This document shows positions 1-64,000 of a stretch of DNA of 64,000 nucleotides, one piece after another. The DNA comes from Elusimicrobiales bacterium (lineage in GTDB: Bacteria; Elusimicrobiota; Elusimicrobia; Elusimicrobiales; UBA9959): assembly GCA_028688015.1 (NCBI GenBank), contig JAQTZB010000005.1:18561-82560 (forward strand), read 5' to 3'. Both the position numbers and the translations under genes were made by a program. Every line of letters begins with the position of its first letter. Position 1 is the first letter of the stretch. The notes under the pieces are model-generated. The model saw only the letters and a program-made list of their open reading frames with translations. It made no database searches and had not been told where the DNA came from.

Positions 1-19
1 GAACCAGGAGAAAACTAAT

Positions 20-124
20 ATGAAATACGAGTCCCCCGTCATCATCGAGTCCGTAGACGCTACCACCGGCGACGCCAGCAACCTCTTCGACGTCTGCGTC
101 AAGGCCAGCTGCCTCTCTTGGTAA
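20..124 (+). CDS. Putative RiPP precursor peptide, copy 1 (34 aa)
   Basis: This tiny gene starts at an ATG preceded by AGGAG and ends in TAA. The 34-residue product begins MKYESPVIIESVD, which looks like a leader, and ends in the possible core VCVKASCLSW with cysteines at 26 and 31. A near-identical copy follows 51 bases later, and two radical SAM/SPASM genes and an exporter lie downstream. Short tandem precursors beside radical SAM maturases are the hallmark of radical SAM-modified RiPPs (ranthipeptide, sactipeptide or cyclophane types). The leader/core boundary and the modification are inference. The window begins only 19 bases upstream, so further copies may lie outside it. Confidence 0.75.
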   Translation: MKYESPVIIESVDATTGDASNLFDVCVKASCLSW

Positions 125-175
125 GCTGAGCGGCAAGAATCTAACACTAAACAAAAAACAGGAGAAAACACTAAT

Positions 176-280
176 ATGAAATACGAGTCCCCCGTCATCA
201 TCGAGTCCGTAGACGCTACCACCGGCGACACCAGCAACCTCTTCGACGTCTGCGTCAAGGCCAGCTGCCTCTCTTGGTAA
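176..280 (+). CDS. Putative RiPP precursor peptide, copy 2 (34 aa)
   Basis: This is the second precursor. It is identical to copy 1 except for one base (GCC to ACC), which changes Ala19 to Thr. Identity therefore holds at 104 of 105 bases, including all synonymous positions, so the duplication is recent or kept uniform by conversion. An AGGAG ribosome site precedes the ATG at about 11 bases. The C-terminal VCVKASCLSW with Cys26 and Cys31 is unchanged, as expected if it is the modified core. It is probably cotranscribed with copy 1 and lies upstream of a stable hairpin and the maturase genes. Confidence 0.75.
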   Translation: MKYESPVIIESVDATTGDTSNLFDVCVKASCLSW

Positions 281-300
281 GCCAGGCGATCCACAATATA

Positions 301-333
301 CGCGGGGGATGGCAGGAGACTGCCTCCCCCGCG
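301..333 (+). terminator. Strong hairpin between precursors and maturases
   Basis: The stem CGCGGGGGA/TCCCCCGCG continues into GGCAG/CTGCC around a GAGA loop, with one bulged T. The downstream tract is only mildly T-rich (TTATT, then CTCCTTTT), so this looks like a partial terminator or mRNA-stabilising hairpin. Such hairpins commonly let precursor transcripts exceed maturase transcripts in RiPP operons. That role is inference here. Confidence 0.6.
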
Positions 334-417
334 GATTATTAGCTCCTTTTCCGATTAATGATATAATTAGGCGATTTCAACCAGCAATGAACTTAGGCCG
401 AAAGCAGATTTAAATTC

Positions 418-423
418 TATACT
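418..423 (+). promoter_or_regulatory. Possible -10 box for maturase operon
   Basis: TATACT at 418-423 would start RNA near 430, 27 bases before the maturase ATG. A second -10-like TATAAT lies at 362-367. No good -35 is visible for either, and no Shine-Dalgarno sequence precedes the ATG at 457. The maturases may have their own promoter besides read-through from the precursors. Confidence 0.35.
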
Positions 424-456
424 CTGCGGGCTAAATACCGGTCTCCCCTTATACCT

Positions 457-1782
457 ATGAAATTAAACAACAACTATATATATCGCAAATTTGACGACAC
501 CTATTACATTATTAGCGCCAATGGCAGCGGATTTAAACTAAAAAACACTGTCGCATGCATGATATTTGAAGAGCTGCTCAAAGCTGACACCGTAGCAAAG
601 GCTAAAGAAGCGTTCCTGTCGGCTGTTCCGCAGGAAAACAGGGCCGCTGCCGGGACTGATTTCGATACGATCGCCCGCCTATGCCACGAGAAGTACGGAA
701 TATTTTTGGGCTCGAACCCGGCCATAATCGGAAAAAACGCCGAAGCGGATATCCTCAAGGAACTGTACGTTAAAGCCGGGGCACCCTCCAAGATCACCAA
801 GTGCCATATCGAACTGACGGATAATTGCAATTTTAGATGCCGGATGTGCTACATGGGTCCGGCAATACAGAAAACAACCCACCGCGCCTTGAAAACCTCG
901 GAGTTCAAAAAAATCCTGGACTTGCTGGATAAAGACGGCCTGATCGAGCTTACCTTGACCGGCGGAGAACCGCTGCTTAATCCGGAAATCCTTGAAATCC
1001 TGGGCCTGCTGCGCGGAAAGAATTTCTTTGTCGGGATCAACACTAACGGCAGCGTTCTGAACGAGAAATTGCTGGAAGCACTGCTCGAGATAAGAGTGTG
1101 CAGCATGGAAGTCTCGATCTACGGTTTCTCAGAAGACGTCTACGAACGCGTTACCGGCCGCAGGGAATTCGCCAAGGTGCTCGAGAACGTAAAAAAGTTC
1201 TTCGCCGCAGGCCTGCCGGTGCGGTTAAAATATACGCTCCAGCGCGACAACCTGCAGGACGTCCGGGCATTTAAAGCCTACTGCGAGGAAAACGGCTGGA
1301 ATTATTCTATCACACGCGGAGAATTGATGCCGGATATTACCGGCGGGCAGACCAGCGGTCAGCCGCTCTCCCCGGAAGAGACAGAAGAACTGGTCCTAGG
1401 CGGCATCCTCAGCCTCCCCGACCCGAGTGAGCACTGCGACGTCTCGGGCTGCAAGCTGGCCAAGTCCAGGCTTACGATAGACGCCAACGGCAACGCCTCC
1501 CCTTGCGAGATGGTGCGGCTTAATTTCGGCAATGTCCTGGGTGAGAACGCCGGGGACATAATCGGAGAGAACAACAAGAGGCTCCAGTTGGTGGCCGGTA
1601 TTCCCGTGGACCGGTCCGATAAATGCCTCACCTGTAAGGTAAAAACCTACTGCGGCCACAGGACCTGTCCCGCGGCCAAGTACGCGGTGCAGGGACGTAT
1701 CGGCGGACACTACGAGCCCGCCTGCAAACAGGCGGAAATGTTCCACAGGATCTGGGTGAAAAAACATGAAAACGCTAAATAA
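457..1782 (+). CDS. Radical SAM/SPASM peptide maturase 1
   Basis: The product has 441 residues. Residues 1-85 look like a PqqD-like peptide-binding (RRE) region. The radical SAM core carries the 4Fe-4S motif CNFRCRMC (C124, C128, C131) and LTGGEPLL. The C-terminal part (about 335-430) is a cysteine-rich SPASM domain holding auxiliary clusters (SPCEMV, CLTCKVKTYCGHRTC). Such enzymes install thioether or C-C crosslinks in precursor peptides. The first 100 bases are more AT-rich than the neighbours, a weak sign of transfer. The gene overlaps the next maturase by 17 bases. The substrate is probably the two 34-residue peptides upstream (inference from proximity). Confidence 0.85.
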   Translation: MKLNNNYIYRKFDDTYYIISANGSGFKLKNTVACMIFEELLKADTVAKAKEAFLSAVPQENRAAAGTDFDTIARLCHEKYGIFLGSNPAIIGKNAEADILKELYVKAGAPSKITKCHIELTDNCNFRCRMCYMGPAIQKTTHRALKTSEFKKILDLLDKDGLIELTLTGGEPLLNPEILEILGLLRGKNFFVGINTNGSVLNEKLLEALLEIRVCSMEVSIYGFSEDVYERVTGRREFAKVLENVKKFFAAGLPVRLKYTLQRDNLQDVRAFKAYCEENGWNYSITRGELMPDITGGQTSGQPLSPEETEELVLGGILSLPDPSEHCDVSGCKLAKSRLTIDANGNASPCEMVRLNFGNVLGENAGDIIGENNKRLQLVAGIPVDRSDKCLTCKVKTYCGHRTCPAAKYAVQGRIGGHYEPACKQAEMFHRIWVKKHENAK

Positions 1783-3019
1783 GAAAGAACTCATAGTCCG
1801 CGAGTACGAATACAAAGGCAAGAAAGGGCGTTACCTGACCAGCCGGCAGACCGGGGCAGGGTGTCTGCTTGAAGGCAGCGCCGTTGAATTTTTCGATATC
1901 GCGCACGGCAGTGAGGCGCAGGTGGAAGCCCGCCTGGCAGAAATGGCCGCGATGTTCGGCGTAGATACGGCCAGGATAGCCAAGGACTACGAAACTTTCG
2001 TGGCGGGGCTGGAAAAAACGCTGGGCAAGGACAAGAAATCCGACGCGAAGCTGCTCCCCGCACTCGCGGAAAGAGGCTTAACCGCCCTGGTAATGCTGGA
2101 GCTGCTGCACCCCTGCAACCTCAAGTGCGTGCACTGCTACGTGGGGAACCGGGGCGGCGAGGAGGATTACCGGAGCCTGGTGGTCAAGAAACTCGACGTG
2201 CTCAAGCGCAAGCTGATGGAGATGGGCTGCCCCGAAATCACGGTCACCGGCGGCGAGATCCGCATGGTCCCCGGCATAACCGGGATACTCAAAGAGCTTT
2301 CCAGCGACTTCATCGTCGTCGCCCTCACGAACGGCACGATGTGGACGGAAGAGGACTGCAAAGAACTGGCCGCGGCCGGAGTCAGGGAGATCCGCGCCAC
2401 GCTCTTCTCGCACGACCCGAAGGTGCACGACGCTATCACCTGCGATCCCGGCAGCTGGCAGAAGACCTTCGACTTCGCCATGACGATGAAGCGCCTCGGC
2501 GCGCCGATAGGGATAAACACGCCGGCACTGGCCGCTAACATCAAGGACATCCCGGCCTTGGTGGAAAAGATGAAGCAGGCCGGCCTGCGGTGCGTTGTGG
2601 ACGCGAAATGCTTCCAGGGACTGGGCGCAAAGAATTGCCGCGCCGGACTCCCCGAGCTGACGGAACTGTACCGCTCCGGCCTCGTTCCCAAGCTGAATAA
2701 AACCGTGTGCGGCGGCATAATACAGAAGGTGCGGATAGGCCCCGACGGGACCATCTTCCCCTGTGAGTATCTCTCCGACAAGATAGGGAATATTTTCGAA
2801 GACCGCACCATGGCGGACATCCGGGCTTCCGAGCCGGTAAAAAAAATGCTGGGCGTGATGGCCCAGCCGCCTTCGTGCGAAGAGTGCGCCGGCTGCTCGG
2901 CGAAAGACAAATGCTTCAACTGCATCGCCTTTAATTACGGCGAAACCGGCGACCATTTAAAGCCGAGCAGGCATATTTGCGACCTTAACAGGATCTGCCG
3001 CCAACTCGAGAGCGCATGA
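1766..3019 (+). CDS. Radical SAM/SPASM peptide maturase 2
   Basis: The product has 417 residues and the same architecture as maturase 1 but a divergent sequence. It has an N-terminal region of about 90 residues that may be PqqD-like, then the cluster motif CNLKCVHC (C117, C121, C124), then VTGGEIRM. A C-terminal SPASM region carries FPCEYL and the cysteine run CEECAGCSAKDKCFNC. It starts inside the end of maturase 1 and its own end overlaps the transporter by four bases (ATGA), so translation is probably coupled. Two maturases for one short core with two cysteines suggests two distinct modifications, or a heteromeric enzyme. Confidence 0.83.
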   Translation: MKTLNKKELIVREYEYKGKKGRYLTSRQTGAGCLLEGSAVEFFDIAHGSEAQVEARLAEMAAMFGVDTARIAKDYETFVAGLEKTLGKDKKSDAKLLPALAERGLTALVMLELLHPCNLKCVHCYVGNRGGEEDYRSLVVKKLDVLKRKLMEMGCPEITVTGGEIRMVPGITGILKELSSDFIVVALTNGTMWTEEDCKELAAAGVREIRATLFSHDPKVHDAITCDPGSWQKTFDFAMTMKRLGAPIGINTPALAANIKDIPALVEKMKQAGLRCVVDAKCFQGLGAKNCRAGLPELTELYRSGLVPKLNKTVCGGIIQKVRIGPDGTIFPCEYLSDKIGNIFEDRTMADIRASEPVKKMLGVMAQPPSCEECAGCSAKDKCFNCIAFNYGETGDHLKPSRHICDLNRICRQLESA

Positions 3020-4314
3020 AGCGCCTGGGGCGGGATTATTGGCTGTTCATGTCCGGGCAGTTCGTGTCGAGCCTGGGGGACACCTGCGCCAACATAGCCC
3101 TGGCCTGGTGGGTGTACGGCAAAACTGGCTCCGGCACGGCCATGGCGTCCATCATGGCGCCTTCCATGATAGTCCGCCTGATCTGCCTGCCGCTGTTCGG
3201 CCCGATAGGCGACCGCTACTCGCGAAAAAAGCTGCTGGCCCTGGGCGACTTTCTCTGCGCCCTGACCTCCTTCCTGCTGGCGGCGATGGCGTTTAAAGAT
3301 TTCTTCAATATCCCCCTGATACTGACCCTCTCCTGTATTTCTTCCGCCGGTTCGGCGCTGTTCAACGTGGCCTATGGCGGGCTGCTGAGCAGCATTGTCG
3401 CCCCCGAAGATTACCGCGACGCGTTCAGGCAGAACAAGATCCTGAATTCGGCCAATTCCATCATAGGCGGCCTGGCTGGCGGGGCCGTAGTGAGCTTTCT
3501 CGGCTTTACCTCGGCTTTCGCCTTCGACGGGTTCTCCTTCCTCATCGGAGGGGCGGCGGCCCTCGCTATCTCGCACCACACCGTGCCCGTGAGGGCGGCG
3601 CGGGCGGAGGCCGCCTCGGTTTCGAGCCGGCTGGCCCAGTGGAAGTCGGACATCGCCGGGGGCTTTATTTTTCTGAAGCGCCTGAAGATCGTGCTGAACA
3701 TAGCGCTGTTGCTCATGTGCCTGAACCTGATACTCTCCCCGCTTTCCATCATCCTGCCCATCATGGTCAAGCAGATCCAGAAAATGCCGGCCTGGTATTT
3801 AGGGGCCCTTCAAAGCAGCATCAGCGTCGGGGTGCTGCTCATCTCTATTTCCCTCGGCTTCTTCACGCGGAAACTGGCCAATTCCCGGATAGTCTTCCTG
3901 GGCTTCGCCCTGCTCGGCACGGGGCTGGCCGCGCTGAGCTTCTCCAGCGGGAAGGTGCTCCCGCTGATAGTGTTCCCGCTGTTGGGGGCCGGCATGACAG
4001 CCGCTATGATCTTATTGTCCACGCAGGTAATGACCGCCGTGCCCGACGCGCTCCGCGCCAGGTTTTCCGCGGCGTCTTCTTTCCTGATAGATATCTCCAA
4101 GCCCGCCGGCATCGCGGCCAGCGGCCTGCTGATAGACCTCTTCGGGGTGAGCCGCTCCCTCGGCCTGGTCGGTTTCGGAGTGGCCCTGCTTTCCCCGGCG
4201 ATCTTCCTGATCCCTAATTTTTCCGCCTTCATCGACAGCAAGGCCGAGACGGTCTGCAAACTGGTCAGGGAATGGTACCCCGACGCCTTCAGTGAAGAGT
4301 CCGCGGCCGCATAA
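3016..4314 (+). CDS. MFS exporter, MefA/EntS-like
   Basis: This 432-residue polytopic membrane protein has about twelve hydrophobic segments. Its start (DYWLFMSGQFVSSLGD) and the loop GDRYSRKK between segments 2 and 3 are typical of the MFS_3 drug and siderophore exporter family. The ATG overlaps the stop of maturase 2. By position it should export the modified peptide or confer self-resistance. An MFS exporter without a peptidase-containing ABC transporter is uncommon for a RiPP locus, so leader removal must happen elsewhere or not at all. Confidence 0.8.
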   Translation: MKRLGRDYWLFMSGQFVSSLGDTCANIALAWWVYGKTGSGTAMASIMAPSMIVRLICLPLFGPIGDRYSRKKLLALGDFLCALTSFLLAAMAFKDFFNIPLILTLSCISSAGSALFNVAYGGLLSSIVAPEDYRDAFRQNKILNSANSIIGGLAGGAVVSFLGFTSAFAFDGFSFLIGGAAALAISHHTVPVRAARAEAASVSSRLAQWKSDIAGGFIFLKRLKIVLNIALLLMCLNLILSPLSIILPIMVKQIQKMPAWYLGALQSSISVGVLLISISLGFFTRKLANSRIVFLGFALLGTGLAALSFSSGKVLPLIVFPLLGAGMTAAMILLSTQVMTAVPDALRARFSAASSFLIDISKPAGIAASGLLIDLFGVSRSLGLVGFGVALLSPAIFLIPNFSAFIDSKAETVCKLVREWYPDAFSEESAAA

Positions 4315-4317
4315 CCG

Positions 4318-4352
4318 GCAAAGCCCGTCCCTCCGGCGCGGGCCTTTCAGGG
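4318..4352 (+). terminator. Weak terminator after transporter
   Basis: AAAGCCCG pairs with CGGGCCTTT with one bulge, and a short T run ends the hairpin. It probably ends the peptide operon before the release factor 3 gene. Confidence 0.4.
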
Positions 4353-4373
4353 GAAGCGGCAAAAAAGATATCC

Positions 4374-4379
4374 TATACT
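4374..4379 (+). promoter_or_regulatory. -10 box just upstream of release factor 3
   Basis: TATACT ends four bases before the ATG at 4384. No Shine-Dalgarno sequence is present. This matches the leaderless pattern seen at other genes here, although the gap is shorter than the usual six bases. Confidence 0.45.
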
Positions 4380-4383
4380 CTCC

Positions 4384-5970
4384 ATGGACGAGATCAAGCG
4401 CCGCCGCACCTTCGCGATAATTTCCCACCCCGACGCCGGCAAAACCACGCTGACGGAAAAGCTGCTGCTTTACGGCGGCGCCCTGCATTTGGCCGGCACC
4501 GTGACGGCCCGCAAGAACCAGCGCGCCACGGCCTCCGACTGGATGGAACTGGAGAAGAAGCGCGGCATCTCTATCAGCTCGACCGTGCTGCAGTTCGACT
4601 ACGCCGGCTACCGCATCAACCTGCTGGACACCCCCGGCCACCGTGATTTCTCCGAGGATACCTACCGCGTGCTCACCGCCGTGGACGCCGCCGTGATGGT
4701 AATAGACGCCGGCAAGGGCATCGAAGCGCAGACCCTCAAGCTCTTCGAGGTCTGCCGCCGCCGCCACATCCCCATCTTCACGTTCATGAACAAGATGGAC
4801 CGCCCCGCGCGCGAGCCGCTGGAACTGATAGACGAGCTGGAGAAGGTGCTCGGGCTCAAGCCGTTCCCAGTGAACTGGCCCATGGGCAACGGCCCTGACT
4901 TCCGCGGCGTCTACGACCGCCTGACGGGCCAGGCGCACCTCTTCGAGCGCACCCCGGGCGGTGCGTTCAAGGCCGGTGTGGAGACCGCCGGGCTCGAGGA
5001 CCCGCTGATCAAGGAAAAGCTGGACGCCGTCAGCTACCGCAATTTTATAGAGGAAGCCGGCATGCTGGACATCGCCGGCACCGCCTACGACCAGGAGGCC
5101 GTGCTCGCCGGCGAAGTGACGCCGGTCTTCTTCGGCAGCGCCGTAAACAATTTCGGCATCCAGTTGATGCTCGACGGCTTTGTGGAGCACGCGGCCCCGC
5201 CAGGCCCGCGCGACGCCAGCATCGGCTCGGTGGACCCGACGCTGCCGGCTTTCTCCGGCTTTATCTTCAAGATCCAGGGCAACATGAACCCGCGCCACCG
5301 GGACAAGGTGGCCTTCGTGCGCGTCTGCTCCGGCAAGTTCACGCGCGACATGAGCGTGCACCACATGGGCGACGGCCGCAAGGTGCGGTTGTCCAACTCC
5401 AACAAGCTCTTCGGCCAGGACCGCGAGACCGTGGACGAGGCCTACCCGGGCGACATCGTGGGCCTGGTGGGACACCAGGACTACAAGATCGGCGACACGC
5501 TGACCGAGAATCCGGCCATAGTTTTCGACGAGATCCCGCGCTTTCCGCCGGAATGCTTCACCTACCTGACCAACCCGGTGCCCTCCAAGTCCAAGCCTTT
5601 CAAGCTGGGCCTGGAGCAGCTGATGCTCGAGGGCGTGGTGCAGCAGTTCTTTCCCAAGGACGCGCCGTCCAGCACAACGCTGCTGGCGGCCGTGGGCCCG
5701 CTGCAGTTCGAGGTGACTCAGTACCGGCTGGAAGAAGAATACGGCGTGAAGTCGGTCATCGAGCCGGCGCCGTGGCAGTTCGTGCGCTGGCTGGATGCCG
5801 AGGGTGTAGCGCAGCTGGAGTCCGGCCTGATCCACCTGGGCGACAATGTGCGGCTGGGCGCGGACCAGGCCGGTAAACCAGTCATCTTTTTCCCCACCCC
5901 CTGGGCGCTGAAATACTTCAGCGACACCAACAAGAAGATAACCCTCTACGAACTGCCGGTAAAAAACTAG
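4384..5970 (+). CDS. prfC: Peptide chain release factor 3
   Basis: This 528-residue translational GTPase is the usual length for RF3, which removes RF1 and RF2 from the ribosome after peptide release. The G1 loop SHPDAGKTT (14-22), the RF3-type switch I SDWMELEKKRGISI, the G3 DTPGHRDFS and the G4 NKMD are all present. It appears monocistronic, with a weak upstream terminator and its own promoter. Confidence 0.96.
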   Translation: MDEIKRRRTFAIISHPDAGKTTLTEKLLLYGGALHLAGTVTARKNQRATASDWMELEKKRGISISSTVLQFDYAGYRINLLDTPGHRDFSEDTYRVLTAVDAAVMVIDAGKGIEAQTLKLFEVCRRRHIPIFTFMNKMDRPAREPLELIDELEKVLGLKPFPVNWPMGNGPDFRGVYDRLTGQAHLFERTPGGAFKAGVETAGLEDPLIKEKLDAVSYRNFIEEAGMLDIAGTAYDQEAVLAGEVTPVFFGSAVNNFGIQLMLDGFVEHAAPPGPRDASIGSVDPTLPAFSGFIFKIQGNMNPRHRDKVAFVRVCSGKFTRDMSVHHMGDGRKVRLSNSNKLFGQDRETVDEAYPGDIVGLVGHQDYKIGDTLTENPAIVFDEIPRFPPECFTYLTNPVPSKSKPFKLGLEQLMLEGVVQQFFPKDAPSSTTLLAAVGPLQFEVTQYRLEEEYGVKSVIEPAPWQFVRWLDAEGVAQLESGLIHLGDNVRLGADQAGKPVIFFPTPWALKYFSDTNKKITLYELPVKN

Positions 5971-5995
5971 CCTCCCCTTCGGGAGGCCGTTCTTT
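5970..5995 (+). terminator. Terminator after prfC
   Basis: GCCTCCC/GGGAGGC with a CTTC loop overlaps the last base of the stop codon and is followed by CGTTCTTT. The T tract is short, so termination may be inefficient. Confidence 0.5.
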
Positions 5996-6016
5996 ACCGG
6001 CGGTTTTCGCGCACCC

Positions 6017-6592
6017 CTAGCGGGCGCAGGCTTTGTGACGGAAACAGGTCACCAGGTGGTCGTTGACCAGGCCGGTGGCCTGCATGTGGGCGTAAACGAT
6101 GGTGGAGCCCACGAACTTGAAGCCGCGTTTTTTAAGGTCCGCGCTGAGCGCGTCGGATTCCTTAGAGAACGCGGGCAGCTCGGACAGTTTTTTCCAGCGG
6201 TTCACCTTGGGCTTGCCGCCGACGAAACCCCAGATATACTTCGAGAAAGACCCGAACTCTTTCTGCACCTCTAAAAACCTCTTCGCGTTGTTCACGGCGG
6301 CGTTCACCTTCAGGCGGTTGCGCACTATGCCGGGGTCCTTGAGCAGCGCCTCTATTTTAGCGGCGCCGAACTTCGCCACCTTCCCCGGGGCGAAGCCGGC
6401 GAAGGCCCTGCGGTAGCCCTCGCGCTTGTTGAGGACGGTGGACCAGCTCAGGCCGGCCTGCGCGCTCTCGAGCGTCAGGAACTCGAACTGCACGCGGTCG
6501 TCATGAACGGGCACTCCCCACTCCTCGTCGTGGTATGGGATGTAGAACGGGCTGGGGCCGTAAGCCCAGGGACAACGGGTCTTTTCCGTCAT
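6017..6592 (-). CDS. tag: DNA-3-methyladenine glycosylase I
   Basis: This 191-residue base-excision repair enzyme removes 3-methyladenine from alkylated DNA. It begins with RCPW, HDEEWG follows, and the end reads ATGLVNDHLVTCF. The four zinc ligands of the Tag family are present as C7, H21, H179 and C183, matching the spacing in E. coli Tag. It lies directly downstream of iorB on the same strand, seven bases apart, so it may be cotranscribed with iorAB. Confidence 0.95.
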   Translation of the reverse strand: MTEKTRCPWAYGPSPFYIPYHDEEWGVPVHDDRVQFEFLTLESAQAGLSWSTVLNKREGYRRAFAGFAPGKVAKFGAAKIEALLKDPGIVRNRLKVNAAVNNAKRFLEVQKEFGSFSKYIWGFVGGKPKVNRWKKLSELPAFSKESDALSADLKKRGFKFVGSTIVYAHMQATGLVNDHLVTCFRHKACAR

Positions 6593-6599
6593 AAGGTCC

Positions 6600-7169
6600 T
6601 CACTTTGCAGCGCGGAAGATGCGAAGGTTCTCCTCCAGCGCGTGCGGCGGCAGGATCTCTTTCAGGGTTTCCTCCAGAACCGCGCCCTCCAGGCCCGGCA
6701 CGGCCTTCAGCGCGGCCAGCCGGCCCAGCAGGGCCGAATTCTGCATGCGGGGATCCTGTATCTCGTCAAGCCGCACGGCCGCGGCCTCGCCGCCCAGTGC
6801 AGCTACCTGCCGCGCTACTTCTTCGCCCGACGGGTACTGCGCCTGGCCGCTCCGGACGCTTACCGGCTGGTAGGCCGTGTCGTAGTAAACGACCTTGCCG
6901 CCTTTCTTCAGGAATTGCGCCGCGCCCCGCAGGGCCTCCAGGCGCTCTAGGGCCAGCACCAGGTCGGCGCCGCCCTCCGGCACCAGCGGCGTCAGCGCGT
7001 CAGCGCCCAGCCGGATGTGGGAAGACACCACGCCGCCGCGCTGGGCCAAGCCGTGCGTGTCGCAGGAGCGGACGGCCAGCCCGGCTTTAGCCGCGGCCTG
7101 CGCCAGCGCCGCGGCCAGCAGGCCTATGCCCTGCCCGCCAACTCCGCAGATATAGATGTTGTAAGCCAT
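6600..7169 (-). CDS. iorB: Indolepyruvate ferredoxin oxidoreductase, beta subunit
   Basis: The 189-residue product is the gamma-type 2-oxoacid:ferredoxin oxidoreductase subunit, with GVGGQGIG near the N terminus and HGLAQRGG, both typical of IorB. With IorA it oxidatively decarboxylates aryl pyruvates from aromatic amino acids to aryl-acetyl-CoA, reducing ferredoxin. The ATG at 7169 shares one base with the iorA stop (TAATG), which argues against longer upstream starts and indicates translational coupling. Confidence 0.93.
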   Translation of the reverse strand: MAYNIYICGVGGQGIGLLAAALAQAAAKAGLAVRSCDTHGLAQRGGVVSSHIRLGADALTPLVPEGGADLVLALERLEALRGAAQFLKKGGKVVYYDTAYQPVSVRSGQAQYPSGEEVARQVAALGGEAAAVRLDEIQDPRMQNSALLGRLAALKAVPGLEGAVLEETLKEILPPHALEENLRIFRAAK

Positions 7170-9034
7170 TATTTCTTCCTCCCTATGGCCTGCGCCGGGC
7201 AGGTCTGCTGGCAGGAGCCGTCGCCGATACACAACTCCTCGTTGACGGTAACGGAACCGTCGGCGTTGCGCACGAAGGACGGGCAAGCGAAGTCGGCGGC
7301 GCAGACATAATGACGAGCGCATTTGGCCTGGTCAACGGTTACATGCTGCGGCTTAAGGCCGGGGTTGGCGCGGCGCCTGTCGCGCATGAACTTGAGCATG
7401 CACGGGTGGCGGGCTATCACCACGGCGAAGCCTTTGTGTTCCATGGCCTCTTTCAGGTGCGCCGCCAGCTTGGGCTGGTCGTAGGCGTCGCACTCCCGCA
7501 GGAATTTAACGCCGAGGTTCTTGAGCAGCTCGGGTATGGCCAGGCGGTCTCCGATCTCGCCGTTGCCCGGCCGGGGCTGGTGGCCGGTCATGGCGGTGGT
7601 GCCGTTATCCAGCAGCACCAGCGTGACGTCGCTGTCGCGCGAGGCGGCGTTGACCACGCCCGGCAGGGCGGCGTGGAAGAAAGTAGAGTCCCCGACGAAG
7701 GCGACCACCTTGCGGGAGGTGTTATGCAGCGCCAGGCCCGCCGCCGTGGAAACAGAGTGGCCCATGGAGAACAGCACCTGGCCCATCTCGTACGGCGGCA
7801 GGTAGCCCAGCGAGTGGCAGCCGATGTCGCCTACGGTTATGGCGCCGGGCGGCAGCGCCTTCTTTATGGCGTGGAAAGCCGAGCGGTGGCCGCAGCCTGG
7901 GCACATCTGCGGCAGGCGCGTCGCGGGCGCGGCGTTCTTGCGCGGCGCCGCGCCGGGGAAGAGTTGCGGCCAGGGGCCGGCCAGGCAGGCGCGGGCGCGC
8001 TCCGGGGTCATCTCTCCCATCAGCTCGGCGTGGCTCCGGCGGGCATGCAGGCGGCAGGCGAGGCCGCGGTCGTAGGCCAGCGCCTTCAGCTCTCCCTCGG
8101 TCACGCGGTCGAGCTCCTCGAAGACATAAACTTCATCGTGGGAGGCGAGGAAATCCGCGAGCAGTTTTCCGGGCAGGGGGTAGGACAGGCCCAGCTTGAG
8201 CACGTCCACCGGCGCGCCGGCGGCGCGCACGGCCTCCAGCAGGCACAGGGCGGGCAGGCCGGCGGCTATGGCGCCCAGTTTTTTGGCGCCGGGCGCGGTA
8301 GCCTTGTAGATGGTGTTCAGGGCGCTGGTCTCGCCGTAGGCGGCCCAGGCGTCCAGTTTTTCAAGGGCCCGCTTTTTGAGCGGGAAAACCGTGGTGGTGA
8401 TGGGCACGTACGGGCCGGCAGCAGCGTCGAAGCGGGGCGCCCACTCGCGAGGGGCGGCCGGCAGCGGGCCGAACTGCACGGTCTCGCGGGCGTGGCAGAC
8501 GTGGGTGGTGAGGCGCAGGAAGACGGGCGCGCGGCGCTCGCGGGCGAGGGCGGCGGCCTCTTTGTACATGGCGTAAGTTTCAGCCGGGGAGCCGGGCTCG
8601 AACACCGGGATATAGGCCATGCGGGCGAACCAGCGGTTATCCTGCTCGTTCTGGGAAGAGTTGGCGCCGGGGTCGTCGCCCAGTATTATCACGATGCCGC
8701 CGGGCAGTTCCATCAGCGGCAGCTGGATCAGCGAGTCGGCGGCGACGTTGAGGCCCACGGATTTAAAGAAGACGGCGGCCGGATGGCCGTTGAGCGCCGC
8801 GCCGGCGGCTATTTCCAGCGCTACCTTCTCATTGACGGCGAATTCGAAATGCACCGGGCGGTCCTTCTCTGCGGGCGCCAGCAGCGCCTCGGCTATCTCG
8901 GGCGTGGGCGACCCCGGGTAGCTGGTGGCCACGGCGGTGCCGGCCTCGGCCATGGCCCGCGCCAGCGCGTGGTTCCCCATCGTCAGCGCGCTGAACCCTT
9001 CCTTCTCCGTCATCAAGTCCGCTAATGTTCTCAT
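7169..9034 (-). CDS. iorA: Indolepyruvate ferredoxin oxidoreductase, alpha subunit
   Basis: The 621-residue thiamine-diphosphate enzyme begins with GNHALARAMAEAG and ATSYPGSPTPEI. The TPP-binding half has CPGCGHRSAFHAI and GDIGCHSLG. A C-terminal ferredoxin-like domain carries two clusters with unusual ligands. The first reads CARHYVCAADFACP and the second CIGDGSCQQTCP, so the second cysteine of each set is His or Asp. A good ribosome site (GGAGGTAAA) precedes the ATG. It is an oxygen-sensitive enzyme of anaerobic amino acid fermentation. Confidence 0.94.
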   Translation of the reverse strand: MRTLADLMTEKEGFSALTMGNHALARAMAEAGTAVATSYPGSPTPEIAEALLAPAEKDRPVHFEFAVNEKVALEIAAGAALNGHPAAVFFKSVGLNVAADSLIQLPLMELPGGIVIILGDDPGANSSQNEQDNRWFARMAYIPVFEPGSPAETYAMYKEAAALARERRAPVFLRLTTHVCHARETVQFGPLPAAPREWAPRFDAAAGPYVPITTTVFPLKKRALEKLDAWAAYGETSALNTIYKATAPGAKKLGAIAAGLPALCLLEAVRAAGAPVDVLKLGLSYPLPGKLLADFLASHDEVYVFEELDRVTEGELKALAYDRGLACRLHARRSHAELMGEMTPERARACLAGPWPQLFPGAAPRKNAAPATRLPQMCPGCGHRSAFHAIKKALPPGAITVGDIGCHSLGYLPPYEMGQVLFSMGHSVSTAAGLALHNTSRKVVAFVGDSTFFHAALPGVVNAASRDSDVTLVLLDNGTTAMTGHQPRPGNGEIGDRLAIPELLKNLGVKFLRECDAYDQPKLAAHLKEAMEHKGFAVVIARHPCMLKFMRDRRRANPGLKPQHVTVDQAKCARHYVCAADFACPSFVRNADGSVTVNEELCIGDGSCQQTCPAQAIGRKK

Positions 9035-9116
9035 TTTACCTCCCCAAATTTAGTGTGATCCGCGAGATGCCCAGTCGGGGCCAGCAGGGAAGGGCGCTCG
9101 TGGCTTGGCGGCCTAC

Positions 9117-9221
9117 CGCAGGGGCCTCAGTCGGCCCGAGCTTGCGTAGCGCGAGGGCCGATCTGACAGAGCGAGCCACGGTGTGGCGAGCGTACCCGGA
9201 GAAGGCATACCCTCGCCGGCC
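9117..9221 (+). repeat. Structured intergenic repeat, copy 1
   Basis: This 105-base element is identical to 31734-31838 except for one base (T9213 against C31830), in the same orientation. It contains two hairpins. One has outer arms TCGGCCC/GGGCCGA around CTTGCG-TAG-CGCGAG, and the other is GCCAC-GGT-GTGGC. It lies in the 253-base gap between iorA and the phospholipase D-like gene, where I see no gene. A further hairpin, GCTGCCGG with CCGGCAGC, lies at about 9226-9260. Confidence 0.85.
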
Positions 9222-9287
9222 CACGCTGCCGGGTTCTGCCCCCAAAGGCCGCCGGCAGCCCGGTGTCTTGGGAAAATTAATTAAAGA

Positions 9288-10487
9288 TCAATTACGCTTG
9301 ACCGGCTGGTATTCCTTCATGGGGTCCACCGGCTGGACGTACGGGCCATTCCAGGTCTTGGCGAAGATATCTTCCAGCACCGCCGCGGCCGCGTGGCCCT
9401 TAATGAAGACGGCGACGCCGCGCGAGGTGAGGAAATAGCCGGGGCCCCAGTTGGACGTGCTGATATAGGACGTCTCGCCGTCGAGGACCAGGTACTTGCT
9501 GTGCTCCACGCGCGAGAACGGGATAAAGCCGGAACTGTGCTGCGGCAGCGCAGATATCTTTACGTGCACGCCCTCGGTCTTGGCCAGCGCCTTGATGTCG
9601 CGGTCGCCCTTGCCGCCCATGGTCCAGTCGGCGAAGACCAGCTCTACCTTCACGCCGCGCGCCGCGGCCTTGCGGAAAGCGGCGTCCAGCTCGGCCCAGC
9701 GCTTTGAGCCGTGCTCCTGCAGCGCGTAGCTCATCACCTGCCCGCGCACGGTCTTCTTGGCCGCGCCCAGCGCCTTCAGCAGCGCGCTTATCTCGGTGTC
9801 GGCGCCCTTGGGCGCGTAGCCCACCGGGCTGTAGGCCAGACTGTAAGTTACCTCGCCGCCGTTCAGCTGCGCCTTCTCTGGCTTGGAGACCGAGAGCACC
9901 ACCTTTTTGTCGTCGAACATCTTGCGCGGCTCCGCGCCGCCGGCCAGCGCCCAGTCCGCCTTGAACAGCAGCGCCAGGTCAGCCGCGGCCTTCTCGCTCT
10001 TCATGCGCACGCCGACCTCGTGGATGTGCTTCAGCGAGCGCCAGTCGAAGTTCTGGCTGCCCACGTAGGCGTCGGTGCCGTCCACGATGAAGAACTTGGC
10101 GTGCTGCACGCCGCCGCCGGCCTTCTTGAAATCTATCACGCGCGTCTCCACGCCGGCCTCTTTCAGGGCGGGCAGGGACTTCTCGCTTTCTTTAAGCATC
10201 ACCTTGTCCACCAGGAAGCGCACCTTCACGCCGCGCTTGGCGGCGTCCTTCACGGCGGCCAGCACCGGCTCCAGGACCTCGCCGGCCTGGTCGGCGATGT
10301 AGAACTGCTCTATATCCAGCGTCTTCTTGGCGGCGCCGATCAGTTCCAGCCATACGGCCTGCGGCCGCGCGGCCAGCGTAGAGCCGTAGACCGTCTCGTC
10401 GGGCGCGCTCTCCACTATCTGCAGTTCCGCCGCCCCTGCCAGCGAAGCCCCCAGCAGCAGCGACAGCACCAGGAAAGTTTTTTTCAT
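9288..10487 (-). CDS. Secreted phospholipase D-like protein
   Basis: The 399-residue product has an N-terminal signal peptide (cleaved about residue 19) and two HxKxxxxD motifs, HAKFFIVD and HSKYLVLD. Each is followed by the Gly/Ser-Asn context of the phospholipase D superfamily (GSQNFD, STSNWG). Two HKD half-sites form one active site for phosphodiester cleavage or transfer, on phospholipids or nucleic acids. The domain spacing recalls the PLD3/PLD4-like branch (inference). The ribosome site AAGGGG precedes the ATG. It lies 16 bases downstream of the EamA transporter gene and is probably cotranscribed with it. Confidence 0.85.
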   Translation of the reverse strand: MKKTFLVLSLLLGASLAGAAELQIVESAPDETVYGSTLAARPQAVWLELIGAAKKTLDIEQFYIADQAGEVLEPVLAAVKDAAKRGVKVRFLVDKVMLKESEKSLPALKEAGVETRVIDFKKAGGGVQHAKFFIVDGTDAYVGSQNFDWRSLKHIHEVGVRMKSEKAAADLALLFKADWALAGGAEPRKMFDDKKVVLSVSKPEKAQLNGGEVTYSLAYSPVGYAPKGADTEISALLKALGAAKKTVRGQVMSYALQEHGSKRWAELDAAFRKAAARGVKVELVFADWTMGGKGDRDIKALAKTEGVHVKISALPQHSSGFIPFSRVEHSKYLVLDGETSYISTSNWGPGYFLTSRGVAVFIKGHAAAAVLEDIFAKTWNGPYVQPVDPMKEYQPVKRN

Positions 10488-10503
10488 ATGTTGACCCCTT
10501 TTC

Positions 10504-11403
10504 CTACACCGGCAGCACTTCTTTTTTGACCGCCCGCCTGAAGTTGAACTTGGACAGCTCCCCGATGATCATGCCGGACACGATCAGCAGGCCGCCCAGC
10601 GCTTTAACGCCCACGAATTCCTCGCCGCCCCAGGTCCACGCGAAGACGGCGGCGAAGACCGGCTCCAATGTGAAAATTATACCAACCTTGAAGGGCTCGG
10701 AATGCTTCTGGGCCACCATCTGGATGAAGAAGGCCGTCAGCGTGGGGAACACGGCCAGGAACAGGATCACGCCCCAGCCGTTGAGGCTGGCCACCGCCAG
10801 CGACGAGCCCCGCAGCAGCGCTATGAAAAAAGAGATAGCCGAGACCATCCAGAACTGGTGGAAGGCCAGCAGCACCGTGTCCGCCTCGGCCTTCACGTAC
10901 TTGTCGGTCACTATCAGGTGGGCGGAATAGGCGGCAGCCGCCACCAGCGTCAGGGCGTCGCCGACATTGAAGCCGCTGACGCCGCCGGTCAGCAGCCACA
11001 TGCCGGCGATGGCCAGCAGCGCGGACGCGCCCTGCAGGCGCGTCGGCTTTTCCCGCCTGAAAAAGTACATGAAGACCGGGATGAAGATGATGAAAAGCCC
11101 CGTTATGAAGCCGGAGTTGGAGGCCGAGGTGTAGAGCAGGCCGGTTGTCTGCGTCAGGTAGAGCGCCGCCAGGAAGAGGGAAAGGTAGAACCCCTCCTTC
11201 ATGTGCCGCGTTTTGTCCTTGCGTTTCAGTACCCAGGGCAGCAGCAGGGCGGCCGAAACTATGAAACGGATAGCCACCATTACCACCGGGTCCACGGCGT
11301 CCAGGGCGCCCTTGGTGACTATGAAGGTGGAGCCCCAGATAGCGGCACAATAGAATAGGCCGATATCCGACCAGAGTTTTGCTCGCGGGGCTGGCTTGAC
11401 CAT
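10504..11403 (-). CDS. EamA/DMT family transporter
   Basis: The 299-residue protein has about ten transmembrane segments and two EamA repeats, with AAIWGSTFIVTKGALD in the first helix and EPVFAAVFAW near the end. The family exports amino acids and other small metabolites. The substrate is not evident. I chose the ATG at 11403 rather than far upstream codons because homology starts there and a TATAAT ends seven bases before it. Confidence 0.85.
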   Translation of the reverse strand: MVKPAPRAKLWSDIGLFYCAAIWGSTFIVTKGALDAVDPVVMVAIRFIVSAALLLPWVLKRKDKTRHMKEGFYLSLFLAALYLTQTTGLLYTSASNSGFITGLFIIFIPVFMYFFRREKPTRLQGASALLAIAGMWLLTGGVSGFNVGDALTLVAAAAYSAHLIVTDKYVKAEADTVLLAFHQFWMVSAISFFIALLRGSSLAVASLNGWGVILFLAVFPTLTAFFIQMVAQKHSEPFKVGIIFTLEPVFAAVFAWTWGGEEFVGVKALGGLLIVSGMIIGELSKFNFRRAVKKEVLPV

Positions 11404-11410
11404 TAGAGAA

Positions 11411-11416
11411 ATTATA
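11411..11416 (-). promoter_or_regulatory. TATAAT -10 box, near-leaderless start
   Basis: On the minus strand TATAAT ends seven bases before the EamA ATG. There is no room for a Shine-Dalgarno sequence and no convincing -35. Confidence 0.55.
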
Positions 11417-11496
11417 CTTTGTTTGCTCCCGGGTGTTTCCGGCCCCGCTAATTTTTGTATAAACTTATGGTAGCGGCGCGGGCACGGAGGAAAAGC

Positions 11497-12198
11497 ATGA
11501 CCCCTGAACAGTTCACCGAAACCCTTAAGACCACCTGCGGCGGCAACCTGCTGGCCGTGGTACTCTACGGCTCGGCCGCCGCCGGCGACAGCGTAGAGGG
11601 CAAGTCCGACTATAACGTCATGGCGGTGCTCGAGCAGGCGGGCCTGCCGGAGCTGAAGGCCGTGGCCGCCGCCTCGAAGGACTGGTTGAAGGCGGGCAAC
11701 CCGCCCCCGCTGCTCTTCTCGCGCGAGCGCCTGCTGGCCTCCGGAGACACTTTCCCGATAGAACTCTCGGACATGAAGGATTTTCACCGCGTCCTCTTTG
11801 GAGAAAACCCGCTAACCGGCATACGGATGGAGTCAGCGCACCTGCGCCTGGCGCTCGAGCGCGAATTCAAGGGCAAGCTGATCCTGCTGCGCGAATCCTA
11901 CATGGCCTGCGGCGGCGAAAGGAAGGCCGTGGAGCGGCTCATCGCCGGCTCGGTTTCGCAGTTCCTGGTACTGTGCCGCGCGGCGCTGCGCCTGCGCGAG
12001 GGCAAAGTGCCCGCGTCCAAGCTGGAATGCGCCGAGCGCCTGAAGGCCCACGCGCAGTTCGACCCGGCCGTCTTCCGCGAGGCGTACGACCTGCGCCGCG
12101 GCGCCCTCAAGGGCGCGGACACCGAGGCGCTGTTCGGCCGCTACCTGGCGGCCATAGACGCTCTGTGCGCGGCGCTGGACGGGTGGGACGCGAAATGA
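11497..12198 (+). CDS. Nucleotidyltransferase-fold protein, degenerate active site
   Basis: The product has 233 residues from the ATG at 11497, chosen because GGAGG lies at ideal spacing. The upstream TTG frame start lacks a ribosome site. LYGSAAAGDS followed by KSDYNV resembles the pol-beta-type nucleotidyltransferase signature GSxxxG...SDxD, but the second catalytic Asp is Asn here. The rest is helical. Its stop overlaps the start of the next small gene (ATGA). Activity is doubtful and the function is unknown. Confidence 0.6.
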   Translation: MTPEQFTETLKTTCGGNLLAVVLYGSAAAGDSVEGKSDYNVMAVLEQAGLPELKAVAAASKDWLKAGNPPPLLFSRERLLASGDTFPIELSDMKDFHRVLFGENPLTGIRMESAHLRLALEREFKGKLILLRESYMACGGERKAVERLIAGSVSQFLVLCRAALRLREGKVPASKLECAERLKAHAQFDPAVFREAYDLRRGALKGADTEALFGRYLAAIDALCAALDGWDAK

Positions 12199-12524
12199 GG
12201 CGCCTGAGGGCGTTGGCCCTGGCCGCCGCGGTATTGTGCGCGGCCCCGGCGGCGGCGCAATTCAATTCCTGGGAAGGCGCCGGCGAGACCGTGGATACCC
12301 CGGCGCAGGATTTCCTGCGTCGCCACGGCAAGCTGGTGTTCGGCGCGCTGCCGGTGGTGATGTTCGTGGTCTACTTCCTGGTGATGGGACCCGCGGACAT
12401 GCTCGACGCGGCGCGCAGGAGCGCCAGCATGCGCCGGCGCGGCCTGTTCGGCAACCGGGGCGGCTTCGGCAGTTCGGGCGGCTTCGGCGGGGACCCTATT
12501 ACCCGCAAGAACCCCTGGCTTTGA
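12195..12524 (+). CDS. Small membrane protein with glycine-rich tail
   Basis: The 109-residue product has a predicted signal peptide (AAAVLCAAPAAAQ), a short linker, one hydrophobic segment (about 50-66) and a Gly/Arg-rich C terminus with GGFGSSGGFGG. I do not recognise a family. The ATG overlaps the previous stop, so it should be translated with the nucleotidyltransferase-like gene. This overlap selects the start and the frame among several competing frames. Confidence 0.6.
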   Translation: MRRLRALALAAAVLCAAPAAAQFNSWEGAGETVDTPAQDFLRRHGKLVFGALPVVMFVVYFLVMGPADMLDAARRSASMRRRGLFGNRGGFGSSGGFGGDPITRKNPWL

Positions 12525-12575
12525 CCCGGGACGGCCGCGTTTTACGTTTTAAGTTTTCAAACTACAAGGAGCCCT

Positions 12576-13811
12576 ATGAAAGACCAGCTACTCAAGAAGA
12601 TAGAGACCTACGAAAATTACGCGATCGAAATGCAGCGCGGCCTCACCGCGATCCCTGCGCTGGCCCCGTCCTCCGGCGGCGAGGGCGAATACGACAAGGC
12701 CAAGTGGCTGGAAGGCGAGCTGAAGAAGCTGAAGTTCGATTCCATAGAGTGGATCAACGCCCCGCAGAAGGAAGCCAAGAACGGCATCCGCCCCAATATC
12801 ATCGCCCGCTACAAGGGCAAGAGCAGCAAGAAGACCATCTGGTTCATGGCCCACCTCGACATTGTCCCCCCCGGCGAGGCGAAGCTCTGGAAAAGCGACC
12901 CCTACAAGATGGAAGTGCAGGGCCGCAACCTGATAGGCCGCGGCGTGGAAGACAACCAGCAGGCCATCGTGTCGAGCATCATGGTGGTGAAGGCCATGAT
13001 GGAGCTGGATTACCGGCCCGAGTACGACATCGCCCTGCTGTTCTGCGCCGACGAGGAGACCGGCTCCGGCTTCGGCGCCGACTACATTTCCGATAACAAG
13101 CCGGACATCTTCGGCAAAGAAGACATGTTCTTCGTGCCCGACTCCGGCTGCGAGGACGGCTCGCTGATAGAGGTGGCCGAGAAGTCCATCATGTGGATGA
13201 AGGTCGTCACGAAGGGCAAACAGTGCCACGCCAGCCGCCCGTCGCTCGGCATCAACGCCTTCAAGGCCGCCAGCGAGCTGGTGGTAAAGTACCAGGGCCT
13301 CTACGAGAAGTTCCCCCACAAGGACGCGCTCTACGAGCCGCCGATCAGCACCTTCGAGCCCACCAAGAAAGAGGCCAACGTGCCCAACGTGAACACCCTG
13401 CCCGGCGAGGATGTGTTCTACATGGACTGCCGCGTGATGCCGGTGTACCAACTGACCGAGGTGAAGGCCGAGATGCGCCGCCTGGCCGACGAGGTGGAGG
13501 CGAAGCACGGCGTGAAGATCTCCTTCGAGCCGCAGCAGGAGGCGCAGGCCGCGCCCCCCACCGATCCCAACGCCGCCATCGTGGTGGCGCTGAAGAAAGC
13601 CATCAAAGAGATCTTGAACGTGGAGGCCAAGGCCTACGGCATAGGCGGCGGCACGGTGGCCGCCTTCTTCCGCAGGCTCAACCTGCCGGTGGTGGTGTAT
13701 TCCCGCCTCAATGAGACGGCGCACATGCCCAACGAGTCCTGCGTGATAGACCACATGATGGGCGACGCCAAGGTGTTCGCCGTCACCACGCTGCTGCTCT
13801 GCGAAAAGTAA
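12576..13811 (+). CDS. M20 family metallopeptidase (DapE/ArgE-like)
   Basis: The 411-residue zinc hydrolase begins after AAGGAG-N5-ATG. The metal and catalytic residues of M20 are visible as AHLDIVPP, RGVEDNQQ, ADEETGSG, PDSG and the C-terminal ETAHMPNE. A lid/dimerisation domain sits between. Family members cleave dipeptides or N-acyl amino acids, and this one resembles the Xaa-His/dipeptidase-type enzymes without clear substrate assignment. A strong terminator follows. Confidence 0.88.
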   Translation: MKDQLLKKIETYENYAIEMQRGLTAIPALAPSSGGEGEYDKAKWLEGELKKLKFDSIEWINAPQKEAKNGIRPNIIARYKGKSSKKTIWFMAHLDIVPPGEAKLWKSDPYKMEVQGRNLIGRGVEDNQQAIVSSIMVVKAMMELDYRPEYDIALLFCADEETGSGFGADYISDNKPDIFGKEDMFFVPDSGCEDGSLIEVAEKSIMWMKVVTKGKQCHASRPSLGINAFKAASELVVKYQGLYEKFPHKDALYEPPISTFEPTKKEANVPNVNTLPGEDVFYMDCRVMPVYQLTEVKAEMRRLADEVEAKHGVKISFEPQQEAQAAPPTDPNAAIVVALKKAIKEILNVEAKAYGIGGGTVAAFFRRLNLPVVVYSRLNETAHMPNESCVIDHMMGDAKVFAVTTLLLCEK

Positions 13812-13831
13812 GGGCCGCGGCCACAAAAAAG

Positions 13832-13860
13832 AAAAGCGCCGGCGCGGGCCGGCGCTTTTC
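13832..13860. terminator. Bidirectional intrinsic terminator
   Basis: The stem AAAAGCGCCGGC/GCCGGCGCTTTT has a four-base loop with T-rich flanks on both strands. It serves the M20 gene on plus and the rpoN operon on minus. Confidence 0.9.
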
Positions 13861-13874
13861 TTTTGCCGCGGGGC

Positions 13875-13970
13875 TCAGTACCAGCCCTTTTCCTCTATCC
13901 ACGCGGCCAGCGCGGCCGACAGGAAGGCGGCTATAATGAACGAATAGCCCATGCTGTAGATCCACTTCAT
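13875..13970 (-). CDS. 31-residue membrane peptide downstream of rpoN
   Basis: The ATG overlaps the rpoN stop codon (ATGA), and the frame runs 31 codons to TGA just before the terminator. The product starts MKWIYSMGYS, continues with a hydrophobic helix (IIAAFLSAALAAW) and ends with charged EEKGWY. Stop overlap, hydrophobic character and tight fit to the terminator support a real small protein. The function is unknown. It resembles small single-pass regulatory peptides in form only. Confidence 0.55.
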   Translation of the reverse strand: MKWIYSMGYSFIIAAFLSAALAAWIEEKGWY

Positions 13971-15034
13971 TCGGCCTCGCCGGCCCGCGCACCCGAGGCG
14001 GCCAGCCGCAGGTCCTTGCGGTACTGCGCCACCGAGCGGCGCGACAGGGCCACGCCGTGGCGCCCCTTCAGCTCCCCCCGCAACCCCTCGTCGCTGAGGT
14101 GCGGTTTTTCGGTAGCCAGGGCGTAGAGGCGCTCCAGGTTGACCTGCTTGGAGGTGGGCAGCAGCACGGTCATCGGCGCCTGCATGCCCCACGGCATTTC
14201 CACGGACTTGTTGGACACCAGGCGGTTGATCACGCTCGGGTCCACCTCCAGGTTCTTGGCCAGCGTCTTCTGCGACAGCGGCCGGCGGCGGCCCGGCTCG
14301 CCGGTGGCGAGGTAGTCGGCCTGCACGCTTATTAAAATTTCCAGCGCGCGGTACAGGGTGGTCTTGCGCTTGTCGGCGAACTCCACCTTGCGCAGCAGCT
14401 TTTCCACGCGGGACCGCTCGGCGAGGTCCAGGCCGGGCAGCAGCTGCGCCAGCTTGTCGGGATCCACCTTGTAGCGGCCTTTCCAGATCTCGCGGTTGAA
14501 GAAGGCCAGTTCCGGCTCGCCGTCCTTCAGGGTTATCCCGGCGACCGCGCTGTACACCGCGGCGGCGGGCGCCTCGGCCTGGCCCTCGAACTCCGCCTGG
14601 ATGAAAGCCCGGTTGACGAAGTCGCGCAGGCGCTCCGCGTCCTTTACGGAGATGTCGCATTCCTCGGCGCGCTCCACGTCGCTCATGACCGCGTCCTTCA
14701 GAAAGCAGGCCTCGAACTTTTCCTGGCCTACGCCCTGGATCAGCACCACCAGGTCGCCGGAGCCGTCTGCCAGCTCGGGCAGGCCGCCGCCGGAAAGCTT
14801 GAGCCCGTAGCCGGCGTATTTGCGCGCGGCGTAGCGCGCGGAGGGAAATTCGCTGAGCGTCAGCGCGCCGGAGGACTTCAGCAGTTCGAAGACCTTCCCG
14901 CCCTCCAGCTCTTTCAGGGTTTTAGCGAACTCTTCTTCGCTCATCGCAGCCATCTGCGCCATCTTCAGCGCGCCCAGCACGGACGCGGAAGTCCTGGCGC
15001 CTGCCCCTGCGTTAAGCCTGAAACCGTGTTTCAT
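13967..15034 (-). CDS. rpoN: RNA polymerase sigma-54 factor, short form
   Basis: The 355-residue product is shorter than the usual 430-500. The core-binding and HTH regions are clear (TLAKNLEVDPSVINRLVSNK), and the C-terminal RpoN box reads RRSVAQYRKDL (about 332-342). Region I is abbreviated and not Gln-rich, and the acidic region II is missing. AAGGA lies before the ATG. The gene is divergent from a sigma-54-type activator, and a site resembling a sigma-54 promoter lies about 45-60 bases upstream of its start. Confidence 0.9.
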   Translation of the reverse strand: MKHGFRLNAGAGARTSASVLGALKMAQMAAMSEEEFAKTLKELEGGKVFELLKSSGALTLSEFPSARYAARKYAGYGLKLSGGGLPELADGSGDLVVLIQGVGQEKFEACFLKDAVMSDVERAEECDISVKDAERLRDFVNRAFIQAEFEGQAEAPAAAVYSAVAGITLKDGEPELAFFNREIWKGRYKVDPDKLAQLLPGLDLAERSRVEKLLRKVEFADKRKTTLYRALEILISVQADYLATGEPGRRRPLSQKTLAKNLEVDPSVINRLVSNKSVEMPWGMQAPMTVLLPTSKQVNLERLYALATEKPHLSDEGLRGELKGRHGVALSRRSVAQYRKDLRLAASGARAGEAE

Positions 15035-15075
15035 AATGCGGTCCTTTTAAAAATCCAGCCTCTTACCTCATAATA

Positions 15076-15092
15076 GAACAATTTTTATGCCA
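15076..15092 (-). promoter_or_regulatory. Sigma-54-like site upstream of rpoN
   Basis: On the minus strand TGGCATAAAAATTGTTC matches TGGCAN-N5-TTGC except that the -12 GC is GT. Transcription would start near 15067, leaving a 30-odd base leader with AAGGA. This suggests autoregulation. A TATTAT at 15069-15074 offers an alternative sigma-70 -10 without a -35. Confidence 0.45.
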
Positions 15093-15152
15093 GCCGCAAG
15101 CCAAGGCCCGCCATTGGCCCCCCCCCTAGCGCGAAGGCGGCTCCAAGTTCTG

Positions 15153-15158
15153 TATAAT
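15153..15158 (+). promoter_or_regulatory. TATAAT -10 box for sigma-54 activator
   Basis: A perfect TATAAT would start RNA near 15165, giving a leader of about 49 bases that contains the GGAG ribosome site before 15214. The -35 is poor. Confidence 0.45.
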
Positions 15159-15213
15159 AAGAGCCGGGGTTAAATCTTTTCATTTGAAAATACCGGTTCT
15201 CAGCGGAGAATTT

Positions 15214-16554
15214 ATGGAAAAACTCAATATCTTCGTGCTGGAAGACGACAAGCTGGCCCAGAAGGTCATGTCAGCCCACCTGGCGGCCCACTGCGTGGAC
15301 CTGGCGGCCGACCTGAAGACCGCGCTGAAAAAGCTGGAAACAGGGAAGTACGACATAGGCTTCTTCGACCTGCTGCTCGGCCCCGGCGACGACTATTCCG
15401 GGCTGAAGGCCATAGAGGCCGCGGCGGCGCGGGGCGTGCACTGCGTGGTGGTCTCCAGCTCCGACTCCGACGAAACCATAGACCGCGCCTACGCGCTGGG
15501 GGCCTCCGACTTCTACGCCAAGGGCAACGAAGAGGCCAACGTAGGCGAAATCCTGCGCAAGTTCGTGCAGAACCGCAAGGCGGCCGCCGCCACCGACATC
15601 TTCACCTCCGCTTTCATCACCTGCGACCCGGAGACCCGGGCGATGGCGGCCGAAGCGCTGAAATACGCGCCGACCGAACTGCCCATCCTGGTGCTCGGCC
15701 CCTCGGGCACCGGCAAGACCTCGCTCGCCAAGATCCTGCACGAGCATTCCGGCCGCGACGGCGCCTTCGTCTCCATCAACTGCTCGGCCTACACCGAGGA
15801 CCTGCTGGAGGCCGAGCTGTTCGGCTACCGCAAGGGCGCCTTCACCGGCGCGGCCGAGACCCGCAGGGGCCGCCTGCTCGAGGCGCACCGCGGCACGCTG
15901 TTCCTCGATGAGATAGGCACGATGAGCCTGAACATGCAGATGAAGCTGCTGAAGGCCATCGAGGAGCGCTCGTTCTACCCGCTGGGCTCGGAGCGGCCGG
16001 AGCGCTCGGAGTTCCGCATCATCAGCGCCACGCTGGAGGACCCGCAGGCCCTGATAGCCAGCGGCAGGATGCGCTTCGACCTGTTCCAGCGCGTGCACGG
16101 CTACACGATCAACCTGAAGCCGCTGTCTCGCCGGCCCTGCGACATCGCCCCGCTGCTGCTGCACTTCACCAAAGGCCGGCGGCGCCTCTCGTTCGCGCCC
16201 GAGGCGAGGGCATACATGGAAAGCTACGCCTGGCCCGGCAACGTGCGCGAGCTCAAGAAGTTCACTGACCTGGTTTCCGGCGGCGCGGCCGGCCGCGTGG
16301 ACCTGGAGACGGTCAAGAAGCACCTGAAGGGCACCCAGGGCCCCCGCCCCGCCCCCCAGGACGGAGAGATCTACGACTACGCCCTCGCCCACGGCTTGGA
16401 GGCGGCGCTGGAAAAGATTTCGGGGGAAATAATAGCGCGCAGCCTGCGCGAGAACGGCGGCAAAAAGACCAGGACGATGGCCGACCTGAAGATCTCCACC
16501 CGCCTGCTATACGCTACGCTGAAGAAACTGGGCCTTGAAACGGAGGGCAAATGA
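15214..16554 (+). CDS. Sigma-54-dependent response regulator (NtrC family)
   Basis: This 446-residue activator starts at the ATG at 15214, preceded by GGAG. The upstream TTG at 15184 has no ribosome site. The receiver domain (1-118) has the acidic pocket EDD and phospho-acceptor D52. The AAA+ domain has Walker A GPSGTGKT (162-169), the sigma-54 contact loop GAFTGA (208-213) and Walker B LFLDEIG. The C-terminal Fis-type HTH is recognisable but divergent. Its neighbour rpoN is divergent, and the next gene overlaps its stop. It has no adjacent full histidine kinase. Confidence 0.93.
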
Positions 16555-16730
16555 CCGGCACCGACCACAGCAAACTACTGCACGACCTGCGCTCGAAGTG
16601 TTCCAGCCTTAAAAGCGCCGCCGAGCTCTACAAGGACTGCTCCCCGGCCGAGAAGAAAGAGATGCTGGCGCTGATGAACGCCGCGGCCGCAGAAATAACC
16701 CGGCTCCTTTCAGAACTGGCTAAGCCCTGA
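16551..16730 (+). CDS. 59-aa HisKA-like helical protein
   Basis: The ATG overlaps the stop of the sigma-54 activator (ATGA) and the frame runs to TGA at 16730. The start [20 protein letters not shown], then a second amphipathic helix ending in EITRLLSEL, resembles the two-helix dimerisation/phosphotransfer (HisKA) domain of sensor kinases. His11 in LLHDLRSK sits at the phospho-acceptor position. There is no ATP-binding domain, so it may be a phosphorelay intermediate, a kinase decoy or a binding partner of the activator. The resemblance was judged by eye. Confidence 0.55.
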   Translation: MTGTDHSKLLHDLRSKCSSLKSAAELYKDCSPAEKKEMLALMNAAAAEITRLLSELAKP

Positions 16731-16846
16731 GCGCTTTTTACCACACCGGCAGCGGCGCGCCGGGCCCCGCGCGGCTGCCGGGGCCAGGACCGGCGCTGTC
16801 AGCTCGTTGATCTCTATTTTTATTTCCGATTTCTTTAAAATCCGGA

Positions 16847-16881
16847 GCGGACCGCCCTACCCCTCTCGCTCGGTCCGCCCA
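16847..16881. other. Inverted repeat in intergenic region
   Basis: GCGGACCG pairs with CGGTCCGC around an 18-base loop. It lies in the 266-base gap 16731-16996 between the HisKA-like gene and the M16 genes. No T tract follows on either strand, so I do not call it a terminator. Confidence 0.5.
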
Positions 16882-16890
16882 CAAGCAATG

Positions 16891-16910
16891 CGGAGCAATT
16901 TTTATGCCGC
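16891..16910 (-). promoter_or_regulatory. Sigma-54-like site, antisense, possible sRNA promoter
   Basis: On the minus strand CGGCATAAAAATTGCT keeps GG-N10-GC with TTGC. It shares 13 bases (CAATTTTTATGCC on plus) with the site upstream of rpoN. Transcription would run leftward through the inverted repeat at 16847-16881, where no minus-strand gene is seen. Confidence 0.4.
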
Positions 16911-16958
16911 TGGCAAAGCGCCTCCGGCCCGCCGCCCCTTGATACGGAGGTCTTTATG

Positions 16959-16964
16959 TATAAT
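16959..16964 (+). promoter_or_regulatory. TATAAT -10 box for the M16 pair
   Basis: TATAAT would start RNA near 16971. GGAGGA then precedes the ATG at 16997. TTGATA at about 16940 is a possible -35 but the spacing is short (14 bases). Confidence 0.45.
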
Positions 16965-16996
16965 ATCCTCCGGCAACCCGCTTTATGGAGGATTTA

Positions 16997-18559
16997 ATGA
17001 AATCAATGGCGTTATTACCCCTGCTGCTGCTTTGCTGCGCCCCGCTCTACGCGGCTGACGGCAAACCTGCGGACGAACTGCCCCCGGGCGCCGCACGCGA
17101 AACTGACGCGAAATACCCCCCGGTCATAACCTACACCCTCAAGAACGGCCTTAAGCTGCTGATACTTGAAAAGCACTTCTCGCCAACGATATCCTACTCG
17201 ATAGCCTTCAAGGTGGGCGGCGTGGACAGCCCTAAGGGCAAGACCGGCCTGCCGCACCTCTTCGAACACATGGCGTTCAAGGGCAGCAAGACAGTGGGCA
17301 CAAAAGATTACGCGAAGGAGAAGCTGGCCCTGGACAAAGTCGACCTGGCCGCGGCCGCCTTCATAGAGGAAGACCGCAAGCCCGAGCCGGACGCGGCGAA
17401 GCTGGCCGCCCTCAAGAAAGCGCTGAACGACGCCGAGAAAGAGGCCGACGCCTTCATCGTCAAGGACGAGTTCACCCAGCTCTACAAGAACTTCGGCGAG
17501 AACGGGCTGAACGCGGCCACCTCCTACGACTACACCTTCTACCTGCTGTCCCTGCCGGCCAACCGCCTCGAGACGCTGATGGCGATGGAGTCGGACCGCT
17601 TCAAGAACTCCGTGCTGCGCGAGTTCTACCGGGAGCGCAGCGTGGTGATGGAAGAGAAGCGGATGTACGACTCCAAACCCGAACAGGCGCTCATGGAGAA
17701 GCTCATCACCACAGCCCTGGAGGCGCACCCCTACCGCGACCCCCTCGTGGGCTGGTTCGACGACCTCAAGTCCCTGACCAGGAAGGACGCCGCGGCTTTC
17801 TACGCCAAGTACTATGCGCCGAACAACGCGACGATGGCTATCGTCGGCGACGTGAAGCCGGCCGAGGTGATAAGGCTGGCCGAGAAATATTTCGGGAACT
17901 GGAAACCCGCCGAGGTTCCCTCCTCGGACTACACCAAGGAGCCCCCGCAGGGCACCGAAAAGCGCTTCGACCTGTTCTTCAAGGCCAACCCGTCACTGCG
18001 CATGGCCTTCCACAACCCCGGCTACGCCAACCCGGACATCTACGCGCTGATGATGGTCAGCGAGGTGCTGTCCGGAGGCAAGACCGGCCGCTTCTACCGC
18101 AACCTGGTAGAAGGCAAGCAGGTGGCCTTGTACGCCGCTTCCGGCGCCACCATTTCATCCCGCTATCCTTCCCTTTTCATCGTGGTCGGGGCCCCGAAAG
18201 CGCCCCACACCTCGGAAGAAGTGGAGACGGCCATCTGGGAAGAGCTGGAAAAACTTAAGACGGAACCTCCTACCGCCTGGGAACTGGAGAAGATAGTCAA
18301 CTCCTACGAGGCGGAGATGGTCAAGAACCTGGAATCCACCCTCGAGACCGCCCAGAGCCTCGCGGTCTCCCAGCAGGTCATGGGCGACTGGAAGTTCGAT
18401 TGGAGGGTCACAGAGGAACTGCGCAAGGTCAAGCCGGAGGACGTCTCCAGGGCCGCGGCCAAGTACCTGGTGCGCAGCAACTACACCGTCGGCTTCCTTA
18501 AACCGCCGCTCACAAACGCGCCGGCCGGGCCCGCCCAGCCCAAAGGAGAGACGAAATGA
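16997..18559 (+). CDS. M16 family zinc protease, catalytic subunit
   Basis: The 520-residue product has a signal peptide and so is exported. The inverted zinc motif HLFEH (H87, E90, H91) and distal ligands after it are those of pitrilysin/processing-peptidase M16 enzymes. An insertion of about 50 charged residues follows the motif. I start at 16997 because GGAGGA precedes it. The ATG at 16985 would put that ribosome site inside the gene. The stop overlaps the next M16 gene (ATGA), consistent with a two-subunit M16B protease. Confidence 0.9.
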   Translation: MKSMALLPLLLLCCAPLYAADGKPADELPPGAARETDAKYPPVITYTLKNGLKLLILEKHFSPTISYSIAFKVGGVDSPKGKTGLPHLFEHMAFKGSKTVGTKDYAKEKLALDKVDLAAAAFIEEDRKPEPDAAKLAALKKALNDAEKEADAFIVKDEFTQLYKNFGENGLNAATSYDYTFYLLSLPANRLETLMAMESDRFKNSVLREFYRERSVVMEEKRMYDSKPEQALMEKLITTALEAHPYRDPLVGWFDDLKSLTRKDAAAFYAKYYAPNNATMAIVGDVKPAEVIRLAEKYFGNWKPAEVPSSDYTKEPPQGTEKRFDLFFKANPSLRMAFHNPGYANPDIYALMMVSEVLSGGKTGRFYRNLVEGKQVALYAASGATISSRYPSLFIVVGAPKAPHTSEEVETAIWEELEKLKTEPPTAWELEKIVNSYEAEMVKNLESTLETAQSLAVSQQVMGDWKFDWRVTEELRKVKPEDVSRAAAKYLVRSNYTVGFLKPPLTNAPAGPAQPKGETK

Positions 18560-19971
18560 AGAACCCCGCTTTCAAACTCTGCCTCTTAGGAGCTGTCATG
18601 GCCATCTTCCACACCGCGGCGCGCGCCCTGCCCCTGAACATCCCCACGCCGCCGCCGCTCGACTTCAACCCGCCTAAAGGAGAGCGCGTGGTCCTCGGCA
18701 ACGGCCTGGTGGTCTACCTGCTCAGCGACCCGTCGCTGCCCGCTGTGCGCATCACCGCCGTGGTGCGGACCGGCAACGTCTATAACCCCGCCGGCAAGGA
18801 GGGCCTCGGCTCCATGACCGCCGGCATGCTGGAGGACGGCGGCAGCGCCTCCTACAAGCCCGAGGAGATAGACAAGACGCTGGAATACCTCGGGGCCTCG
18901 CTCTCCTCCTCTATGGGCACCGAGGAAGCCAGCGTCTCGATGTTCGCGCTGAGCAAGGACCTCGACAAGGTGCTCGACATCTATGCCGACGTGCTGATGC
19001 GCCCCGCCTTCGCCGCCGACAAGTTCGACATCCTCAAGAAGGGCGAGCTGGAGGTCATCCGCCGCCGCAACGACGATCCCGGCAAGGAGATCATGCGCGA
19101 GGCGGTGCGCTACTACTTCGGCAAGGCCCACCCGTACGGCAAGCGCACCGAGACGGCCAGCGTAGAGTCCATCACGATCGACGACATGAAGGCCTTTCAC
19201 TCCGCGTATTACCGCCCCAATAACGTGATTCTCGCGGTCAGCGGCAGCTACGGGACCGACAAGGAAATGCTGGCGAAGCTGGAGGCGAAGTTCGGCGGCT
19301 GGCAGAAAGCCGACATAAAGTTCCCGGCCATTCCCGAGCCGCAGGTCAGCTCCTCGCGGCAGATCTACTTCATCGAGAAGGACGTGCCGCAGGCCTACAT
19401 CATGATCCTAAACAAGGGCATGACGAAGACCGACCCGATCGAGTTCCCTTTCGAGGTCACGAACGACGTGGTGGGCGCCTCCAGCCTCTCCTCCCGGCTG
19501 TGGGACACAGTGCGCGCCCGCAAGGGCCTGGCCTACTCGGTCTATTCCTCCTACTCGCGCCGCAACGCCTGGCCCGGCTACGTCTACGCTTACTGCGGCA
19601 CCAAGCCGGAGACCTACTCGCAGGCGCTGGAAGAGATCCTGCGCCAGCTGAAGCGCGCCAAGACCGAGGCGCTCTCGGCCACGGAACTCGGGGACTCGAA
19701 GGGAGCGAAGATAAACTCCTTCGTCTTCAGGTTCAAGACGCCGTACGACCTGGTCTCCCAGCGCGCGCTGCTGGAACATTTCAACTTCCCGCCCGACTAC
19801 CTGGAGAACTACGTAAAGAACATCTCCTCGGTAACGCGCGAGTCGGCGCTCGCAGCGGCCTCCAAGCTCTACGACCCCGACAACGCGCTGATCTTCGTCA
19901 TCGGCAACTCGAAGAAGTTCGACAAGCCCCTGGCGGAGTTCGGCCAGGTCACGGAACTGAAGGAAGACTGA
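18556..19971 (+). CDS. M16 family protein, non-catalytic partner
   Basis: The 471-residue protein with a signal peptide belongs to the same family as the preceding gene, but the HxxEH motif is replaced (GLGSMTAGMLEDGGS aligns there), so it cannot bind zinc. It retains the substrate-binding half features such as SYGTDK after the strand NNVILAVSG and LSSRLWDTVRARKGLAYSVYS. In M16B enzymes an active and an inactive subunit pair to form a closed chamber that degrades peptides. The overlapping start supports stoichiometric synthesis. Confidence 0.9.
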   Translation: MKNPAFKLCLLGAVMAIFHTAARALPLNIPTPPPLDFNPPKGERVVLGNGLVVYLLSDPSLPAVRITAVVRTGNVYNPAGKEGLGSMTAGMLEDGGSASYKPEEIDKTLEYLGASLSSSMGTEEASVSMFALSKDLDKVLDIYADVLMRPAFAADKFDILKKGELEVIRRRNDDPGKEIMREAVRYYFGKAHPYGKRTETASVESITIDDMKAFHSAYYRPNNVILAVSGSYGTDKEMLAKLEAKFGGWQKADIKFPAIPEPQVSSSRQIYFIEKDVPQAYIMILNKGMTKTDPIEFPFEVTNDVVGASSLSSRLWDTVRARKGLAYSVYSSYSRRNAWPGYVYAYCGTKPETYSQALEEILRQLKRAKTEALSATELGDSKGAKINSFVFRFKTPYDLVSQRALLEHFNFPPDYLENYVKNISSVTRESALAAASKLYDPDNALIFVIGNSKKFDKPLAEFGQVTELKED

Positions 19972-19989
19972 AGCCGGAGCAGAAAAAAG

Positions 19990-20025
19990 AAAGGGCCCCT
20001 TGAAGAAGGGGCCTTTTCTTTTTGT
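19990..20025. terminator. Intrinsic terminator between convergent genes
   Basis: GGCCCC/GGGGCC with an eight-base loop is followed by TTTTCTTTTTG on plus and preceded by A-rich sequence, so it can serve both the M16 operon and the convergent radical SAM gene. Confidence 0.85.
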
Positions 20026-20035
20026 CCGGCGGGCG

Positions 20036-21418
20036 CTACATCAGGATCCAGTGGTAGAAGCGCTTGACCAGGTAGCCGAAGTGTTTCAGTGAGCGGATCT
20101 GCAGCACGTTGCGGACCATGACGCCTGGGCGCAGATAAAATTTAAGGAAGGCCTCGCGCTGCAGGCTGCGCAGCTGCTCGCGGGTGACGCCCTTCGGCGC
20201 ATAGGGCACCTTCTGGAAGATCAACCCCTCCACGTCCATCTGCCCTATCTCGCCGCTCTGGATCAGTTTCAGCGTGACGGGCGTCATCGGGAGCGGCAGG
20301 AAGGTGAAGAAGTTGGCGCGCAGCAGCGGCAGTTCCAGCGAAAAGCTTATGGTCTCGCGCATGTCCTCCACGGTCTCGTCGGGGAAGCCGAGGATGAAGA
20401 AAGCCGCCAGGTCTATCTTCATGCGCCGGATCAGCGCCACCTTTTCCCGGATCAGCGCGACGCTGAGCTGCTTGTCCATGCGCTTCAAGGTCTTATCGGA
20501 GCCGGACTCGATGCCGACGGAGATCAGGTAGGTCCCGGCCCGCTTCATCAGGTCCAGCAGTTCCTCGTCCAGGGTGCCGATGCGCACGCCGTTGGGGAAG
20601 GCCAGCGAGATGGGCAGACCGCTCGCGATGATGGCCTTCAGGATGCCCACCGCGTGCGCCTTGTCCAGCGTGAAATTATCGTCGACGATGTGGATCTCGC
20701 GGATGCCGAACTTGTGGTAGAGCAGTTCTATCTCCGCCATCACTGACGCGGCGCCGCGCTTGCGCATGCGCTTGCCGCTCAGGATGGGCGCGGTGCAGAA
20801 ACCGCAGGCGAACGGGCAGCCGCGCGTGGTCACTATCGGGGCTATCGGGAACTGGTTAAAGAACGCGCCGTGCTGGGCGGGCGGGTAGTTCTGCGGGCCG
20901 ATCAGGTCCCACGCGGGCGGCGGAAGCGCGTCTATGTCCTTTATGGGGCTGATCTCGTTGACGCGCAGCGCGCCGTTCTCGCGCCAGGCCAGGCCGGGCA
21001 CATCCGCCGGCGCCGCCTGGCCGGCCAGCAGCTTTATGAAAAGCGGGAAGCTGTCCTCGGTCTCGCCGCGCAGCAGGTAGTCGGCTTCGGGCGACAATTT
21101 AGCCATCGTCTCTTCCGGGCAAAGCGTCGGGTGCGGCCCCCCGGAGACGATCACGGCCTTGGGCAGCGCGGCCCGCGTCAGGGCGGCCAGGCGCTTAACC
21201 TCACCGAGCTCCGGCGAGTAGCACTGGAAGCCTACTATGTCGGGCGAGAAATCCTTAACCGCGGCCAGAAACTTGGCGTCGTCCCGGCCCAGCATGCCGA
21301 AATCCAGCACGCGCACCTCGTTGGCGTCCCGCAGGCGGGCGGCCAGGAAGGCGATGCCGAGCGGCGGCTGGATATGGTCGCCGTGGGCTATGCCGGGCTT
21401 AACGAGGAGGATCTTCAT
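20036..21418 (-). CDS. B12-binding domain radical SAM protein
   Basis: The 460-residue product has an N-terminal Rossmann-type cobalamin-binding region (to about 140, with VSGGPHPTLCPEE), followed by a radical SAM core with CPFACGFC (C201, C205, C208). This class includes methyltransferases and ring-forming enzymes, and the substrate cannot be told from sequence. The protein ends with a positively charged segment. No ribosome site is evident before the ATG, and a TATTTA seven bases upstream could give a near-leaderless transcript. Confidence 0.85.
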   Translation of the reverse strand: MKILLVKPGIAHGDHIQPPLGIAFLAARLRDANEVRVLDFGMLGRDDAKFLAAVKDFSPDIVGFQCYSPELGEVKRLAALTRAALPKAVIVSGGPHPTLCPEETMAKLSPEADYLLRGETEDSFPLFIKLLAGQAAPADVPGLAWRENGALRVNEISPIKDIDALPPPAWDLIGPQNYPPAQHGAFFNQFPIAPIVTTRGCPFACGFCTAPILSGKRMRKRGAASVMAEIELLYHKFGIREIHIVDDNFTLDKAHAVGILKAIIASGLPISLAFPNGVRIGTLDEELLDLMKRAGTYLISVGIESGSDKTLKRMDKQLSVALIREKVALIRRMKIDLAAFFILGFPDETVEDMRETISFSLELPLLRANFFTFLPLPMTPVTLKLIQSGEIGQMDVEGLIFQKVPYAPKGVTREQLRSLQREAFLKFYLRPGVMVRNVLQIRSLKHFGYLVKRFYHWILM

Positions 21419-21444
21419 AAAGCGCTAAATATGATAGCAAATGG

Positions 21445-21837
21445 CTAAAGGCCCTTTTCCTTCTCCAGCGCGGCTTTCACCTCGGCCGGGATCTCCACCA
21501 GCTTCAGGTCGCGCCCGACGCAGACCAGGTCGGTCTCGGCCCTGCCTATAAGTTTCCCGTCCTGGTTGTGGATGGCGTAGGCAAAGACGATGCGGTAAGG
21601 CGTGTACTCCTTTATCGAGGTCTTTATCTCCAGCGTGTCGCCGTATAGCGCCGGGAATTTGTATTCCATTTCCTGCCGCCGCACGGCGAAGCCGGTACCG
21701 CGCTCCAGCAGGCCCTTCACGGTGAGACCGCGCTCCTCCAGGAACTCCGAGCGCGCCTCCTCCAGGTATTTCAGGTAATTGGCGTGGTAGACCGCGCCGC
21801 TGGTGTCCGTGTCGTAGTAGTAGATGCGCCGTTTCAT
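21445..21837 (-). CDS. YbgC-like acyl-CoA thioesterase
   Basis: The 130-residue hot-dog fold protein has the N-terminal signature YYYDTDTSGAVYHANYLKY, where the Asp in DTD...Y is the catalytic residue of 4-hydroxybenzoyl-CoA/YbgC thioesterases. YbgC usually sits with tol-pal, but here it follows a YjbQ gene with no gap. The substrate is probably a short or medium acyl-CoA. Confidence 0.9.
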   Translation of the reverse strand: MKRRIYYYDTDTSGAVYHANYLKYLEEARSEFLEERGLTVKGLLERGTGFAVRRQEMEYKFPALYGDTLEIKTSIKEYTPYRIVFAYAIHNQDGKLIGRAETDLVCVGRDLKLVEIPAEVKAALEKEKGL

Positions 21838-22254
21838 TTATTCTCCGATTATCTTAACCAGCACGCGCTTCTGGCGCCTGCCGTCGAACTCGCCGTAGAA
21901 GATCTTCTCCCACGGCCCGAAATCCAGCCGCCCGTCCGTCACGGCCACCACCACCTCGCGGCCCATGACGGTGCGCTTGAGGTGCGCGTCGCCGTTGTCC
22001 TCGCCGGTCAGGTTGTGCCGGTAGCCGCGAGCATCGTAGGGCGCCAGTTTCTCCACCCACTGCAGGAAGTCCTGGTGCAGGCCGCCCTCGTTGTCGTTTA
22101 TAAATACGCTGGAGGTGATATGCATGGCGTTCACCAGGCACAGGCCTTCTTTTATCCCGCTCTTTGCCAGCTCGGCCTCCACCTTGGGCGTGATGTGCAC
22201 TATGGCGCAGCGCTCGGGAGTATTAAAGGTCAGGTAGGCGGTGTGAGATTTCAT
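21838..22254 (-). CDS. YjbQ family protein (UPF0047)
   Basis: This 138-residue small beta protein is of the YjbQ family. The family motifs [25 protein letters not shown] and [13 protein letters not shown] are present. Some members have thiamine-phosphate synthase-like activity in vitro, but the physiological role is not settled. It abuts the thioesterase gene directly, so the two are probably one operon. Confidence 0.93.
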
Positions 22255-22300
22255 GGGTCCCCGTCAGAACGGCTGAAAACGAGTAAATATTCTACAAACT

Positions 22301-22328
22301 TTGAGAGTTGCCGGGGATTTGCTATAAT
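22301..22328 (+). promoter_or_regulatory. rpmB promoter, leaderless
   Basis: TTGAGA (22301-22306), a 16-base spacer and perfect TATAAT (22323-22328) are followed by exactly six bases and the ATG, so the predicted +1 is the A of the start codon. Confidence 0.75.
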
Positions 22329-22334
22329 AAGTCC

Positions 22335-22529
22335 ATGGCTTACAAATGCGAACTCTGCGGCAAAAAGGCCGTTTCCGGTAACTCCTACAGCCATTCTCAC
22401 AGGGCTACCAAACGGACCTTCAAGCCTAACCTTCAGAAACAGAAGATCGTGCACGACGGCAAAACACAGTCCGTCTACGTCTGCACCATCTGCATCAAGA
22501 GCGGCAAAGCGGTGCGCCCGGCCAAATAG
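22335..22529 (+). CDS. rpmB: 50S ribosomal protein L28
   Basis: The 64-residue protein starts MAYKCELCGKK and carries a second CxxC pair (VCTIC), so it is the zinc-binding form of L28. SHSHRATKRTFKPNLQK is the rRNA-binding segment of the family. I start at 22335, not the upstream in-frame codon, because the protein is then standard length and the promoter places +1 there. It is monocistronic, with a terminator downstream. Confidence 0.95.
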   Translation: MAYKCELCGKKAVSGNSYSHSHRATKRTFKPNLQKQKIVHDGKTQSVYVCTICIKSGKAVRPAK

Positions 22530-22563
22530 GCCGCGCCGCCCACATAGCTTCTCAAAGGGTTAA

Positions 22564-22598
22564 GGCCGTCCGCCTCAGGCGGGCGGCCGTTGTTATTT
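22564..22598 (+). terminator. Terminator after rpmB
   Basis: GGCCGTCCGCC pairs with GGCGGGCGGCC (one G:U) around TCA and is followed by GTTGTTATTT. Confidence 0.8.
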
Positions 22599-22665
22599 GC
22601 CCGCCAGCCACCCCCCCGGACCGCGGAATCAACAAGAATTTAATATTTTGTAAACAACCCTTTTG

Positions 22666-22671
22666 TATAAT
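22666..22671 (+). promoter_or_regulatory. TATAAT -10 box upstream of coiled-coil operon
   Basis: TATAAT lies in an AT-rich stretch (22630-22730) unlike the GC-rich surroundings. RNA would start near 22678, giving a 75-base leader ending in CGGAGGACTTAAG before the ATG. Confidence 0.5.
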
Positions 22672-22753
22672 TTTCCTGTATGTAATAAGGGATTTATAAT
22701 TATTCCCTTACTCTTTTTTATTTTTCGGCGCGCCAAGTCCCGGAGGACTTAAG

Positions 22754-25700
22754 ATGGAGCAGGAACCAAAACTAGACCCGTCCGCGATAACGGACGTGGA
22801 AACCGCGAAGCTCGCGCTCCGCTGGGCCGTGGAGAAGATCCACGGCCTGCAGGAGGAGCTCGGCCGCCTGCGCGAGGACAACCGCAGCAAGACCCACATC
22901 AACCGCTCCCTCACCGAGCAGGTGGAGCAGAAGACCGAAGTCCTCAAGAAGTGGCAGGGCACCATCAAGACCTGGGAAGAGAACTGGAAGACGCAGACCG
23001 CGATGGAAGCGGACCTGAAGGCCAAGCTGCGCGAACAGATCCTTAACGAGGAGGCCTCCAACTGGCGCGCCTCCCGGGCCCAGCTGGAAAAAGAGATCCA
23101 GGCCCTGAAGGGCGAGCTGGCCGGCCGCGAGGCCGAGATAGGCCGCATGAAGCTGCGCATGATGGACGAACTGCGCGCCTCCGCCGAGATGAAGGAAGCC
23201 GAGCTCTCCACGCTGCTCGCCAAGCACCAGGACAACCTGGCCGCCAGGGAAACCGCCCTCCGCGAAAATTACGAACACCTCGAGGCCGAACTGATCGCCG
23301 CGCAGCGCCTGCGCGCCGAGCAGGAGGAACTTTCCCTCCGGGGCCGCTACGAGGCCCGCCAGGGCGAGCTCGCCAAACTTTACGAACAGAAAGAGGCCCA
23401 GCTGGAGGCGTTCCGCAAGCAGCTGGAAGACGAGCGCTTCACCAAGCTGGAGGCCCTGAAAGGCGAAGCCGAAAAAGAGCTGGACGCCCGCCGCCAGGCG
23501 CTGCAGGAAGAGCATGCCAAGCTGCTCTCCTCCCTCTCCGCCTCCGCCGAAAGCCGCGTGGAAGAGGCCCGCGCCGCGGCGGCTTCGCGCGAAGCCGAGC
23601 GCCAGCAGTCCTTCGCCGCGCTGCAGGCCGCGCTGGAAAAAGATTTCGCCGAGCGCCTCGCCCGCGCCGAAGAAGAAAAGAAAGCCGAGCTGGCCGCCTA
23701 TAAATCCGTCTCGCAGCAGGAGCTGGAAGCCCTGCGCGCCCGCACGGCCGAGAACGCGGAGAAGCGGGAGCAGGAATACGTCAAGCTGCGCCTCGATATG
23801 GAAGCGCAGCTGGTGGAACTGGTAAAGCGGCGCGAGGAGGAGATCCGCGCCCGCTACGAGAAGGCCGCCGAAGAGACCCGGGCCCAGTGGACGAAGGCCG
23901 AGGCCGACAGCGCCGCGCGCGCCCGCGAGGAAGCCGCGAAGGAAGCGGCCCGCCTGGAAACCGAATTCAAGAAGCGCGAAGAGGGCCTGCGGGCCCTGCG
24001 CGAGCAGGAAGCCGCCGCCTACCGCGAGAAGCTGGACGCCGAGCTGCGCGCGCGCGAAGAGGCGCTGCGCGCCGGGCTGCTCGAGGAGCAGAACGCCTGG
24101 GCCGCGCGCCAGCAGGCCGCCGCCGACGAGGGCAGGAAGGCCATAGAGAAGGCGCACTCAGAGCGCCTGGAGAGCCTGAAGGCCGGCCTGGAAGAGGCCT
24201 ACCTGATGAAGGAGAAGGCCCTGGAGACCCGCGTGGGTTCCGTCCAGCGCCGCCTGAAGGCGGAGTGGCTGGCCCGCGAGGACGAGTGGCGGCTGGAGAA
24301 AGAGGCCGCCCTGCACGAGGAAAAGCAGAAGCTGAAAGCCGAATTTGAAACGCACCGCGAGCTGCTGCACAAAAAACTGGCGCAGTTCGAGGACGAACTG
24401 AAGCTCAAGTACGCCCAGCGCGAGACGGAGCTGGAGGCCGCCCGCAAGCTCTCCCTCGAGGCGGCCGCCGCCGAGCTGAAGCGCGAGACCGACGCCGAGA
24501 AAGAGCGCCTGCGCGCCCAGGCCGAGGCCCGCCGCCGCGAGCTGGAAGAGCGCGAGGGCGCCCTGCGCGCCGAGGCCGAGCAGGCCGGCAAGAAGCTGGA
24601 AGAGAGACTTTACAAGCGGGAGACCGAGCTCAAGGACGCGCTGCGCCGCAAGACCGAGGAGCTCGAGGCCGTTTTTGCCGGCCGGCTGGAAGCGGAGAAG
24701 ACGCGCATCTCCTCCGAGTTCGCCTCCAAGGCGGGCGCGGCCGAGCGCGAGCGGCTGAAGATCCTGGAAGAGAAAACCGCCCTCGAAGAAACCCACGCCG
24801 CCAAGGTCCGCGAGCTGGAGGCCGCCGTGGGCGCCGCCGCCCGCGAAGAACGCGCCAAGGCCGAGGAAGCTTTCCGTTCCCGCGAGCTGCACCTGCAGGG
24901 GCGCGAGGCCGAACTGGACAAGTTCAAGGTCTCGCTGGAGCAGCAGCATTCCGAACTCAAGGTCAAGCTGTACCAGGACCTGCAGCAGAAAGAGCACGAG
25001 CTGTTCGGCAAACTGGCCGCCGCCAAAGAGGAGATGTACCAGGCGCTGAACGCCCACCGCGAGGTGCTCGACGGCGAGCACGCCGCGCGCCTCACCGCGC
25101 TGCTGCAGAAAGAAGGGCAACTGCAGGAGCGCTTCGAGGAGAAGTTCCGGGCCGCCGACGCGGCCATGAAGCAGCGCCTGCAGGATGAGGTTGAGAAGGC
25201 CGCCGTGGAACTGGAGGGCCGCAAGGCCGAGCTCGAGGCCCGCTACCGGGGCCGCGAGCAGGCTCTCGCCGCCTCCGCCGCGGAGCGGCAGACCCGCCTG
25301 GAAGCCGAGGCCGCCGTGCGGGAAAAAACCCTGCTGGCCGCGCAGGAAAAAGCTTTCGAGAGGAAACGCCTGGAACTGGACAACTCCTTCGCCCGCCGCG
25401 AGAAGGAACTGGACAAGAAATACGCCGAGCTCATAGAGCGCCAGCAGGCCCAGTTCCAGAGCGAGAAGGCCGTCTGGGAGGCCAAGAAGATAGACGCGCT
25501 GAATTCCGAGCGCCAGCTGCTCAGGTCGGAGTTCGAAAAGAAAGAAGCCGTGCTCAACCAGAAGCTCGACGAGGAACTGGCGCGCAACCGCGCCGACCGC
25601 GTGCGCCGCGAGGAAGAGCTGTCCGCCAAGAAGGACGAGCTGGAGAAGGCCTACTACGCCGAGCTGGAGCGCAACCGGACGGCCGCCGAAACCTCCCGCA

Positions 25701-25918
25701 AAGAGCAGGAGGCGGCCCTGGAGGAGCGCACCCGGGAGATAGAGGCGGAGCAGAGCCGCCTGACCCAGTGGGCCCTGCGCAAAGAGGAAGACCTGGCCAG
25801 GAAATACAAGGAGCGCGAGCGCGAGCTGCTCGCCCTCTGGGAGAAGCAGCGCGAGGAGCTGGAAGCGGCCAGCGCCGCCGAGGTGAAAGCCCTGAAGGAC
25901 AGTTTTGGTAAAAAGTAG
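22754..25918 (+). CDS. Giant coiled-coil protein 1 (1054 aa)
   Basis: The 1054-residue protein is almost wholly alpha-helical coiled coil, made mainly of Ala, Glu, Arg, Lys, Leu and Gln. I see no cysteine and no proline after residue 9. The first 30 residues (to ALRWAVEKIHGLQEELGRL) are the only non-repetitive part. A motif of the form aromatic-x-x-(R/K)-E-x-x-L recurs, as in LYKRETEL, KYAQRETEL and FARREKELDKKY. There is no signal peptide, membrane segment or ATPase domain, so SMC and MukB are excluded. A filament or cytoskeletal scaffold is plausible but unproven. A strong ribosome site precedes the ATG. Confidence 0.85.
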   Translation: MEQEPKLDPSAITDVETAKLALRWAVEKIHGLQEELGRLREDNRSKTHINRSLTEQVEQKTEVLKKWQGTIKTWEENWKTQTAMEADLKAKLREQILNEEASNWRASRAQLEKEIQALKGELAGREAEIGRMKLRMMDELRASAEMKEAELSTLLAKHQDNLAARETALRENYEHLEAELIAAQRLRAEQEELSLRGRYEARQGELAKLYEQKEAQLEAFRKQLEDERFTKLEALKGEAEKELDARRQALQEEHAKLLSSLSASAESRVEEARAAAASREAERQQSFAALQAALEKDFAERLARAEEEKKAELAAYKSVSQQELEALRARTAENAEKREQEYVKLRLDMEAQLVELVKRREEEIRARYEKAAEETRAQWTKAEADSAARAREEAAKEAARLETEFKKREEGLRALREQEAAAYREKLDAELRAREEALRAGLLEEQNAWAARQQAAADEGRKAIEKAHSERLESLKAGLEEAYLMKEKALETRVGSVQRRLKAEWLAREDEWRLEKEAALHEEKQKLKAEFETHRELLHKKLAQFEDELKLKYAQRETELEAARKLSLEAAAAELKRETDAEKERLRAQAEARRRELEEREGALRAEAEQAGKKLEERLYKRETELKDALRRKTEELEAVFAGRLEAEKTRISSEFASKAGAAERERLKILEEKTALEETHAAKVRELEAAVGAAAREERAKAEEAFRSRELHLQGREAELDKFKVSLEQQHSELKVKLYQDLQQKEHELFGKLAAAKEEMYQALNAHREVLDGEHAARLTALLQKEGQLQERFEEKFRAADAAMKQRLQDEVEKAAVELEGRKAELEARYRGREQALAASAAERQTRLEAEAAVREKTLLAAQEKAFERKRLELDNSFARREKELDKKYAELIERQQAQFQSEKAVWEAKKIDALNSERQLLRSEFEKKEAVLNQKLDEELARNRADRVRREEELSAKKDELEKAYYAELERNRTAAETSRKEQEAALEERTREIEAEQSRLTQWALRKEEDLARKYKERERELLALWEKQREELEAASAAEVKALKDSFGKK

Positions 25919-25924
25919 TTTTCT

Positions 25925-28834
25925 ATGGACACCGGCCACCTGCACGACTTCGAGGACATCCTGAAAGAGACCGAACTGGATTCGGCCAAGATGGTCCTGC
26001 GCCTGACCTCCGAGCTCCGCGAGAAGGAGCTGGAGCTGGCGGCCTCGCGCTCGAAGAGCTTCGATGAGATCCAGCGCAACAGCAAGGCCAAGGAAGCCGA
26101 GTTCGAGGCGCTGATGCGCGCGCAGGAAGACCGCATCGCCAAGCGCGAACAGGAACTGGCCCGCCTGCTGGTGGAAAAGGAGTCCGCGCTGTGGCAGAAG
26201 TACCAGACAATGCTCGACGACGCCGTGGCGCGCCAGCGCACGGAGTTCGAGAACGAGCGGGTCCTGCTGAAGAGCGACATCGAGAAGAAAGAGGCCGAAC
26301 TGGCGGCTCAGAAAAAGAACCTGCGCCTGGAGATGGAGGGCCTCTTCAAGAAGTGGGAGGCCGAGCGCGAAGCCGATTTTAAGACCGAACGGGAAACCTT
26401 CATAGAGGAGCTGAAGCTGGGGCGAGAGACCGCTAAAAAGGAGGCGCTCGAGCGGGCCCGGCAGATGGAAGAACTCTGGCGCCAGAAGCTCTCCCAGCAG
26501 GAGGCCGACTACCACAGCCGCGAGGCCCTCTCCTCCGAGGAGATCCGCAGCCAGATGCGCCGCGAACGCGTCGAGGAGCTCAAGGCCCTCAACGACCGGC
26601 TGAACGCGGAATATTCAAAGCGCGAACAGGAGCTCTACGCCCACTACGCCGGCTGGCTCGAGGAGAACAAGCGGCTCATCGAGGACAAGTACGCCCGCCG
26701 CATGGAGGCCTCCTCCTCCGAATACCGCGACCGGACCGCCCGCCTGGAAGACGCGCTGGCCAAGACCCGGCAGGAGCTGGAGGCGCGCGAGCGGTCCTGG
26801 GAAGAGAAATACTCCGAGCTGAAAAAATTTTTCGTCGATAAAGAAGCCGGCCTGGCAGCAGCCGAGAAGGACCTGCAGGCGCAGTACCTCGGCCGGGAGC
26901 GCGAACTGGGCGAGCGGCACGCGCTGCTTGAGCGAGAGCTGAAGGAAGAAGCCGCCCGCCGGCGGGACGCGCTGCTGAAGAAGGAGAAGTCGCTGGAGCA
27001 GCAGTTCGCCAACAACCTGGCCGAGTTCGCCTCCGAGACCGAGCGCCGGCTGAAGACCATCGAGCTGCGCGAGGGCGACCTGGCGCGCCAGCGCGAGGAG
27101 ACGGCCCGGCTCCGCTCGCAGATCGGCGAGCTGCTGGCGCAGAAGCAGCAGGAACTGGAGCGCACTTTCGAGGAGCGCAGCTCCCTGCTGCGCCAGTCGC
27201 TGGAAGAATCCTACAAGATCAAAGAGCTCAGCCTCGCCAAGAAATACGAAGAGGTGGAGCAGCAGTACTCCATGCTGAACGCCCAGAAGGACGCCGCGCT
27301 GGCCAAAGCGGAGGCGCTGGCGCAGGAAGCCGCCCGCCTGCGGGAGGCCCTGGCCTCGCGCGACTCCGAAACCCGCGGCGCGATAGAGGCCGAGCGCCTG
27401 CGCCTTGAGACCGACCTGCGGCGCTCGGAAGAACAGCTGCAGGCCCGCGCCGACAAGTTCAAGCAGGACGCCATCAACCGCGAGGAGGCGCTGCGCGCCG
27501 AATACGCAGACCGGGTGCAGGCCGAAGCCGCGCGCCTGGCCGCGCAGCTCAAGATCAAGGAAGAGGCGGTGGAAAAAGAGCGCGCGGCGCTCAACGCCCG
27601 CGCCGCCGAGATGGAGGGCCGCTTCCTTGAGGCCTTGAAAGCCCGCGAGGACGAGGTCACCGAAAATTTCCGCCGCCACACCGAAGCCCTGAAGGCGCAG
27701 GCCGAAGCGGCCAGGCGCGCCTGGGAGGAGGAGAAGGCCGCCCTTACCGCCGCCGCCGCAGAAAACTCGGAGAGGACGCGCGCCGAGGAATACGGCACCG
27801 CCGCCAAGCGCGAAGAAGAGCTGAAACATTTTTACGCTGACCGCGAGAAGGAGCTGCGCGCCGCGGCCGCCGCCGCCGGCGCCGCCGCGGAGCGGATGCT
27901 GGCCGAAACTTACGCGGTCAAGGAACAGGACCTGCAGGGCCGCGTCAAAGCGCTCGCCGAGAGCCTGGACCGGGCCACCGCGGAGCACTCCGCTTCAACG
28001 GCCGAGCTGTCGGCCGTGAAGGACGAAATGAAGCTGATGGGCGCCCGCCTGGAAGAGGCCGAGCGCGAGCGCCAGAAGCTCATCCAGGAAAACCTGACCA
28101 AGGCGCGCGACCTGCGGCAGACGCTGGAAAAAGAATTCCTGGAGAAGATCAAGGACATCGAGCAGAACTACCTGGCCCAGCTGACCGACCTCTCGAAGCG
28201 CTCCGAAGAGGCGCGCCGAGCGGACCAGGACGAGTATTTCCGCAAGCTGCAGTACGTCAAGGACGACTTCGGCGCGCGGCTGGCCGCGCAGGCCAAGGAG
28301 ATAGAGGCCTCATACCTCGAGCGCGAGCGGTCCCTGTCGGCCGCGCTGGACAGCGCCTACAGGCTCAAGGAGAAGGCGCTGGAGGCCCGCCAGGCCCAGC
28401 TGGAGAACAGCTACCAGACGGTGCTCTCGGAGAAGGCCACGACCATCGATACCGACCGCGAGCTGGCCGCCAGCGTCGGCCGCCTGCGGGACGAGCTGGA
28501 GCAGAAGAACCGCCAGCTCAAAGAGACCATCGCCTCCTACAACTCCCGCCTCGAGGAGCTGGAGGGCAAGCTGCGCTCCGACCACGAAGCCCGCCGGAAA
28601 GACCTGGAGGACGGGCACCGCATGCGGGCCGCGCAGCTCGAGGCCGAGCGGGGCAAGCTGAAGGGCCTGCTCGAGCAGGAGCAGCGGCTCGTCACGGACC
28701 TGCAGAAGCGCGAAGCCGCGCTGCAGGAGGGCTACGCCGCCCGCGAAGCCGACCTCGCGCGCCGCTTCAAAGAGGCGCGCGAGCGCCTGGAAAAGGATTA
28801 TCAGGACAAGCTCAAAGACCTGAAGGGTAAGTAG
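25925..28834 (+). CDS. Giant coiled-coil protein 2 (969 aa)
   Basis: This 969-residue coiled-coil protein starts six bases after its neighbour and shares its composition and the recurring aromatic-x-x-R-E-x-x-L motif (YSKREQEL, YADREKEL, YAAREADL). It has its own short N-terminal region (MDTGHLHDFEDILKETELD) before the coil. It is proline-free as far as I can read. The pair probably arose by duplication and may co-assemble. The function is unknown. The spacing leaves no independent ribosome site of note, so translational coupling is likely. Confidence 0.85.
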   Translation: MDTGHLHDFEDILKETELDSAKMVLRLTSELREKELELAASRSKSFDEIQRNSKAKEAEFEALMRAQEDRIAKREQELARLLVEKESALWQKYQTMLDDAVARQRTEFENERVLLKSDIEKKEAELAAQKKNLRLEMEGLFKKWEAEREADFKTERETFIEELKLGRETAKKEALERARQMEELWRQKLSQQEADYHSREALSSEEIRSQMRRERVEELKALNDRLNAEYSKREQELYAHYAGWLEENKRLIEDKYARRMEASSSEYRDRTARLEDALAKTRQELEARERSWEEKYSELKKFFVDKEAGLAAAEKDLQAQYLGRERELGERHALLERELKEEAARRRDALLKKEKSLEQQFANNLAEFASETERRLKTIELREGDLARQREETARLRSQIGELLAQKQQELERTFEERSSLLRQSLEESYKIKELSLAKKYEEVEQQYSMLNAQKDAALAKAEALAQEAARLREALASRDSETRGAIEAERLRLETDLRRSEEQLQARADKFKQDAINREEALRAEYADRVQAEAARLAAQLKIKEEAVEKERAALNARAAEMEGRFLEALKAREDEVTENFRRHTEALKAQAEAARRAWEEEKAALTAAAAENSERTRAEEYGTAAKREEELKHFYADREKELRAAAAAAGAAAERMLAETYAVKEQDLQGRVKALAESLDRATAEHSASTAELSAVKDEMKLMGARLEEAERERQKLIQENLTKARDLRQTLEKEFLEKIKDIEQNYLAQLTDLSKRSEEARRADQDEYFRKLQYVKDDFGARLAAQAKEIEASYLERERSLSAALDSAYRLKEKALEARQAQLENSYQTVLSEKATTIDTDRELAASVGRLRDELEQKNRQLKETIASYNSRLEELEGKLRSDHEARRKDLEDGHRMRAAQLEAERGKLKGLLEQEQRLVTDLQKREAALQEGYAAREADLARRFKEARERLEKDYQDKLKDLKGK

Positions 28835-28926
28835 CCCCCCGCCCCCGCGCGCTGGGCCCCCGAGAATTCACGGCGGCCGGCAGTAAGTTTCCCGTCGTGT
28901 TTTTTTTATTTCCCGAAATATTTGTA

Positions 28927-28932
28927 TATAAT
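28927..28932 (+). promoter_or_regulatory. TATAAT -10 box for homospermidine synthase
   Basis: TATAAT sits in the AT-rich gap 28835-28985. RNA would start near 28939 with a 47-base leader that includes AAGGCGG before the ATG. Confidence 0.5.
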
Positions 28933-28985
28933 TTTACTGCGCTGAAATGCGCTGTGTTTTATTATTACAAGGCGGTGCATTGATA

Positions 28986-30443
28986 ATGAAAAAATTCGAC
29001 AAAAAAATACTCTTCGTGGGCTACGGTTCGGTGGCGCAGTGCGCCCTGCCGATGCTGTTCAAGCTGATCAAGGTGCCCGCGAAGAATATCACCGTTATGG
29101 ATTTCGAGGACAAGCGCGAGGCGCTCAAGCCGATGCTGGCCAGGGGCGTCAAGTACGTGCGCGCGCAGGTCACCCAGAAGAACATGGGGCCGCTGCTCTC
29201 CAAGTACCTGAAGGCCGGCGATATGCTCATAGACCTCGCGTGGAACATTGACGCCTGCGAGATCCTGCAGTGGTGCCACGACAAGGGCGTGCTCTACATC
29301 AACACCTCCACCGAGCTGTGGGACCCCTACAAGAACGCCGAGGACAAGCACCCCACCGAGCGCACCCTCTACGTGCGCCACATGGCGATGCGCAAGATGA
29401 TAGCCAAGTGGAAGACCCCCGGGCCCACGGCGGTCATCGAACATGGCGCCAACCCCGGCCTGATCTCCCACTTCGCCAAGAAGGGCCTCATCGACATCGC
29501 CAATAATCTGCTCGCCGACAAAAAAGTGAAAGGCGCCAAGGCCGACAAGCTGCGCCAGCTGGTCAAGGACCAGGTCTTCAACGAGCTGTCCCAGGCCGTG
29601 GGCGTGAAGGTCATCCACGTCAGCGAGCGCGACACGCAGATCACCAACAAGCCCAAGCAGGTCAACGAGTTCGTCAACACCTGGAGCGTCGAGGGCTTCC
29701 GCGAGGAAGGCGTGGCGCCGGCCGAGCTGGGCTGGGGCACGCACGAGAAGACGCTGCCGCCTTTCGCCTGCGAGCACAAGAGCGGCCCCAAGAACCAGAT
29801 CTGCATCGCCCGCATGGGCATGAACACCTGGATCTCCACCTGGGTGCCGGATTACTGCATCCACGGGATGCTGGTGCGCCACGGCGAGGCCTTCACGCTC
29901 AGCGACAAGCTGACCGTGTGGAAGAACGGCAAGGCCGTGTACCGCCCCACGGTGCACTACGCCTACTGCCCGTCCGATTCGGCCATCGCCTCCCTGAACG
30001 AGCTGCGCGGCTACGACTTCAAGCTGCAGCCCAAGCTGCGCATCCTGGGCGACGAGATCATCAGCGGCTACGACACCCTCGGCGCCCTGCTGATGGGCCA
30101 CGACTACAACGCCTGGTGGACCGGCACCATCCTCGACATCCACGAGAGCCGCAAGCTCATCCCGCACCAGAACGCGACCACCATCCAGGTGGCCATCGGC
30201 GTGCTCTCGGCCGCGATGTGGATGATGGACAACCAGGAGGAGGGCGTCTGCGTGCCCGACGACCTGCCGCACGACTACGTGCTCAAGATCGCCAAGCCCT
30301 GGCTGGGCAAGCTGCACTCGGCCAAGTCCGACTGGACGCCGCTGAAGCACTACACCAACGCCTTCAAGGGCTTCAACAACCCGCAGGTGGACAGGAAGGA
30401 CCCGTGGCAGTTCAAGAATTTCCTGATCACGGACGGCGATTAA
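28986..30443 (+). CDS. hss: Homospermidine synthase
   Basis: The 485-residue NAD-dependent enzyme belongs to the saccharopine dehydrogenase-like fold. It has an N-terminal Rossmann motif ILFVGYGSVAQ and family segments NTSTELWDPY, VIEHGANPGLISHF and GHDYNAWWTG. It transfers an aminobutyl group from putrescine (or spermidine) to putrescine, making sym-homospermidine. I start at the ATG at 28986 with AAGGCGG upstream, dropping 13 codons of the longer frame. The next genes supply putrescine. Confidence 0.9.
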   Translation: MKKFDKKILFVGYGSVAQCALPMLFKLIKVPAKNITVMDFEDKREALKPMLARGVKYVRAQVTQKNMGPLLSKYLKAGDMLIDLAWNIDACEILQWCHDKGVLYINTSTELWDPYKNAEDKHPTERTLYVRHMAMRKMIAKWKTPGPTAVIEHGANPGLISHFAKKGLIDIANNLLADKKVKGAKADKLRQLVKDQVFNELSQAVGVKVIHVSERDTQITNKPKQVNEFVNTWSVEGFREEGVAPAELGWGTHEKTLPPFACEHKSGPKNQICIARMGMNTWISTWVPDYCIHGMLVRHGEAFTLSDKLTVWKNGKAVYRPTVHYAYCPSDSAIASLNELRGYDFKLQPKLRILGDEIISGYDTLGALLMGHDYNAWWTGTILDIHESRKLIPHQNATTIQVAIGVLSAAMWMMDNQEEGVCVPDDLPHDYVLKIAKPWLGKLHSAKSDWTPLKHYTNAFKGFNNPQVDRKDPWQFKNFLITDGD

Positions 30444-30492
30444 CGGATTCGGTTAAATTAAAATCGGGAACGGAGGAAGACCAGACAAAAGT

Positions 30493-31641
30493 ATGATCAC
30501 AAAGAAACAGATGCAGGACCTCGCCAAGAAGCACGGCACGCCGCTCTTCATCGTGGACCACGATGAGATCCGCAAGAACTACGCCAAGTTCAAGAAATAC
30601 CTGCCGCGCGTGCAGGCCTACTACGCGGTCAAGTGCGAGCCGATGCCGGAGATAGTCCGGACGCTCTACAAGGCCGGCGCCAGCTTCGACGTGGCTTCCA
30701 TGCCCGAGTTCAAGATAGTGCACGAGAACATCAAGGGCATGCCCAACAAGAAGCGCCAGGACTGGATCTGGGACAAGATCATCTACGCCAACCCGATAAA
30801 GCCGCACGAGACGCTGGTGGAGCTGGACAAGTACCGCCCGCTGGTCACCTTCGACAACCTGGAAGAGATCCACAAGATAAAGAAATACGCCCCGCACGCC
30901 GGCCTGTGCCTGCGCATCCGCGTGTCCAACACCGGCGCGCAAGTGGAGCTGAGCTCCAAGTTCGGCGCCTCGCCGGGCGAGGCCGTGGACCTCATCCTCG
31001 AGGCCGTGAAGCAGGGCCTGGGCGTGGAGGGCCTGAGCTTCCACGTGGGCAGCCAGACGACCAACTTCGAGAACTTCGTGCAGGCCATCAATACCGCCGC
31101 GGACATCTTCGCCGAGGCCAAGAGCCGCGGCTACGACAAGATGAACGTGCTGGATATCGGCGGCGGCTTCCCGGCCCCCTACGATTCTTCGGTGAAGCCG
31201 TTCGAGGAGCTGGCCCGCAAGATCAACGCCGAGCTGGACCGCCTGTTCCCGGACCCGAAGATGGAGATCCTGGCGGAGCCCGGCCGTTTCATGATAGCGA
31301 CCGCGGGCACCTCGGTGGTGCGCATCAACGGCAAGGCCGTGCGCGACGGCAAGACCTGCTACTACGTCAACGACGGCGCCTACCACACGTACTCGGGCAT
31401 CATCTTCGACCACCAGCACTGCCACATGCACGCCTTCCGCAAGGGCAAGAAGACGGAGATCTGCGGCGTGTTCGGCCCCACCTGCGACGCACTGGACGTG
31501 ATCTCGATGTCGGAGAACCTGCCCACGGACCTGAAGCTGGGCGAGCTGATGTACAGCGTCAACATGGGCGCCTACAGCCACGCGTCGTCCACCTGGTTCA
31601 ACGGCTTCCCGCCGGCCAAAGTGGTGCACGTGAACAAGTAA
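30493..31641 (+). CDS. Ornithine (or lysine) decarboxylase, alanine-racemase fold
   Basis: The 382-residue PLP enzyme is of fold type III. The PLP lysine is K47 in YYAVKCEP. HVGSQ, DIGGGFP, EPGRF and the ornithine decarboxylase motif FGPTCDALD with catalytic Cys330 are present. It should decarboxylate ornithine to putrescine. Lysine as an alternative substrate, giving cadaverine, cannot be excluded by eye. It sits 49 bases after hss with a GGAGGA-containing leader and ends before a strong terminator. Confidence 0.88.
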   Translation: MITKKQMQDLAKKHGTPLFIVDHDEIRKNYAKFKKYLPRVQAYYAVKCEPMPEIVRTLYKAGASFDVASMPEFKIVHENIKGMPNKKRQDWIWDKIIYANPIKPHETLVELDKYRPLVTFDNLEEIHKIKKYAPHAGLCLRIRVSNTGAQVELSSKFGASPGEAVDLILEAVKQGLGVEGLSFHVGSQTTNFENFVQAINTAADIFAEAKSRGYDKMNVLDIGGGFPAPYDSSVKPFEELARKINAELDRLFPDPKMEILAEPGRFMIATAGTSVVRINGKAVRDGKTCYYVNDGAYHTYSGIIFDHQHCHMHAFRKGKKTEICGVFGPTCDALDVISMSENLPTDLKLGELMYSVNMGAYSHASSTWFNGFPPAKVVHVNK

Positions 31642-31660
31642 GCCGGGCCACTGGCCCACG

Positions 31661-31697
31661 AAAATACCGCGGCCCGCAAGGTCCGCGGTATTTTTTT
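31661..31697 (+). terminator. Strong intrinsic terminator
   Basis: AAAATACCGCGG/CCGCGGTATTTT with a ten-base loop is followed by a run of T. It separates the hss-decarboxylase operon from the arginine decarboxylase-agmatinase pair. Confidence 0.92.
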
Positions 31698-31733
31698 ACC
31701 GTTAGCCCGGAGGGGCAGGCGGGGGTATGCCTT

Positions 31734-31838
31734 CGCAGGGGCCTCAGTCGGCCCGAGCTTGCGTAGCGCGAGGGCCGATCTGACAGAGCGAGCCACGGTG
31801 TGGCGAGCGTACCCGGAGAAGGCATACCCCCGCCGGCC
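31734..31838 (+). repeat. Structured intergenic repeat, copy 2
   Basis: It differs at one base of 105 from 9117-9221. In this copy the element is enclosed by a perfect 17-base inverted repeat, GGCGGGGGTATGCCTTC at about 31718-31734 with its complement at about 31818-31834. The whole forms a three-way junction-like fold with the two internal hairpins. It lies between a terminator and the promoter of the arginine decarboxylase. Confidence 0.85.
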
Positions 31839-31865
31839 TCAGGCTTAGGGAGGCGCCAGATTTAA

Positions 31866-31871
31866 TATAAT
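31866..31871 (+). promoter_or_regulatory. TATAAT -10, leaderless arginine decarboxylase
   Basis: TATAAT is followed by exactly six bases and the ATG at 31878. No ribosome site is present at a usable distance. Confidence 0.7.
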
Positions 31872-31877
31872 TGAGGC

Positions 31878-32429
31878 ATGTCATTTAACCTCGTACCCAA
31901 AGAAGTTTTTTTGACCAAGGGCCTCGGCCGCCACAAGGAAAAGCTGGCGAGCTTCGAGGAGGCCCTGCGGGACGCCAAGATAGCCAAGTACAATCTTGTG
32001 CACGTCTCCAGCATCTTCCCCCCCTACTGCAAGGTCATCCCCGCCAAGAAGGGCATAGAGAAACTGCACGACGGCCAGATCGTGCACTGCGTGCTCAGCC
32101 GCAACGCAATAAACGAGAACCACCGCCTGATAGCTTCCTCGGTAGGCCTGGCCGTGCCCAAGGACAAATCCCATTACGGTTACATCTCCGAGCATCACAC
32201 TTTCGGCGAGACCGACGAGAAGACCGGCGACTATGCCGAGGACCTGGCGGCCATGATGTTATCCACCATCCAGGGCGTAGAGTTCGGCAGCGACACCACC
32301 TGGGACCAGAAGGAAGAGATCTGGAAGCTCAGCGGCAAGATCGTGCGCGCCGCCAATATCACCCAGTCCGCGATAGGTACCGAGGGCGTCTGGACCACAA
32401 CCGTGGCCGCCGCCGTTTTCCTGTTCTGA
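31878..32429 (+). CDS. pdaD: Pyruvoyl-dependent arginine decarboxylase
   Basis: The 183-residue proenzyme cleaves itself between Ser44 and Ser45 in VHVSSIFPP to make the pyruvoyl cofactor, as in the Methanocaldococcus enzyme. It converts arginine to agmatine, the substrate of the next gene's product. The C-terminal NITQSAIGTEGVWTTTVAAAVF is family-typical. The likely mRNA is leaderless. Confidence 0.94.
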   Translation: MSFNLVPKEVFLTKGLGRHKEKLASFEEALRDAKIAKYNLVHVSSIFPPYCKVIPAKKGIEKLHDGQIVHCVLSRNAINENHRLIASSVGLAVPKDKSHYGYISEHHTFGETDEKTGDYAEDLAAMMLSTIQGVEFGSDTTWDQKEEIWKLSGKIVRAANITQSAIGTEGVWTTTVAAAVFLF

Positions 32430-32489
32430 GCGCCCCGGGACGCGCAAGTTCCGGGCCCGGCGGCGGGCCCGGCGCATTTAGAGGCATTT

Positions 32490-33350
32490 ATGAAATTCAA
32501 ACCGGCTAAAAAGCAATTCATGTTCGGCGACCTGCCCGGCCCCGAGGGGGCCGCCTTCGTAATCCTGCCGGTGCCCTACGAGCGCACCGTCTCTTACGGC
32601 AAAGGCACGGGCCGGGGCCCCGCGGCCATCATAGACGCTTCCTGGCAGCTGGAGCTGTGGGACGAGGAGACCAAGACCGAGACCTGCCGCCGAGGCATCT
32701 TCACGGCCGCGCCGGTGAACTGCGCCCTGCCCGAGGCCAAGTTCTTCCCGCACCTGGAGAAGACCGTGGAGGGACTGCTCTCTTCCACGAAAGCCCTGCC
32801 GTTCTTCATAGGCGGCGAGCACAGCGTCACGCAGGCCCTGCTGCCGCCCTTCATCCGCCGCCACAAAAATCTCTCCATCCTGCACTTCGACGCGCACGCC
32901 GACCTGCGCGTGGCCTACCACGGCAACCGCCGCAGCCACGCCTGCGCCGTGTACCCCGCCTCCCGCACCAACCGGGTGGTACAGGTGGGAATCCGCAGCG
33001 TGGGGCACGACGAAAAACAGTTCCACAACTCCGGCAACGTGATCACCCACCTGATGCACGAGAACCTGGACCTCGCAAAACTGGAGCGCCAGGTGCTGCG
33101 GGAGCTTACGGATACCGTCTACCTGACCATAGACGTCGACGGCTTCGACCCTTCGGTCATGCCGGGCACGGGTACGCCGCAGCCAGGCGGCTTCGGCTGG
33201 TACGAGGCCCTGCGCCTCTTCAAGGCCGTCTGCGCCGCCAGGAAGGTGGTAGGGGTGGACGTGGTGGAGACCGCCCCGGTCAAGGGCTCCAACGTGTCCG
33301 AGCTGACCGCGGCCAAGCTGATCTACCGCCTGATGGGCTACCTGGGCTGA
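32490..33350 (+). CDS. speB: Agmatinase (ureohydrolase)
   Basis: The 286-residue binuclear manganese hydrolase turns agmatine into putrescine and urea. Metal-binding motifs are GGEHS, FDAHADLR and TIDVDGFDPSVMPGTGTPQPGG. It follows the arginine decarboxylase by 60 bases. Together they give a second route to putrescine, which hss then consumes. The intergenic GCCCGGCGGCGGGCCCGGC is palindromic and might be a weak hairpin. Confidence 0.92.
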   Translation: MKFKPAKKQFMFGDLPGPEGAAFVILPVPYERTVSYGKGTGRGPAAIIDASWQLELWDEETKTETCRRGIFTAAPVNCALPEAKFFPHLEKTVEGLLSSTKALPFFIGGEHSVTQALLPPFIRRHKNLSILHFDAHADLRVAYHGNRRSHACAVYPASRTNRVVQVGIRSVGHDEKQFHNSGNVITHLMHENLDLAKLERQVLRELTDTVYLTIDVDGFDPSVMPGTGTPQPGGFGWYEALRLFKAVCAARKVVGVDVVETAPVKGSNVSELTAAKLIYRLMGYLG

Positions 33351-33365
33351 GCCGGCCCGCCAAAA

Positions 33366-33403
33366 AAGAAAAACCGCGGGGCTGCCCGTGGTTTTTTATT
33401 TTC
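33366..33403. terminator. Bidirectional intrinsic terminator
   Basis: AAAAACCGCGGG/CCCGTGGTTTTTT with a GCTG loop sits between speB and the convergent 96-residue gene, and is A-rich on one side and T-rich on the other. Confidence 0.88.
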
Positions 33404-33412
33404 TTACGGCGC

Positions 33413-33703
33413 TTAGAGCGAGCCGTGGAGCCAGGGCACCTCGGCCTTGGCGGCGGCGATAGCCGCGTCCATGGAAGGATACTCCTCGACATGGCCGTGC
33501 TTCATGGGGATCCAGCACTCCTCCACACCCTTGTTGTCGTAAAGTTCCTCCCGGAAGCCGTAGATGCCGTCCTCCTTGCGGTGGAAGAAACAGACGCGGT
33601 GCTTGCCGTCCGGCGCGTGCACGGTCCGCGCTAGCAATACAGTACCCCCGCCGGGGGTGCCGGCGAACATTTCTGTCAGGAATTTAAGTATCTTTTCAAG
33701 CAT
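33413..33703 (-). CDS. Hypothetical 96-aa protein
   Basis: The small soluble protein begins MLEKILKFLTEMFAG and ends in AAKAEVPWLHGSL. A GGGAGG ribosome site precedes the ATG. The middle contains HRVCFFHRKEDGIYGFREE and EECWIPMKHG, suggesting a beta-rich fold. I do not recognise a family. It is divergent from the lone receiver gene. Confidence 0.65.
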   Translation of the reverse strand: MLEKILKFLTEMFAGTPGGGTVLLARTVHAPDGKHRVCFFHRKEDGIYGFREELYDNKGVEECWIPMKHGHVEEYPSMDAAIAAAKAEVPWLHGSL

Positions 33704-33722
33704 CGGGTCCTCCCGAATTTGA

Positions 33723-33728
33723 TATTAT
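33723..33728 (+). promoter_or_regulatory. TATTAT -10, leaderless receiver gene
   Basis: TATTAT is followed by exactly six bases and the ATG at 33735, with no ribosome site. The region is shared with the divergent 96-residue gene. Confidence 0.55.
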
Positions 33729-33734
33729 TTCTGC

Positions 33735-34109
33735 ATGCCCCCGAGAAAGAAGGTCCTCGTCATAGACGACGACAAAACCATACACGCCATCCTGAAAATG
33801 GCTTTCGAGAAAGCCGGCTACCAGGTCTTTGCCGCGCTCGACGCCATGCAGGGCATGATGATGGCCAAGCAGGTGCGCCCGGAACTGATAGTATTGGACA
33901 TCATGATGCCCGCCGGCGGCGGCTTCGCCGTTTACGATCGGCTGCAGATGATGTCCGGCTCCTTCCAGGTCCCCTTCCTGATCTACTCGTCCGTGCCCGG
34001 TTCCGAGATCATGGCCAAGATCCAGGAAGGCCCCACGGTAAAGATCCTCAGCAAGACCGCCAAGCTTGAAGAGGTCATAGCCGCCGCCAACGAACTGACC
34101 GGCGCCTGA
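33735..34109 (+). CDS. Single-domain response regulator
   Basis: The 124-residue CheY-like receiver has no output domain. The acidic pocket is VIDDDKT, the phospho-acceptor is in VLDIMMP and the conserved lysine is in ILSKT, where the usual Pro after Lys is Thr. It probably acts as a phosphorelay or protein-interaction switch. No kinase is adjacent. Confidence 0.9.
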   Translation: MPPRKKVLVIDDDKTIHAILKMAFEKAGYQVFAALDAMQGMMMAKQVRPELIVLDIMMPAGGGFAVYDRLQMMSGSFQVPFLIYSSVPGSEIMAKIQEGPTVKILSKTAKLEEVIAAANELTGA

Positions 34110-34117
34110 CCTTCACG

Positions 34118-35227
34118 CTAGAAAGTGTCGAGTTTATCGAACTCCGACACTTTTTTCTTTTCCAGCAGGTGCCCCAGGTCGCGGCTGTAGGCGAACGGAC
34201 CCTTGGGCCAGTTTAGCCCCAGCTTCACTGCCGTCTCGATATCGTACTCGGAGGCCATTATCTCCGAGGCCAGCAGCCTCGCCTCTTCCACCACCGGCCG
34301 CATCAGGTCCCCGAAGATCTCTTCCTTGAAGGTCTTCTTCAGGCCCAGGTATTTGACCAGGTTGGGCAGGATCGGGTTCTCCCCGACTATGCGCCCGTCC
34401 TCGTAAATGTAGAAGCCGATGGTGGACTTGCGGCCCAGTTGGCCGTACTGCACCAGGCGCCGCTGCGTGGGAGACGGCGCCAGCCGCTCGGGGCTACCCA
34501 GCGCGCCGTGGATGGCCTCGGTCACCTCGCAGTCGGAGTCGAGGCCGGAGAAATCCGCCATCTCGAACGGGCCCATAGCCGCCCCCGAGACTTCCCTGAA
34601 GGCGGCGTCTATCTCGTGCGGATAGCCCTTGCCCGCGTCCAGCAGCCGCAGCGCCGCCAGGATGAAGGGCCGGGACAGGCGCTCCACGATCTGCCCCGGG
34701 GTATCCTTGATGATGACCGGCGTCTTGCCGATCTTGCGCAGCAGGGCCGCCCCGGCCTCCAGGTAACCGTCCGAAGTGTGGTCGGTGCGCACCACCTCCA
34801 CCAGCAGGTTGGACCGCACCGGCTCCACGAAATGGAAGCCGAGCGTCCGGTCCCTGGGCAGCTCGGCGTATTCTATCAGCTCCGAGAGCGGCGCCGCGGA
34901 GCAGCGCGCGGCCACCACGCAGCGGGAGTCCAGGTGCGGCCGCAGCTTGGCGAAGAAGAGTTTCCGCTCGTCGGCGGACTTGGCGGAGGCCTCAATCACG
35001 ATGTCGGCCCCGTTGAACTTGGAGAGGTCCTGCACCCCCTCGATGTTGGCCAGCAGCTCTTCCTTGCCGGCCAGCTTGAGAGACCAGGAGATCTTGGCCA
35101 GCGCCACGCTGAGGCTGTCCTTGAAATCGTCGTAGAGGCGCACCTGGAAGCCGTTCTTGACGAACAGCTCCGCCGCGCCCGCCCCGGCGGTGTTGGAGCC
35201 CATTATGCCCACAGCGTTGATTTCCAT
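34118..35227 (-). CDS. 3-hydroxyacyl-CoA dehydrogenase
   Basis: The 369-residue NAD-dependent enzyme of fatty acid or butyrate-type metabolism has an N-terminal Rossmann region with IMGSNTAGAGAAELF, the catalytic His in GFHFVEPV, KDTPGQIVERL and two C-terminal helical domains. The usual NRL in the last motif is ERL here, and the glycine motif departs from GxGxxG, so the substrate range may differ. It is an isolated gene without other beta-oxidation genes nearby. Confidence 0.85.
   Translation of the reverse strand: MEINAVGIMGSNTAGAGAAELFVKNGFQVRLYDDFKDSLSVALAKISWSLKLAGKEELLANIEGVQDLSKFNGADIVIEASAKSADERKLFFAKLRPHLDSRCVVAARCSAAPLSELIEYAELPRDRTLGFHFVEPVRSNLLVEVVRTDHTSDGYLEAGAALLRKIGKTPVIIKDTPGQIVERLSRPFILAALRLLDAGKGYPHEIDAAFREVSGAAMGPFEMADFSGLDSDCEVTEAIHGALGSPERLAPSPTQRRLVQYGQLGRKSTIGFYIYEDGRIVGENPILPNLVKYLGLKKTFKEEIFGDLMRPVVEEARLLASEIMASEYDIETAVKLGLNWPKGPFAYSRDLGHLLEKKKVSEFDKLDTF
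34122..34157 (+). terminator. Terminator embedded in convergent gene end
   Basis: GTGTCG-AGTT/AACT-CGACAC with one bulged base is followed by TTTTTTC. It terminates the receiver gene on plus, while the same bases encode the last residues of the convergent dehydrogenase. Confidence 0.75.
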
Positions 35228-35243
35228 CGTTCAGTCCCCGGCC

Positions 35244-36797
35244 CTAGGCCACCCGCACTTCCTCCAGGCGCACGATCCCGTCCTTATTCAGGACTATGCG
35301 GATCCGTTCGTAGTGGATATTGAGCCGCTCTTCCCGGTTGTAATAAGTGTACTTCAGCACCAGGTTCAGGTGGTAGACGCGCGCGCAGGAAGCCGTGCGC
35401 ACGGCGCCGTCCGCGGGGTCCACGTAGGGGTAGTCCACCTCGGAGTCGTCGGCCTGCTCCACCAGGTCGCGGATATTGAAGCGCATGATGTCGTTGAGGT
35501 CGCGGCGCCGCTCGTGGCGCTTCATGATGACGTCCGGGAACAGGGCGATCTCCTTCTTGTACTTGAGCACGCGCTCCGGCTTGCCCTCCTCGTCCACCGA
35601 GGTGATGTTGTCGATGCGGCGCAGCCGCGTGATGTCGGGCGGCACATCGAGGCCGGGGATGAAGGTGACGGCCTCCTTGAGGACGCCGATGCGCGCGCTG
35701 CCCTCGGCGGAGTCCAGGATGTCTATCTTGCGGTCGGAGATCCAGCGCGTGAGGCTTCTGGAGAACAGCAGCTTCAGCCAGTCCTTGATGCGGTCCTTGA
35801 AGATGTAGCTGATCACCACGGCCAGCACGAAAGGCATGCTGTCCATGGCGTAGCGCCGCTGGAAGAACAGCGTGACCAGCACGGCGAACAGCATGGCCCC
35901 GCCGGCCGCGAGCCCGAAGAAGACCTGCGTCAGGCTCTCCCACTCGGAGAACTCGGCCTTGAGGTAGAGCACGCCGGACATGAATTTCTTCAGCACGCCC
36001 CGGCGGTAGATGATGGTCTCGTTGGAGGAGCCGGGCACCAGCACGGACGGGTATTTCATGGCCTGGCGATAGCGGTTCTGCGCGGTCACGATGGCAAGCA
36101 CGCCGGCCTCAACGTCCCGGAACCGCGCCAGGGCCTCCGGGCTGGTCCGCAGCGCCTCTATCAGCGAGGTCAGGTATTCCTCCAGGATCAGGCTGACGTA
36201 CTCGTCCAGGAACGCCATAGTCTCGCGCACCTTCAACGGCACGGCAGGGTCCGAGATCTCCGCCTTCAGCGAGGAAAGGGCCGTCTCGAGCCCCTTCAGG
36301 TCGCCCAGGAAGTTGCCGAGGCCCTCGCCCACGAACAGCTTGCGCTGCGCGGCCGGCACCGCCTGGCTGTAAGTTGCCAGCCCGTCCACGAAAACCTTGA
36401 CGTAGTCGCGGATCTCGCCGCGGATGATGCAGCCCAGCAGCCGCAGCTCGTCGCAGATCTTGTCGGCCAGCTCCGGGTCTCCCGCGCCGGCCAGCACGCG
36501 GCCCAGGTCCTCGCGCACGCGGTTGAGCGGAGAGGTGGACAGGGCCGGGTCGCACAGCTTGCCGATGCTGATCTTGGGGATGCGCCAGCGGATGTAGCGC
36601 TGGCTGGCGTTGTAGAACTTTTCCTTGCCGTAATTGTGGGGCCCGATGTTGAGGGAGCGCGGGATGAAGAAGTAGGTTTCCACCTCGTAGGAGCTGCGGG
36701 CCGAGGCGTCCAGGTCTATGTCGAGCTTCACCTCGAAGCGGTGGCGGTCGTGCAGTTTGATCCGCGAGTCCAAAATATCGTTCTGGTCTTCAATCAT
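35244..36797 (-). CDS. Large membrane protein of unknown function
   Basis: The 517-residue product has a cytosolic-looking N-terminal domain of about 290 residues (KLDIDLDASARSSYEVETYF, helical middle). Two close transmembrane helices follow at about 295-345 (FFGLAAGGAMLFAVLVTLFF and MPFVLAVVISYIF), then a basic loop KDRIKDWLKLLFSRSLTRW and a C-terminal beta-rich domain. I do not recognise the family. It lies 16 bases upstream of the dehydrogenase gene on the same strand. Confidence 0.8.
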   Translation of the reverse strand: MIEDQNDILDSRIKLHDRHRFEVKLDIDLDASARSSYEVETYFFIPRSLNIGPHNYGKEKFYNASQRYIRWRIPKISIGKLCDPALSTSPLNRVREDLGRVLAGAGDPELADKICDELRLLGCIIRGEIRDYVKVFVDGLATYSQAVPAAQRKLFVGEGLGNFLGDLKGLETALSSLKAEISDPAVPLKVRETMAFLDEYVSLILEEYLTSLIEALRTSPEALARFRDVEAGVLAIVTAQNRYRQAMKYPSVLVPGSSNETIIYRRGVLKKFMSGVLYLKAEFSEWESLTQVFFGLAAGGAMLFAVLVTLFFQRRYAMDSMPFVLAVVISYIFKDRIKDWLKLLFSRSLTRWISDRKIDILDSAEGSARIGVLKEAVTFIPGLDVPPDITRLRRIDNITSVDEEGKPERVLKYKKEIALFPDVIMKRHERRRDLNDIMRFNIRDLVEQADDSEVDYPYVDPADGAVRTASCARVYHLNLVLKYTYYNREERLNIHYERIRIVLNKDGIVRLEEVRVA

Positions 36798-36873
36798 AAG
36801 GATACGGCTGCGCTTATCATTCTATATATATTAAGCCTCCGCCGCCATACCGGCGGCCTCAAGGCGGAAAAGC

Positions 36874-36903
36874 AAAAGCCCCGCGTGGAAGCGGGGCCTT
36901 TTG
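36874..36903 (-). terminator. Terminator after the subtilase gene
   Basis: AAAAGCCCCGC/GCGGGGCCTTTT with a short loop sits ten bases past the subtilase stop. A second hairpin, GCCGCC/GGCGGC, lies at 36841-36857. Confidence 0.85.
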
Positions 36904-36913
36904 TTCACGGAGG

Positions 36914-38158
36914 TCAGTTCCCGGAAAGGAGCAGGCGGGCCAGGCCGGTGGCCGTAGGGACGCCGGCGCCCTGGTGCTCTGGCGGCAGGCCCAGGTCGAA
37001 GGCCGCCCCCCGCAGTGCAGACAGCAGCGCGGGTTCGCCCTTGGCGCCCATGCTCACGGCAAGCGCCGCGAGGCCGGAGACCTGCGGGGCGGCCTGAGAG
37101 GTGCCGGCGGCCACCATGAACTTGCCGCCCGGGGCGGCCGAGAAGATCTTGTGGCCGGGGGCGATAAAATCCACCTCGGGCCCGCGGCAGGAAAACCCGG
37201 TTATCGCGTTGGTGAAGTCCATGGCGGAAACGGCCACGGCGTCCTCGTAGGCCGCCGGGTAGTTCACCGGCCCGCCGTCGTTGCCGGCCGCGCAGACCAC
37301 CAGCACGCCGGCCTTGCGCGCCGCCTTGACGGCCTTGGCCTGCGCCTCGAAAAACTTTGATGAACCCAGGCTCATATTGATAACGTCGGGCCGCTGGCGC
37401 ACGGCCCACTCGATGCCCTCTATGATCTGCGACACCTTGCCGGTGCCGCTGCTGTTGAGCACCTTCACCGGGATGACCTTCGCCTCCGGGGCCAGGCCGG
37501 CCATGCCGCTCCAGTTCAGAGCGCCGGCTATGATGCCGGAGACGTGCGTGCCGTGGCCCTTGTCGTCCATCGGCGCCGCGCCCGGGGCGAGCACGTTATA
37601 GCCGGACAGGCAGTTGGGGGCCAGGTCCGGGTGGGAGCAGTCCACGCCGGTATCCAGCACGGCCACGCGGGCGCCGGCGCCCTTGGCCCTGTCCCAGACC
37701 TTGACGGCCCCCAGCTTCACCACGCTCCAGGGGAGGCGGTCTATCTTGCCTTCGCTGTTGGCGGTGCTGTAGAAGAAGGGGGCTTCGGCCGCGGTCGTGG
37801 AGACCGCCGGGGGCTGGGCAAGCGGCGGCTGAACGGCCGGCGGCTCGCCGGCCCGGAGAGCGGCCTGCGCGGCCTCCAGCGTCAGCGCCTCTTCCGAGGC
37901 CAGCCAGTAAAGTTCCAGGTCGTCCTCGGCCGACTCCACCCCGCGGGCGCGGGCCAGGTCGGCCGCCCGTCTTTCGTCGGGGAAATCGGCCAGCACGCCG
38001 TTGATAAAAGGAAATTCCTTAACGATCCTGCCGCCGCGGCTTTCTATGACGCCGGCGCGGGCGGCGGCGTCCAGGCCATCGGCGAAGGTCACTATTTTCT
38101 GCCCGGCGGCGGCCGGCAGGGAGAGGGCGAGCGGGAGCAGGAGGCTGAAGATTTTCAT
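36914..38158 (-). CDS. Subtilisin-like serine protease (S8), secreted
   Basis: The 414-residue preproenzyme has a signal peptide to about residue 19 and an inhibitor I9-type propeptide to about 85. A Pro/Ala linker follows, then the S8 domain with Asp169 (VAVLDTGVD), His202 (GHGTHVSG) and Ser354 (AGTSQAAP). Oxyanion Asn is in AAGNDGG. The protease is probably exported and self-activated. It is monocistronic, with a terminator right after the stop. Confidence 0.95.
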   Translation of the reverse strand: MKIFSLLLPLALSLPAAAGQKIVTFADGLDAAARAGVIESRGGRIVKEFPFINGVLADFPDERRAADLARARGVESAEDDLELYWLASEEALTLEAAQAALRAGEPPAVQPPLAQPPAVSTTAAEAPFFYSTANSEGKIDRLPWSVVKLGAVKVWDRAKGAGARVAVLDTGVDCSHPDLAPNCLSGYNVLAPGAAPMDDKGHGTHVSGIIAGALNWSGMAGLAPEAKVIPVKVLNSSGTGKVSQIIEGIEWAVRQRPDVINMSLGSSKFFEAQAKAVKAARKAGVLVVCAAGNDGGPVNYPAAYEDAVAVSAMDFTNAITGFSCRGPEVDFIAPGHKIFSAAPGGKFMVAAGTSQAAPQVSGLAALAVSMGAKGEPALLSALRGAAFDLGLPPEHQGAGVPTATGLARLLLSGN

Positions 38159-38215
38159 TGCAGGGATTATTTTAGCAATTTACGCGGCAGCGAAACCCGG
38201 GCCTGCGCACGGACC

Positions 38216-40027
38216 TCAGTCCGCGGCCGGCTCTGGCTTGCCCAGGAAGGAGGTTCCCTTCAGCGGCAGGAAGACGCGCGGGTCTTTTTCCTTGCTGAAG
38301 CTGGTCCTGAAATCGTCCATGAAGAAGTTCAGGTTATAGGGCTTGAACTTCACGGTCAGCACCCTGACCATCTTGCGGATGAGGTCTTTCTTGTCGTGGC
38401 CCAGCTTGTCGTAGAGGCAGGTCAGCAGGTAGACATGCTCGTTGCCGATGGCCCGGTAGGTGGCCACCGAGTCGATCTTGGCGGCCACGGCCCGCACGGA
38501 CTCCACCACCTGCCGATTCTTCTCCTCCCAGCCCAGCCCGCCGACCTCCTCGAACTTCATGGAATACTGCTCCACGATGCGGTACAGGGGGTAAAAGAAG
38601 TTCATGAACTGCAGCGGCGGGTAAGGCAGCACCTTGACGCCGAACTTCTTCTGCTCGCGGAAGAAGCGCGAGTTGGGGTAGAGGTAGAAGGGGTTGAGGG
38701 TGTAAACGTCTACGAACTCTTTGATGTCGTCGATCAGCGCCAAATTGGCCGCCACGTCCCGCGGCGTCTCGGTGGGAAAGCCGGCTATCAGCTCGATGTG
38801 GTTCCAGATGCCTATCTTGTGCGAGTACTCCAGGTACTTGCGCGCCCGCTCCACGGTGATGCCCTTGTTGATGTAGTTCAGCAGCCGCTGGCTGCCGCTC
38901 TCCACGCCGTAAGTCAGTTTGATGGCGCCGGCGGCGCGCATCTTGTCCAGCAGCCGCTCGTCGATGACGCGCAGATTGGCGCAGTCGAACCATTTCAGGC
39001 CCAGCTTGTACTTCACCATCTTGTCGCAGAGCTCTTCGGCGCGCTTGTAATAGTTGTTGAAGGAGGAATTGACGAAGTAGACGCCGGTGACGCCCTTTTC
39101 TTTCAGCGCCTGCAGTTCGTCAATGACCTGGTCCACGGACTTGATGTCCGAGGGCAGCTTGTTGTTGTTCTCGCAGAAGGCGCAGGCGCCGGGGCAGGTG
39201 AGCTCGAAGGCGTAGGAGGCTATCAGGTGCCGCTTGTCGTTCTTGACCAGCTTCTTGATGAACGGGAAATCGGAATTGTACTTGGAGAAGATCTCGCCGT
39301 CGTAGGCCTTGTACTTCTCCAGGATGCGGTCGTCGTAGCGCGGCCGGGGCGCGTAGGGCCGGCGCCCTTCGAGCGCGGGATAGCTGCGCAGGCGCGCGCC
39401 GCGGCGCACCACGGTGCCGGTGAAGGCGGCCTTTTGCCCGGCCACGTCCTTCATGATCTCCAGCAGGGCCTTCTCCCCCCAGTCGGCGTAGGCCCCGTAG
39501 TCGAAGCAAGGGTAGCGCCGCATCAGGTAGAAGAAAGCCTCTTTGGGCATGCCCCGGTAGCCGATGACGGTTTTGGCCCCGAACTTGTCGCGCGCCGCCC
39601 GCGCGAGCAGGGCGCAGAAATTTATGATCAGCGGCTCGGCCCGGATGTCCACCAAAGTGATACCCACCAGGTCGGGCCGGCCCAGGTCCAGCCCGGCCAG
39701 CAGCAGGGCGGCCATGCGGTCCAGCTGCGCCTTCAGCTTGGGGGACGCTTTCCCGTTAACGTAGGACCAGAGCGCGTCCCGGTCGTACATCAGCGCCAGC
39801 TGCGCCTTGGAGAATTTATACTGAAGCTTGTCGAACCACTCTTTTTCGGCGTCCACCTGCGCGGGCACGCCGCCGGCGGCCGCCACGGCGTCGGCCAACA
39901 CCGCTATGGTCATGTTGGGCGGCGGGATGGGTTCGGAGATCTTCTGGTCTCCCGGCGGGTACACCAGCGCCACCCGCAGTTTTTTTTGTATGAGGTCCAT
40001 AAACAGGCCGCGGCGCGGCGTTTTCAC
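38216..40027 (-). CDS. B12-binding-type radical SAM protein
   Basis: The 603-residue product has an N-terminal cobalamin-binding-like region (about 15-200) and a radical SAM core with CPGACAFC (C278, C282, C285) followed by ENNNKLPSD. A long C-terminal extension of about 150 residues has no recognisable motif. The first codon is GTG. An internal ATG nine codons later is equally plausible because no ribosome site marks either. It is divergent from the U32 genes, separated by 77 bases, which suggests a shared process. Confidence 0.82.
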   Translation of the reverse strand: MKTPRRGLFMDLIQKKLRVALVYPPGDQKISEPIPPPNMTIAVLADAVAAAGGVPAQVDAEKEWFDKLQYKFSKAQLALMYDRDALWSYVNGKASPKLKAQLDRMAALLLAGLDLGRPDLVGITLVDIRAEPLIINFCALLARAARDKFGAKTVIGYRGMPKEAFFYLMRRYPCFDYGAYADWGEKALLEIMKDVAGQKAAFTGTVVRRGARLRSYPALEGRRPYAPRPRYDDRILEKYKAYDGEIFSKYNSDFPFIKKLVKNDKRHLIASYAFELTCPGACAFCENNNKLPSDIKSVDQVIDELQALKEKGVTGVYFVNSSFNNYYKRAEELCDKMVKYKLGLKWFDCANLRVIDERLLDKMRAAGAIKLTYGVESGSQRLLNYINKGITVERARKYLEYSHKIGIWNHIELIAGFPTETPRDVAANLALIDDIKEFVDVYTLNPFYLYPNSRFFREQKKFGVKVLPYPPLQFMNFFYPLYRIVEQYSMKFEEVGGLGWEEKNRQVVESVRAVAAKIDSVATYRAIGNEHVYLLTCLYDKLGHDKKDLIRKMVRVLTVKFKPYNLNFFMDDFRTSFSKEKDPRVFLPLKGTSFLGKPEPAAD

Positions 40028-40047
40028 AGCCGACCCGACTGGTATGA

Positions 40048-40053
40048 TATAAT
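40048..40053 (+). promoter_or_regulatory. TATAAT -10 upstream of U32 cluster
   Basis: TATAAT on plus would start RNA near 40060, 45 bases before the first U32 gene. The same AT-rich spot reads TATCAT on minus toward the radical SAM gene. Confidence 0.45.
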
Positions 40054-40104
40054 TTACTATCCCGTCGCGGCAACAGCGCCACGGCGGGGCCGGCGGGCAC
40101 GATA

Positions 40105-41001
40105 ATGCGCATAACCGTAGGGATAAAATCCTTCAAAGAAGCCGAATATTTCCTCAACCGCGGGGCCGACGAGATCTATTTCAGCCTGAAGTCGGTGCCG
40201 GGGCACCGGCAGGCCGCTTTCGCCAGCGAAGCAGAGCTGCTGGACTCGGTGCGGCTGGCGCGCCGGCTGCGCAAGAAAAGCCTGCTCGGCATGAACGCCG
40301 TCTACCCGCGCGAAAAATACCCGGTGCTGCTCAAGCACGCGCGCAGCATGATAGACCACGGCATGGACGGGCTCATCGTGCGCGACCCGGCGCTGCTGGA
40401 ATACTTCAACGCCAAGAATTTCCGCCCCTTCTTCGTGGCCAGCATCCTGTGCGCCTGCTTCAATTCCCAGACCATGGCCTTCTACCAGGCGCTCGGTGTG
40501 CGGCGCTTCGCCTTTCACAGCCAGCTGCTGCCGGCCGATCTGAAACCGATGCTCGCCAACGCCAAAAAGACGGAGGCCGAGGTCTTTCCTCCCTGCATCT
40601 TCCTGGCCGCCAACCTGGTGCCCTACTGCCTGTGCCCCTACCCCGAGTCCAGGGATCCGGGCGGCGCCAAGCTCCCCGACCACGCCTGCACCCTTAAATA
40701 CAAATGCGGCGGGCAGGATTTCCGCATGCTCGACTCCGACCTTTATTTCCAGGCCGGCATGTTCTACGATTTTCACAAGATGGGCGTGCAGTGGCTCAAG
40801 GTGCCCCGCCAGCAGAACACGCCCAAGCTGATAGCAGATTTCGAGATCACCCGCTACCTGAACGAGCTGCTCGACAAGGGCATAGACAGGCAGACCTTCT
40901 CGGTGGCTGTGGCGGAGCTGGTAAAGCGCGTGGACATGAACAAATATGGAAAAAGCTATCATTTTAAGCCCTTCCCGGCTGCGCCTGCCCGGGGCGCTTG
41001 A
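40105..41001 (+). CDS. U32 family protein A1
   Basis: The 298-residue protein is of the peptidase U32 superfamily, judged from GADEIYFSLKSVP, a TIM-barrel-like repeat pattern and the segment FAFHSQLLPADL. The mid-protein cysteines (ILCAC, PPCIFL, PYCLCPYP, HACTLKYKC) could ligate an iron-sulfur cluster, as in UbiU and RlhA-type members. It shares clear similarity with the second copy at 41766. Its last 56 bases overlap the next gene. Confidence 0.75.
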   Translation: MRITVGIKSFKEAEYFLNRGADEIYFSLKSVPGHRQAAFASEAELLDSVRLARRLRKKSLLGMNAVYPREKYPVLLKHARSMIDHGMDGLIVRDPALLEYFNAKNFRPFFVASILCACFNSQTMAFYQALGVRRFAFHSQLLPADLKPMLANAKKTEAEVFPPCIFLAANLVPYCLCPYPESRDPGGAKLPDHACTLKYKCGGQDFRMLDSDLYFQAGMFYDFHKMGVQWLKVPRQQNTPKLIADFEITRYLNELLDKGIDRQTFSVAVAELVKRVDMNKYGKSYHFKPFPAAPARGA

Positions 41002-41764
41002 GCTGATAAACGGCGCCCGGCTCTACCTCGGCGACGAATTCTGCTTTCACAAACAGCCGGCCTTCTCCGATTTCGAGGCCGCGCGGGAGCTCACCGGCGA
41101 ATACCCGGCGCTGGTCAGCACCCTGCTCACCGAGCCCGCCCTGCAGGCCTACGCCGCGCTGCTGGCCAAGTGCGCAAAAAAAGCGCCGGGCACCGAGCTC
41201 ATCGTCAACGACCTGGGGCTGCTGAATTTCATAGACAAGAACTACCGCGGCCGCTTCAGTATTACCCTGGGCCGGCTGCTCACCTACCTCTTCGATCCCA
41301 AGAACACGCGCGTGCTGGGCTCCAGGTCCGACGCGGGCCTGGCCGGCAAGAAGATGAAGGTCTGGGAGAAAAGCCTGGAGGCCACGCCCACGCCCTACAT
41401 CAAGCGCTTCCTCAAGCGCTACGCCGTGGAACGCGTGGAGACCGACAGCGAGCGCATCTTCCGCAAGTACGCGCTGAACACCAAGGTGAAGCTCTCCTTC
41501 TACTCGCCCATGCGCCTGATGGCCATCACCAGGTTCTGCCCGTACAGGGGCGGCATCTCCCTGGAGTGCAAGCAGCCCTGCGGCTCGCGCAGCCTGGAGA
41601 TCAAGACCCCGCACCTGGACTACCCGCTTTTCTCCAAAGGCAACGCCTATTTCGTTAAGAACAGGCCCATCAAGCACCCGCGGCTCGACCGCACGGTCAG
41701 CGTGCCCTTCGTAAAAAGCTCCGGGCTCAAAGTCCACATGAACGAGGGCTCGCTGCGCGGCTAG
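40946..41764 (+). CDS. U32 family protein B1, UbiV-like cysteine pattern
   Basis: The 272-residue U32-type protein has YLGDEFCFHK (C33) and RFCPYRGGISLECKQPC (C198, C208, C212), which mirrors the four cysteines that hold the 4Fe-4S cluster in E. coli UbiV (C39, C180, C193, C197). In UbiU-UbiV such pairs form heterodimers for oxygen-independent hydroxylation. The role here is not known. It overlaps A1 by 56 bases in another frame. Confidence 0.75.
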   Translation: MEKAIILSPSRLRLPGALELINGARLYLGDEFCFHKQPAFSDFEAARELTGEYPALVSTLLTEPALQAYAALLAKCAKKAPGTELIVNDLGLLNFIDKNYRGRFSITLGRLLTYLFDPKNTRVLGSRSDAGLAGKKMKVWEKSLEATPTPYIKRFLKRYAVERVETDSERIFRKYALNTKVKLSFYSPMRLMAITRFCPYRGGISLECKQPCGSRSLEIKTPHLDYPLFSKGNAYFVKNRPIKHPRLDRTVSVPFVKSSGLKVHMNEGSLRG

Positions 41765-41765
41765 C

Positions 41766-42641
41766 ATGCTGATAACCATAGGCATCAAATCCGCCGACGA
41801 GGCCGACTACTTCCTGCGCAACGGCGCGGACGAGATCTACTTCGGCCCCGCCGTGCCCAGCCACCGGGCCTCCTTCTCGCAGGAAAAAGAGGTGCTCGGC
41901 GCCATCGGGCTGGCGAAAAAAATGGGCAAGCAAAGCCTGCTGGCCCTCAACGAGATCTACTCGCGCGAGCAGTACGACTTCCTGCTCGCCCACGCGCGCC
42001 GCCTGCTGGAGGCGGGCCTGGGCGGCATAGTGGTGCGCGACGTGGCCCTGATCGAGTTCTTCAACAGGCACCGGCTGCGCACCAATTACGTGGCCAGCAT
42101 CATGTGCGCCTCCTTCAACGCACAGGCCATGGAATTCTACCGGGACCTGGGCGTGCGCCGCTTCACCCTGCACAGCCAGGTAATGCCCGAAGACGCCGCC
42201 AAAATGGTCAGGCTCGGCGAGACCATCATGTTCGTGCCCTGCCTCTTCCTCGAGGAGAACATAGTGCCCTTCTGCTTCTTCACCTACCCCGGCGGCGAGG
42301 GCGCGTCCAAGGGCAAGGTGCGGCCCTGTAAGATAAAGTTCAAAGCCGGCGGCAAGGACTACCGCATGGTGGAGTCCAACCTCTATTTCCAGGCCGGCCT
42401 GCTGTACGATTTCCACAAGCTGGGCGTGAAATGGCTGAAGATCCCGCGGCAGCTCAACACTGGCAAGCTGGTGGCCGAGTTCGAGATCACGCGCTTCCTG
42501 AACCTCCTGCTCGAGAAGGGGCTGGACAGGAAAACCTTTATTATCGCGGTGGCGGAGCTGATGACGAGAACGGATTTGAACAAATATGGATCGAGCTATC
42601 TTATTAAGCCCGGGGCTGATCTCCGGGCCCCGCGCGGCTGA
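41766..42641 (+). CDS. U32 family protein A2
   Basis: The 291-residue paralogue of A1 has GADEIYFGPAVPSHR, LALNEIYSREQYDF and FTLHSQVMPEDA aligned with A1 throughout, but several A1 cysteines are lost (PFCFFTYP instead of PYCLCPYP, KIKFKAGG instead of TLKYKCGG). The start is one base after the B1 stop. It too overlaps its B partner by 56 bases. Cysteine loss suggests divergence of cofactor or role after duplication. Confidence 0.75.
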   Translation: MLITIGIKSADEADYFLRNGADEIYFGPAVPSHRASFSQEKEVLGAIGLAKKMGKQSLLALNEIYSREQYDFLLAHARRLLEAGLGGIVVRDVALIEFFNRHRLRTNYVASIMCASFNAQAMEFYRDLGVRRFTLHSQVMPEDAAKMVRLGETIMFVPCLFLEENIVPFCFFTYPGGEGASKGKVRPCKIKFKAGGKDYRMVESNLYFQAGLLYDFHKLGVKWLKIPRQLNTGKLVAEFEITRFLNLLLEKGLDRKTFIIAVAELMTRTDLNKYGSSYLIKPGADLRAPRG

Positions 42642-43458
42642 GCTGGGCAAAGGCGCCACGGTCTACCTGGGCGACGAGTTCTGCATCCACAAGCAGGCGT
42701 CCTTCGCCGATTTCGCCGCCGTGCGGGAGCGCACCGGGAAGAACCCCGTGCTGCTCAGCACCCTGCTGACCGAGCCGGCCTTTGAAAACTACGCCCGGCT
42801 GCTGGCCGACTGCGCCAGGAAAGCCCCCGGCACCGAGATCGTGGTCAACGACGCCGGGCTGCTGCGCTACATAGACAAGAAGTACCGGGGCCGCTTCAGC
42901 CTGACGCTGGGGCGCCTGATGACCTATTTCTTCGATACCAAGCACACCCGGCTGCCGGGCTGCACCCGCCCGCTGCTCTGGGCCGAAGGCAAGGGCGGCT
43001 GTGCCGGCTGCGCGGGGCCGCGCCGGGGCGAGAAGCGCGGCAAGATCTGGGAGACAGAGCTGGACGCCACGCCGCTCGAGTATATCCGGGAATTTTTAAA
43101 GCGCTACGGCGTGAAGCGAGTGGAGACCGACAGCGCCTATATCTTCAAAAAGTACGCGGCAATAAAAGGCGTGAAGCTCTCCTACTACTATCCGCTGCGC
43201 CTGATGGCCATGACCAGGTTCTGCCCTTTCATGGGCGGCATAGCCCAGAAATGCGCCGCCCCCTGCGCCGACAGCCTGGTGAAGCTCGAGACCTGCGAGC
43301 TGGATTACAAGCTTTACTCCAAGGGCAACGCCTACTTCGCAAAGAACCGGCTTTTGAAGCATCCCCGGCTGGACAGGCTGGTGACGCTGCCGACCACGCC
43401 GCTGGCCGGCTTCCGGCCGGTGGCCAACAAATACTCCAGCCCGGACAGGCCGGCTTAA
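42586..43458 (+). CDS. U32 family protein B2, UbiV-like cysteine pattern
   Basis: The 290-residue paralogue of B1 keeps all four UbiV-type cysteines (C33 in YLGDEFCIHK; C213, C223, C227 in RFCPFMGGIAQKCAAPC). It has an added insert around 126-148 with three more cysteines (C126, C139, C142; GGCAGCAGP) that B1 lacks. It starts 56 bases before the A2 stop, the same overlap as in the first pair. Confidence 0.75.
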   Translation: MDRAILLSPGLISGPRAAELGKGATVYLGDEFCIHKQASFADFAAVRERTGKNPVLLSTLLTEPAFENYARLLADCARKAPGTEIVVNDAGLLRYIDKKYRGRFSLTLGRLMTYFFDTKHTRLPGCTRPLLWAEGKGGCAGCAGPRRGEKRGKIWETELDATPLEYIREFLKRYGVKRVETDSAYIFKKYAAIKGVKLSYYYPLRLMAMTRFCPFMGGIAQKCAAPCADSLVKLETCELDYKLYSKGNAYFAKNRLLKHPRLDRLVTLPTTPLAGFRPVANKYSSPDRPA

Positions 43459-43502
43459 ACCGCGTTATTTTTTGGAAAGAAAGTCCCGGCGCTGCCGCGG
43501 GC

Positions 43503-44480
43503 TCAGGCCTTATTTCTGTGGTAGGTCAGCGCCGCGCTGAACAGCGGGGCCAGGCCCAGCATGTTGATATCTTCCTTGTACTTGGAAGCGGCGTAGGCGG
43601 CTTCCACGCCTTTCTTCAGGGTCAGCACCCGCCGCACGTCGTCGAACAGATACTTCACCGAACCTTCCGAGTGACTGAAACAGGCGCGGTCGAAACCCAG
43701 CTTCTTGAAATTCCGGATGAACAGTGGCACCTCGTGTATGTTCTCGGGCACGATGGTCATGTGCCCCTTCATCAGCACGCTGCGGCCCAGGGCCTTGCTG
43801 TATTTCCTGACATTTTTTATCCCGCGCATCACCCGCTCCCACTTGGACCCGACATTCACCACCTCGTGGGTCTTCTTGGTCGCGCCGTTGAGAGAGATGT
43901 AGAGAAACAGCGAATGGCGGGCTACCTTGCGGGCCCACTCGTCGCTTATCAGCGTGCCGTTGGAGATAAACGAAACTTTCTTACCCTGCGCTACGGCGTA
44001 GTCGAAAAATTCCCGGCCCTCTTTAATAAAGAGCGGCTCTCCGCCCACCAGCTCTATGCCCTCGAAGGGCCGCAGGTCCAATTTTTTCAGGAGCTCCATG
44101 CCAAGGACCTTCATGTTGCGGTGGTCCTGCACGCACATCACGCATTTTATGTTGCACGGCTCGCCCAGGCGCACGGTCAGGATCTTGACGCCCTCGTACG
44201 GGGCGGTCAGGGGCCGCGGCGGGGGCGGCGGCAGGGCGGCTTTATGCAGGAGGTGGCAGCGCGCGTAACAGCTCAGCGCGCCGTTAAGGGACTCCTTGCG
44301 CATCTTCCGGACAGGGGCCGCGTTCCAGATCTTGCGCAGCGGCGCGTCGTGGATATTGCCGAACGACTGCGCGCACGAGCAGCAGCAGGCGTAAACCTTG
44401 CCGTGCTGGTCTATGCCTATCTCGTCCCAGAGCTTGGGACAATAGGTGCTGCCTGGTACCGGGCCTTTAGCGTGTTTCAT
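43503..44480 (-). CDS. Radical SAM protein with N-terminal SPASM-like domain
   Basis: The 325-residue product has an unusual order. A cysteine-rich SPASM-like segment is at the N terminus (C14 in TYCPKLW, then ACCCSC at 31-36, then CYARC at 71-75). A proline run and the radical SAM core follow with CNIKCVMC (C109, C113, C116), VGGEPLF and a partial barrel. In most SPASM proteins this module is C-terminal. The gene is convergent with the U32 cluster. The substrate is unknown. Confidence 0.8.
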   Translation of the reverse strand: MKHAKGPVPGSTYCPKLWDEIGIDQHGKVYACCCSCAQSFGNIHDAPLRKIWNAAPVRKMRKESLNGALSCYARCHLLHKAALPPPPPRPLTAPYEGVKILTVRLGEPCNIKCVMCVQDHRNMKVLGMELLKKLDLRPFEGIELVGGEPLFIKEGREFFDYAVAQGKKVSFISNGTLISDEWARKVARHSLFLYISLNGATKKTHEVVNVGSKWERVMRGIKNVRKYSKALGRSVLMKGHMTIVPENIHEVPLFIRNFKKLGFDRACFSHSEGSVKYLFDDVRRVLTLKKGVEAAYAASKYKEDINMLGLAPLFSAALTYHRNKA

Positions 44481-44582
44481 GCGATATTCCAGTCGCCGTG
44501 CCGGAGAAAACTCTTGCGTTACAGTAATAATAACAAAAAAGTTATCCGGCGGCCGAGTCAGGAAGACAGGAAGCAGCGCTCC

Positions 44583-45470
44583 CTACTTGTCGGGGTGGAA
44601 TTTGTCGTGGGCTTTCTTGAGGTCGCCCTTGTCCACGTGGGCGTAGATCTGGGTGGTGTTAAGGCTGGCGTGGCCGAGCATCTCCTGCACGGAGCGCAGA
44701 TCGGCGCCGCCCTGCACCAGGTGGCTGGCGAAGGTATGGCGGAACAGGTGCGGGTGCGGCTTTATCTCCACCCCCGCTTCGCGGCCGAAAGTCACTATGT
44801 CCTTCCACATCTGCACGCGGCTGAGCTTCTTCCCGGAGCGGTTCACGAACAGCTCGTCGTCCACGGCCTGCCCGCCGAACTTCTGCTGCCGCGAGGACAG
44901 GTATTCCTTCAAACGGCCCAGGGCCGCGGCATTGACCGGCACCAGCCGCTCTTTCGCGCCCTTGCCGAATACCCGCAGCCAGCCCTGCTGGAAATTCACC
45001 GACTCCAGCCGCAGGCCCAGCAGTTCGGACACGCGGATGCCGCTGGCGTAAAGCAGCTCAACGGCGGCGGCGGCCCGCAGCTTGGCGAAGGCAACGCCCG
45101 CGGGATAGCTGAGGAGTATTTCCATTTCCCGCCGGGCCAGGAAGCGCGGCACCTTGCGGGGCAGCCGCGGCGCGCGGAAATTGGAGGTGGGATCTTTCTG
45201 GGCTTTGCCCTCCAGCCGCAGGTAGCGGTAGAAGGCCCGCAGGGCCTCCGTCTTCCTGAAGATGGAGGCCGGGCCCAGGCCCTTGTCTTTCTTCAGACTC
45301 CAGAGGTAGCCCTCTACGAAAGGCGGCTCCGCCAGGGCGGGGTCGGTCTTCCTGGCCTCGCAATAGGCCAGGAAGGCTTCGACGTCCCCGGAGTAGGCCA
45401 GGCAGGTGTTCTTTGCCAGGCCCCGCTCCATACCGAGGTGCCGTGAGAAATCCGCGGCTAAAGGGCGCAT
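44583..45470 (-). CDS. xerD: Tyrosine recombinase, XerD-like
   Basis: The 295-residue integrase-family enzyme has the full catalytic set R146 (SGIRVSELL), K170 (GKGAKERL), H241-x-x-R244 (HLFRHTFASH), H267 (LGHASL) and Y276 (TQIYAHV). Length and N-terminal SAM-like domain fit XerC/XerD, which resolve chromosome dimers at dif. Its ATG directly follows the recA stop, so recA-xerD form an operon. No att sites or phage genes are near. Confidence 0.9.
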   Translation of the reverse strand: MRPLAADFSRHLGMERGLAKNTCLAYSGDVEAFLAYCEARKTDPALAEPPFVEGYLWSLKKDKGLGPASIFRKTEALRAFYRYLRLEGKAQKDPTSNFRAPRLPRKVPRFLARREMEILLSYPAGVAFAKLRAAAAVELLYASGIRVSELLGLRLESVNFQQGWLRVFGKGAKERLVPVNAAALGRLKEYLSSRQQKFGGQAVDDELFVNRSGKKLSRVQMWKDIVTFGREAGVEIKPHPHLFRHTFASHLVQGGADLRSVQEMLGHASLNTTQIYAHVDKGDLKKAHDKFHPDK

Positions 45471-46559
<1,089 letters not shown>

Positions 46560-46609
46560 TGTGTGTCTCCTCCGTGATTTAAATTCTTCCCTGATAGTCT
46601 AGCAGGCCA

Positions 46610-46631
46610 TCCCGACAAGGGCGTGTCGGGA
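46610..46631. promoter_or_regulatory. Perfect inverted repeat in recA leader
   Basis: TCCCGACA-N6-TGTCGGGA lies between the recA promoter and its start codon, so it is transcribed as an eight-pair hairpin. It could be an operator or an RNA element. Confidence 0.6.
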
Positions 46632-46721
46632 ACTTTCCGGCCAGAAAATATTTTTTAAGGCCGCCCGGTGCTGTTTGTTATGTTAACATTTATTTCCCAA
46701 TTACAGCACTCCTGCCTGTTT

Positions 46722-46750
46722 AGTATAGATGATTTCCGTCCATCTGTCAA
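46722..46750 (-). promoter_or_regulatory. recA promoter
   Basis: On the minus strand TTGACA, a 17-base spacer and TATACT form a near-consensus sigma-70 promoter, with RNA starting near 46715. Confidence 0.85.
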
Positions 46751-46764
46751 GTATTAAGGAGGTA

Positions 46765-46793
46765 TTGACTTTACCGGCTTAATATATTATCCT
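46765..46793 (+). promoter_or_regulatory. Promoter of LexA-like gene, leaderless
   Basis: TTGACT, 17 bases and TATCCT are followed by six bases and the ATG. GGTA-N7-TACC (46761-46775) overlaps the -35 and could be an operator, but its arms are only four bases. Confidence 0.6.
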
Positions 46794-46799
46794 TTATAT

Positions 46800-47456
46800 A
46801 TGCACCCCATACAAGAAAAGCTGCTTCACCTCTCCAAAGAGCGCAACCTGGCCCAGGTCAGCCTGCGCGAGATGGCCGCCGCCATCGGCATGCCGGCGGA
46901 ATCCCCCCAGAAAATAAAGCACCATCTTCAGCAGCTAGAGAAAAAAGGCTTCTTCACCATAGACCGCTCGCACGGCCTGATGGAAAAGGCCAAGCTGCTG
47001 CCCGGCCTCGTGAGCGGCCTGCTGACCGAGGCCTCCTCCCTTTTCTCCATACCTATAGTAGGCACGGCCAACTGCGGCCCGGCCACGCTCTACGCCGAGC
47101 AGAACTTCGAGGGCTTCCTGCGCGTCTCAGGGCGGCTGCTGGGCCGCTCCAGCCCGGCGGGCCTTTACGCTATAAAGACCAACGGCTCGTCCATGAACCG
47201 CGCCGAGATCGGCGGCAAGAAGATAGAGGACGGCGACTACGTGGTGATAGACAGCGGCCGCCGCGAGCCCGCCAACAACGACATCGTGCTGGCCATCATA
47301 GACAACAAGGCCACCATCAAGCGCTTCATCGACGACCGCGCCAACGGCCAGGTGATCCTGAAGGCCGACTCTTCGTACGACTACGAGCCCATCTACCTGC
47401 ACCCCGACGACGACTTCCTGATAAACGGCAAGGCCGTCGCCGTCATCAAGCACTGA
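46800..47456 (+). CDS. LexA-like self-cleaving repressor
   Basis: The 218-residue product has an N-terminal helix-turn-helix region (about 1-65, QVSLREMAAAIGMP) and a C-terminal S24 peptidase domain. Catalytic Ser131 (NGSSMN) and Lys174 (TIKRF) are present. The cleavage site reads NCGP, so scission would be Cys92-Gly93 as in UmuD rather than Ala-Gly as in classical LexA. Divergence from recA supports an SOS repressor role. A downstream 91-residue gene lies 23 bases away. Confidence 0.82.
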   Translation: MHPIQEKLLHLSKERNLAQVSLREMAAAIGMPAESPQKIKHHLQQLEKKGFFTIDRSHGLMEKAKLLPGLVSGLLTEASSLFSIPIVGTANCGPATLYAEQNFEGFLRVSGRLLGRSSPAGLYAIKTNGSSMNRAEIGGKKIEDGDYVVIDSGRREPANNDIVLAIIDNKATIKRFIDDRANGQVILKADSSYDYEPIYLHPDDDFLINGKAVAVIKH

Positions 47457-47479
47457 CATTCTTAAAGGAGGGACCGCGT

Positions 47480-47755
47480 ATGATGAACAACTGGAGCAAG
47501 ATAGAACTGCTGGCCAAATTCCGCGACATCCACCGCAGCAACCCGGGGGTGACCTTCCAGATCACGACCCGGGGAGACAGCGCCGTCCCCAACCGGATCA
47601 ACCGTTATGTCAGGGACGCGGGCTCCGTCTCGATGAACTGCAAAGGCATCCGCCTGGCAGGCAACGGGCATAATTTCGGGGAGACCATCAACTACGCGGA
47701 GACCCTGGGGATCTCCTACACCCTGCCGAACAATACGCATCACAGGCTCTATTAG
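47480..47755 (+). CDS. Hypothetical 91-aa protein
   Basis: AGGAGGG precedes the ATG at good spacing. The product contains KIELLAKFRDIHRSNPG and ends in NNTHHRLY. It has no membrane segment. I do not recognise a family. Its position after the LexA-like gene and before a terminator suggests cotranscription, perhaps SOS-linked. Confidence 0.65.
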   Translation: MMNNWSKIELLAKFRDIHRSNPGVTFQITTRGDSAVPNRINRYVRDAGSVSMNCKGIRLAGNGHNFGETINYAETLGISYTLPNNTHHRLY

Positions 47756-47772
47756 TTTCCCGGCAAACCAGC

Positions 47773-47802
47773 CCCCCCGGCCTCCCGGGGGGTTTTGTTT
47801 TC
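47773..47802 (+). terminator. Intrinsic terminator
   Basis: CCCCCCGG/CCGGGGGG with a short loop is followed by TTTTGTTTT. Confidence 0.9.
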
Positions 47803-47857
47803 AGCCGGCGCCGGCGAAGGAAATATTTCGCTTGCCCAAGGAGCCGTTTTTAGGTTT

Positions 47858-47875
47858 AATTGACTGTAGTCAATT
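47858..47875. promoter_or_regulatory. Palindromic operator candidate
   Basis: AATTGACTGTAGTCAATT has perfect eight-base arms around GT. It lies 15 bases before the protease ATG and just ahead of its GGAG site. A bound repressor would block expression, but the regulator is unknown. Confidence 0.6.
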
Positions 47876-47890
47876 GACCGGAGGCAACAC

Positions 47891-48838
47891 ATGAAGAAAC
47901 TCTCCCTCTTAACCGCGGTACTCGCCCTCAGCGCCGGCGCCGCTTTCGCCAGCGACAAGGTAATTTACGGCGCGGACGACCGCCTGGACATCTACCAGGT
48001 CACCGACGCCAAGCTGCTGAAGCTGGCCGACTCCACCGTGGGCCTGTTCCAGGGCTCGGACGTCTACCTCAGCGGCGACAAAGCCCACCTGACCACCGAA
48101 TCCTACGCCGACGGCTACGGCCTCTGCAAGGAAGAGCCCTTCTACGAGCAGAACACCGGCGCCTTCTGCTCCGGCTCGCTGGTCGCCCCCGACGTCATCA
48201 TGACCGCCGGCCACTGCGTTAAGAGCGAGTCCGCCTGCGCCGACACCAAGTTCGTGTTCGGCTTCGCCGTCACCCAGAAGGGCGTAACGCCCTCCCAGGT
48301 GCCCGCCTCCGAAGTTTACTCCTGCGCGCAGCTTATCGGCCGCGAGCAGGTGGGCACCGGCGCCGACTGGGCCCTGATCCGCCTGGACCGCAAGGTCGCC
48401 AACCACGTGCCGCTCAAGTACGACGCCGGCGACGCCGTTAAGAACGGCGACCCGCTGGTGGTCATCGGCCACCCGGCCGGCCTGCCCACCAAGGTGGCCG
48501 GCGGCGCCACCGTGCGCGACGCCTCGCCCAAGGGCTACTTCGTGGCCAACCTCGACACCTACGGCGGCAACTCGGGCAGCGCCGTGTTCAACGCCAAGAC
48601 CGGCGTGATCGTGGGTATCCTGGTGCGCGGCGAGAACGACTACGTCTACAAGGACGACTGCCGCGTCTCCAACGTGTGTCCCTCCACCGGCTGCCGCGGC
48701 GAGGACGTGACCAAGCTGTCCTCCGTCACTTCCCCCTTCAGCAAGACCGCGCAGGCCAGGCCCGAGGCTTCCGAGCCGATGGCCAAGGCCTCCCCGGCCT
48801 TTGAAATGCTGCGGTCCGTGGCGCCCGAACTTAACTAG
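47891..48838 (+). CDS. Secreted trypsin-like serine protease (S1)
   Basis: The 315-residue product has a signal peptide ending near AFAS. The catalytic triad is His108 (TAGHC), Asp159 (DWALI) and Ser228 (GGNSGS). Several cysteines (79, 93, 109, 116, 145 and later) suggest disulfides. A C-terminal tail of about 40 residues is unstructured. It starts with GGAG at proper spacing, downstream of a palindromic operator candidate, and ends before a strong terminator. Confidence 0.92.
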   Translation: MKKLSLLTAVLALSAGAAFASDKVIYGADDRLDIYQVTDAKLLKLADSTVGLFQGSDVYLSGDKAHLTTESYADGYGLCKEEPFYEQNTGAFCSGSLVAPDVIMTAGHCVKSESACADTKFVFGFAVTQKGVTPSQVPASEVYSCAQLIGREQVGTGADWALIRLDRKVANHVPLKYDAGDAVKNGDPLVVIGHPAGLPTKVAGGATVRDASPKGYFVANLDTYGGNSGSAVFNAKTGVIVGILVRGENDYVYKDDCRVSNVCPSTGCRGEDVTKLSSVTSPFSKTAQARPEASEPMAKASPAFEMLRSVAPELN

Positions 48839-48853
48839 TTCTCCGCGCACAGT

Positions 48854-48885
48854 AAAAAACCCCGGCCGAAACCGGGGTTTTTTAT
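48854..48885 (+). terminator. Strong intrinsic terminator
   Basis: AAAAAACCCCGG/CCGGGGTTTTTT with a six-base loop sits 15 bases after the protease stop. Confidence 0.93.
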
Positions 48886-48912
48886 TTTACAGGAAAGGCC
48901 GGGAGCATTCGC

Positions 48913-48928
48913 TGGCATATAAATTGCT
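48913..48928 (+). promoter_or_regulatory. Sigma-54 promoter candidate
   Basis: TGGCATATAAATTGCT has the invariant GG and GC with ten bases between. RNA would start near 48939, and TGGAGGAAT then precedes the ATG at 48968. Confidence 0.6.
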
Positions 48929-48967
48929 CTATTCTGTTCAACGTTCACTTTTTGTTTCTGGAGGAAT

Positions 48968-49201
48968 ATGGATATTGGATCTGCTGGTATGACAGGAATA
49001 TCGATGCTGGCCAACATAAGCTACGCCGGCATGCTGGCTCAGAACAACCCGGACAGGGTCTGGCGCATCATTTCTTTCATCTTCGGCCTGCCAGGCACCG
49101 TGGTTAGCGCCTTAGCCGTAAAGGAAGGTTCCATGCGCGCCTACGGCATAGACCTGCGCCCCGGCGCCGCACCCATCATAGATAACAAGCCGCAGCCGTA
49201 A
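48968..49201 (+). CDS. Small membrane protein, 77 aa
   Basis: The product has a Gly/Ala/Met-rich N-terminal segment, then a hydrophobic helix around 35-52 (IISFIFGLPGTVVSALAV), then a polar tail ending NKPQP. The ribosome site GGAGGA is strong. The family is unrecognised. It is the only gene downstream of a well-formed sigma-54-type promoter in this window. Confidence 0.6.
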   Translation: MDIGSAGMTGISMLANISYAGMLAQNNPDRVWRIISFIFGLPGTVVSALAVKEGSMRAYGIDLRPGAAPIIDNKPQP

Positions 49202-49233
49202 GCCGCGCGAATTCCGAAATTCCGGGCCGGCGG

Positions 49234-51333
49234 CTACTCTATTACGGTAAAGCGGGCTGCCCTGGAGGCGGCCGGCTTGCCGTCCCGCAGGGCCTTGAAG
49301 GAAACCGTGTGGCGGCCCGGGGCCAGCGGCCAGGCCACAGAGGGCCCGCGCTCCGTGAGTTCTTTGCCGTCCACGGCCCAGACTATCTCCGCCTCCGCGC
49401 CTTCGGCCTTGAAGAACAGCGCCTGCGCGGCGCGCGGCGTCTGCGGGTCTATCCTGAAGATATCCCCGTCCGAAGGGAATTTCACGACCGGCTTCCCCGC
49501 CGGCGGGGCGGCGCTTGCCTCGGGGGGACGATGCTCGGAGCACTGGCCCTGAGGCAGGTTGGCCGCGCCGTAAAGCTCGTCCATGCCCGACGGGCAGAAC
49601 TGCGACGGCGGCAGGCCCGAGACCGGGCACACGCGCACGGTTTTAATGCCGGGCGGCCGCTGAAACTGCGAAGAACCGTAAAGTTTTCTCAGGACCAGCG
49701 CTATTTCCTTCAGCGCCGGCGCGGCGCCGCTGATGCCGGAGACGCGGCGCATGGGCGAGCCGTCGAAGTTGCCCACCCAGACGGCGGCGGTCCATTCCGG
49801 CGTGTAGCCGACGGCCCAGTTGTCGCGGTAATCCTTGGTGGTGCCGGTCTTGGCGGCGAAGTCGAAGGGTAAATTGAAGGGCGAGTTCAGGCCGAAGGCG
49901 GGCGCGCGCGCAGAGTTATCGGAGAGCATGCTGGTCACCAGGTAGGCCTCGGTGCGGCCGATGGCCCGGCGGGCGGCCCCGCCCGGGGCGCCGTCTTCCC
50001 AGCGCGCGGGCAGCCAAACGCCGCCGCGGGCCAGCGCGGCATACGCACCGGCCAGTTCCAGCAGGCGCACCTCGCCGTTGCCCAGCGCCAGGCCCTCGCC
50101 GTAATGATCCGCAGGCTTGTCCAACGAGTCGAAGCCGAAGTCCCTGAGCTTGGCCAGGAAAGCCGCCGGGCCCACCCGCTGCGCCAGCCGCACGGCCGGC
50201 ACATTGTAAGAGCAGGCCAGGGCCTCGCGCAGGCGCACTCGGCCGTGATAGGTCTTGTCGTAGTTCAGCGGCGCGTGGCCGCCGGCCGCGAAGATGGGCG
50301 AGTCGTCTATCAGGTCGGAGGTCCGCGCGCCCTTTGAGAGCGCCAGCGCGTAGAGGAAGGGTTTCAGCGCCGAGCCCGGCTGCCGCAGCGCGGTGACGCC
50401 GTCCACCTGCCCGGCGTCGCGCTCGTCGAAGAAATCCGCGGAACCCACCCAGGCCAGGACGCCGCCGGTGGCGTTGTCCAGCACTAGCGCGGCGCCGTTG
50501 GTTACGTGGTGCGCGCCGGCCAGCGAGGCCAGGTGGTTCTTCAGCGCGCGGGCGGCCCCCTCCTGCGCGCGGCTGTCCAGCGTGGTCTTTATCTTTTCCC
50601 CCCGGGCGCGCGCCAGCGCGTAGCGCGCGAAATGCGGCGCCTCGAACAGCGCTTCCCGCTCCCGCACGGTCACCGTCTCTCCCGCTGCCAGCCGGTAATT
50701 CTCCTCGTCGGCCAGGCCCAGGTCCAGCAGGCGGCGCAGGATGAGCCGCTGCCGCGCGAAAGCCGCCTTGGGGTTGCGGCGCGGGTCATAATTCACCGGG
50801 GACTTGGGCAGCCCGGCCAGCAGCGCGGCCTGCGCCAGGCTCAGGTCGCGCGCCGGCAGGCCGAAATAATCCCGCGCGGCCGCCTCGGCCCCGGTCAGCC
50901 GCGGGCCATAGGACACGCCGTTGAAGTAGCCCTCCAGGATCTCTTCTTTGCTGCGCCCGGCCTCCAGCCGCAGAGCGGAGAGCATCTCCGAAATCTTCCC
51001 GGCGAAGGTGCGCGGGCGCGGCTCCAGCGCGCGCGCCAGCTGCTGCGTTATGGTGGAGGCGCCGGATACGGTGCGCCCGTTCCTGGAGTTCTGCCACACG
51101 GCCCGCGCCACCGAGCGCAGGTCCACGCCGGAGTGGGAGAAGAAGCGCTTGTCCTCGGCCGCCACCGTGGCGAGGATCAGCCAGGGCGAAATGTCCTGCA
51201 ATTTTACCGGGGAGGAGGAGGCCTCGGCGCTGCGCACGCGCAGGGGCAGGCCGTGCCGGTCGGTGAGTTCCGGCGCGGCCCCGGCCAGGGCCGGCAGCAG
51301 GAGCAGTAGCAGCGGCGCGGCGGGGAAGGTCAT
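49234..51333 (-). CDS. pbpC: Penicillin-binding protein 1C
   Basis: The 699-residue bifunctional peptidoglycan synthase has a signal anchor, a GT51 transglycosylase domain with the catalytic Glu in AAEDKRFFSH and TITQQLAR, and a transpeptidase domain with SxxK in PGSALKP, SYN and KTGTT. A C-terminal PBP1C-type beta domain (about 610-699) follows. I use the ATG at 51333 because it overlaps the upstream stop (ATGA). The TTG four codons earlier is less likely. Confidence 0.93.
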   Translation of the reverse strand: MTFPAAPLLLLLLPALAGAAPELTDRHGLPLRVRSAEASSSPVKLQDISPWLILATVAAEDKRFFSHSGVDLRSVARAVWQNSRNGRTVSGASTITQQLARALEPRPRTFAGKISEMLSALRLEAGRSKEEILEGYFNGVSYGPRLTGAEAAARDYFGLPARDLSLAQAALLAGLPKSPVNYDPRRNPKAAFARQRLILRRLLDLGLADEENYRLAAGETVTVREREALFEAPHFARYALARARGEKIKTTLDSRAQEGAARALKNHLASLAGAHHVTNGAALVLDNATGGVLAWVGSADFFDERDAGQVDGVTALRQPGSALKPFLYALALSKGARTSDLIDDSPIFAAGGHAPLNYDKTYHGRVRLREALACSYNVPAVRLAQRVGPAAFLAKLRDFGFDSLDKPADHYGEGLALGNGEVRLLELAGAYAALARGGVWLPARWEDGAPGGAARRAIGRTEAYLVTSMLSDNSARAPAFGLNSPFNLPFDFAAKTGTTKDYRDNWAVGYTPEWTAAVWVGNFDGSPMRRVSGISGAAPALKEIALVLRKLYGSSQFQRPPGIKTVRVCPVSGLPPSQFCPSGMDELYGAANLPQGQCSEHRPPEASAAPPAGKPVVKFPSDGDIFRIDPQTPRAAQALFFKAEGAEAEIVWAVDGKELTERGPSVAWPLAPGRHTVSFKALRDGKPAASRAARFTVIE

Positions 51334-52196
51334 CGGTGCACGCAATAGAAATCCTGCTCGGAGTAGCCGTTCAGTTTCACCCGGTAGCCGGGGGTCAGGG
51401 CCTTCACCACGGCCGGCAGGGCGGTTTTATCCGCCTCGCGGTGGTAGGCGGCGAAGGACAAAACGGGCTTGCAGCGCTTTATCAGCCGCGCCGCGCCCAG
51501 CAGCACTTCTTTTTCATAACCTTCCACGTCTATCTTCAAAAAATCCAGGCGGCCTTTCAGCAGCGCGTCCAGCGGGTACACTTTTACCCTGCGGCGGCCG
51601 GCGTAGGTGACGGGGGCGTTCACAGTATCCTCGCCGTCTATCATAGCCGACCCCTCTCCGCGGGTGTTGAACTTTAGCGCGGCGCTGCCGGCGGCGGCCC
51701 CCAGCGCGGCGCAGCGTGCCTCTATGGCCGCCGGCTCGCCGTTCAGCCGGAGGTTCTGCCGCAAAATTTTATAAGTTTCCCGCACCGCTTCGAAGGCGCA
51801 GACTTTTTTAGCGCCGCAGGCCAGCGCGTACAGCGAGAACAGGCCGATATTTGCCCCGCAGTCCGCCACTACCAGGCCCTTTACCCCCGCGGCGTTGTAT
51901 TGGTCGCGCAGGATTATGCCGTGCAGGTCGCTGAGGAAGCCCCCCAGGTCGGCCGGGGCGGCCAGCAGGAACCTGGCCGCCCCCAGCCGCACCTCGGCTT
52001 TGTCAGGGGCCAGGCCCAGCAGGCGTTTGACGCCTGCGGCGCAGAGCTCCGCCCCTGCCGGCCCCTGCGCGCGTAAGGCCAGCTCGCGCCGCAGCCTCAG
52101 CGCGGCCCCGAACTGTGCCTCCCCGGCCCGCCGGGCCAGGCCCTGGCCGGAGAAAATCACCTCAACCTTGCGGCCGTGGCGGTCTTTAAGCCCCAC
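51330..52196 (-). CDS. FkbM family methyltransferase
   Basis: The 288-residue SAM-dependent methyltransferase has motif I VVADCGANIGLFSLYAL, AFEAV for the ribose-binding acid and DFLKIDVEGYE. These are the FkbM signatures. The family methylates sugars or other hydroxyl groups. It overlaps the upstream hypothetical gene by 11 bases and pbpC by four, so the three genes form one operon. Confidence 0.9.
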   Translation of the reverse strand: MGLKDRHGRKVEVIFSGQGLARRAGEAQFGAALRLRRELALRAQGPAGAELCAAGVKRLLGLAPDKAEVRLGAARFLLAAPADLGGFLSDLHGIILRDQYNAAGVKGLVVADCGANIGLFSLYALACGAKKVCAFEAVRETYKILRQNLRLNGEPAAIEARCAALGAAAGSAALKFNTRGEGSAMIDGEDTVNAPVTYAGRRRVKVYPLDALLKGRLDFLKIDVEGYEKEVLLGAARLIKRCKPVLSFAAYHREADKTALPAVVKALTPGYRVKLNGYSEQDFYCVHR

Positions 52197-52683
52197 GCGC
52201 CCACCCTGCCAGCTTGGTATGGTCGGCTATGCCGCCGCCCGCGAAAGGGCTGAAATAGGCCAGGTAGTCCTCTACCGTGCCGGCCGAAGCCCACTTAGCG
52301 TATTCGTCGCGGGCCAGCTCGGCCTCAGCGTAGCAGGCGAACTCCAGGTAGCCGTCCGGCCGCCCCAGGTCCAGTGGCTCCAGGCCGGGCGTCTTATAGG
52401 CCTTTACATGCAGGATGGTCTCGCCCGAGGGGGCGAAACGGAAGATCTTGGTGATATGCGGGAAGGCCGTCACGAAGCCGACCCCCTCGGGGGCCAGCCG
52501 GGCCAGGGCCGCCTCGAAATCGGGTATTTTCAAGGGAGACTGCCCCCAGTCATAGCGGCCGGGGTTCTCGCGGCCTGGGATGCTGACATAGTAGACCTTG
52601 AAGGCCGACGGCCCCCCGGGCAGGCGCAGCAGGGAACGGCCGTCTATGCGGGAATTATAGGGCAGGCAGGGTTTTATGTCCAC
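52186..52683 (-). CDS. Hypothetical 165-aa protein
   Basis: It starts with GTG after AAGGAG. The soluble protein has VYYVSIPGRENPGRYDWGQ near the N terminus and a C-terminal FSPFAGGGIADHTKLAGW. I do not recognise the family. It is the first gene of the operon with the FkbM methyltransferase and pbpC, so a cell-surface role is possible but speculative. Confidence 0.7.
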   Translation of the reverse strand: MDIKPCLPYNSRIDGRSLLRLPGGPSAFKVYYVSIPGRENPGRYDWGQSPLKIPDFEAALARLAPEGVGFVTAFPHITKIFRFAPSGETILHVKAYKTPGLEPLDLGRPDGYLEFACYAEAELARDEYAKWASAGTVEDYLAYFSPFAGGGIADHTKLAGWARGA

Positions 52684-52790
52684 GGCTCTCTCCTTATGCT
52701 CAAGTACAAATATACAACTTTAGGGCGGTTTATATGCTAGTATCTAGGCATACCCCCCTTAGAGAGGGCTAATTTTAAGGAGATATTAAC

Positions 52791-53039
52791 ATGGCAAACG
52801 AAAAATTCATGAAAACTATGCAGCCTGACGCCGAACTGGGCGCCGTGATAGGCAACGAGCCGGTGGCCCGCCCCACCGCGGTCAAGAAGATCTGGGACTA
52901 CATCAAGAAGAACGGCCTGCAGGACAAGGTCAACAAGCGCAACATCAACGCCGACGAGAAGCTGCTGAAAGTCTTCGGCGGCAAGAAGCAGGTCACGATG
53001 TTCGAACTGGCCGGCATCCTGGGCAAGCACCTGAAATAA
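52791..53039 (+). CDS. SWIB/MDM2 domain protein
   Basis: The 82-residue protein consists wholly of a SWIB domain. It has LGAVIGNEPVARPTAVKKIW, YIKKNGLQD, NKRNINADEKLLKVFG and a final MFELAGILGKHL. In eukaryotes SWIB is part of chromatin remodelling complexes, and stand-alone bacterial versions occur in chlamydiae and some other phyla with unknown function, perhaps DNA-associated. AAGGAG precedes the ATG and a strong terminator follows. Confidence 0.93.
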   Translation: MANEKFMKTMQPDAELGAVIGNEPVARPTAVKKIWDYIKKNGLQDKVNKRNINADEKLLKVFGGKKQVTMFELAGILGKHLK

Positions 53040-53052
53040 GGCGCTCGACCAC

Positions 53053-53086
53053 AAAAAAGGCCGCCCCTACGGCGGCCTTTTTTTTC
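53053..53086. terminator. Intrinsic terminator after SWIB gene
   Basis: AAAAAAGGCCGCC/GGCGGCCTTTTTTTT with a five-base loop. Confidence 0.93.
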
Positions 53087-53112
53087 AATTTCCCTGTTCC
53101 AGGCGGCACCCT

Positions 53113-53421
53113 ATGATAGACCTAAAACCCATCTTCCTGAAGAAAGTCAAAAAGATCCTGGCCGGCAACGTGCCGGAGTACGAAGTGCTGGTTTACGGGG
53201 CCCGGGCCGGCAGCAAAGCCAAGACCTATTCCTACCTGGACCTGGCCATCATGACCGACAAGCCCCTGGCCGCCGCGCGCCTGGAGAAGCTCACGGCCGC
53301 CTTCCAGGCCGCGGACCTGCCTTTCCGCGTGGAAACAGTGGACTGGGCAGGCACCGGCGCCGGTTTCCGCAAGGAGATCAAGCGCACCGCGGTGGTGCTG
53401 CAGGCTCCCGCCAAGCCGTAA
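53113..53421 (+). CDS. Degenerate nucleotidyltransferase-fold protein
   Basis: The 102-residue product has LVYGARAGSKAKTYSYLDLAI, which aligns with the minimal nucleotidyltransferase signature GSRARG...SDLDL, but the Ser after Gly is Ala and the first catalytic Asp is Tyr. Catalysis is unlikely. No HEPN partner lies beside it, so it is not an obvious MNT-HEPN toxin-antitoxin pair. Confidence 0.6.
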   Translation: MIDLKPIFLKKVKKILAGNVPEYEVLVYGARAGSKAKTYSYLDLAIMTDKPLAAARLEKLTAAFQAADLPFRVETVDWAGTGAGFRKEIKRTAVVLQAPAKP

Positions 53422-53438
53422 CCCCGCGCCCCGGGCGC

Positions 53439-53471
53439 AAAAAAGGCCGCCACCCTGGCGGCCTTTTTGTT
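53439..53471. terminator. Intrinsic terminator
   Basis: AAAAAAGGCCGCC/GGCGGCCTTTTTG with a short loop lies between convergent genes. Confidence 0.9.
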
Positions 53472-53520
53472 TTGCCTGGCCCGCCCGACCGCAGCAGGTT
53501 GAGCGGGAAACCTGAATTTC

Positions 53521-54459
53521 TTAGTCCCGGCGCCGGTCCTTCAACCAGGCGCTGCCGCTGCCGGCAGGCCGCCCCTTCAGGTGCTTCTTGATCTCGGCCG
53601 TTATGTCGGCCAGCTTGGCGTAATGATCCAGCGCCCTTACTTCGTTGGTGGCTATGGCTATGGTCAGGGACATCAGGGGAAACTCCCTGACATTGCCGGC
53701 CCTGTCCTTGGCGACTATATAGCCGCGCTCGCGGTCTTCGCGGCTGTAGAGGCCTGCGGCGGCGGCGTCAAATTTTTCCGCTATCGAAGCCGCCGCCTCT
53801 TCCGCCCTGGCCGGGTCGCACATCAGCACAAAGTCATCCCCGCCGATATGCCCCACGAACACATCTTCCCCTGCGAAAGAATTCTGCACCTCGGTCAGCA
53901 CGCGCCCCGCCATTTTTATAGCGCAGTCGCCGTTGAGGTAGCCGTAATTGTCGTTATAAGCCTTGAAGTTGTCTATGTCCATGTAAAAGAAGGCCAGCGG
54001 GGAACCGGACCGTATCCTGGACGAAGCCTCCTCCTCTATGGCGGGGCCGCCGGGCAGAAACGTCAGCGGGTTGGCGGCGAGCAGGCGGCGCGCGCGCCGC
54101 ACGGCGGCCTCTATCCTGGCCGCCAGCTCCGAAGCCTCGAACGGCTTAGGGACAAAATCGTCCGCGCCGAGTTTGAATTCTGCCGCCTGCTCCTCCGGGC
54201 CGCTGTCGCCGCTGATGATTATTACCGGGATGAAGGCCGTTTCGGGGTTGCGCCGCAGCTCGGCCAGCAGCTGGCGCCCGCCCATAACGGGCATATTGAG
54301 GTCCAGCACTATCACGTCCGGCGGGCGCGCGGAGATATGCTCGAGGGCGGCCCTTCCGTCTTCGGCAGTGCTTACCTCCCAGTCCGGCCCCTCGAAAAGG
54401 CGGGTTATTACCCTGTGGAAGGCCTTGTCGTCGTCGGCCAGCAGAAGTCTCTTTTTCAT
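53521..54459 (-). CDS. Response regulator with GGDEF-like domain (GGDDF)
   Basis: The 312-residue PleD-type protein has an N-terminal receiver (LLADDDK, phospho-acceptor in VLDLNMP, conserved Lys in VPKPF) and a C-terminal GGDEF fold with AFFYMDIDNFKAYNDNYG. The signature reads GGDDF, so the catalytic Glu is Asp. It may be a weak diguanylate cyclase or a c-di-GMP or GTP sensor. I start at 54459, where GGGGGAGAT precedes ATG. A GTG at 54477 overlaps the previous stop. Confidence 0.88.
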   Translation of the reverse strand: MKKRLLLADDDKAFHRVITRLFEGPDWEVSTAEDGRAALEHISARPPDVIVLDLNMPVMGGRQLLAELRRNPETAFIPVIIISGDSGPEEQAAEFKLGADDFVPKPFEASELAARIEAAVRRARRLLAANPLTFLPGGPAIEEEASSRIRSGSPLAFFYMDIDNFKAYNDNYGYLNGDCAIKMAGRVLTEVQNSFAGEDVFVGHIGGDDFVLMCDPARAEEAAASIAEKFDAAAAGLYSREDRERGYIVAKDRAGNVREFPLMSLTIAIATNEVRALDHYAKLADITAEIKKHLKGRPAGSGSAWLKDRRRD

Positions 54460-54473
54460 ATCTCCCCCAGGCG

Positions 54474-55319
54474 TCACTTAATGCCGCAGCGGTCTATTAC
54501 GCCGCTCTCCCGCCCCATGAACTCTTCCAGCTTGGCGGTCTGCCCCCGGGAAATGACCGGCGCTTCCTCCCGGGCGTAGTAACCGGACAAGAGGTCGTAG
54601 AATTTCTGCTTCACCTGCGGGTCGCGTATCTCGCTGCCGGGGTTGCGCGTCAGGCTGCCAACCACGAAACCGGGCTCCTTCATCTTGGCCGCCCAGTAGC
54701 GAGCCTTGATATCGGCCGCGCCGGCGTTCACCCTGTCCATCTCCTTGAAGGCGCCGGAGCAGTCGAAGCCGCCGTCGGAAGGGGCGTCCCTGAAGGGGTC
54801 CTTCACCGCGGCCACCTCCGGGGCGGCCCCCCAGTCCATATCCGGCACCGGGGGCACCTCGGAGAAGCGCGCGCCGGAGACAGCCTGCAGCGACGCCAGC
54901 ACCCTGCCGGTAGAGGCCTCCACCAGCCTGGCTATTACGGTAATCTTTTCCCCTTCCTTAAATACGGTCCCTTTTATCAGGGCCTGAGGCCGGGTCTTGG
55001 CGGGCAGGCGCGCCAGCCAGCCCTCCCTGCCCCCGACCGCGGCTTCCAGCACTACCAGGTCCAGGAACTGTATACCGCTCCCCGCAGCCAGACCGGCCGC
55101 GGTCTTTTCGGTAGCAAAGCGCGCCTCTTCCTCAGCTGAGGCTCCCGCGGGGGAGAAGGCCCCCATGGCCACGCGCTCCAGGCCGTGACTGCTCGCGGCC
55201 CGGACGAGGGCGGCGGCCAGGCTGCCGTATTCACCGGAGCCCTGCGCCAGGGCGGGGAACAGTACCGCCGCCGCCAGCAGCGCCGCACCTTGGTATTTGA
55301 GATTTTTTATAAAGTTCAT
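54474..55319 (-). CDS. Exported protein, FlgO/CsgG-like fold
   Basis: The 281-residue product has a signal peptide ending near LAQGSG. The central part (ERVAMGAFSP, then ALIKGTVFKEGEKITVIARL with EASTGRVLAS) resembles FlgO or LpoB-type periplasmic domains. The C-terminal third is specific. GGGGGAG precedes the ATG. It is the first gene of an operon with the GGDEF-like regulator, so signalling to the envelope is possible. Confidence 0.55.
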   Translation of the reverse strand: MNFIKNLKYQGAALLAAAVLFPALAQGSGEYGSLAAALVRAASSHGLERVAMGAFSPAGASAEEEARFATEKTAAGLAAGSGIQFLDLVVLEAAVGGREGWLARLPAKTRPQALIKGTVFKEGEKITVIARLVEASTGRVLASLQAVSGARFSEVPPVPDMDWGAAPEVAAVKDPFRDAPSDGGFDCSGAFKEMDRVNAGAADIKARYWAAKMKEPGFVVGSLTRNPGSEIRDPQVKQKFYDLLSGYYAREEAPVISRGQTAKLEEFMGRESGVIDRCGIK

Positions 55320-55422
55320 AACTCCCCCTAGGTATAGTCTAGTGGAAGCCGCTACGCTAATCCTCCGGATATGCTCAGGTTTTCCTCATATCCTTTGCGG
55401 GACATAAGCGGGGAACAAAAAG

Positions 55423-55460
55423 AAGCCCCGGGATCTCGCCCGGGGCTTTTTAATTTTTTT
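55423..55460. terminator. Bidirectional terminator
   Basis: AAGCCCCGGG/CCCGGGGCTT with a six-base loop is flanked by T-rich sequence on both strands. It serves glgB on minus. The gap 55320-55547 holds only this and upstream promoter-like sequence. Confidence 0.85.
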
Positions 55461-55547
55461 ATTTGGCCAGGTCAGGACGCCGTCCGTCCTTCCAGCCGGG
55501 GATCCTGCGGGGGAAAAACCCGGAGCCGTACAGCGCCGCGCCGGGAT

Positions 55548-57446
<1,899 letters not shown>

Positions 57447-57479
57447 ATTTGGGTGATCCTATTACTTGATAATACAATA

Positions 57480-57509
57480 TTGACCGCACCGGCGTTTTAT
57501 GGCTACCAT
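57480..57509 (+). promoter_or_regulatory. rsmH promoter, leaderless
   Basis: TTGACC, an 18-base spacer and TACCAT are followed by six bases and the ATG at 57516. No ribosome site is seen. Confidence 0.45.
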
Positions 57510-57515
57510 TGGTTC

Positions 57516-58577
57516 ATGACCGAAGAGGCTCCCCAGCCCCACAAGCGCCGCGTCCGCTACAGCGGCAAGCACCCGCGCAGCTTCGAGCAGAAGTACAAAG
57601 AGCTGGACCCCGCCAAATACGCGGATCAGATAGCGCACATCATAGCCAAGGGGCTCACGCCCGCCGGCACCCACCGCCCCATCTGCGTGGACGAAATTTT
57701 AAGGATACTCGACCCCAAGCCCGGCGAGACCGCCTTCGACGCCACGCTGGGCTACGGCGGTCATACCCGCCGGCTGCTGCCGCGGCTGCTGCCGGGAGGG
57801 CGGCTGTTCGCGGTGGACGTGGATACGATGGAAATGCCCAAGACCGAGGCGCGCCTGCGCGCAGAGGGCTTCGGCCCCGAAGCGCTGGTCATAAGGAAAA
57901 TGAATTACGCCGGCGTCCTGGGCCTGCTGGGCGAAGCCGGCGGCGGCTTCGACTGCGTGCTGGCGGACCTTGGCGTGTCCTCCATGCAGCTCGACAACCC
58001 GGAGCGCGGCTTTACCTTCAAGGCCGACGGCCCGCTGGACCTGCGCCTGAACCCGGAGCGCGGGCGGCCGGCCTCCGAATTCCTGAAGGCCGTGTCGGCG
58101 GAAAAGCTGGCCGCGCTCCTGGCCGAGAACGCCGACGAGCCCCACGCCCGGGTCATCGCCGCCGCCATCAAGGCCTGCCCCGTGCCCCCCGCCACCACCG
58201 CCGCGCTGGCCGCGGTCATCAGCGCCGGACTGAAGGCGGCGCAGGGCAAGCTGACCGGGGACGAAGTAAAGAAATCCATGCAGCGCGTCTTCATGGCGCT
58301 GCGCATAGAGGTTAACGACGAGTTCAGCGCGCTGGACCGCTTCCTGCAGGCCCTGCCCTGGTGCCTCAAGCCGGGCGGCCGCGCGGCCATATTAACCTTT
58401 CATTCCGGCGAGGACCGCCGGGTGAAAAAAGCTTTCGCGAAGGGCGAAGCCGAAGGGATTTACTCGAGCGTCGCGCCCACCCCGGCGCGCCCCTCCCCCG
58501 CCGAACGGCGCTCCAACCCGCGCTCTGCCTGCGCCAAACTGCGCTGGGCCGTGCGCTCGGACAAACCGGCCGTATGA
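57516..58577 (+). CDS. rsmH: 16S rRNA (cytosine1402-N4)-methyltransferase
   Basis: The 353-residue product is longer than the usual 300-315, through a basic N-terminal extension of about 45 residues before HRPICVDEIL. Signatures are DATLGYGGHTRRLL, DLGVSSMQLDNPERGF, MALRIEVNDEF and LTFHSGEDR. It normally heads the division/cell-wall cluster, but here it pairs with an M23 peptidase gene whose start overlaps its stop (ATGA). Confidence 0.94.
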   Translation: MTEEAPQPHKRRVRYSGKHPRSFEQKYKELDPAKYADQIAHIIAKGLTPAGTHRPICVDEILRILDPKPGETAFDATLGYGGHTRRLLPRLLPGGRLFAVDVDTMEMPKTEARLRAEGFGPEALVIRKMNYAGVLGLLGEAGGGFDCVLADLGVSSMQLDNPERGFTFKADGPLDLRLNPERGRPASEFLKAVSAEKLAALLAENADEPHARVIAAAIKACPVPPATTAALAAVISAGLKAAQGKLTGDEVKKSMQRVFMALRIEVNDEFSALDRFLQALPWCLKPGGRAAILTFHSGEDRRVKKAFAKGEAEGIYSSVAPTPARPSPAERRSNPRSACAKLRWAVRSDKPAV

Positions 58578-59287
58578 GAAAAGCTCTCCTGCTCTGCGCT
58601 GCTGCGCTGGCCCTGGCCGGGCTGGCCGCCGCGGCCGATACCGGTGAGGTCCTTCAAAAAGCAGCCAGGGACGTCCTGAAGCAGTCCAAGAAAGGCCGCA
58701 AGCTCCTCAGCGAGGCGGACACCCTCTCCCAAAAATTCGAGCGCTACCGGAAACTGGCGCACATCTTCAAGAAATACCACGACAGCAAGACGCTGGACGA
58801 CGCCGACCTGCTGGAAGTGCTCAAGGAAACCGGTGTGATAAAGGGCGCCAAGCCGAAGCCGGGCAAAAAAGAGCCGCCGCCTTTCCCCACCCCCAAGTAT
58901 TCCGGCAAGTACCGCTGGCCCATGGACGCCGGCGTGGTCAGCTCCGAGTTCGGCCCGCGCTGGGGCAAGCAGCACCAGGGCCTCGATATCGCCGCCGACA
59001 TGGGAGTGCCGGTGCGCGCCATCGCCCCCGGAGAGGTAATTTACTCGGGCAGCCATCTCACCGGCTACGGCAACGTGCTGATAGTGCGCCACGACCAGGA
59101 GACCACCACTACCTACGCCCACAACAAAGAGCTGCGCGCGCGGAAAGGCGACAAGGTCAAGCAAGGGCAGCTCATAGCCCTGCTGGGCTCCACCGGTCAC
59201 TCCACCGGGCCGCATCTGCATTTCGAATTCCGGGTCGGCAACGCGCCGGTGAACCCTCGCACGAAACTCCCCAAAAGCCGGTTCTGA
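58574..59287 (+). CDS. M23 family peptidoglycan endopeptidase
   Basis: The 237-residue exported protein has a signal peptide ending near LAAAAD, a helical region (about 25-90), a Lys/Pro-rich linker and a C-terminal LytM domain with zinc ligands in HQGLDIAA and HLHFEF. The YAHN and GSTGHSTGPH segments are typical. It hydrolyses peptidoglycan crosslinks or activates amidases. The overlap with rsmH fixes the start. Confidence 0.93.
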   Translation: MRKALLLCAAALALAGLAAAADTGEVLQKAARDVLKQSKKGRKLLSEADTLSQKFERYRKLAHIFKKYHDSKTLDDADLLEVLKETGVIKGAKPKPGKKEPPPFPTPKYSGKYRWPMDAGVVSSEFGPRWGKQHQGLDIAADMGVPVRAIAPGEVIYSGSHLTGYGNVLIVRHDQETTTTYAHNKELRARKGDKVKQGQLIALLGSTGHSTGPHLHFEFRVGNAPVNPRTKLPKSRF

Positions 59288-59294
59288 CCAAAAC

Positions 59295-59327
59295 AAAGAC
59301 CGCCGGACTCCCGGCGGTCTTTGTTTC
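59295..59327. terminator. Intrinsic terminator
   Basis: AAAGACCGCCGG/CCGGCGGTCTTT with an ACTC loop is followed by GTTT. It lies between convergent genes. Confidence 0.88.
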
Positions 59328-59340
59328 AGCGCAGGCGGGC

Positions 59341-60270
59341 TTACTTTATCTTCGAGGTCATCTTGTCCAGCGAGCCCGCCACGTTGGCGTAGCTGCCGTT
59401 GTAGTAGTGGCTCCAGTCCAGGCAGACGGTGTTGTTCATCTCGGACGCGGCCAGCTCGTGGAAGAACAACATCGTAGAGGCGGCCAGTATGGGCAGTGAG
59501 GCCGCGCCCACCGCGGCTTCGGCCCCGTGCAGGGCGAACCGCTCAAAGACCAGTTCCAGCACCTTCTCCGTGGTCAGGATGCCGCCTTCCTTCGCCGCGT
59601 GCCAGGCGAAGTGGTGGCCGGCGCTCGCGCCTTCCTCAACGTGGCCCACGTAGACGCCTTTCACGTCGCGCTTCACTATTCTGGCGAAGGCCTCCAGGTT
59701 GCGGTCGGCCCGGGAAAGGCGCGCGGGGTCTTTTTCAAAGCTCTTGTGGCAGCCGGCCGAGGCGCGCAGCGAAAAATAGGTGGTACCCTGCAGCCAGCCG
59801 GCGCAGGTGGCGCGGCCCTGAGCGCAGTCGCGCTCGCCCAGCTTGCCCAGCATGGCGCCGCAGGCCATCCAGTACATCGGCGTGATCTCGCCGTCCTCGG
59901 CCTGCCGCTTGCACATGTCCAGCACTTCGTTGACGCAGTTGAAGCCGCGGTTATTGCAGCGCCCGCCGCCTATGCCCTTGGCGAAGGCGCGGATAGAGCC
60001 GTCCGCCCCGTTGCAGTCGTCCATGTTACGATCGCAGAAGGCGATGGCTCGCGTGAGGTGGCGGATCACAGGGGCCTTGAGGTCGTCTTTCGGGGGCTGG
60101 CTGCCGCGGACCGCGGCCGCGTCCAGGTTCTTCTGCCCCTGGTTGTCGCCCTGGCGGCTCTCTTGCAGAGCCCCGCGCACGGCGCTCCCCACATCGCCGA
60201 GGTCCCCGGCGGAGACCGGGCAGGCGAGGAACAGGACCAGCAGCGAAGCGGTTAGTTTCTTGTAGATCAT
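59341..60270 (-). CDS. Exported cysteine-rich protein, unknown
   Basis: The 309-residue product has a signal peptide (LLVLFLACPVSAG) and at least eleven cysteines, several in pairs typical of disulfides (CDRNMDDC, RCNNRGFNC, CAQGRATC). A hydrophobic stretch near 265-282 (AAVGAASLPILAASTML) may be a membrane segment. The family is unrecognised. I start at 60270, where a signal peptide begins and a strong promoter lies upstream, rather than 15 codons earlier. Confidence 0.7.
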   Translation of the reverse strand: MIYKKLTASLLVLFLACPVSAGDLGDVGSAVRGALQESRQGDNQGQKNLDAAAVRGSQPPKDDLKAPVIRHLTRAIAFCDRNMDDCNGADGSIRAFAKGIGGGRCNNRGFNCVNEVLDMCKRQAEDGEITPMYWMACGAMLGKLGERDCAQGRATCAGWLQGTTYFSLRASAGCHKSFEKDPARLSRADRNLEAFARIVKRDVKGVYVGHVEEGASAGHHFAWHAAKEGGILTTEKVLELVFERFALHGAEAAVGAASLPILAASTMLFFHELAASEMNNTVCLDWSHYYNGSYANVAGSLDKMTSKIK

Positions 60271-60286
60271 AAGGGTGCCTTCCAAT

Positions 60287-60315
60287 AGTATAATGTGGTC
60301 GGCTTGACAAGTCAA
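60287..60315 (-). promoter_or_regulatory. Promoter of the cysteine-rich protein gene
   Basis: On the minus strand TTGACT, a 17-base spacer and TATACT form a near-consensus promoter, and GGAAGG precedes the ATG. Confidence 0.75.
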
Positions 60316-60347
60316 GGGCGGCTTGTGCCAACCGGCGCAAAGATTTA

Positions 60348-60353
60348 TATAAT
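60348..60353 (+). promoter_or_regulatory. TATAAT -10, leaderless transglutaminase-like gene
   Basis: Perfect TATAAT is followed by exactly six bases and the ATG at 60360. TTGTGC at 60323-60328 is a possible -35 (19-base spacer). TTGACAAGTCAA (60304-60315) lies between the divergent genes. Confidence 0.7.
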
Positions 60354-60359
60354 CGTGGT

Positions 60360-61688
60360 ATGGATCACCTTATCGCCCCCCTGCCCGCTCCCGTCGCCTT
60401 GGCCGAAGGCGCCGGCAACTTCAAGCTTGCGAACCGGCTGATAGACCGCCTGCTGGCGGGGCCCCTGCAGCCCGGCCTCAAGGAGCGACTGAGCTTCGAG
60501 CGCGAGCGCCTGGAGCGGCTGCGCCTGGCCTACCCCTACGACAGGCGGGCGGCGCAGAAAATATTGCGCGGGCGGCTGAAGAATTTCAGGAACGCCGAGC
60601 TGGACGCCTGGATAAAGGCCGGTTACGCCGCGCCGCGGCTGATAGACGGCCGCGAGCGGTTCATGTCCTCTTTCGCCTCCAACATCGTCTTCTGCGACTC
60701 CCGCTTGAAGCGCCGGTTGAAGGTACAGGATACAGCCGGGGAAGAAAGCCTGGGCAAGGCTATGGCCCGGGTGGACGAACTACTGGCCGGGGCGCCGCCG
60801 GCCCGCTACCGCGTGCGGGCGCGGGTGACGCTAACCCTGAAGAAAAACCCCGCCGGCAAGGTGCGCTGCTGGCTGCCCTTCCCGCGCGTCGGCGACCAAG
60901 TTTCGGCAGCGCGCCTGCTGGCCGCGTCCCACGAGAAATACAGGCTGGCCCCGCCCGGGGCGGAACAGCGCACCATTTACTTCGAGACGCGCGCGAAGCG
61001 GTTCTGGGCCGAGTTCGAATACGAGATCTCCGAGTGGCTGCCCGGCGGCCCGAAGCAGGGGCCCGTGCCGGCCGCCGCTAAAAGATATTTGCGGGAGGAG
61101 CCGCCGCATATAGTTTTCACGCCGCAGGTCCGCGCCCTGGCCAAAGCTATCGTCGGCAAAGAGAAGGACCCCTACGGGAAAGCCCGCAGGATCTACGGCT
61201 GGCTGACCGCCAACCTGACCTACAACTTCACCTTGCCCTACGGCGTCTTCGAGAACATCTCTGAGCGCTGCCTCGCCGACCTGAAGGGCGACTGCGGCTT
61301 CCAGGCGCTGGCCTTCATAACCCTGTGCCGCGCGGCGGGCGTGCCGGCCAAATGGCAGTCCGGCTGGGCGCTGCGGCCCGGCCGCGCAGGCTACCACGAC
61401 TGGGCCATGTTCTACGCCGGACGCTGGCGCCCGGCCGACATCTCCTTCGGCACCAGCCGCCGCAGGGCCGGGCAGGAAAAAAGGCGCTGGTTCTATTTCG
61501 GGAATCTTGACGGAGGCAGGATGGTGGCCAACTCGGAGATGGGTGCGCCCCTCTGGCCGCGCAAGCGGCACTGGCGCACCGACCCGACGGACAACCAGTC
61601 GGGCGAGGCGGAAACCGCCGCCGGGAATCTCTACTACGACCGGATGAAAACCCGGCTGAAGCTGCTCTCTTACGAGCGGCTCGGCTAG
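60360..61688 (+). CDS. Transglutaminase-like protein
   Basis: The 442-residue product has an N-terminal helical region of about 150 residues, a beta domain and a C-terminal transglutaminase/protease core. The triad is Cys in LKGDCGFQALAFITLC, His in GYHDWAMFY and Asp in RPADISFG. Such enzymes cleave or crosslink peptides. No signal peptide is seen. The stop overlaps the convergent gene by four bases. Confidence 0.85.
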   Translation: MDHLIAPLPAPVALAEGAGNFKLANRLIDRLLAGPLQPGLKERLSFERERLERLRLAYPYDRRAAQKILRGRLKNFRNAELDAWIKAGYAAPRLIDGRERFMSSFASNIVFCDSRLKRRLKVQDTAGEESLGKAMARVDELLAGAPPARYRVRARVTLTLKKNPAGKVRCWLPFPRVGDQVSAARLLAASHEKYRLAPPGAEQRTIYFETRAKRFWAEFEYEISEWLPGGPKQGPVPAAAKRYLREEPPHIVFTPQVRALAKAIVGKEKDPYGKARRIYGWLTANLTYNFTLPYGVFENISERCLADLKGDCGFQALAFITLCRAAGVPAKWQSGWALRPGRAGYHDWAMFYAGRWRPADISFGTSRRRAGQEKRRWFYFGNLDGGRMVANSEMGAPLWPRKRHWRTDPTDNQSGEAETAAGNLYYDRMKTRLKLLSYERLG

Positions 61689-62623
61689 GCGCTCCGGAAA
61701 TCCAGCAGCAGGGCCTCTTTGGGCAGCGTCAACGCTTTTTTTCCCGGGCCGGCCAGCTTTATTCCGGCGCGGCTGCGCGAAGCGGGGCCGCAGGCCGCCA
61801 GCAGGGCGTCGGTTTTAGCGTCGAGCAGCGAGCGCACCCGCGGCAGGGCGGGCCCCAGCGCCGCGTACCTGAACTTATCCCAGAAGATCACCTGGCGCGC
61901 CAGCAGACCGCGCAGCAGCTCCGCGTAGTCGGGGGCGTGGCGGGCCATGAAGCCGAAGATGACCTCCGCCTTCTTCACGCTCGCCGGGCAGCGGTACGAG
62001 CAGGGATGCCAGCTCACCACGTGGCTGGACGCCAGGTCCAGCCCCTGGTTGCGGTCCAGGAAGGCGGCGTAGGCCGCGCGGTCGGCGGGGTTCTCGAAGT
62101 TCATCCTCGAGAAATAGTTCCACACATTGTTCAGCCTGAAATCCAGCCGGCCGGCGCCGCGGGTATTGCGCGCGGTAGCGCGCACCAGGTCCTCTTTTTT
62201 CCCGTCGCTCCAGGCGGAATACTTTTTCACGCAGCAGGCCGGGTAGCCCAGGTAGGTGCCCCAGGCCGACGGGCTCACGGCCCAGGCCTTCGCGGCGGCT
62301 ATCAGCTTGCTTTTAGTCTTGCCGATCAGCACCATCTTCTTCTGGTTGTTGAAATGGTGGCCCGCCTTGGCCAGGTAGTCCTCGGCCAGCAGGTACTCCA
62401 GCTTCAGCTTGCGGCAGAGCCCGGCCAACCGGCGGAACTGCGCCGGGAAGCAGTCGGTATAGGTGACCGGCTTCATCCCTGTCAGCACGCCGGCCAGGTC
62501 GGAGAAAGTCGGGTCGTTGGCGTCTATGGCGCTCACGCCGGGGGCCAGCGGCCGCGCCAGGGCGATCCGCCCGCCGGAGAGAGCGCCCGAGGGCGCGCCG
62601 AAGTTTGCGGGAAGCGCCGCCAT
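61685..62623 (-). CDS. Hypothetical protein with GYPACC motif
   Basis: The 312-residue protein has TYLGYPACCVKKY in the middle and SWHPCSYRCPASVKKAE later. These cysteine clusters could bind a metal. It slightly resembles proteins annotated as DUF483 in archaea, but I am not sure. It is one base from the M42 peptidase gene on the same strand, so the two are cotranscribed. Confidence 0.6.
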   Translation of the reverse strand: MAALPANFGAPSGALSGGRIALARPLAPGVSAIDANDPTFSDLAGVLTGMKPVTYTDCFPAQFRRLAGLCRKLKLEYLLAEDYLAKAGHHFNNQKKMVLIGKTKSKLIAAAKAWAVSPSAWGTYLGYPACCVKKYSAWSDGKKEDLVRATARNTRGAGRLDFRLNNVWNYFSRMNFENPADRAAYAAFLDRNQGLDLASSHVVSWHPCSYRCPASVKKAEVIFGFMARHAPDYAELLRGLLARQVIFWDKFRYAALGPALPRVRSLLDAKTDALLAACGPASRSRAGIKLAGPGKKALTLPKEALLLDFRSA

Positions 62624-62624
62624 G

Positions 62625-63770
62625 CTAGCGCCCCACCACGAAGGCCAGGTCGGCCCAGCGTTTTTCCATCATCTGCCGCGGGGACGGGCGGGGCGCGTCC
62701 AGGTGTTTAGCCACGGCGCAGAGCAGTTCTATCAGGCCGTGATAATCGGAGACGGCCACATACTCCCTCCCCGGGCGGGCCTTCCCGCCGCGCGCAACGC
62801 CGTCGAGGTCGGCCATGTTGTGGTAATTGCCCAGAGGCAGGCACAGACAGGTGGAGCGCAGGCCGTAGAAAGAGAAGGCCGAGGCCTCGCAGACGCCGCC
62901 GGGCATCAGCTTGCGCTGGAACCTGAAGCCGGGGTTCTCCTTCTGGTAGGCCGCAGCCGCGTCGGAGACCAGGTTGGTCAGTTCCGGGGTGAACACGCTC
63001 ATGCGGTCTCCCACGCGCACTATGGGGCCCGCGCCTATGGGCGAGTCATGCGGGAAGCTGCGCGAGCATTCCAGGCAGATCAGGCGGGCGTTTTTAGGGA
63101 TAGTCCCGCTCCGGGCGGCGCCGATGGCGCCGACAAATCCCACCTCTTCAGCCCTGGTAAACAGCAGCGCGGCGTGGCCGAGCTTCCTGTCGCGCGAAAT
63201 TATCTCAAAGGCGGTCAGCGCAGCGGCCACCGAGGCCAGGTCATCGCAGGCGTGGGTGTAAGCCACACCTTTCTTCACCCCGGCCGCCGGGAACTTCCAG
63301 CGGCCCAGGCAGCCGGGCGCCAGCGGGGCGGGCGCGGCCAGCCGCGCCGTCACGGTCTTGAAAGGTTTGGCCGCGGTATCCAGGGAGACGACTCTTGCGG
63401 GGTAGCTTTTTTTCAGGTCCGCGCTGAAGAGTTCCAGCTCAGCGCCCTTGAAATAGGCGTCCTGCACGCCGCCGCGGAACTCCAGTTTCACCTCGCGCCC
63501 GGCTACGGCCAGCGCCACGAAGGCCGGGTGGTCCAGGTGGGCCGTGATGAAAAGCGGCGCCGTCTTGCGGCAGGCCCGTTTGAAATCCTTCCTCGTCACC
63601 ACCAGGTTGCCGCACTTGTCCTTTGCCAGCGCCAGGGCCGGCCGGCGGCGCACCCAGTCGGCCACCAGCGCGGCCGCGGCCCCTTCATACCCGGCGGCCA
63701 CCGGCAGAGAGGTCACCTCCAGCAAAAACTTCTCGCGCGCCCGCAATTCAGAGGCTTCAGGTTTCTTCAT
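62625..63770 (-). CDS. M42-like metallo-aminopeptidase
   Basis: The 381-residue product has cocatalytic metal residues of the M42/M28 clan: His in ITAHLDHPA, bridging Asp in HACDDLASVA, Glu-Glu in RAEEVGFVGAI, Glu/Asp in CLECSRS and a C-terminal His in GNYHNMADLD. M42 enzymes are tetrahedral cytosolic aminopeptidases. Substrate specificity is not evident. Confidence 0.83.
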   Translation of the reverse strand: MKKPEASELRAREKFLLEVTSLPVAAGYEGAAAALVADWVRRRPALALAKDKCGNLVVTRKDFKRACRKTAPLFITAHLDHPAFVALAVAGREVKLEFRGGVQDAYFKGAELELFSADLKKSYPARVVSLDTAAKPFKTVTARLAAPAPLAPGCLGRWKFPAAGVKKGVAYTHACDDLASVAAALTAFEIISRDRKLGHAALLFTRAEEVGFVGAIGAARSGTIPKNARLICLECSRSFPHDSPIGAGPIVRVGDRMSVFTPELTNLVSDAAAAYQKENPGFRFQRKLMPGGVCEASAFSFYGLRSTCLCLPLGNYHNMADLDGVARGGKARPGREYVAVSDYHGLIELLCAVAKHLDAPRPSPRQMMEKRWADLAFVVGR

Positions 63771-63779
63771 GGTCTCCCC

Positions 63780-64000
63780 TTAATCGACGTAAATTATATC
63801 GCCCGCAGCCATGGCCTGATTCTCGGTCCAGGCGTTCAGGTCCAGCTCCAGCGCGGCCCGGTCGTCTTTGCCGTCAGGGCCGAAGCTGTAGACCTTGAAC
63901 TTCTTCTTGTCCTTCAGGTAGGAAAGCGGCGCGCCAGCGTTGAACGTATCCTGCGGCACGGCCGGCAGGAACTCGGGCGCCAGCTGGGCCAGGCCTTCGG
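63780..64000 (-). CDS. C-terminal part of an unknown protein (cut by window)
   Basis: This open frame on the minus strand enters from the right edge and stops at TAA, ten bases before the M42 gene. The visible 72 codons include YSFGPDGKDDRAALELD and end GDIIYVD. A YSxGPDGKDD-like tail occurs in some secreted or prepilin-like proteins, which is only a hint. The start and the rest lie outside the window. Confidence 0.6.
   Translation of the reverse strand, partial: EGLAQLAPEFLPAVPQDTFNAGAPLSYLKDKKKFKVYSFGPDGKDDRAALELDLNAWTENQAMAAGDIIYVD

Follow-up and report, generated by a model that had tools for sequence, protein, structure and literature searches.

A putative radical SAM RiPP locus with an array of precursor genes and sigma-54-type promoters in Elusimicrobiota

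The window analysed here, a stretch of 64,000 nucleotides (G000:C50:18561-82560), begins immediately after a 100-N scaffold gap. From its left end it carries two short precursor genes, a hairpin, two radical SAM genes and a transporter gene and, further along, a sigma-54-like gene with a divergent activator gene (Table 1). The two precursor genes encode MKYESPVIIESVDATTGD[A/T]SNLFDVCVKASCLSW and differ at one base. The product of copy 7 has a leader containing Y3-x2-P6-x-I8 and a core with C26-x4-C31 and a C-terminal Trp. An earlier note, made from the letters of this DNA alone, had described these genes as "twin" 34-amino-acid precursors and had proposed extending the sequence to the left to count copies. 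We found both 105-bp genes and their one-base difference as described, but the genes are not twins: following the same contig to the left of the gap revealed six additional precursor genes, for a total of at least eight. Because the 100-N gap interrupts the array, the true copy number remains hidden.

Table 1. Positions of the features discussed. Positions refer to the window except where L001, the sequence to its left, is named (window position = L001 position - 9561).
Feature	Position	Strand	Remarks
Six upstream precursors	L001 7717, 7873, 8036, 8510, 8895, 9280		followed by 100 Ns, then the window
Precursor gene, copy 7 of at least 8	20..124	+	product MKYESPVIIESVDATTGDASNLFDVCVKASCLSW; AGGAG ribosome-binding site 5' of ATG; 105 bp
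Precursor gene, copy 8 of at least 8	176..280	+	A19T variant of copy 7; 105 bp
GC-rich hairpin after last precursor	301..333	+	stem as in upstream units, no T-tract
rSAM1	457..1782	+	N-terminal RRE (predicted), ~1-80; radical SAM core C124-x3-C128-x2-C131; C-terminal SPASM
rSAM2	1766..3019	+	N-terminal RRE-like, ~9-86; radical SAM core C117-x3-C121-x2-C124; C-terminal SPASM
MFS transporter	3016..4314	+	MFS_1 (Pfam)
Sigma-54-like factor, type B	13967..15034	-	sigma-54 DNA-binding domain; C-terminus SRRSVAQYRK
NtrC-type sigma-54 activator	15184..16554	+	receiver and AAA+ with GAFTGA; divergent from type B gene

The array is built of units. Each opens with a sigma-54 promoter and a conserved start-site element, contains between one and three precursors and closes with a hairpin. 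Part of it is made up of a 385-bp tandem repeat (2.7 copies, 98%). A 33-bp gene-start pattern, allowing up to three mismatches, matched seven times in 15 kb and not once in 200 shuffles, and a ribosome-binding site is present on each precursor copy. Three types of core occur in this genome, all with C-x4-C and all ending in an aromatic residue (W, F or Y): VCVKASCLSW, found six times, ICAKNTCIAF and YYCAKNTCLSY, the divergent cores belonging to the upstream precursors MKYESPVIIESVEATGGDTQGLIGICAKNTCIAF and MKYESPVIIVTAQPDATSDLHFFDTYYCAKNTCLSY. The copies show both synonymous and non-synonymous differences, two copies being identical across the open reading frame, and the spacers of two dicistronic units have diverged; from these base changes and diverged spacers, we conclude that the copies are real duplications. 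The precursor gave no match among profiled families.

The genes for rSAM1, rSAM2 and the MFS protein overlap in succession. Both enzymes score above the Pfam gathering cut-offs for Radical_SAM and SPASM, with the CX3CX2C core and the C-terminal SPASM cysteines present, so that coordinates and domains agree with the earlier reading of two overlapping SPASM-type radical SAM genes and an overlapping MFS gene. No enzyme of the locus reached an NCBIfam equivalog: the best score for rSAM1 was 95.8 bits, to ScmE, and both this and the ScmF score (88.2 bits) fall short of the cut-off of 400. The curated maturase models SkfB, StsB, PapB and AlbA likewise all scored far below their cut-offs. The locus thus matches no named class, as the earlier note had supposed. 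The note had missed that two maturases with several precursors have a precedent in ruminococcin C (PMC8188230). No relative turned up when viral contigs were scanned with rSAM1 and rSAM2, and a viral origin of the enzymes was rejected on that ground; plasmids gave no match at 1e-30. The MFS protein is probably the exporter of the modified peptide, export being inferred; an MFS gene lies in the equivalent position in a related genome (G031, below), and sister loci also contain MFS genes.

Both enzymes had been suspected of carrying peptide-binding N termini. In hhalign comparisons with a profile of 32 PqqD domains, the N termini of rSAM2 and rSAM1 gave probabilities of 90.6% and 43%, respectively, and 12 other segments of the same enzymes, used as controls, gave at most 4.9%. 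AF2 models of the two enzymes, built from two-sequence alignments, were poor (mean pLDDT 47 and 41), and that of rSAM2 was excluded from the evidence. The N-terminal domain of the rSAM1 model, where pLDDT rises to ~82, runs strand-strand-strand-helix-helix-helix, which is the order of an RRE. When the rSAM1 model was searched with Foldseek, CteB and SuiB were the top matches among solved structures, and the lone RRE TbiB1 matched with a TM of 0.70. Profile comparison, supported for rSAM1 by the predicted fold at moderate model confidence, indicates that an RRE is present at both N termini and bears out the suspicion.

A plausible ligand for these domains lies in the leader. The motif YExPVI is kept, as YESPVI or YEAPVI, in every precursor from three genomes and two genera, and Y-x2-P-x-I is invariant in all of them while neighbouring residues vary. 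Lasso RREs bind the motif [Y/W]xxPx[L/V/I/A/F/Y], which also occurs in PQQ precursors (PMC13381572), and the precursor leader matches it. That the N-terminal RREs bind the YESPVI leader is an inference, without binding data.

The complete units to the left of the gap end in a hairpin and a T-tract (TTCTTTTT or TTTTTT). The earlier note had placed a hairpin after the peptide genes, and a GC-rich one is indeed found there; comparison of the sequences and folds of five hairpins showed that it carries ATTATTAGC where the upstream hairpins carry TTCTTTTT. This hairpin was not called as a terminator on the + strand, no T-tract terminator was found between the precursors and rSAM1, and a search of the same interval upstream of rSAM1 found no sigma-70-like promoter. 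Given the missing T-tract and the lack of a sigma-70-like promoter, we infer that read-through into the maturase genes is the simplest reading; the hairpin probably acts as a leaky terminator or marks an mRNA end, feeding the maturase genes.

We also examined how the precursors may be switched on. The precursor units have a sigma-54 -24/-12 promoter (TGGCAY-N5-TTGCW, with fixed spacing), followed by the conserved start-site element. Perfect TGGCAY-N5-TTGCT sites stand before these units four times in the 15-kb locus (L001), where 0.03 would be expected, and the bases beyond -12 that the boxes of the locus have in common read TTGCTCYGTA-N3-GGCGTA. The promoter of the two precursors inside the window falls within the scaffold gap and is hence unseen. 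The precursor set appears to be switched on from a sigma-54 promoter, a rare promoter type. Sigma-54 regulons have been described as controlling the bacterial exterior (PMC3162934), a role compatible with peptides that are exported.

Unexpectedly, the element is not confined to this array. When the downstream element alone was searched in 341 genomes of the phylum with one mismatch allowed, the matches listed included 48 sites in 26 genomes, mostly in one family; a control search gave 2 matches. Although the -24 box was absent from the query, TGGCAY was present at the exact spacing in 29 of the 34 distinct sites examined. Only two sites have nothing resembling a -24 box, and both are outside the family. 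In the genome of the present locus, the extended box occurs also at C50:177516 and C50:177900, before a second array, of the LEMPSWD class, in which at least two copies of MENMNNSKMEAAQSEAEILALIDSDTLEMPSWDDGCYHR occur and which is likewise interrupted by a scaffold gap, followed by genes for a radical SAM protein, an ABC-F protein, a second radical SAM protein and an MFS protein. It occurs again before a secreted C11 peptidase (C50:186661), and a box with two mismatches precedes a 40-amino-acid C-x4-C peptide adjoining an MFS gene (C50:146357, minus strand). Peptides of the LEMPSWD class stand behind boxes also in G150, G026 and G154; Cys-rich peptides with a radical SAM/SPASM gene do so in G004, and a peptide with a radical SAM gene in G142. 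Behind the box in G018 and G019 lie class III lanthipeptide precursors in tandem (28.0-30.6 bits; cut-off 22), with LanKC proteins scoring 732 and 738 bits (cut-off 575) and an ABC transporter. Other boxes precede secreted proteins of unknown function; since these secreted, non-RiPP proteins also belong to it, the regulon is not restricted to RiPPs. In G015 and G023, the element precedes the divergent sigma-54 gene itself.

The genome has two sigma-54 genes, the type B gene in the window and a paralogue on C54. In a tree, types A and B form separate groups, and both types are present in all members of the genus examined; the type B/activator pair is kept in the genus at 77-86%. In G154 a RiPP operon directly follows each of the two type B genes, in G142 a type B gene stands before the peptide/radical SAM operon, and in G018 and G019 the type B pair lies within ~8 kb of the LanKC lanthipeptide clusters. 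Type B is also found in G001, G012 and G025, with no RiPP recognised adjacent, and the notion that it is confined to RiPP-bearing genomes was accordingly rejected. The linkage of type B to RiPP operons points to transcription from the element promoters by type B without proving it; type A could equally read the boxes. It is an evenly balanced proposition, in our judgement, that the second sigma-54 and its divergent NtrC-type activator form a switch of general use in peptide-based warfare or signalling in one Elusimicrobiota family. Under that proposition TGGCAY-N5-TTGCTCYGTA-N3-GGYRTA would drive unrelated RiPPs (C-x4-C peptides with two maturases, LEMPSWD...C radical SAM peptides with ABC-F, Cys-rich peptides and class III lanthipeptides) as well as secreted proteins, and each precursor array would diversify behind its own copies of the promoter. 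Full-text searches of an open-licence library brought up neither a sigma-54 regulon of RiPPs nor the present locus.

Relatives of the locus itself are few. Both enzymes are present in only one other of the 341 phylum genomes, G031 (CALMZU010000228.1, an uncultured Elusimicrobia), a different species whose enzymes are 54% and 53% identical to rSAM1 and rSAM2. Its genes are arranged as a divergent NtrC-type regulator, a sigma-54 box, the precursor MKYEAPVIIETTESAEDNKSALDLNICGGGCIK, a PqqD-B12-binding-radical SAM gene, rSAM1, rSAM2 and MFS. A precursor profile led to G154, from another genus, in which the precursor METKETVEMSYESPVITESVAAESDNKAVINVCDANCFNPL is followed by a PqqD-B12-radical SAM gene that runs to the contig end and, across the portion available, shares 48% identity with its G031 counterpart; the genome of our window lacks this gene. 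Precursor homologues thus stand beside related maturases in two genomes, an outcome that the earlier note had made a condition of its reading. Across the three genomes, the leader Y, E, P, V and I and the two Cys residues are fixed. The C-terminal aromatic residue varies, and the two Cys are separated by x4 in G000 but by x3 in the cores of G031 (NICGGGCIK) and G154 (VCDANCFNPL). Weak matches to the precursor profile (E > 1e-3) were taken as chance, as was one at 6.3e-4 with two internal stops; a B12-rSAM-like match in G015 (33%) was set aside, as it has no PqqD part. Because both enzymes occur in only one other genome of the phylum, conservation of their function rests on two sequences. Beyond the phylum, genome contigs were searched only with two N-terminal patterns of rSAM1, for which G031 was the sole match; absence of the enzyme family outside the phylum is therefore not shown.

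The locus meets the description of a RiPP system: a short precursor with a conserved leader and variable core, beside modifying enzymes. Judged from its genes, it is a real radical SAM RiPP locus, previously unnamed, as the earlier note had proposed; the modification itself, and with it any specific cross-link, remains unproven. The upstream array, the sigma-54 promoters and the sister RiPP loci had escaped that note. We propose that an NtrC-type activator and sigma-54, most likely the type B pair, would turn on the precursor units. The last hairpin, having no T-tract, would pass some transcription, leaving precursor in large excess over enzyme. The N-terminal RREs would bind the leader motif in the lasso/PQQ manner, and the two SAM-radical centres would then each link or modify the C-x4-C core in a different way, most likely by forming thioethers at the cysteines. 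The MFS protein would export the product. A leader protease is not encoded at the locus and may be a co-regulated secreted C11 (clostripain-type) peptidase. Several cores on one leader, served by one enzyme pair, would yield a small mixture of related products. We consider it likely that the precursor array under sigma-54 units, the two RRE-radical SAM-SPASM maturases and the MFS protein work together in this way, although we have no expression, mass-spectrometry or enzyme data.

What the enzymes install is less certain. About half of our belief goes to Cys-to-carbon thioethers, which would make the product a sactipeptide or ranthipeptide of small size, carrying one or two rings. Within the core, nothing but the two Cys is invariant in all three genomes, the closest solved fold to rSAM1 is the thioether-forming CteB (by sequence, SkfB), and in ruminococcin C two RRE-SPASM sactisynthases serve five precursors (PMC8188230). 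However, there are two enzymes for only two Cys, and similarity in fold or sequence does not fix the reaction, since SuiB, a SPASM enzyme of similar fold, makes C-C links.

Alternatively, the enzymes may act on the C-terminal aromatic residue or on another C-H position (cyclophane, C-C link or epimerisation), with the Cys pair forming an ordinary disulphide after export. The aromatic end of every G000 core would suit such chemistry, as would the sister locus, whose LEMPSWD...C core is conserved and whose enzyme has cyclophane-forming maturases among its distant relatives. We nevertheless regard it as the less likely chemistry by some distance, as the G031 and G154 cores have no C-terminal aromatic residue.

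It is improbable, though conceivable, that the peptide instead gives rise to a small redox cofactor or a metal-binding molecule, as in PQQ, and not a secreted effector. The leader motif is held in common with PQQ precursors (PMC13381572), the RREs are PqqD-like, the genes are few and no immunity gene was recognised among them; yet several precursor copies, differing cores and a dedicated transporter would be unusual for a cofactor, and the sister loci behind the same promoter include a lanthipeptide. Finally, that the short reading frames represent mere repeats, or untranslated duplicates made by the assembly, with no connection to the radical SAM genes next to them, an objection to which the tandem array adjoining the gap and the two identical copies lend some colour, can be rejected almost outright, as there are eight genes in varied arrangements with ribosome-binding sites, synonymous changes and three diversified cores, and with homologues beside maturases in two other genomes. 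None of the three outcomes that the earlier note had named as refuting its reading was obtained.

RiPP clusters are usually discovered through their enzymes, one by one. Here, a blind search with the element alone led to radical SAM, lanthipeptide and other peptide loci in one family, and it therefore provides a class-independent handle for mining a phylum with few cultured members. It also raises a testable question, namely whether the second sigma-54 is devoted to switching on modified peptides that are secreted. The locus provides a pair of maturases, one leader with three natural cores, and a leader code of the lasso/PQQ type for RREs fused to radical SAM enzymes.

Among known systems, the locus resembles that of ruminococcin C (RumC) in its several tandem precursors and its two radical SAM-SPASM enzymes with N-terminal RREs (PMC8188230). 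RumC has a 19-residue leader and four thioethers in two hairpin domains (PMC8188230), whereas the G000 core is ~10 residues long with two Cys, export is probably by an MFS protein, control appears to be by sigma-54 and no curated cut-off is reached. SynChlorMet (ScmE/ScmF), the best NCBIfam neighbour of rSAM1, has an NCBIfam name that implies at least two radical SAM/SPASM proteins in one cassette, but the score of rSAM1 is far below the curated threshold. The RRE-radical SAM-SPASM architecture is that of the CteB/SCIFF ranthipeptide and SkfB/SuiB maturases, which gave the best fold and sequence matches among solved structures; in contrast to these, no curated subfamily is reached and the precursor is unrelated to profiled families. 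As in lasso and PQQ recognition, Y-x2-P-x-I is present in all precursors and the rSAM1 N terminus resembles the TbiB1 RRE (PMC13381572), but the G000 RREs are fused to radical SAM enzymes, and the operon contains no recognised lasso cyclase or protease. Finally, -24/-12 promoters, an NtrC-type activator and exported or secreted targets are shared with sigma-54 regulons (PMC3162934); unlike known ones, this regulon has a conserved element beyond -12 that marks RiPP precursors of several classes, and may involve a second sigma-54 paralogue. What is new, then, is the precursor family, the pairing with an MFS protein, an optional PqqD-B12-radical SAM partner seen in relatives and, most notably, an element common to unrelated RiPP classes.

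The second RiPP-like locus on the contig that carries the window consists of tandem precursors, a radical SAM gene, an ABC-F gene, a second radical SAM gene and an MFS gene, in that order. Its precursors are 39 aa long and share the C-terminal end LEMPSWDDGCYHR; relatives occur in three other genomes of the phylum (G154, G150 and G026). The secreted C11 peptidase on this contig may serve as a leader peptidase, or it may be an enzyme that is co-secreted. C11 clostripain-type peptidases also flank the site of the 40-aa peptide, which ends in SPAACITYSCSITSIPR and contains a C-x4-C pair; we found no radical SAM gene near this peptide in L084, the stretch that carries it. Elsewhere in the same genome, more than 20 radical SAM genes lie within about 60 kb (G000:C41:56762-119074).

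Coordinates of features in the window, on its contig and in other genomes
Feature	Location	Details
Second sigma-54-driven RiPP-like locus	G000:C50:177516-183755 (stretch L082, 5517-11755)	same contig as the window locus
Secreted C11 (clostripain family) peptidase	G000:C50:186661 (L082, 14662-16149)	same extended sigma-54 box in front
Sigma-54-like box, then 40-aa peptide and MFS gene	G000:C50:146357 (L084)	minus strand
Further perfect -24/-12 sigma-54 site, TGGCATATAAATTGCT	window 48913	precedes 77-aa ORF (48968-49201)
Class III lanthipeptide clusters	G018:C36 (stretch L143); G019:C7 (stretch L144)	tandem precursors, LanKC, ABC transporter

Sigma-54 type B, the second sigma-54 paralogue, lies beside RiPP operons in other genomes. 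One contig, G154:C45 (stretches L100 and L046), carries two near-identical type B genes, each directly 5' of its own, different RiPP operon, as if sigma genes and clusters had been co-duplicated. On G142:C59 (L147), a type B gene is followed by a small peptide, two boxes, a radical SAM gene and, beyond it, ABC ATPase and permease-like genes plus another radical SAM-like ORF. Both lanthipeptide clusters have the same sigma-54 box upstream, and the type B/activator pair adjoins them. On G004:C7 (L118, L145), the box precedes a pair of peptides rich in Cys (MSKPxITVNKEQDCSVC...) together with a radical SAM/SPASM gene, for which the closest curated model is AlbA, at 239 bits, below the cut-off of 850.
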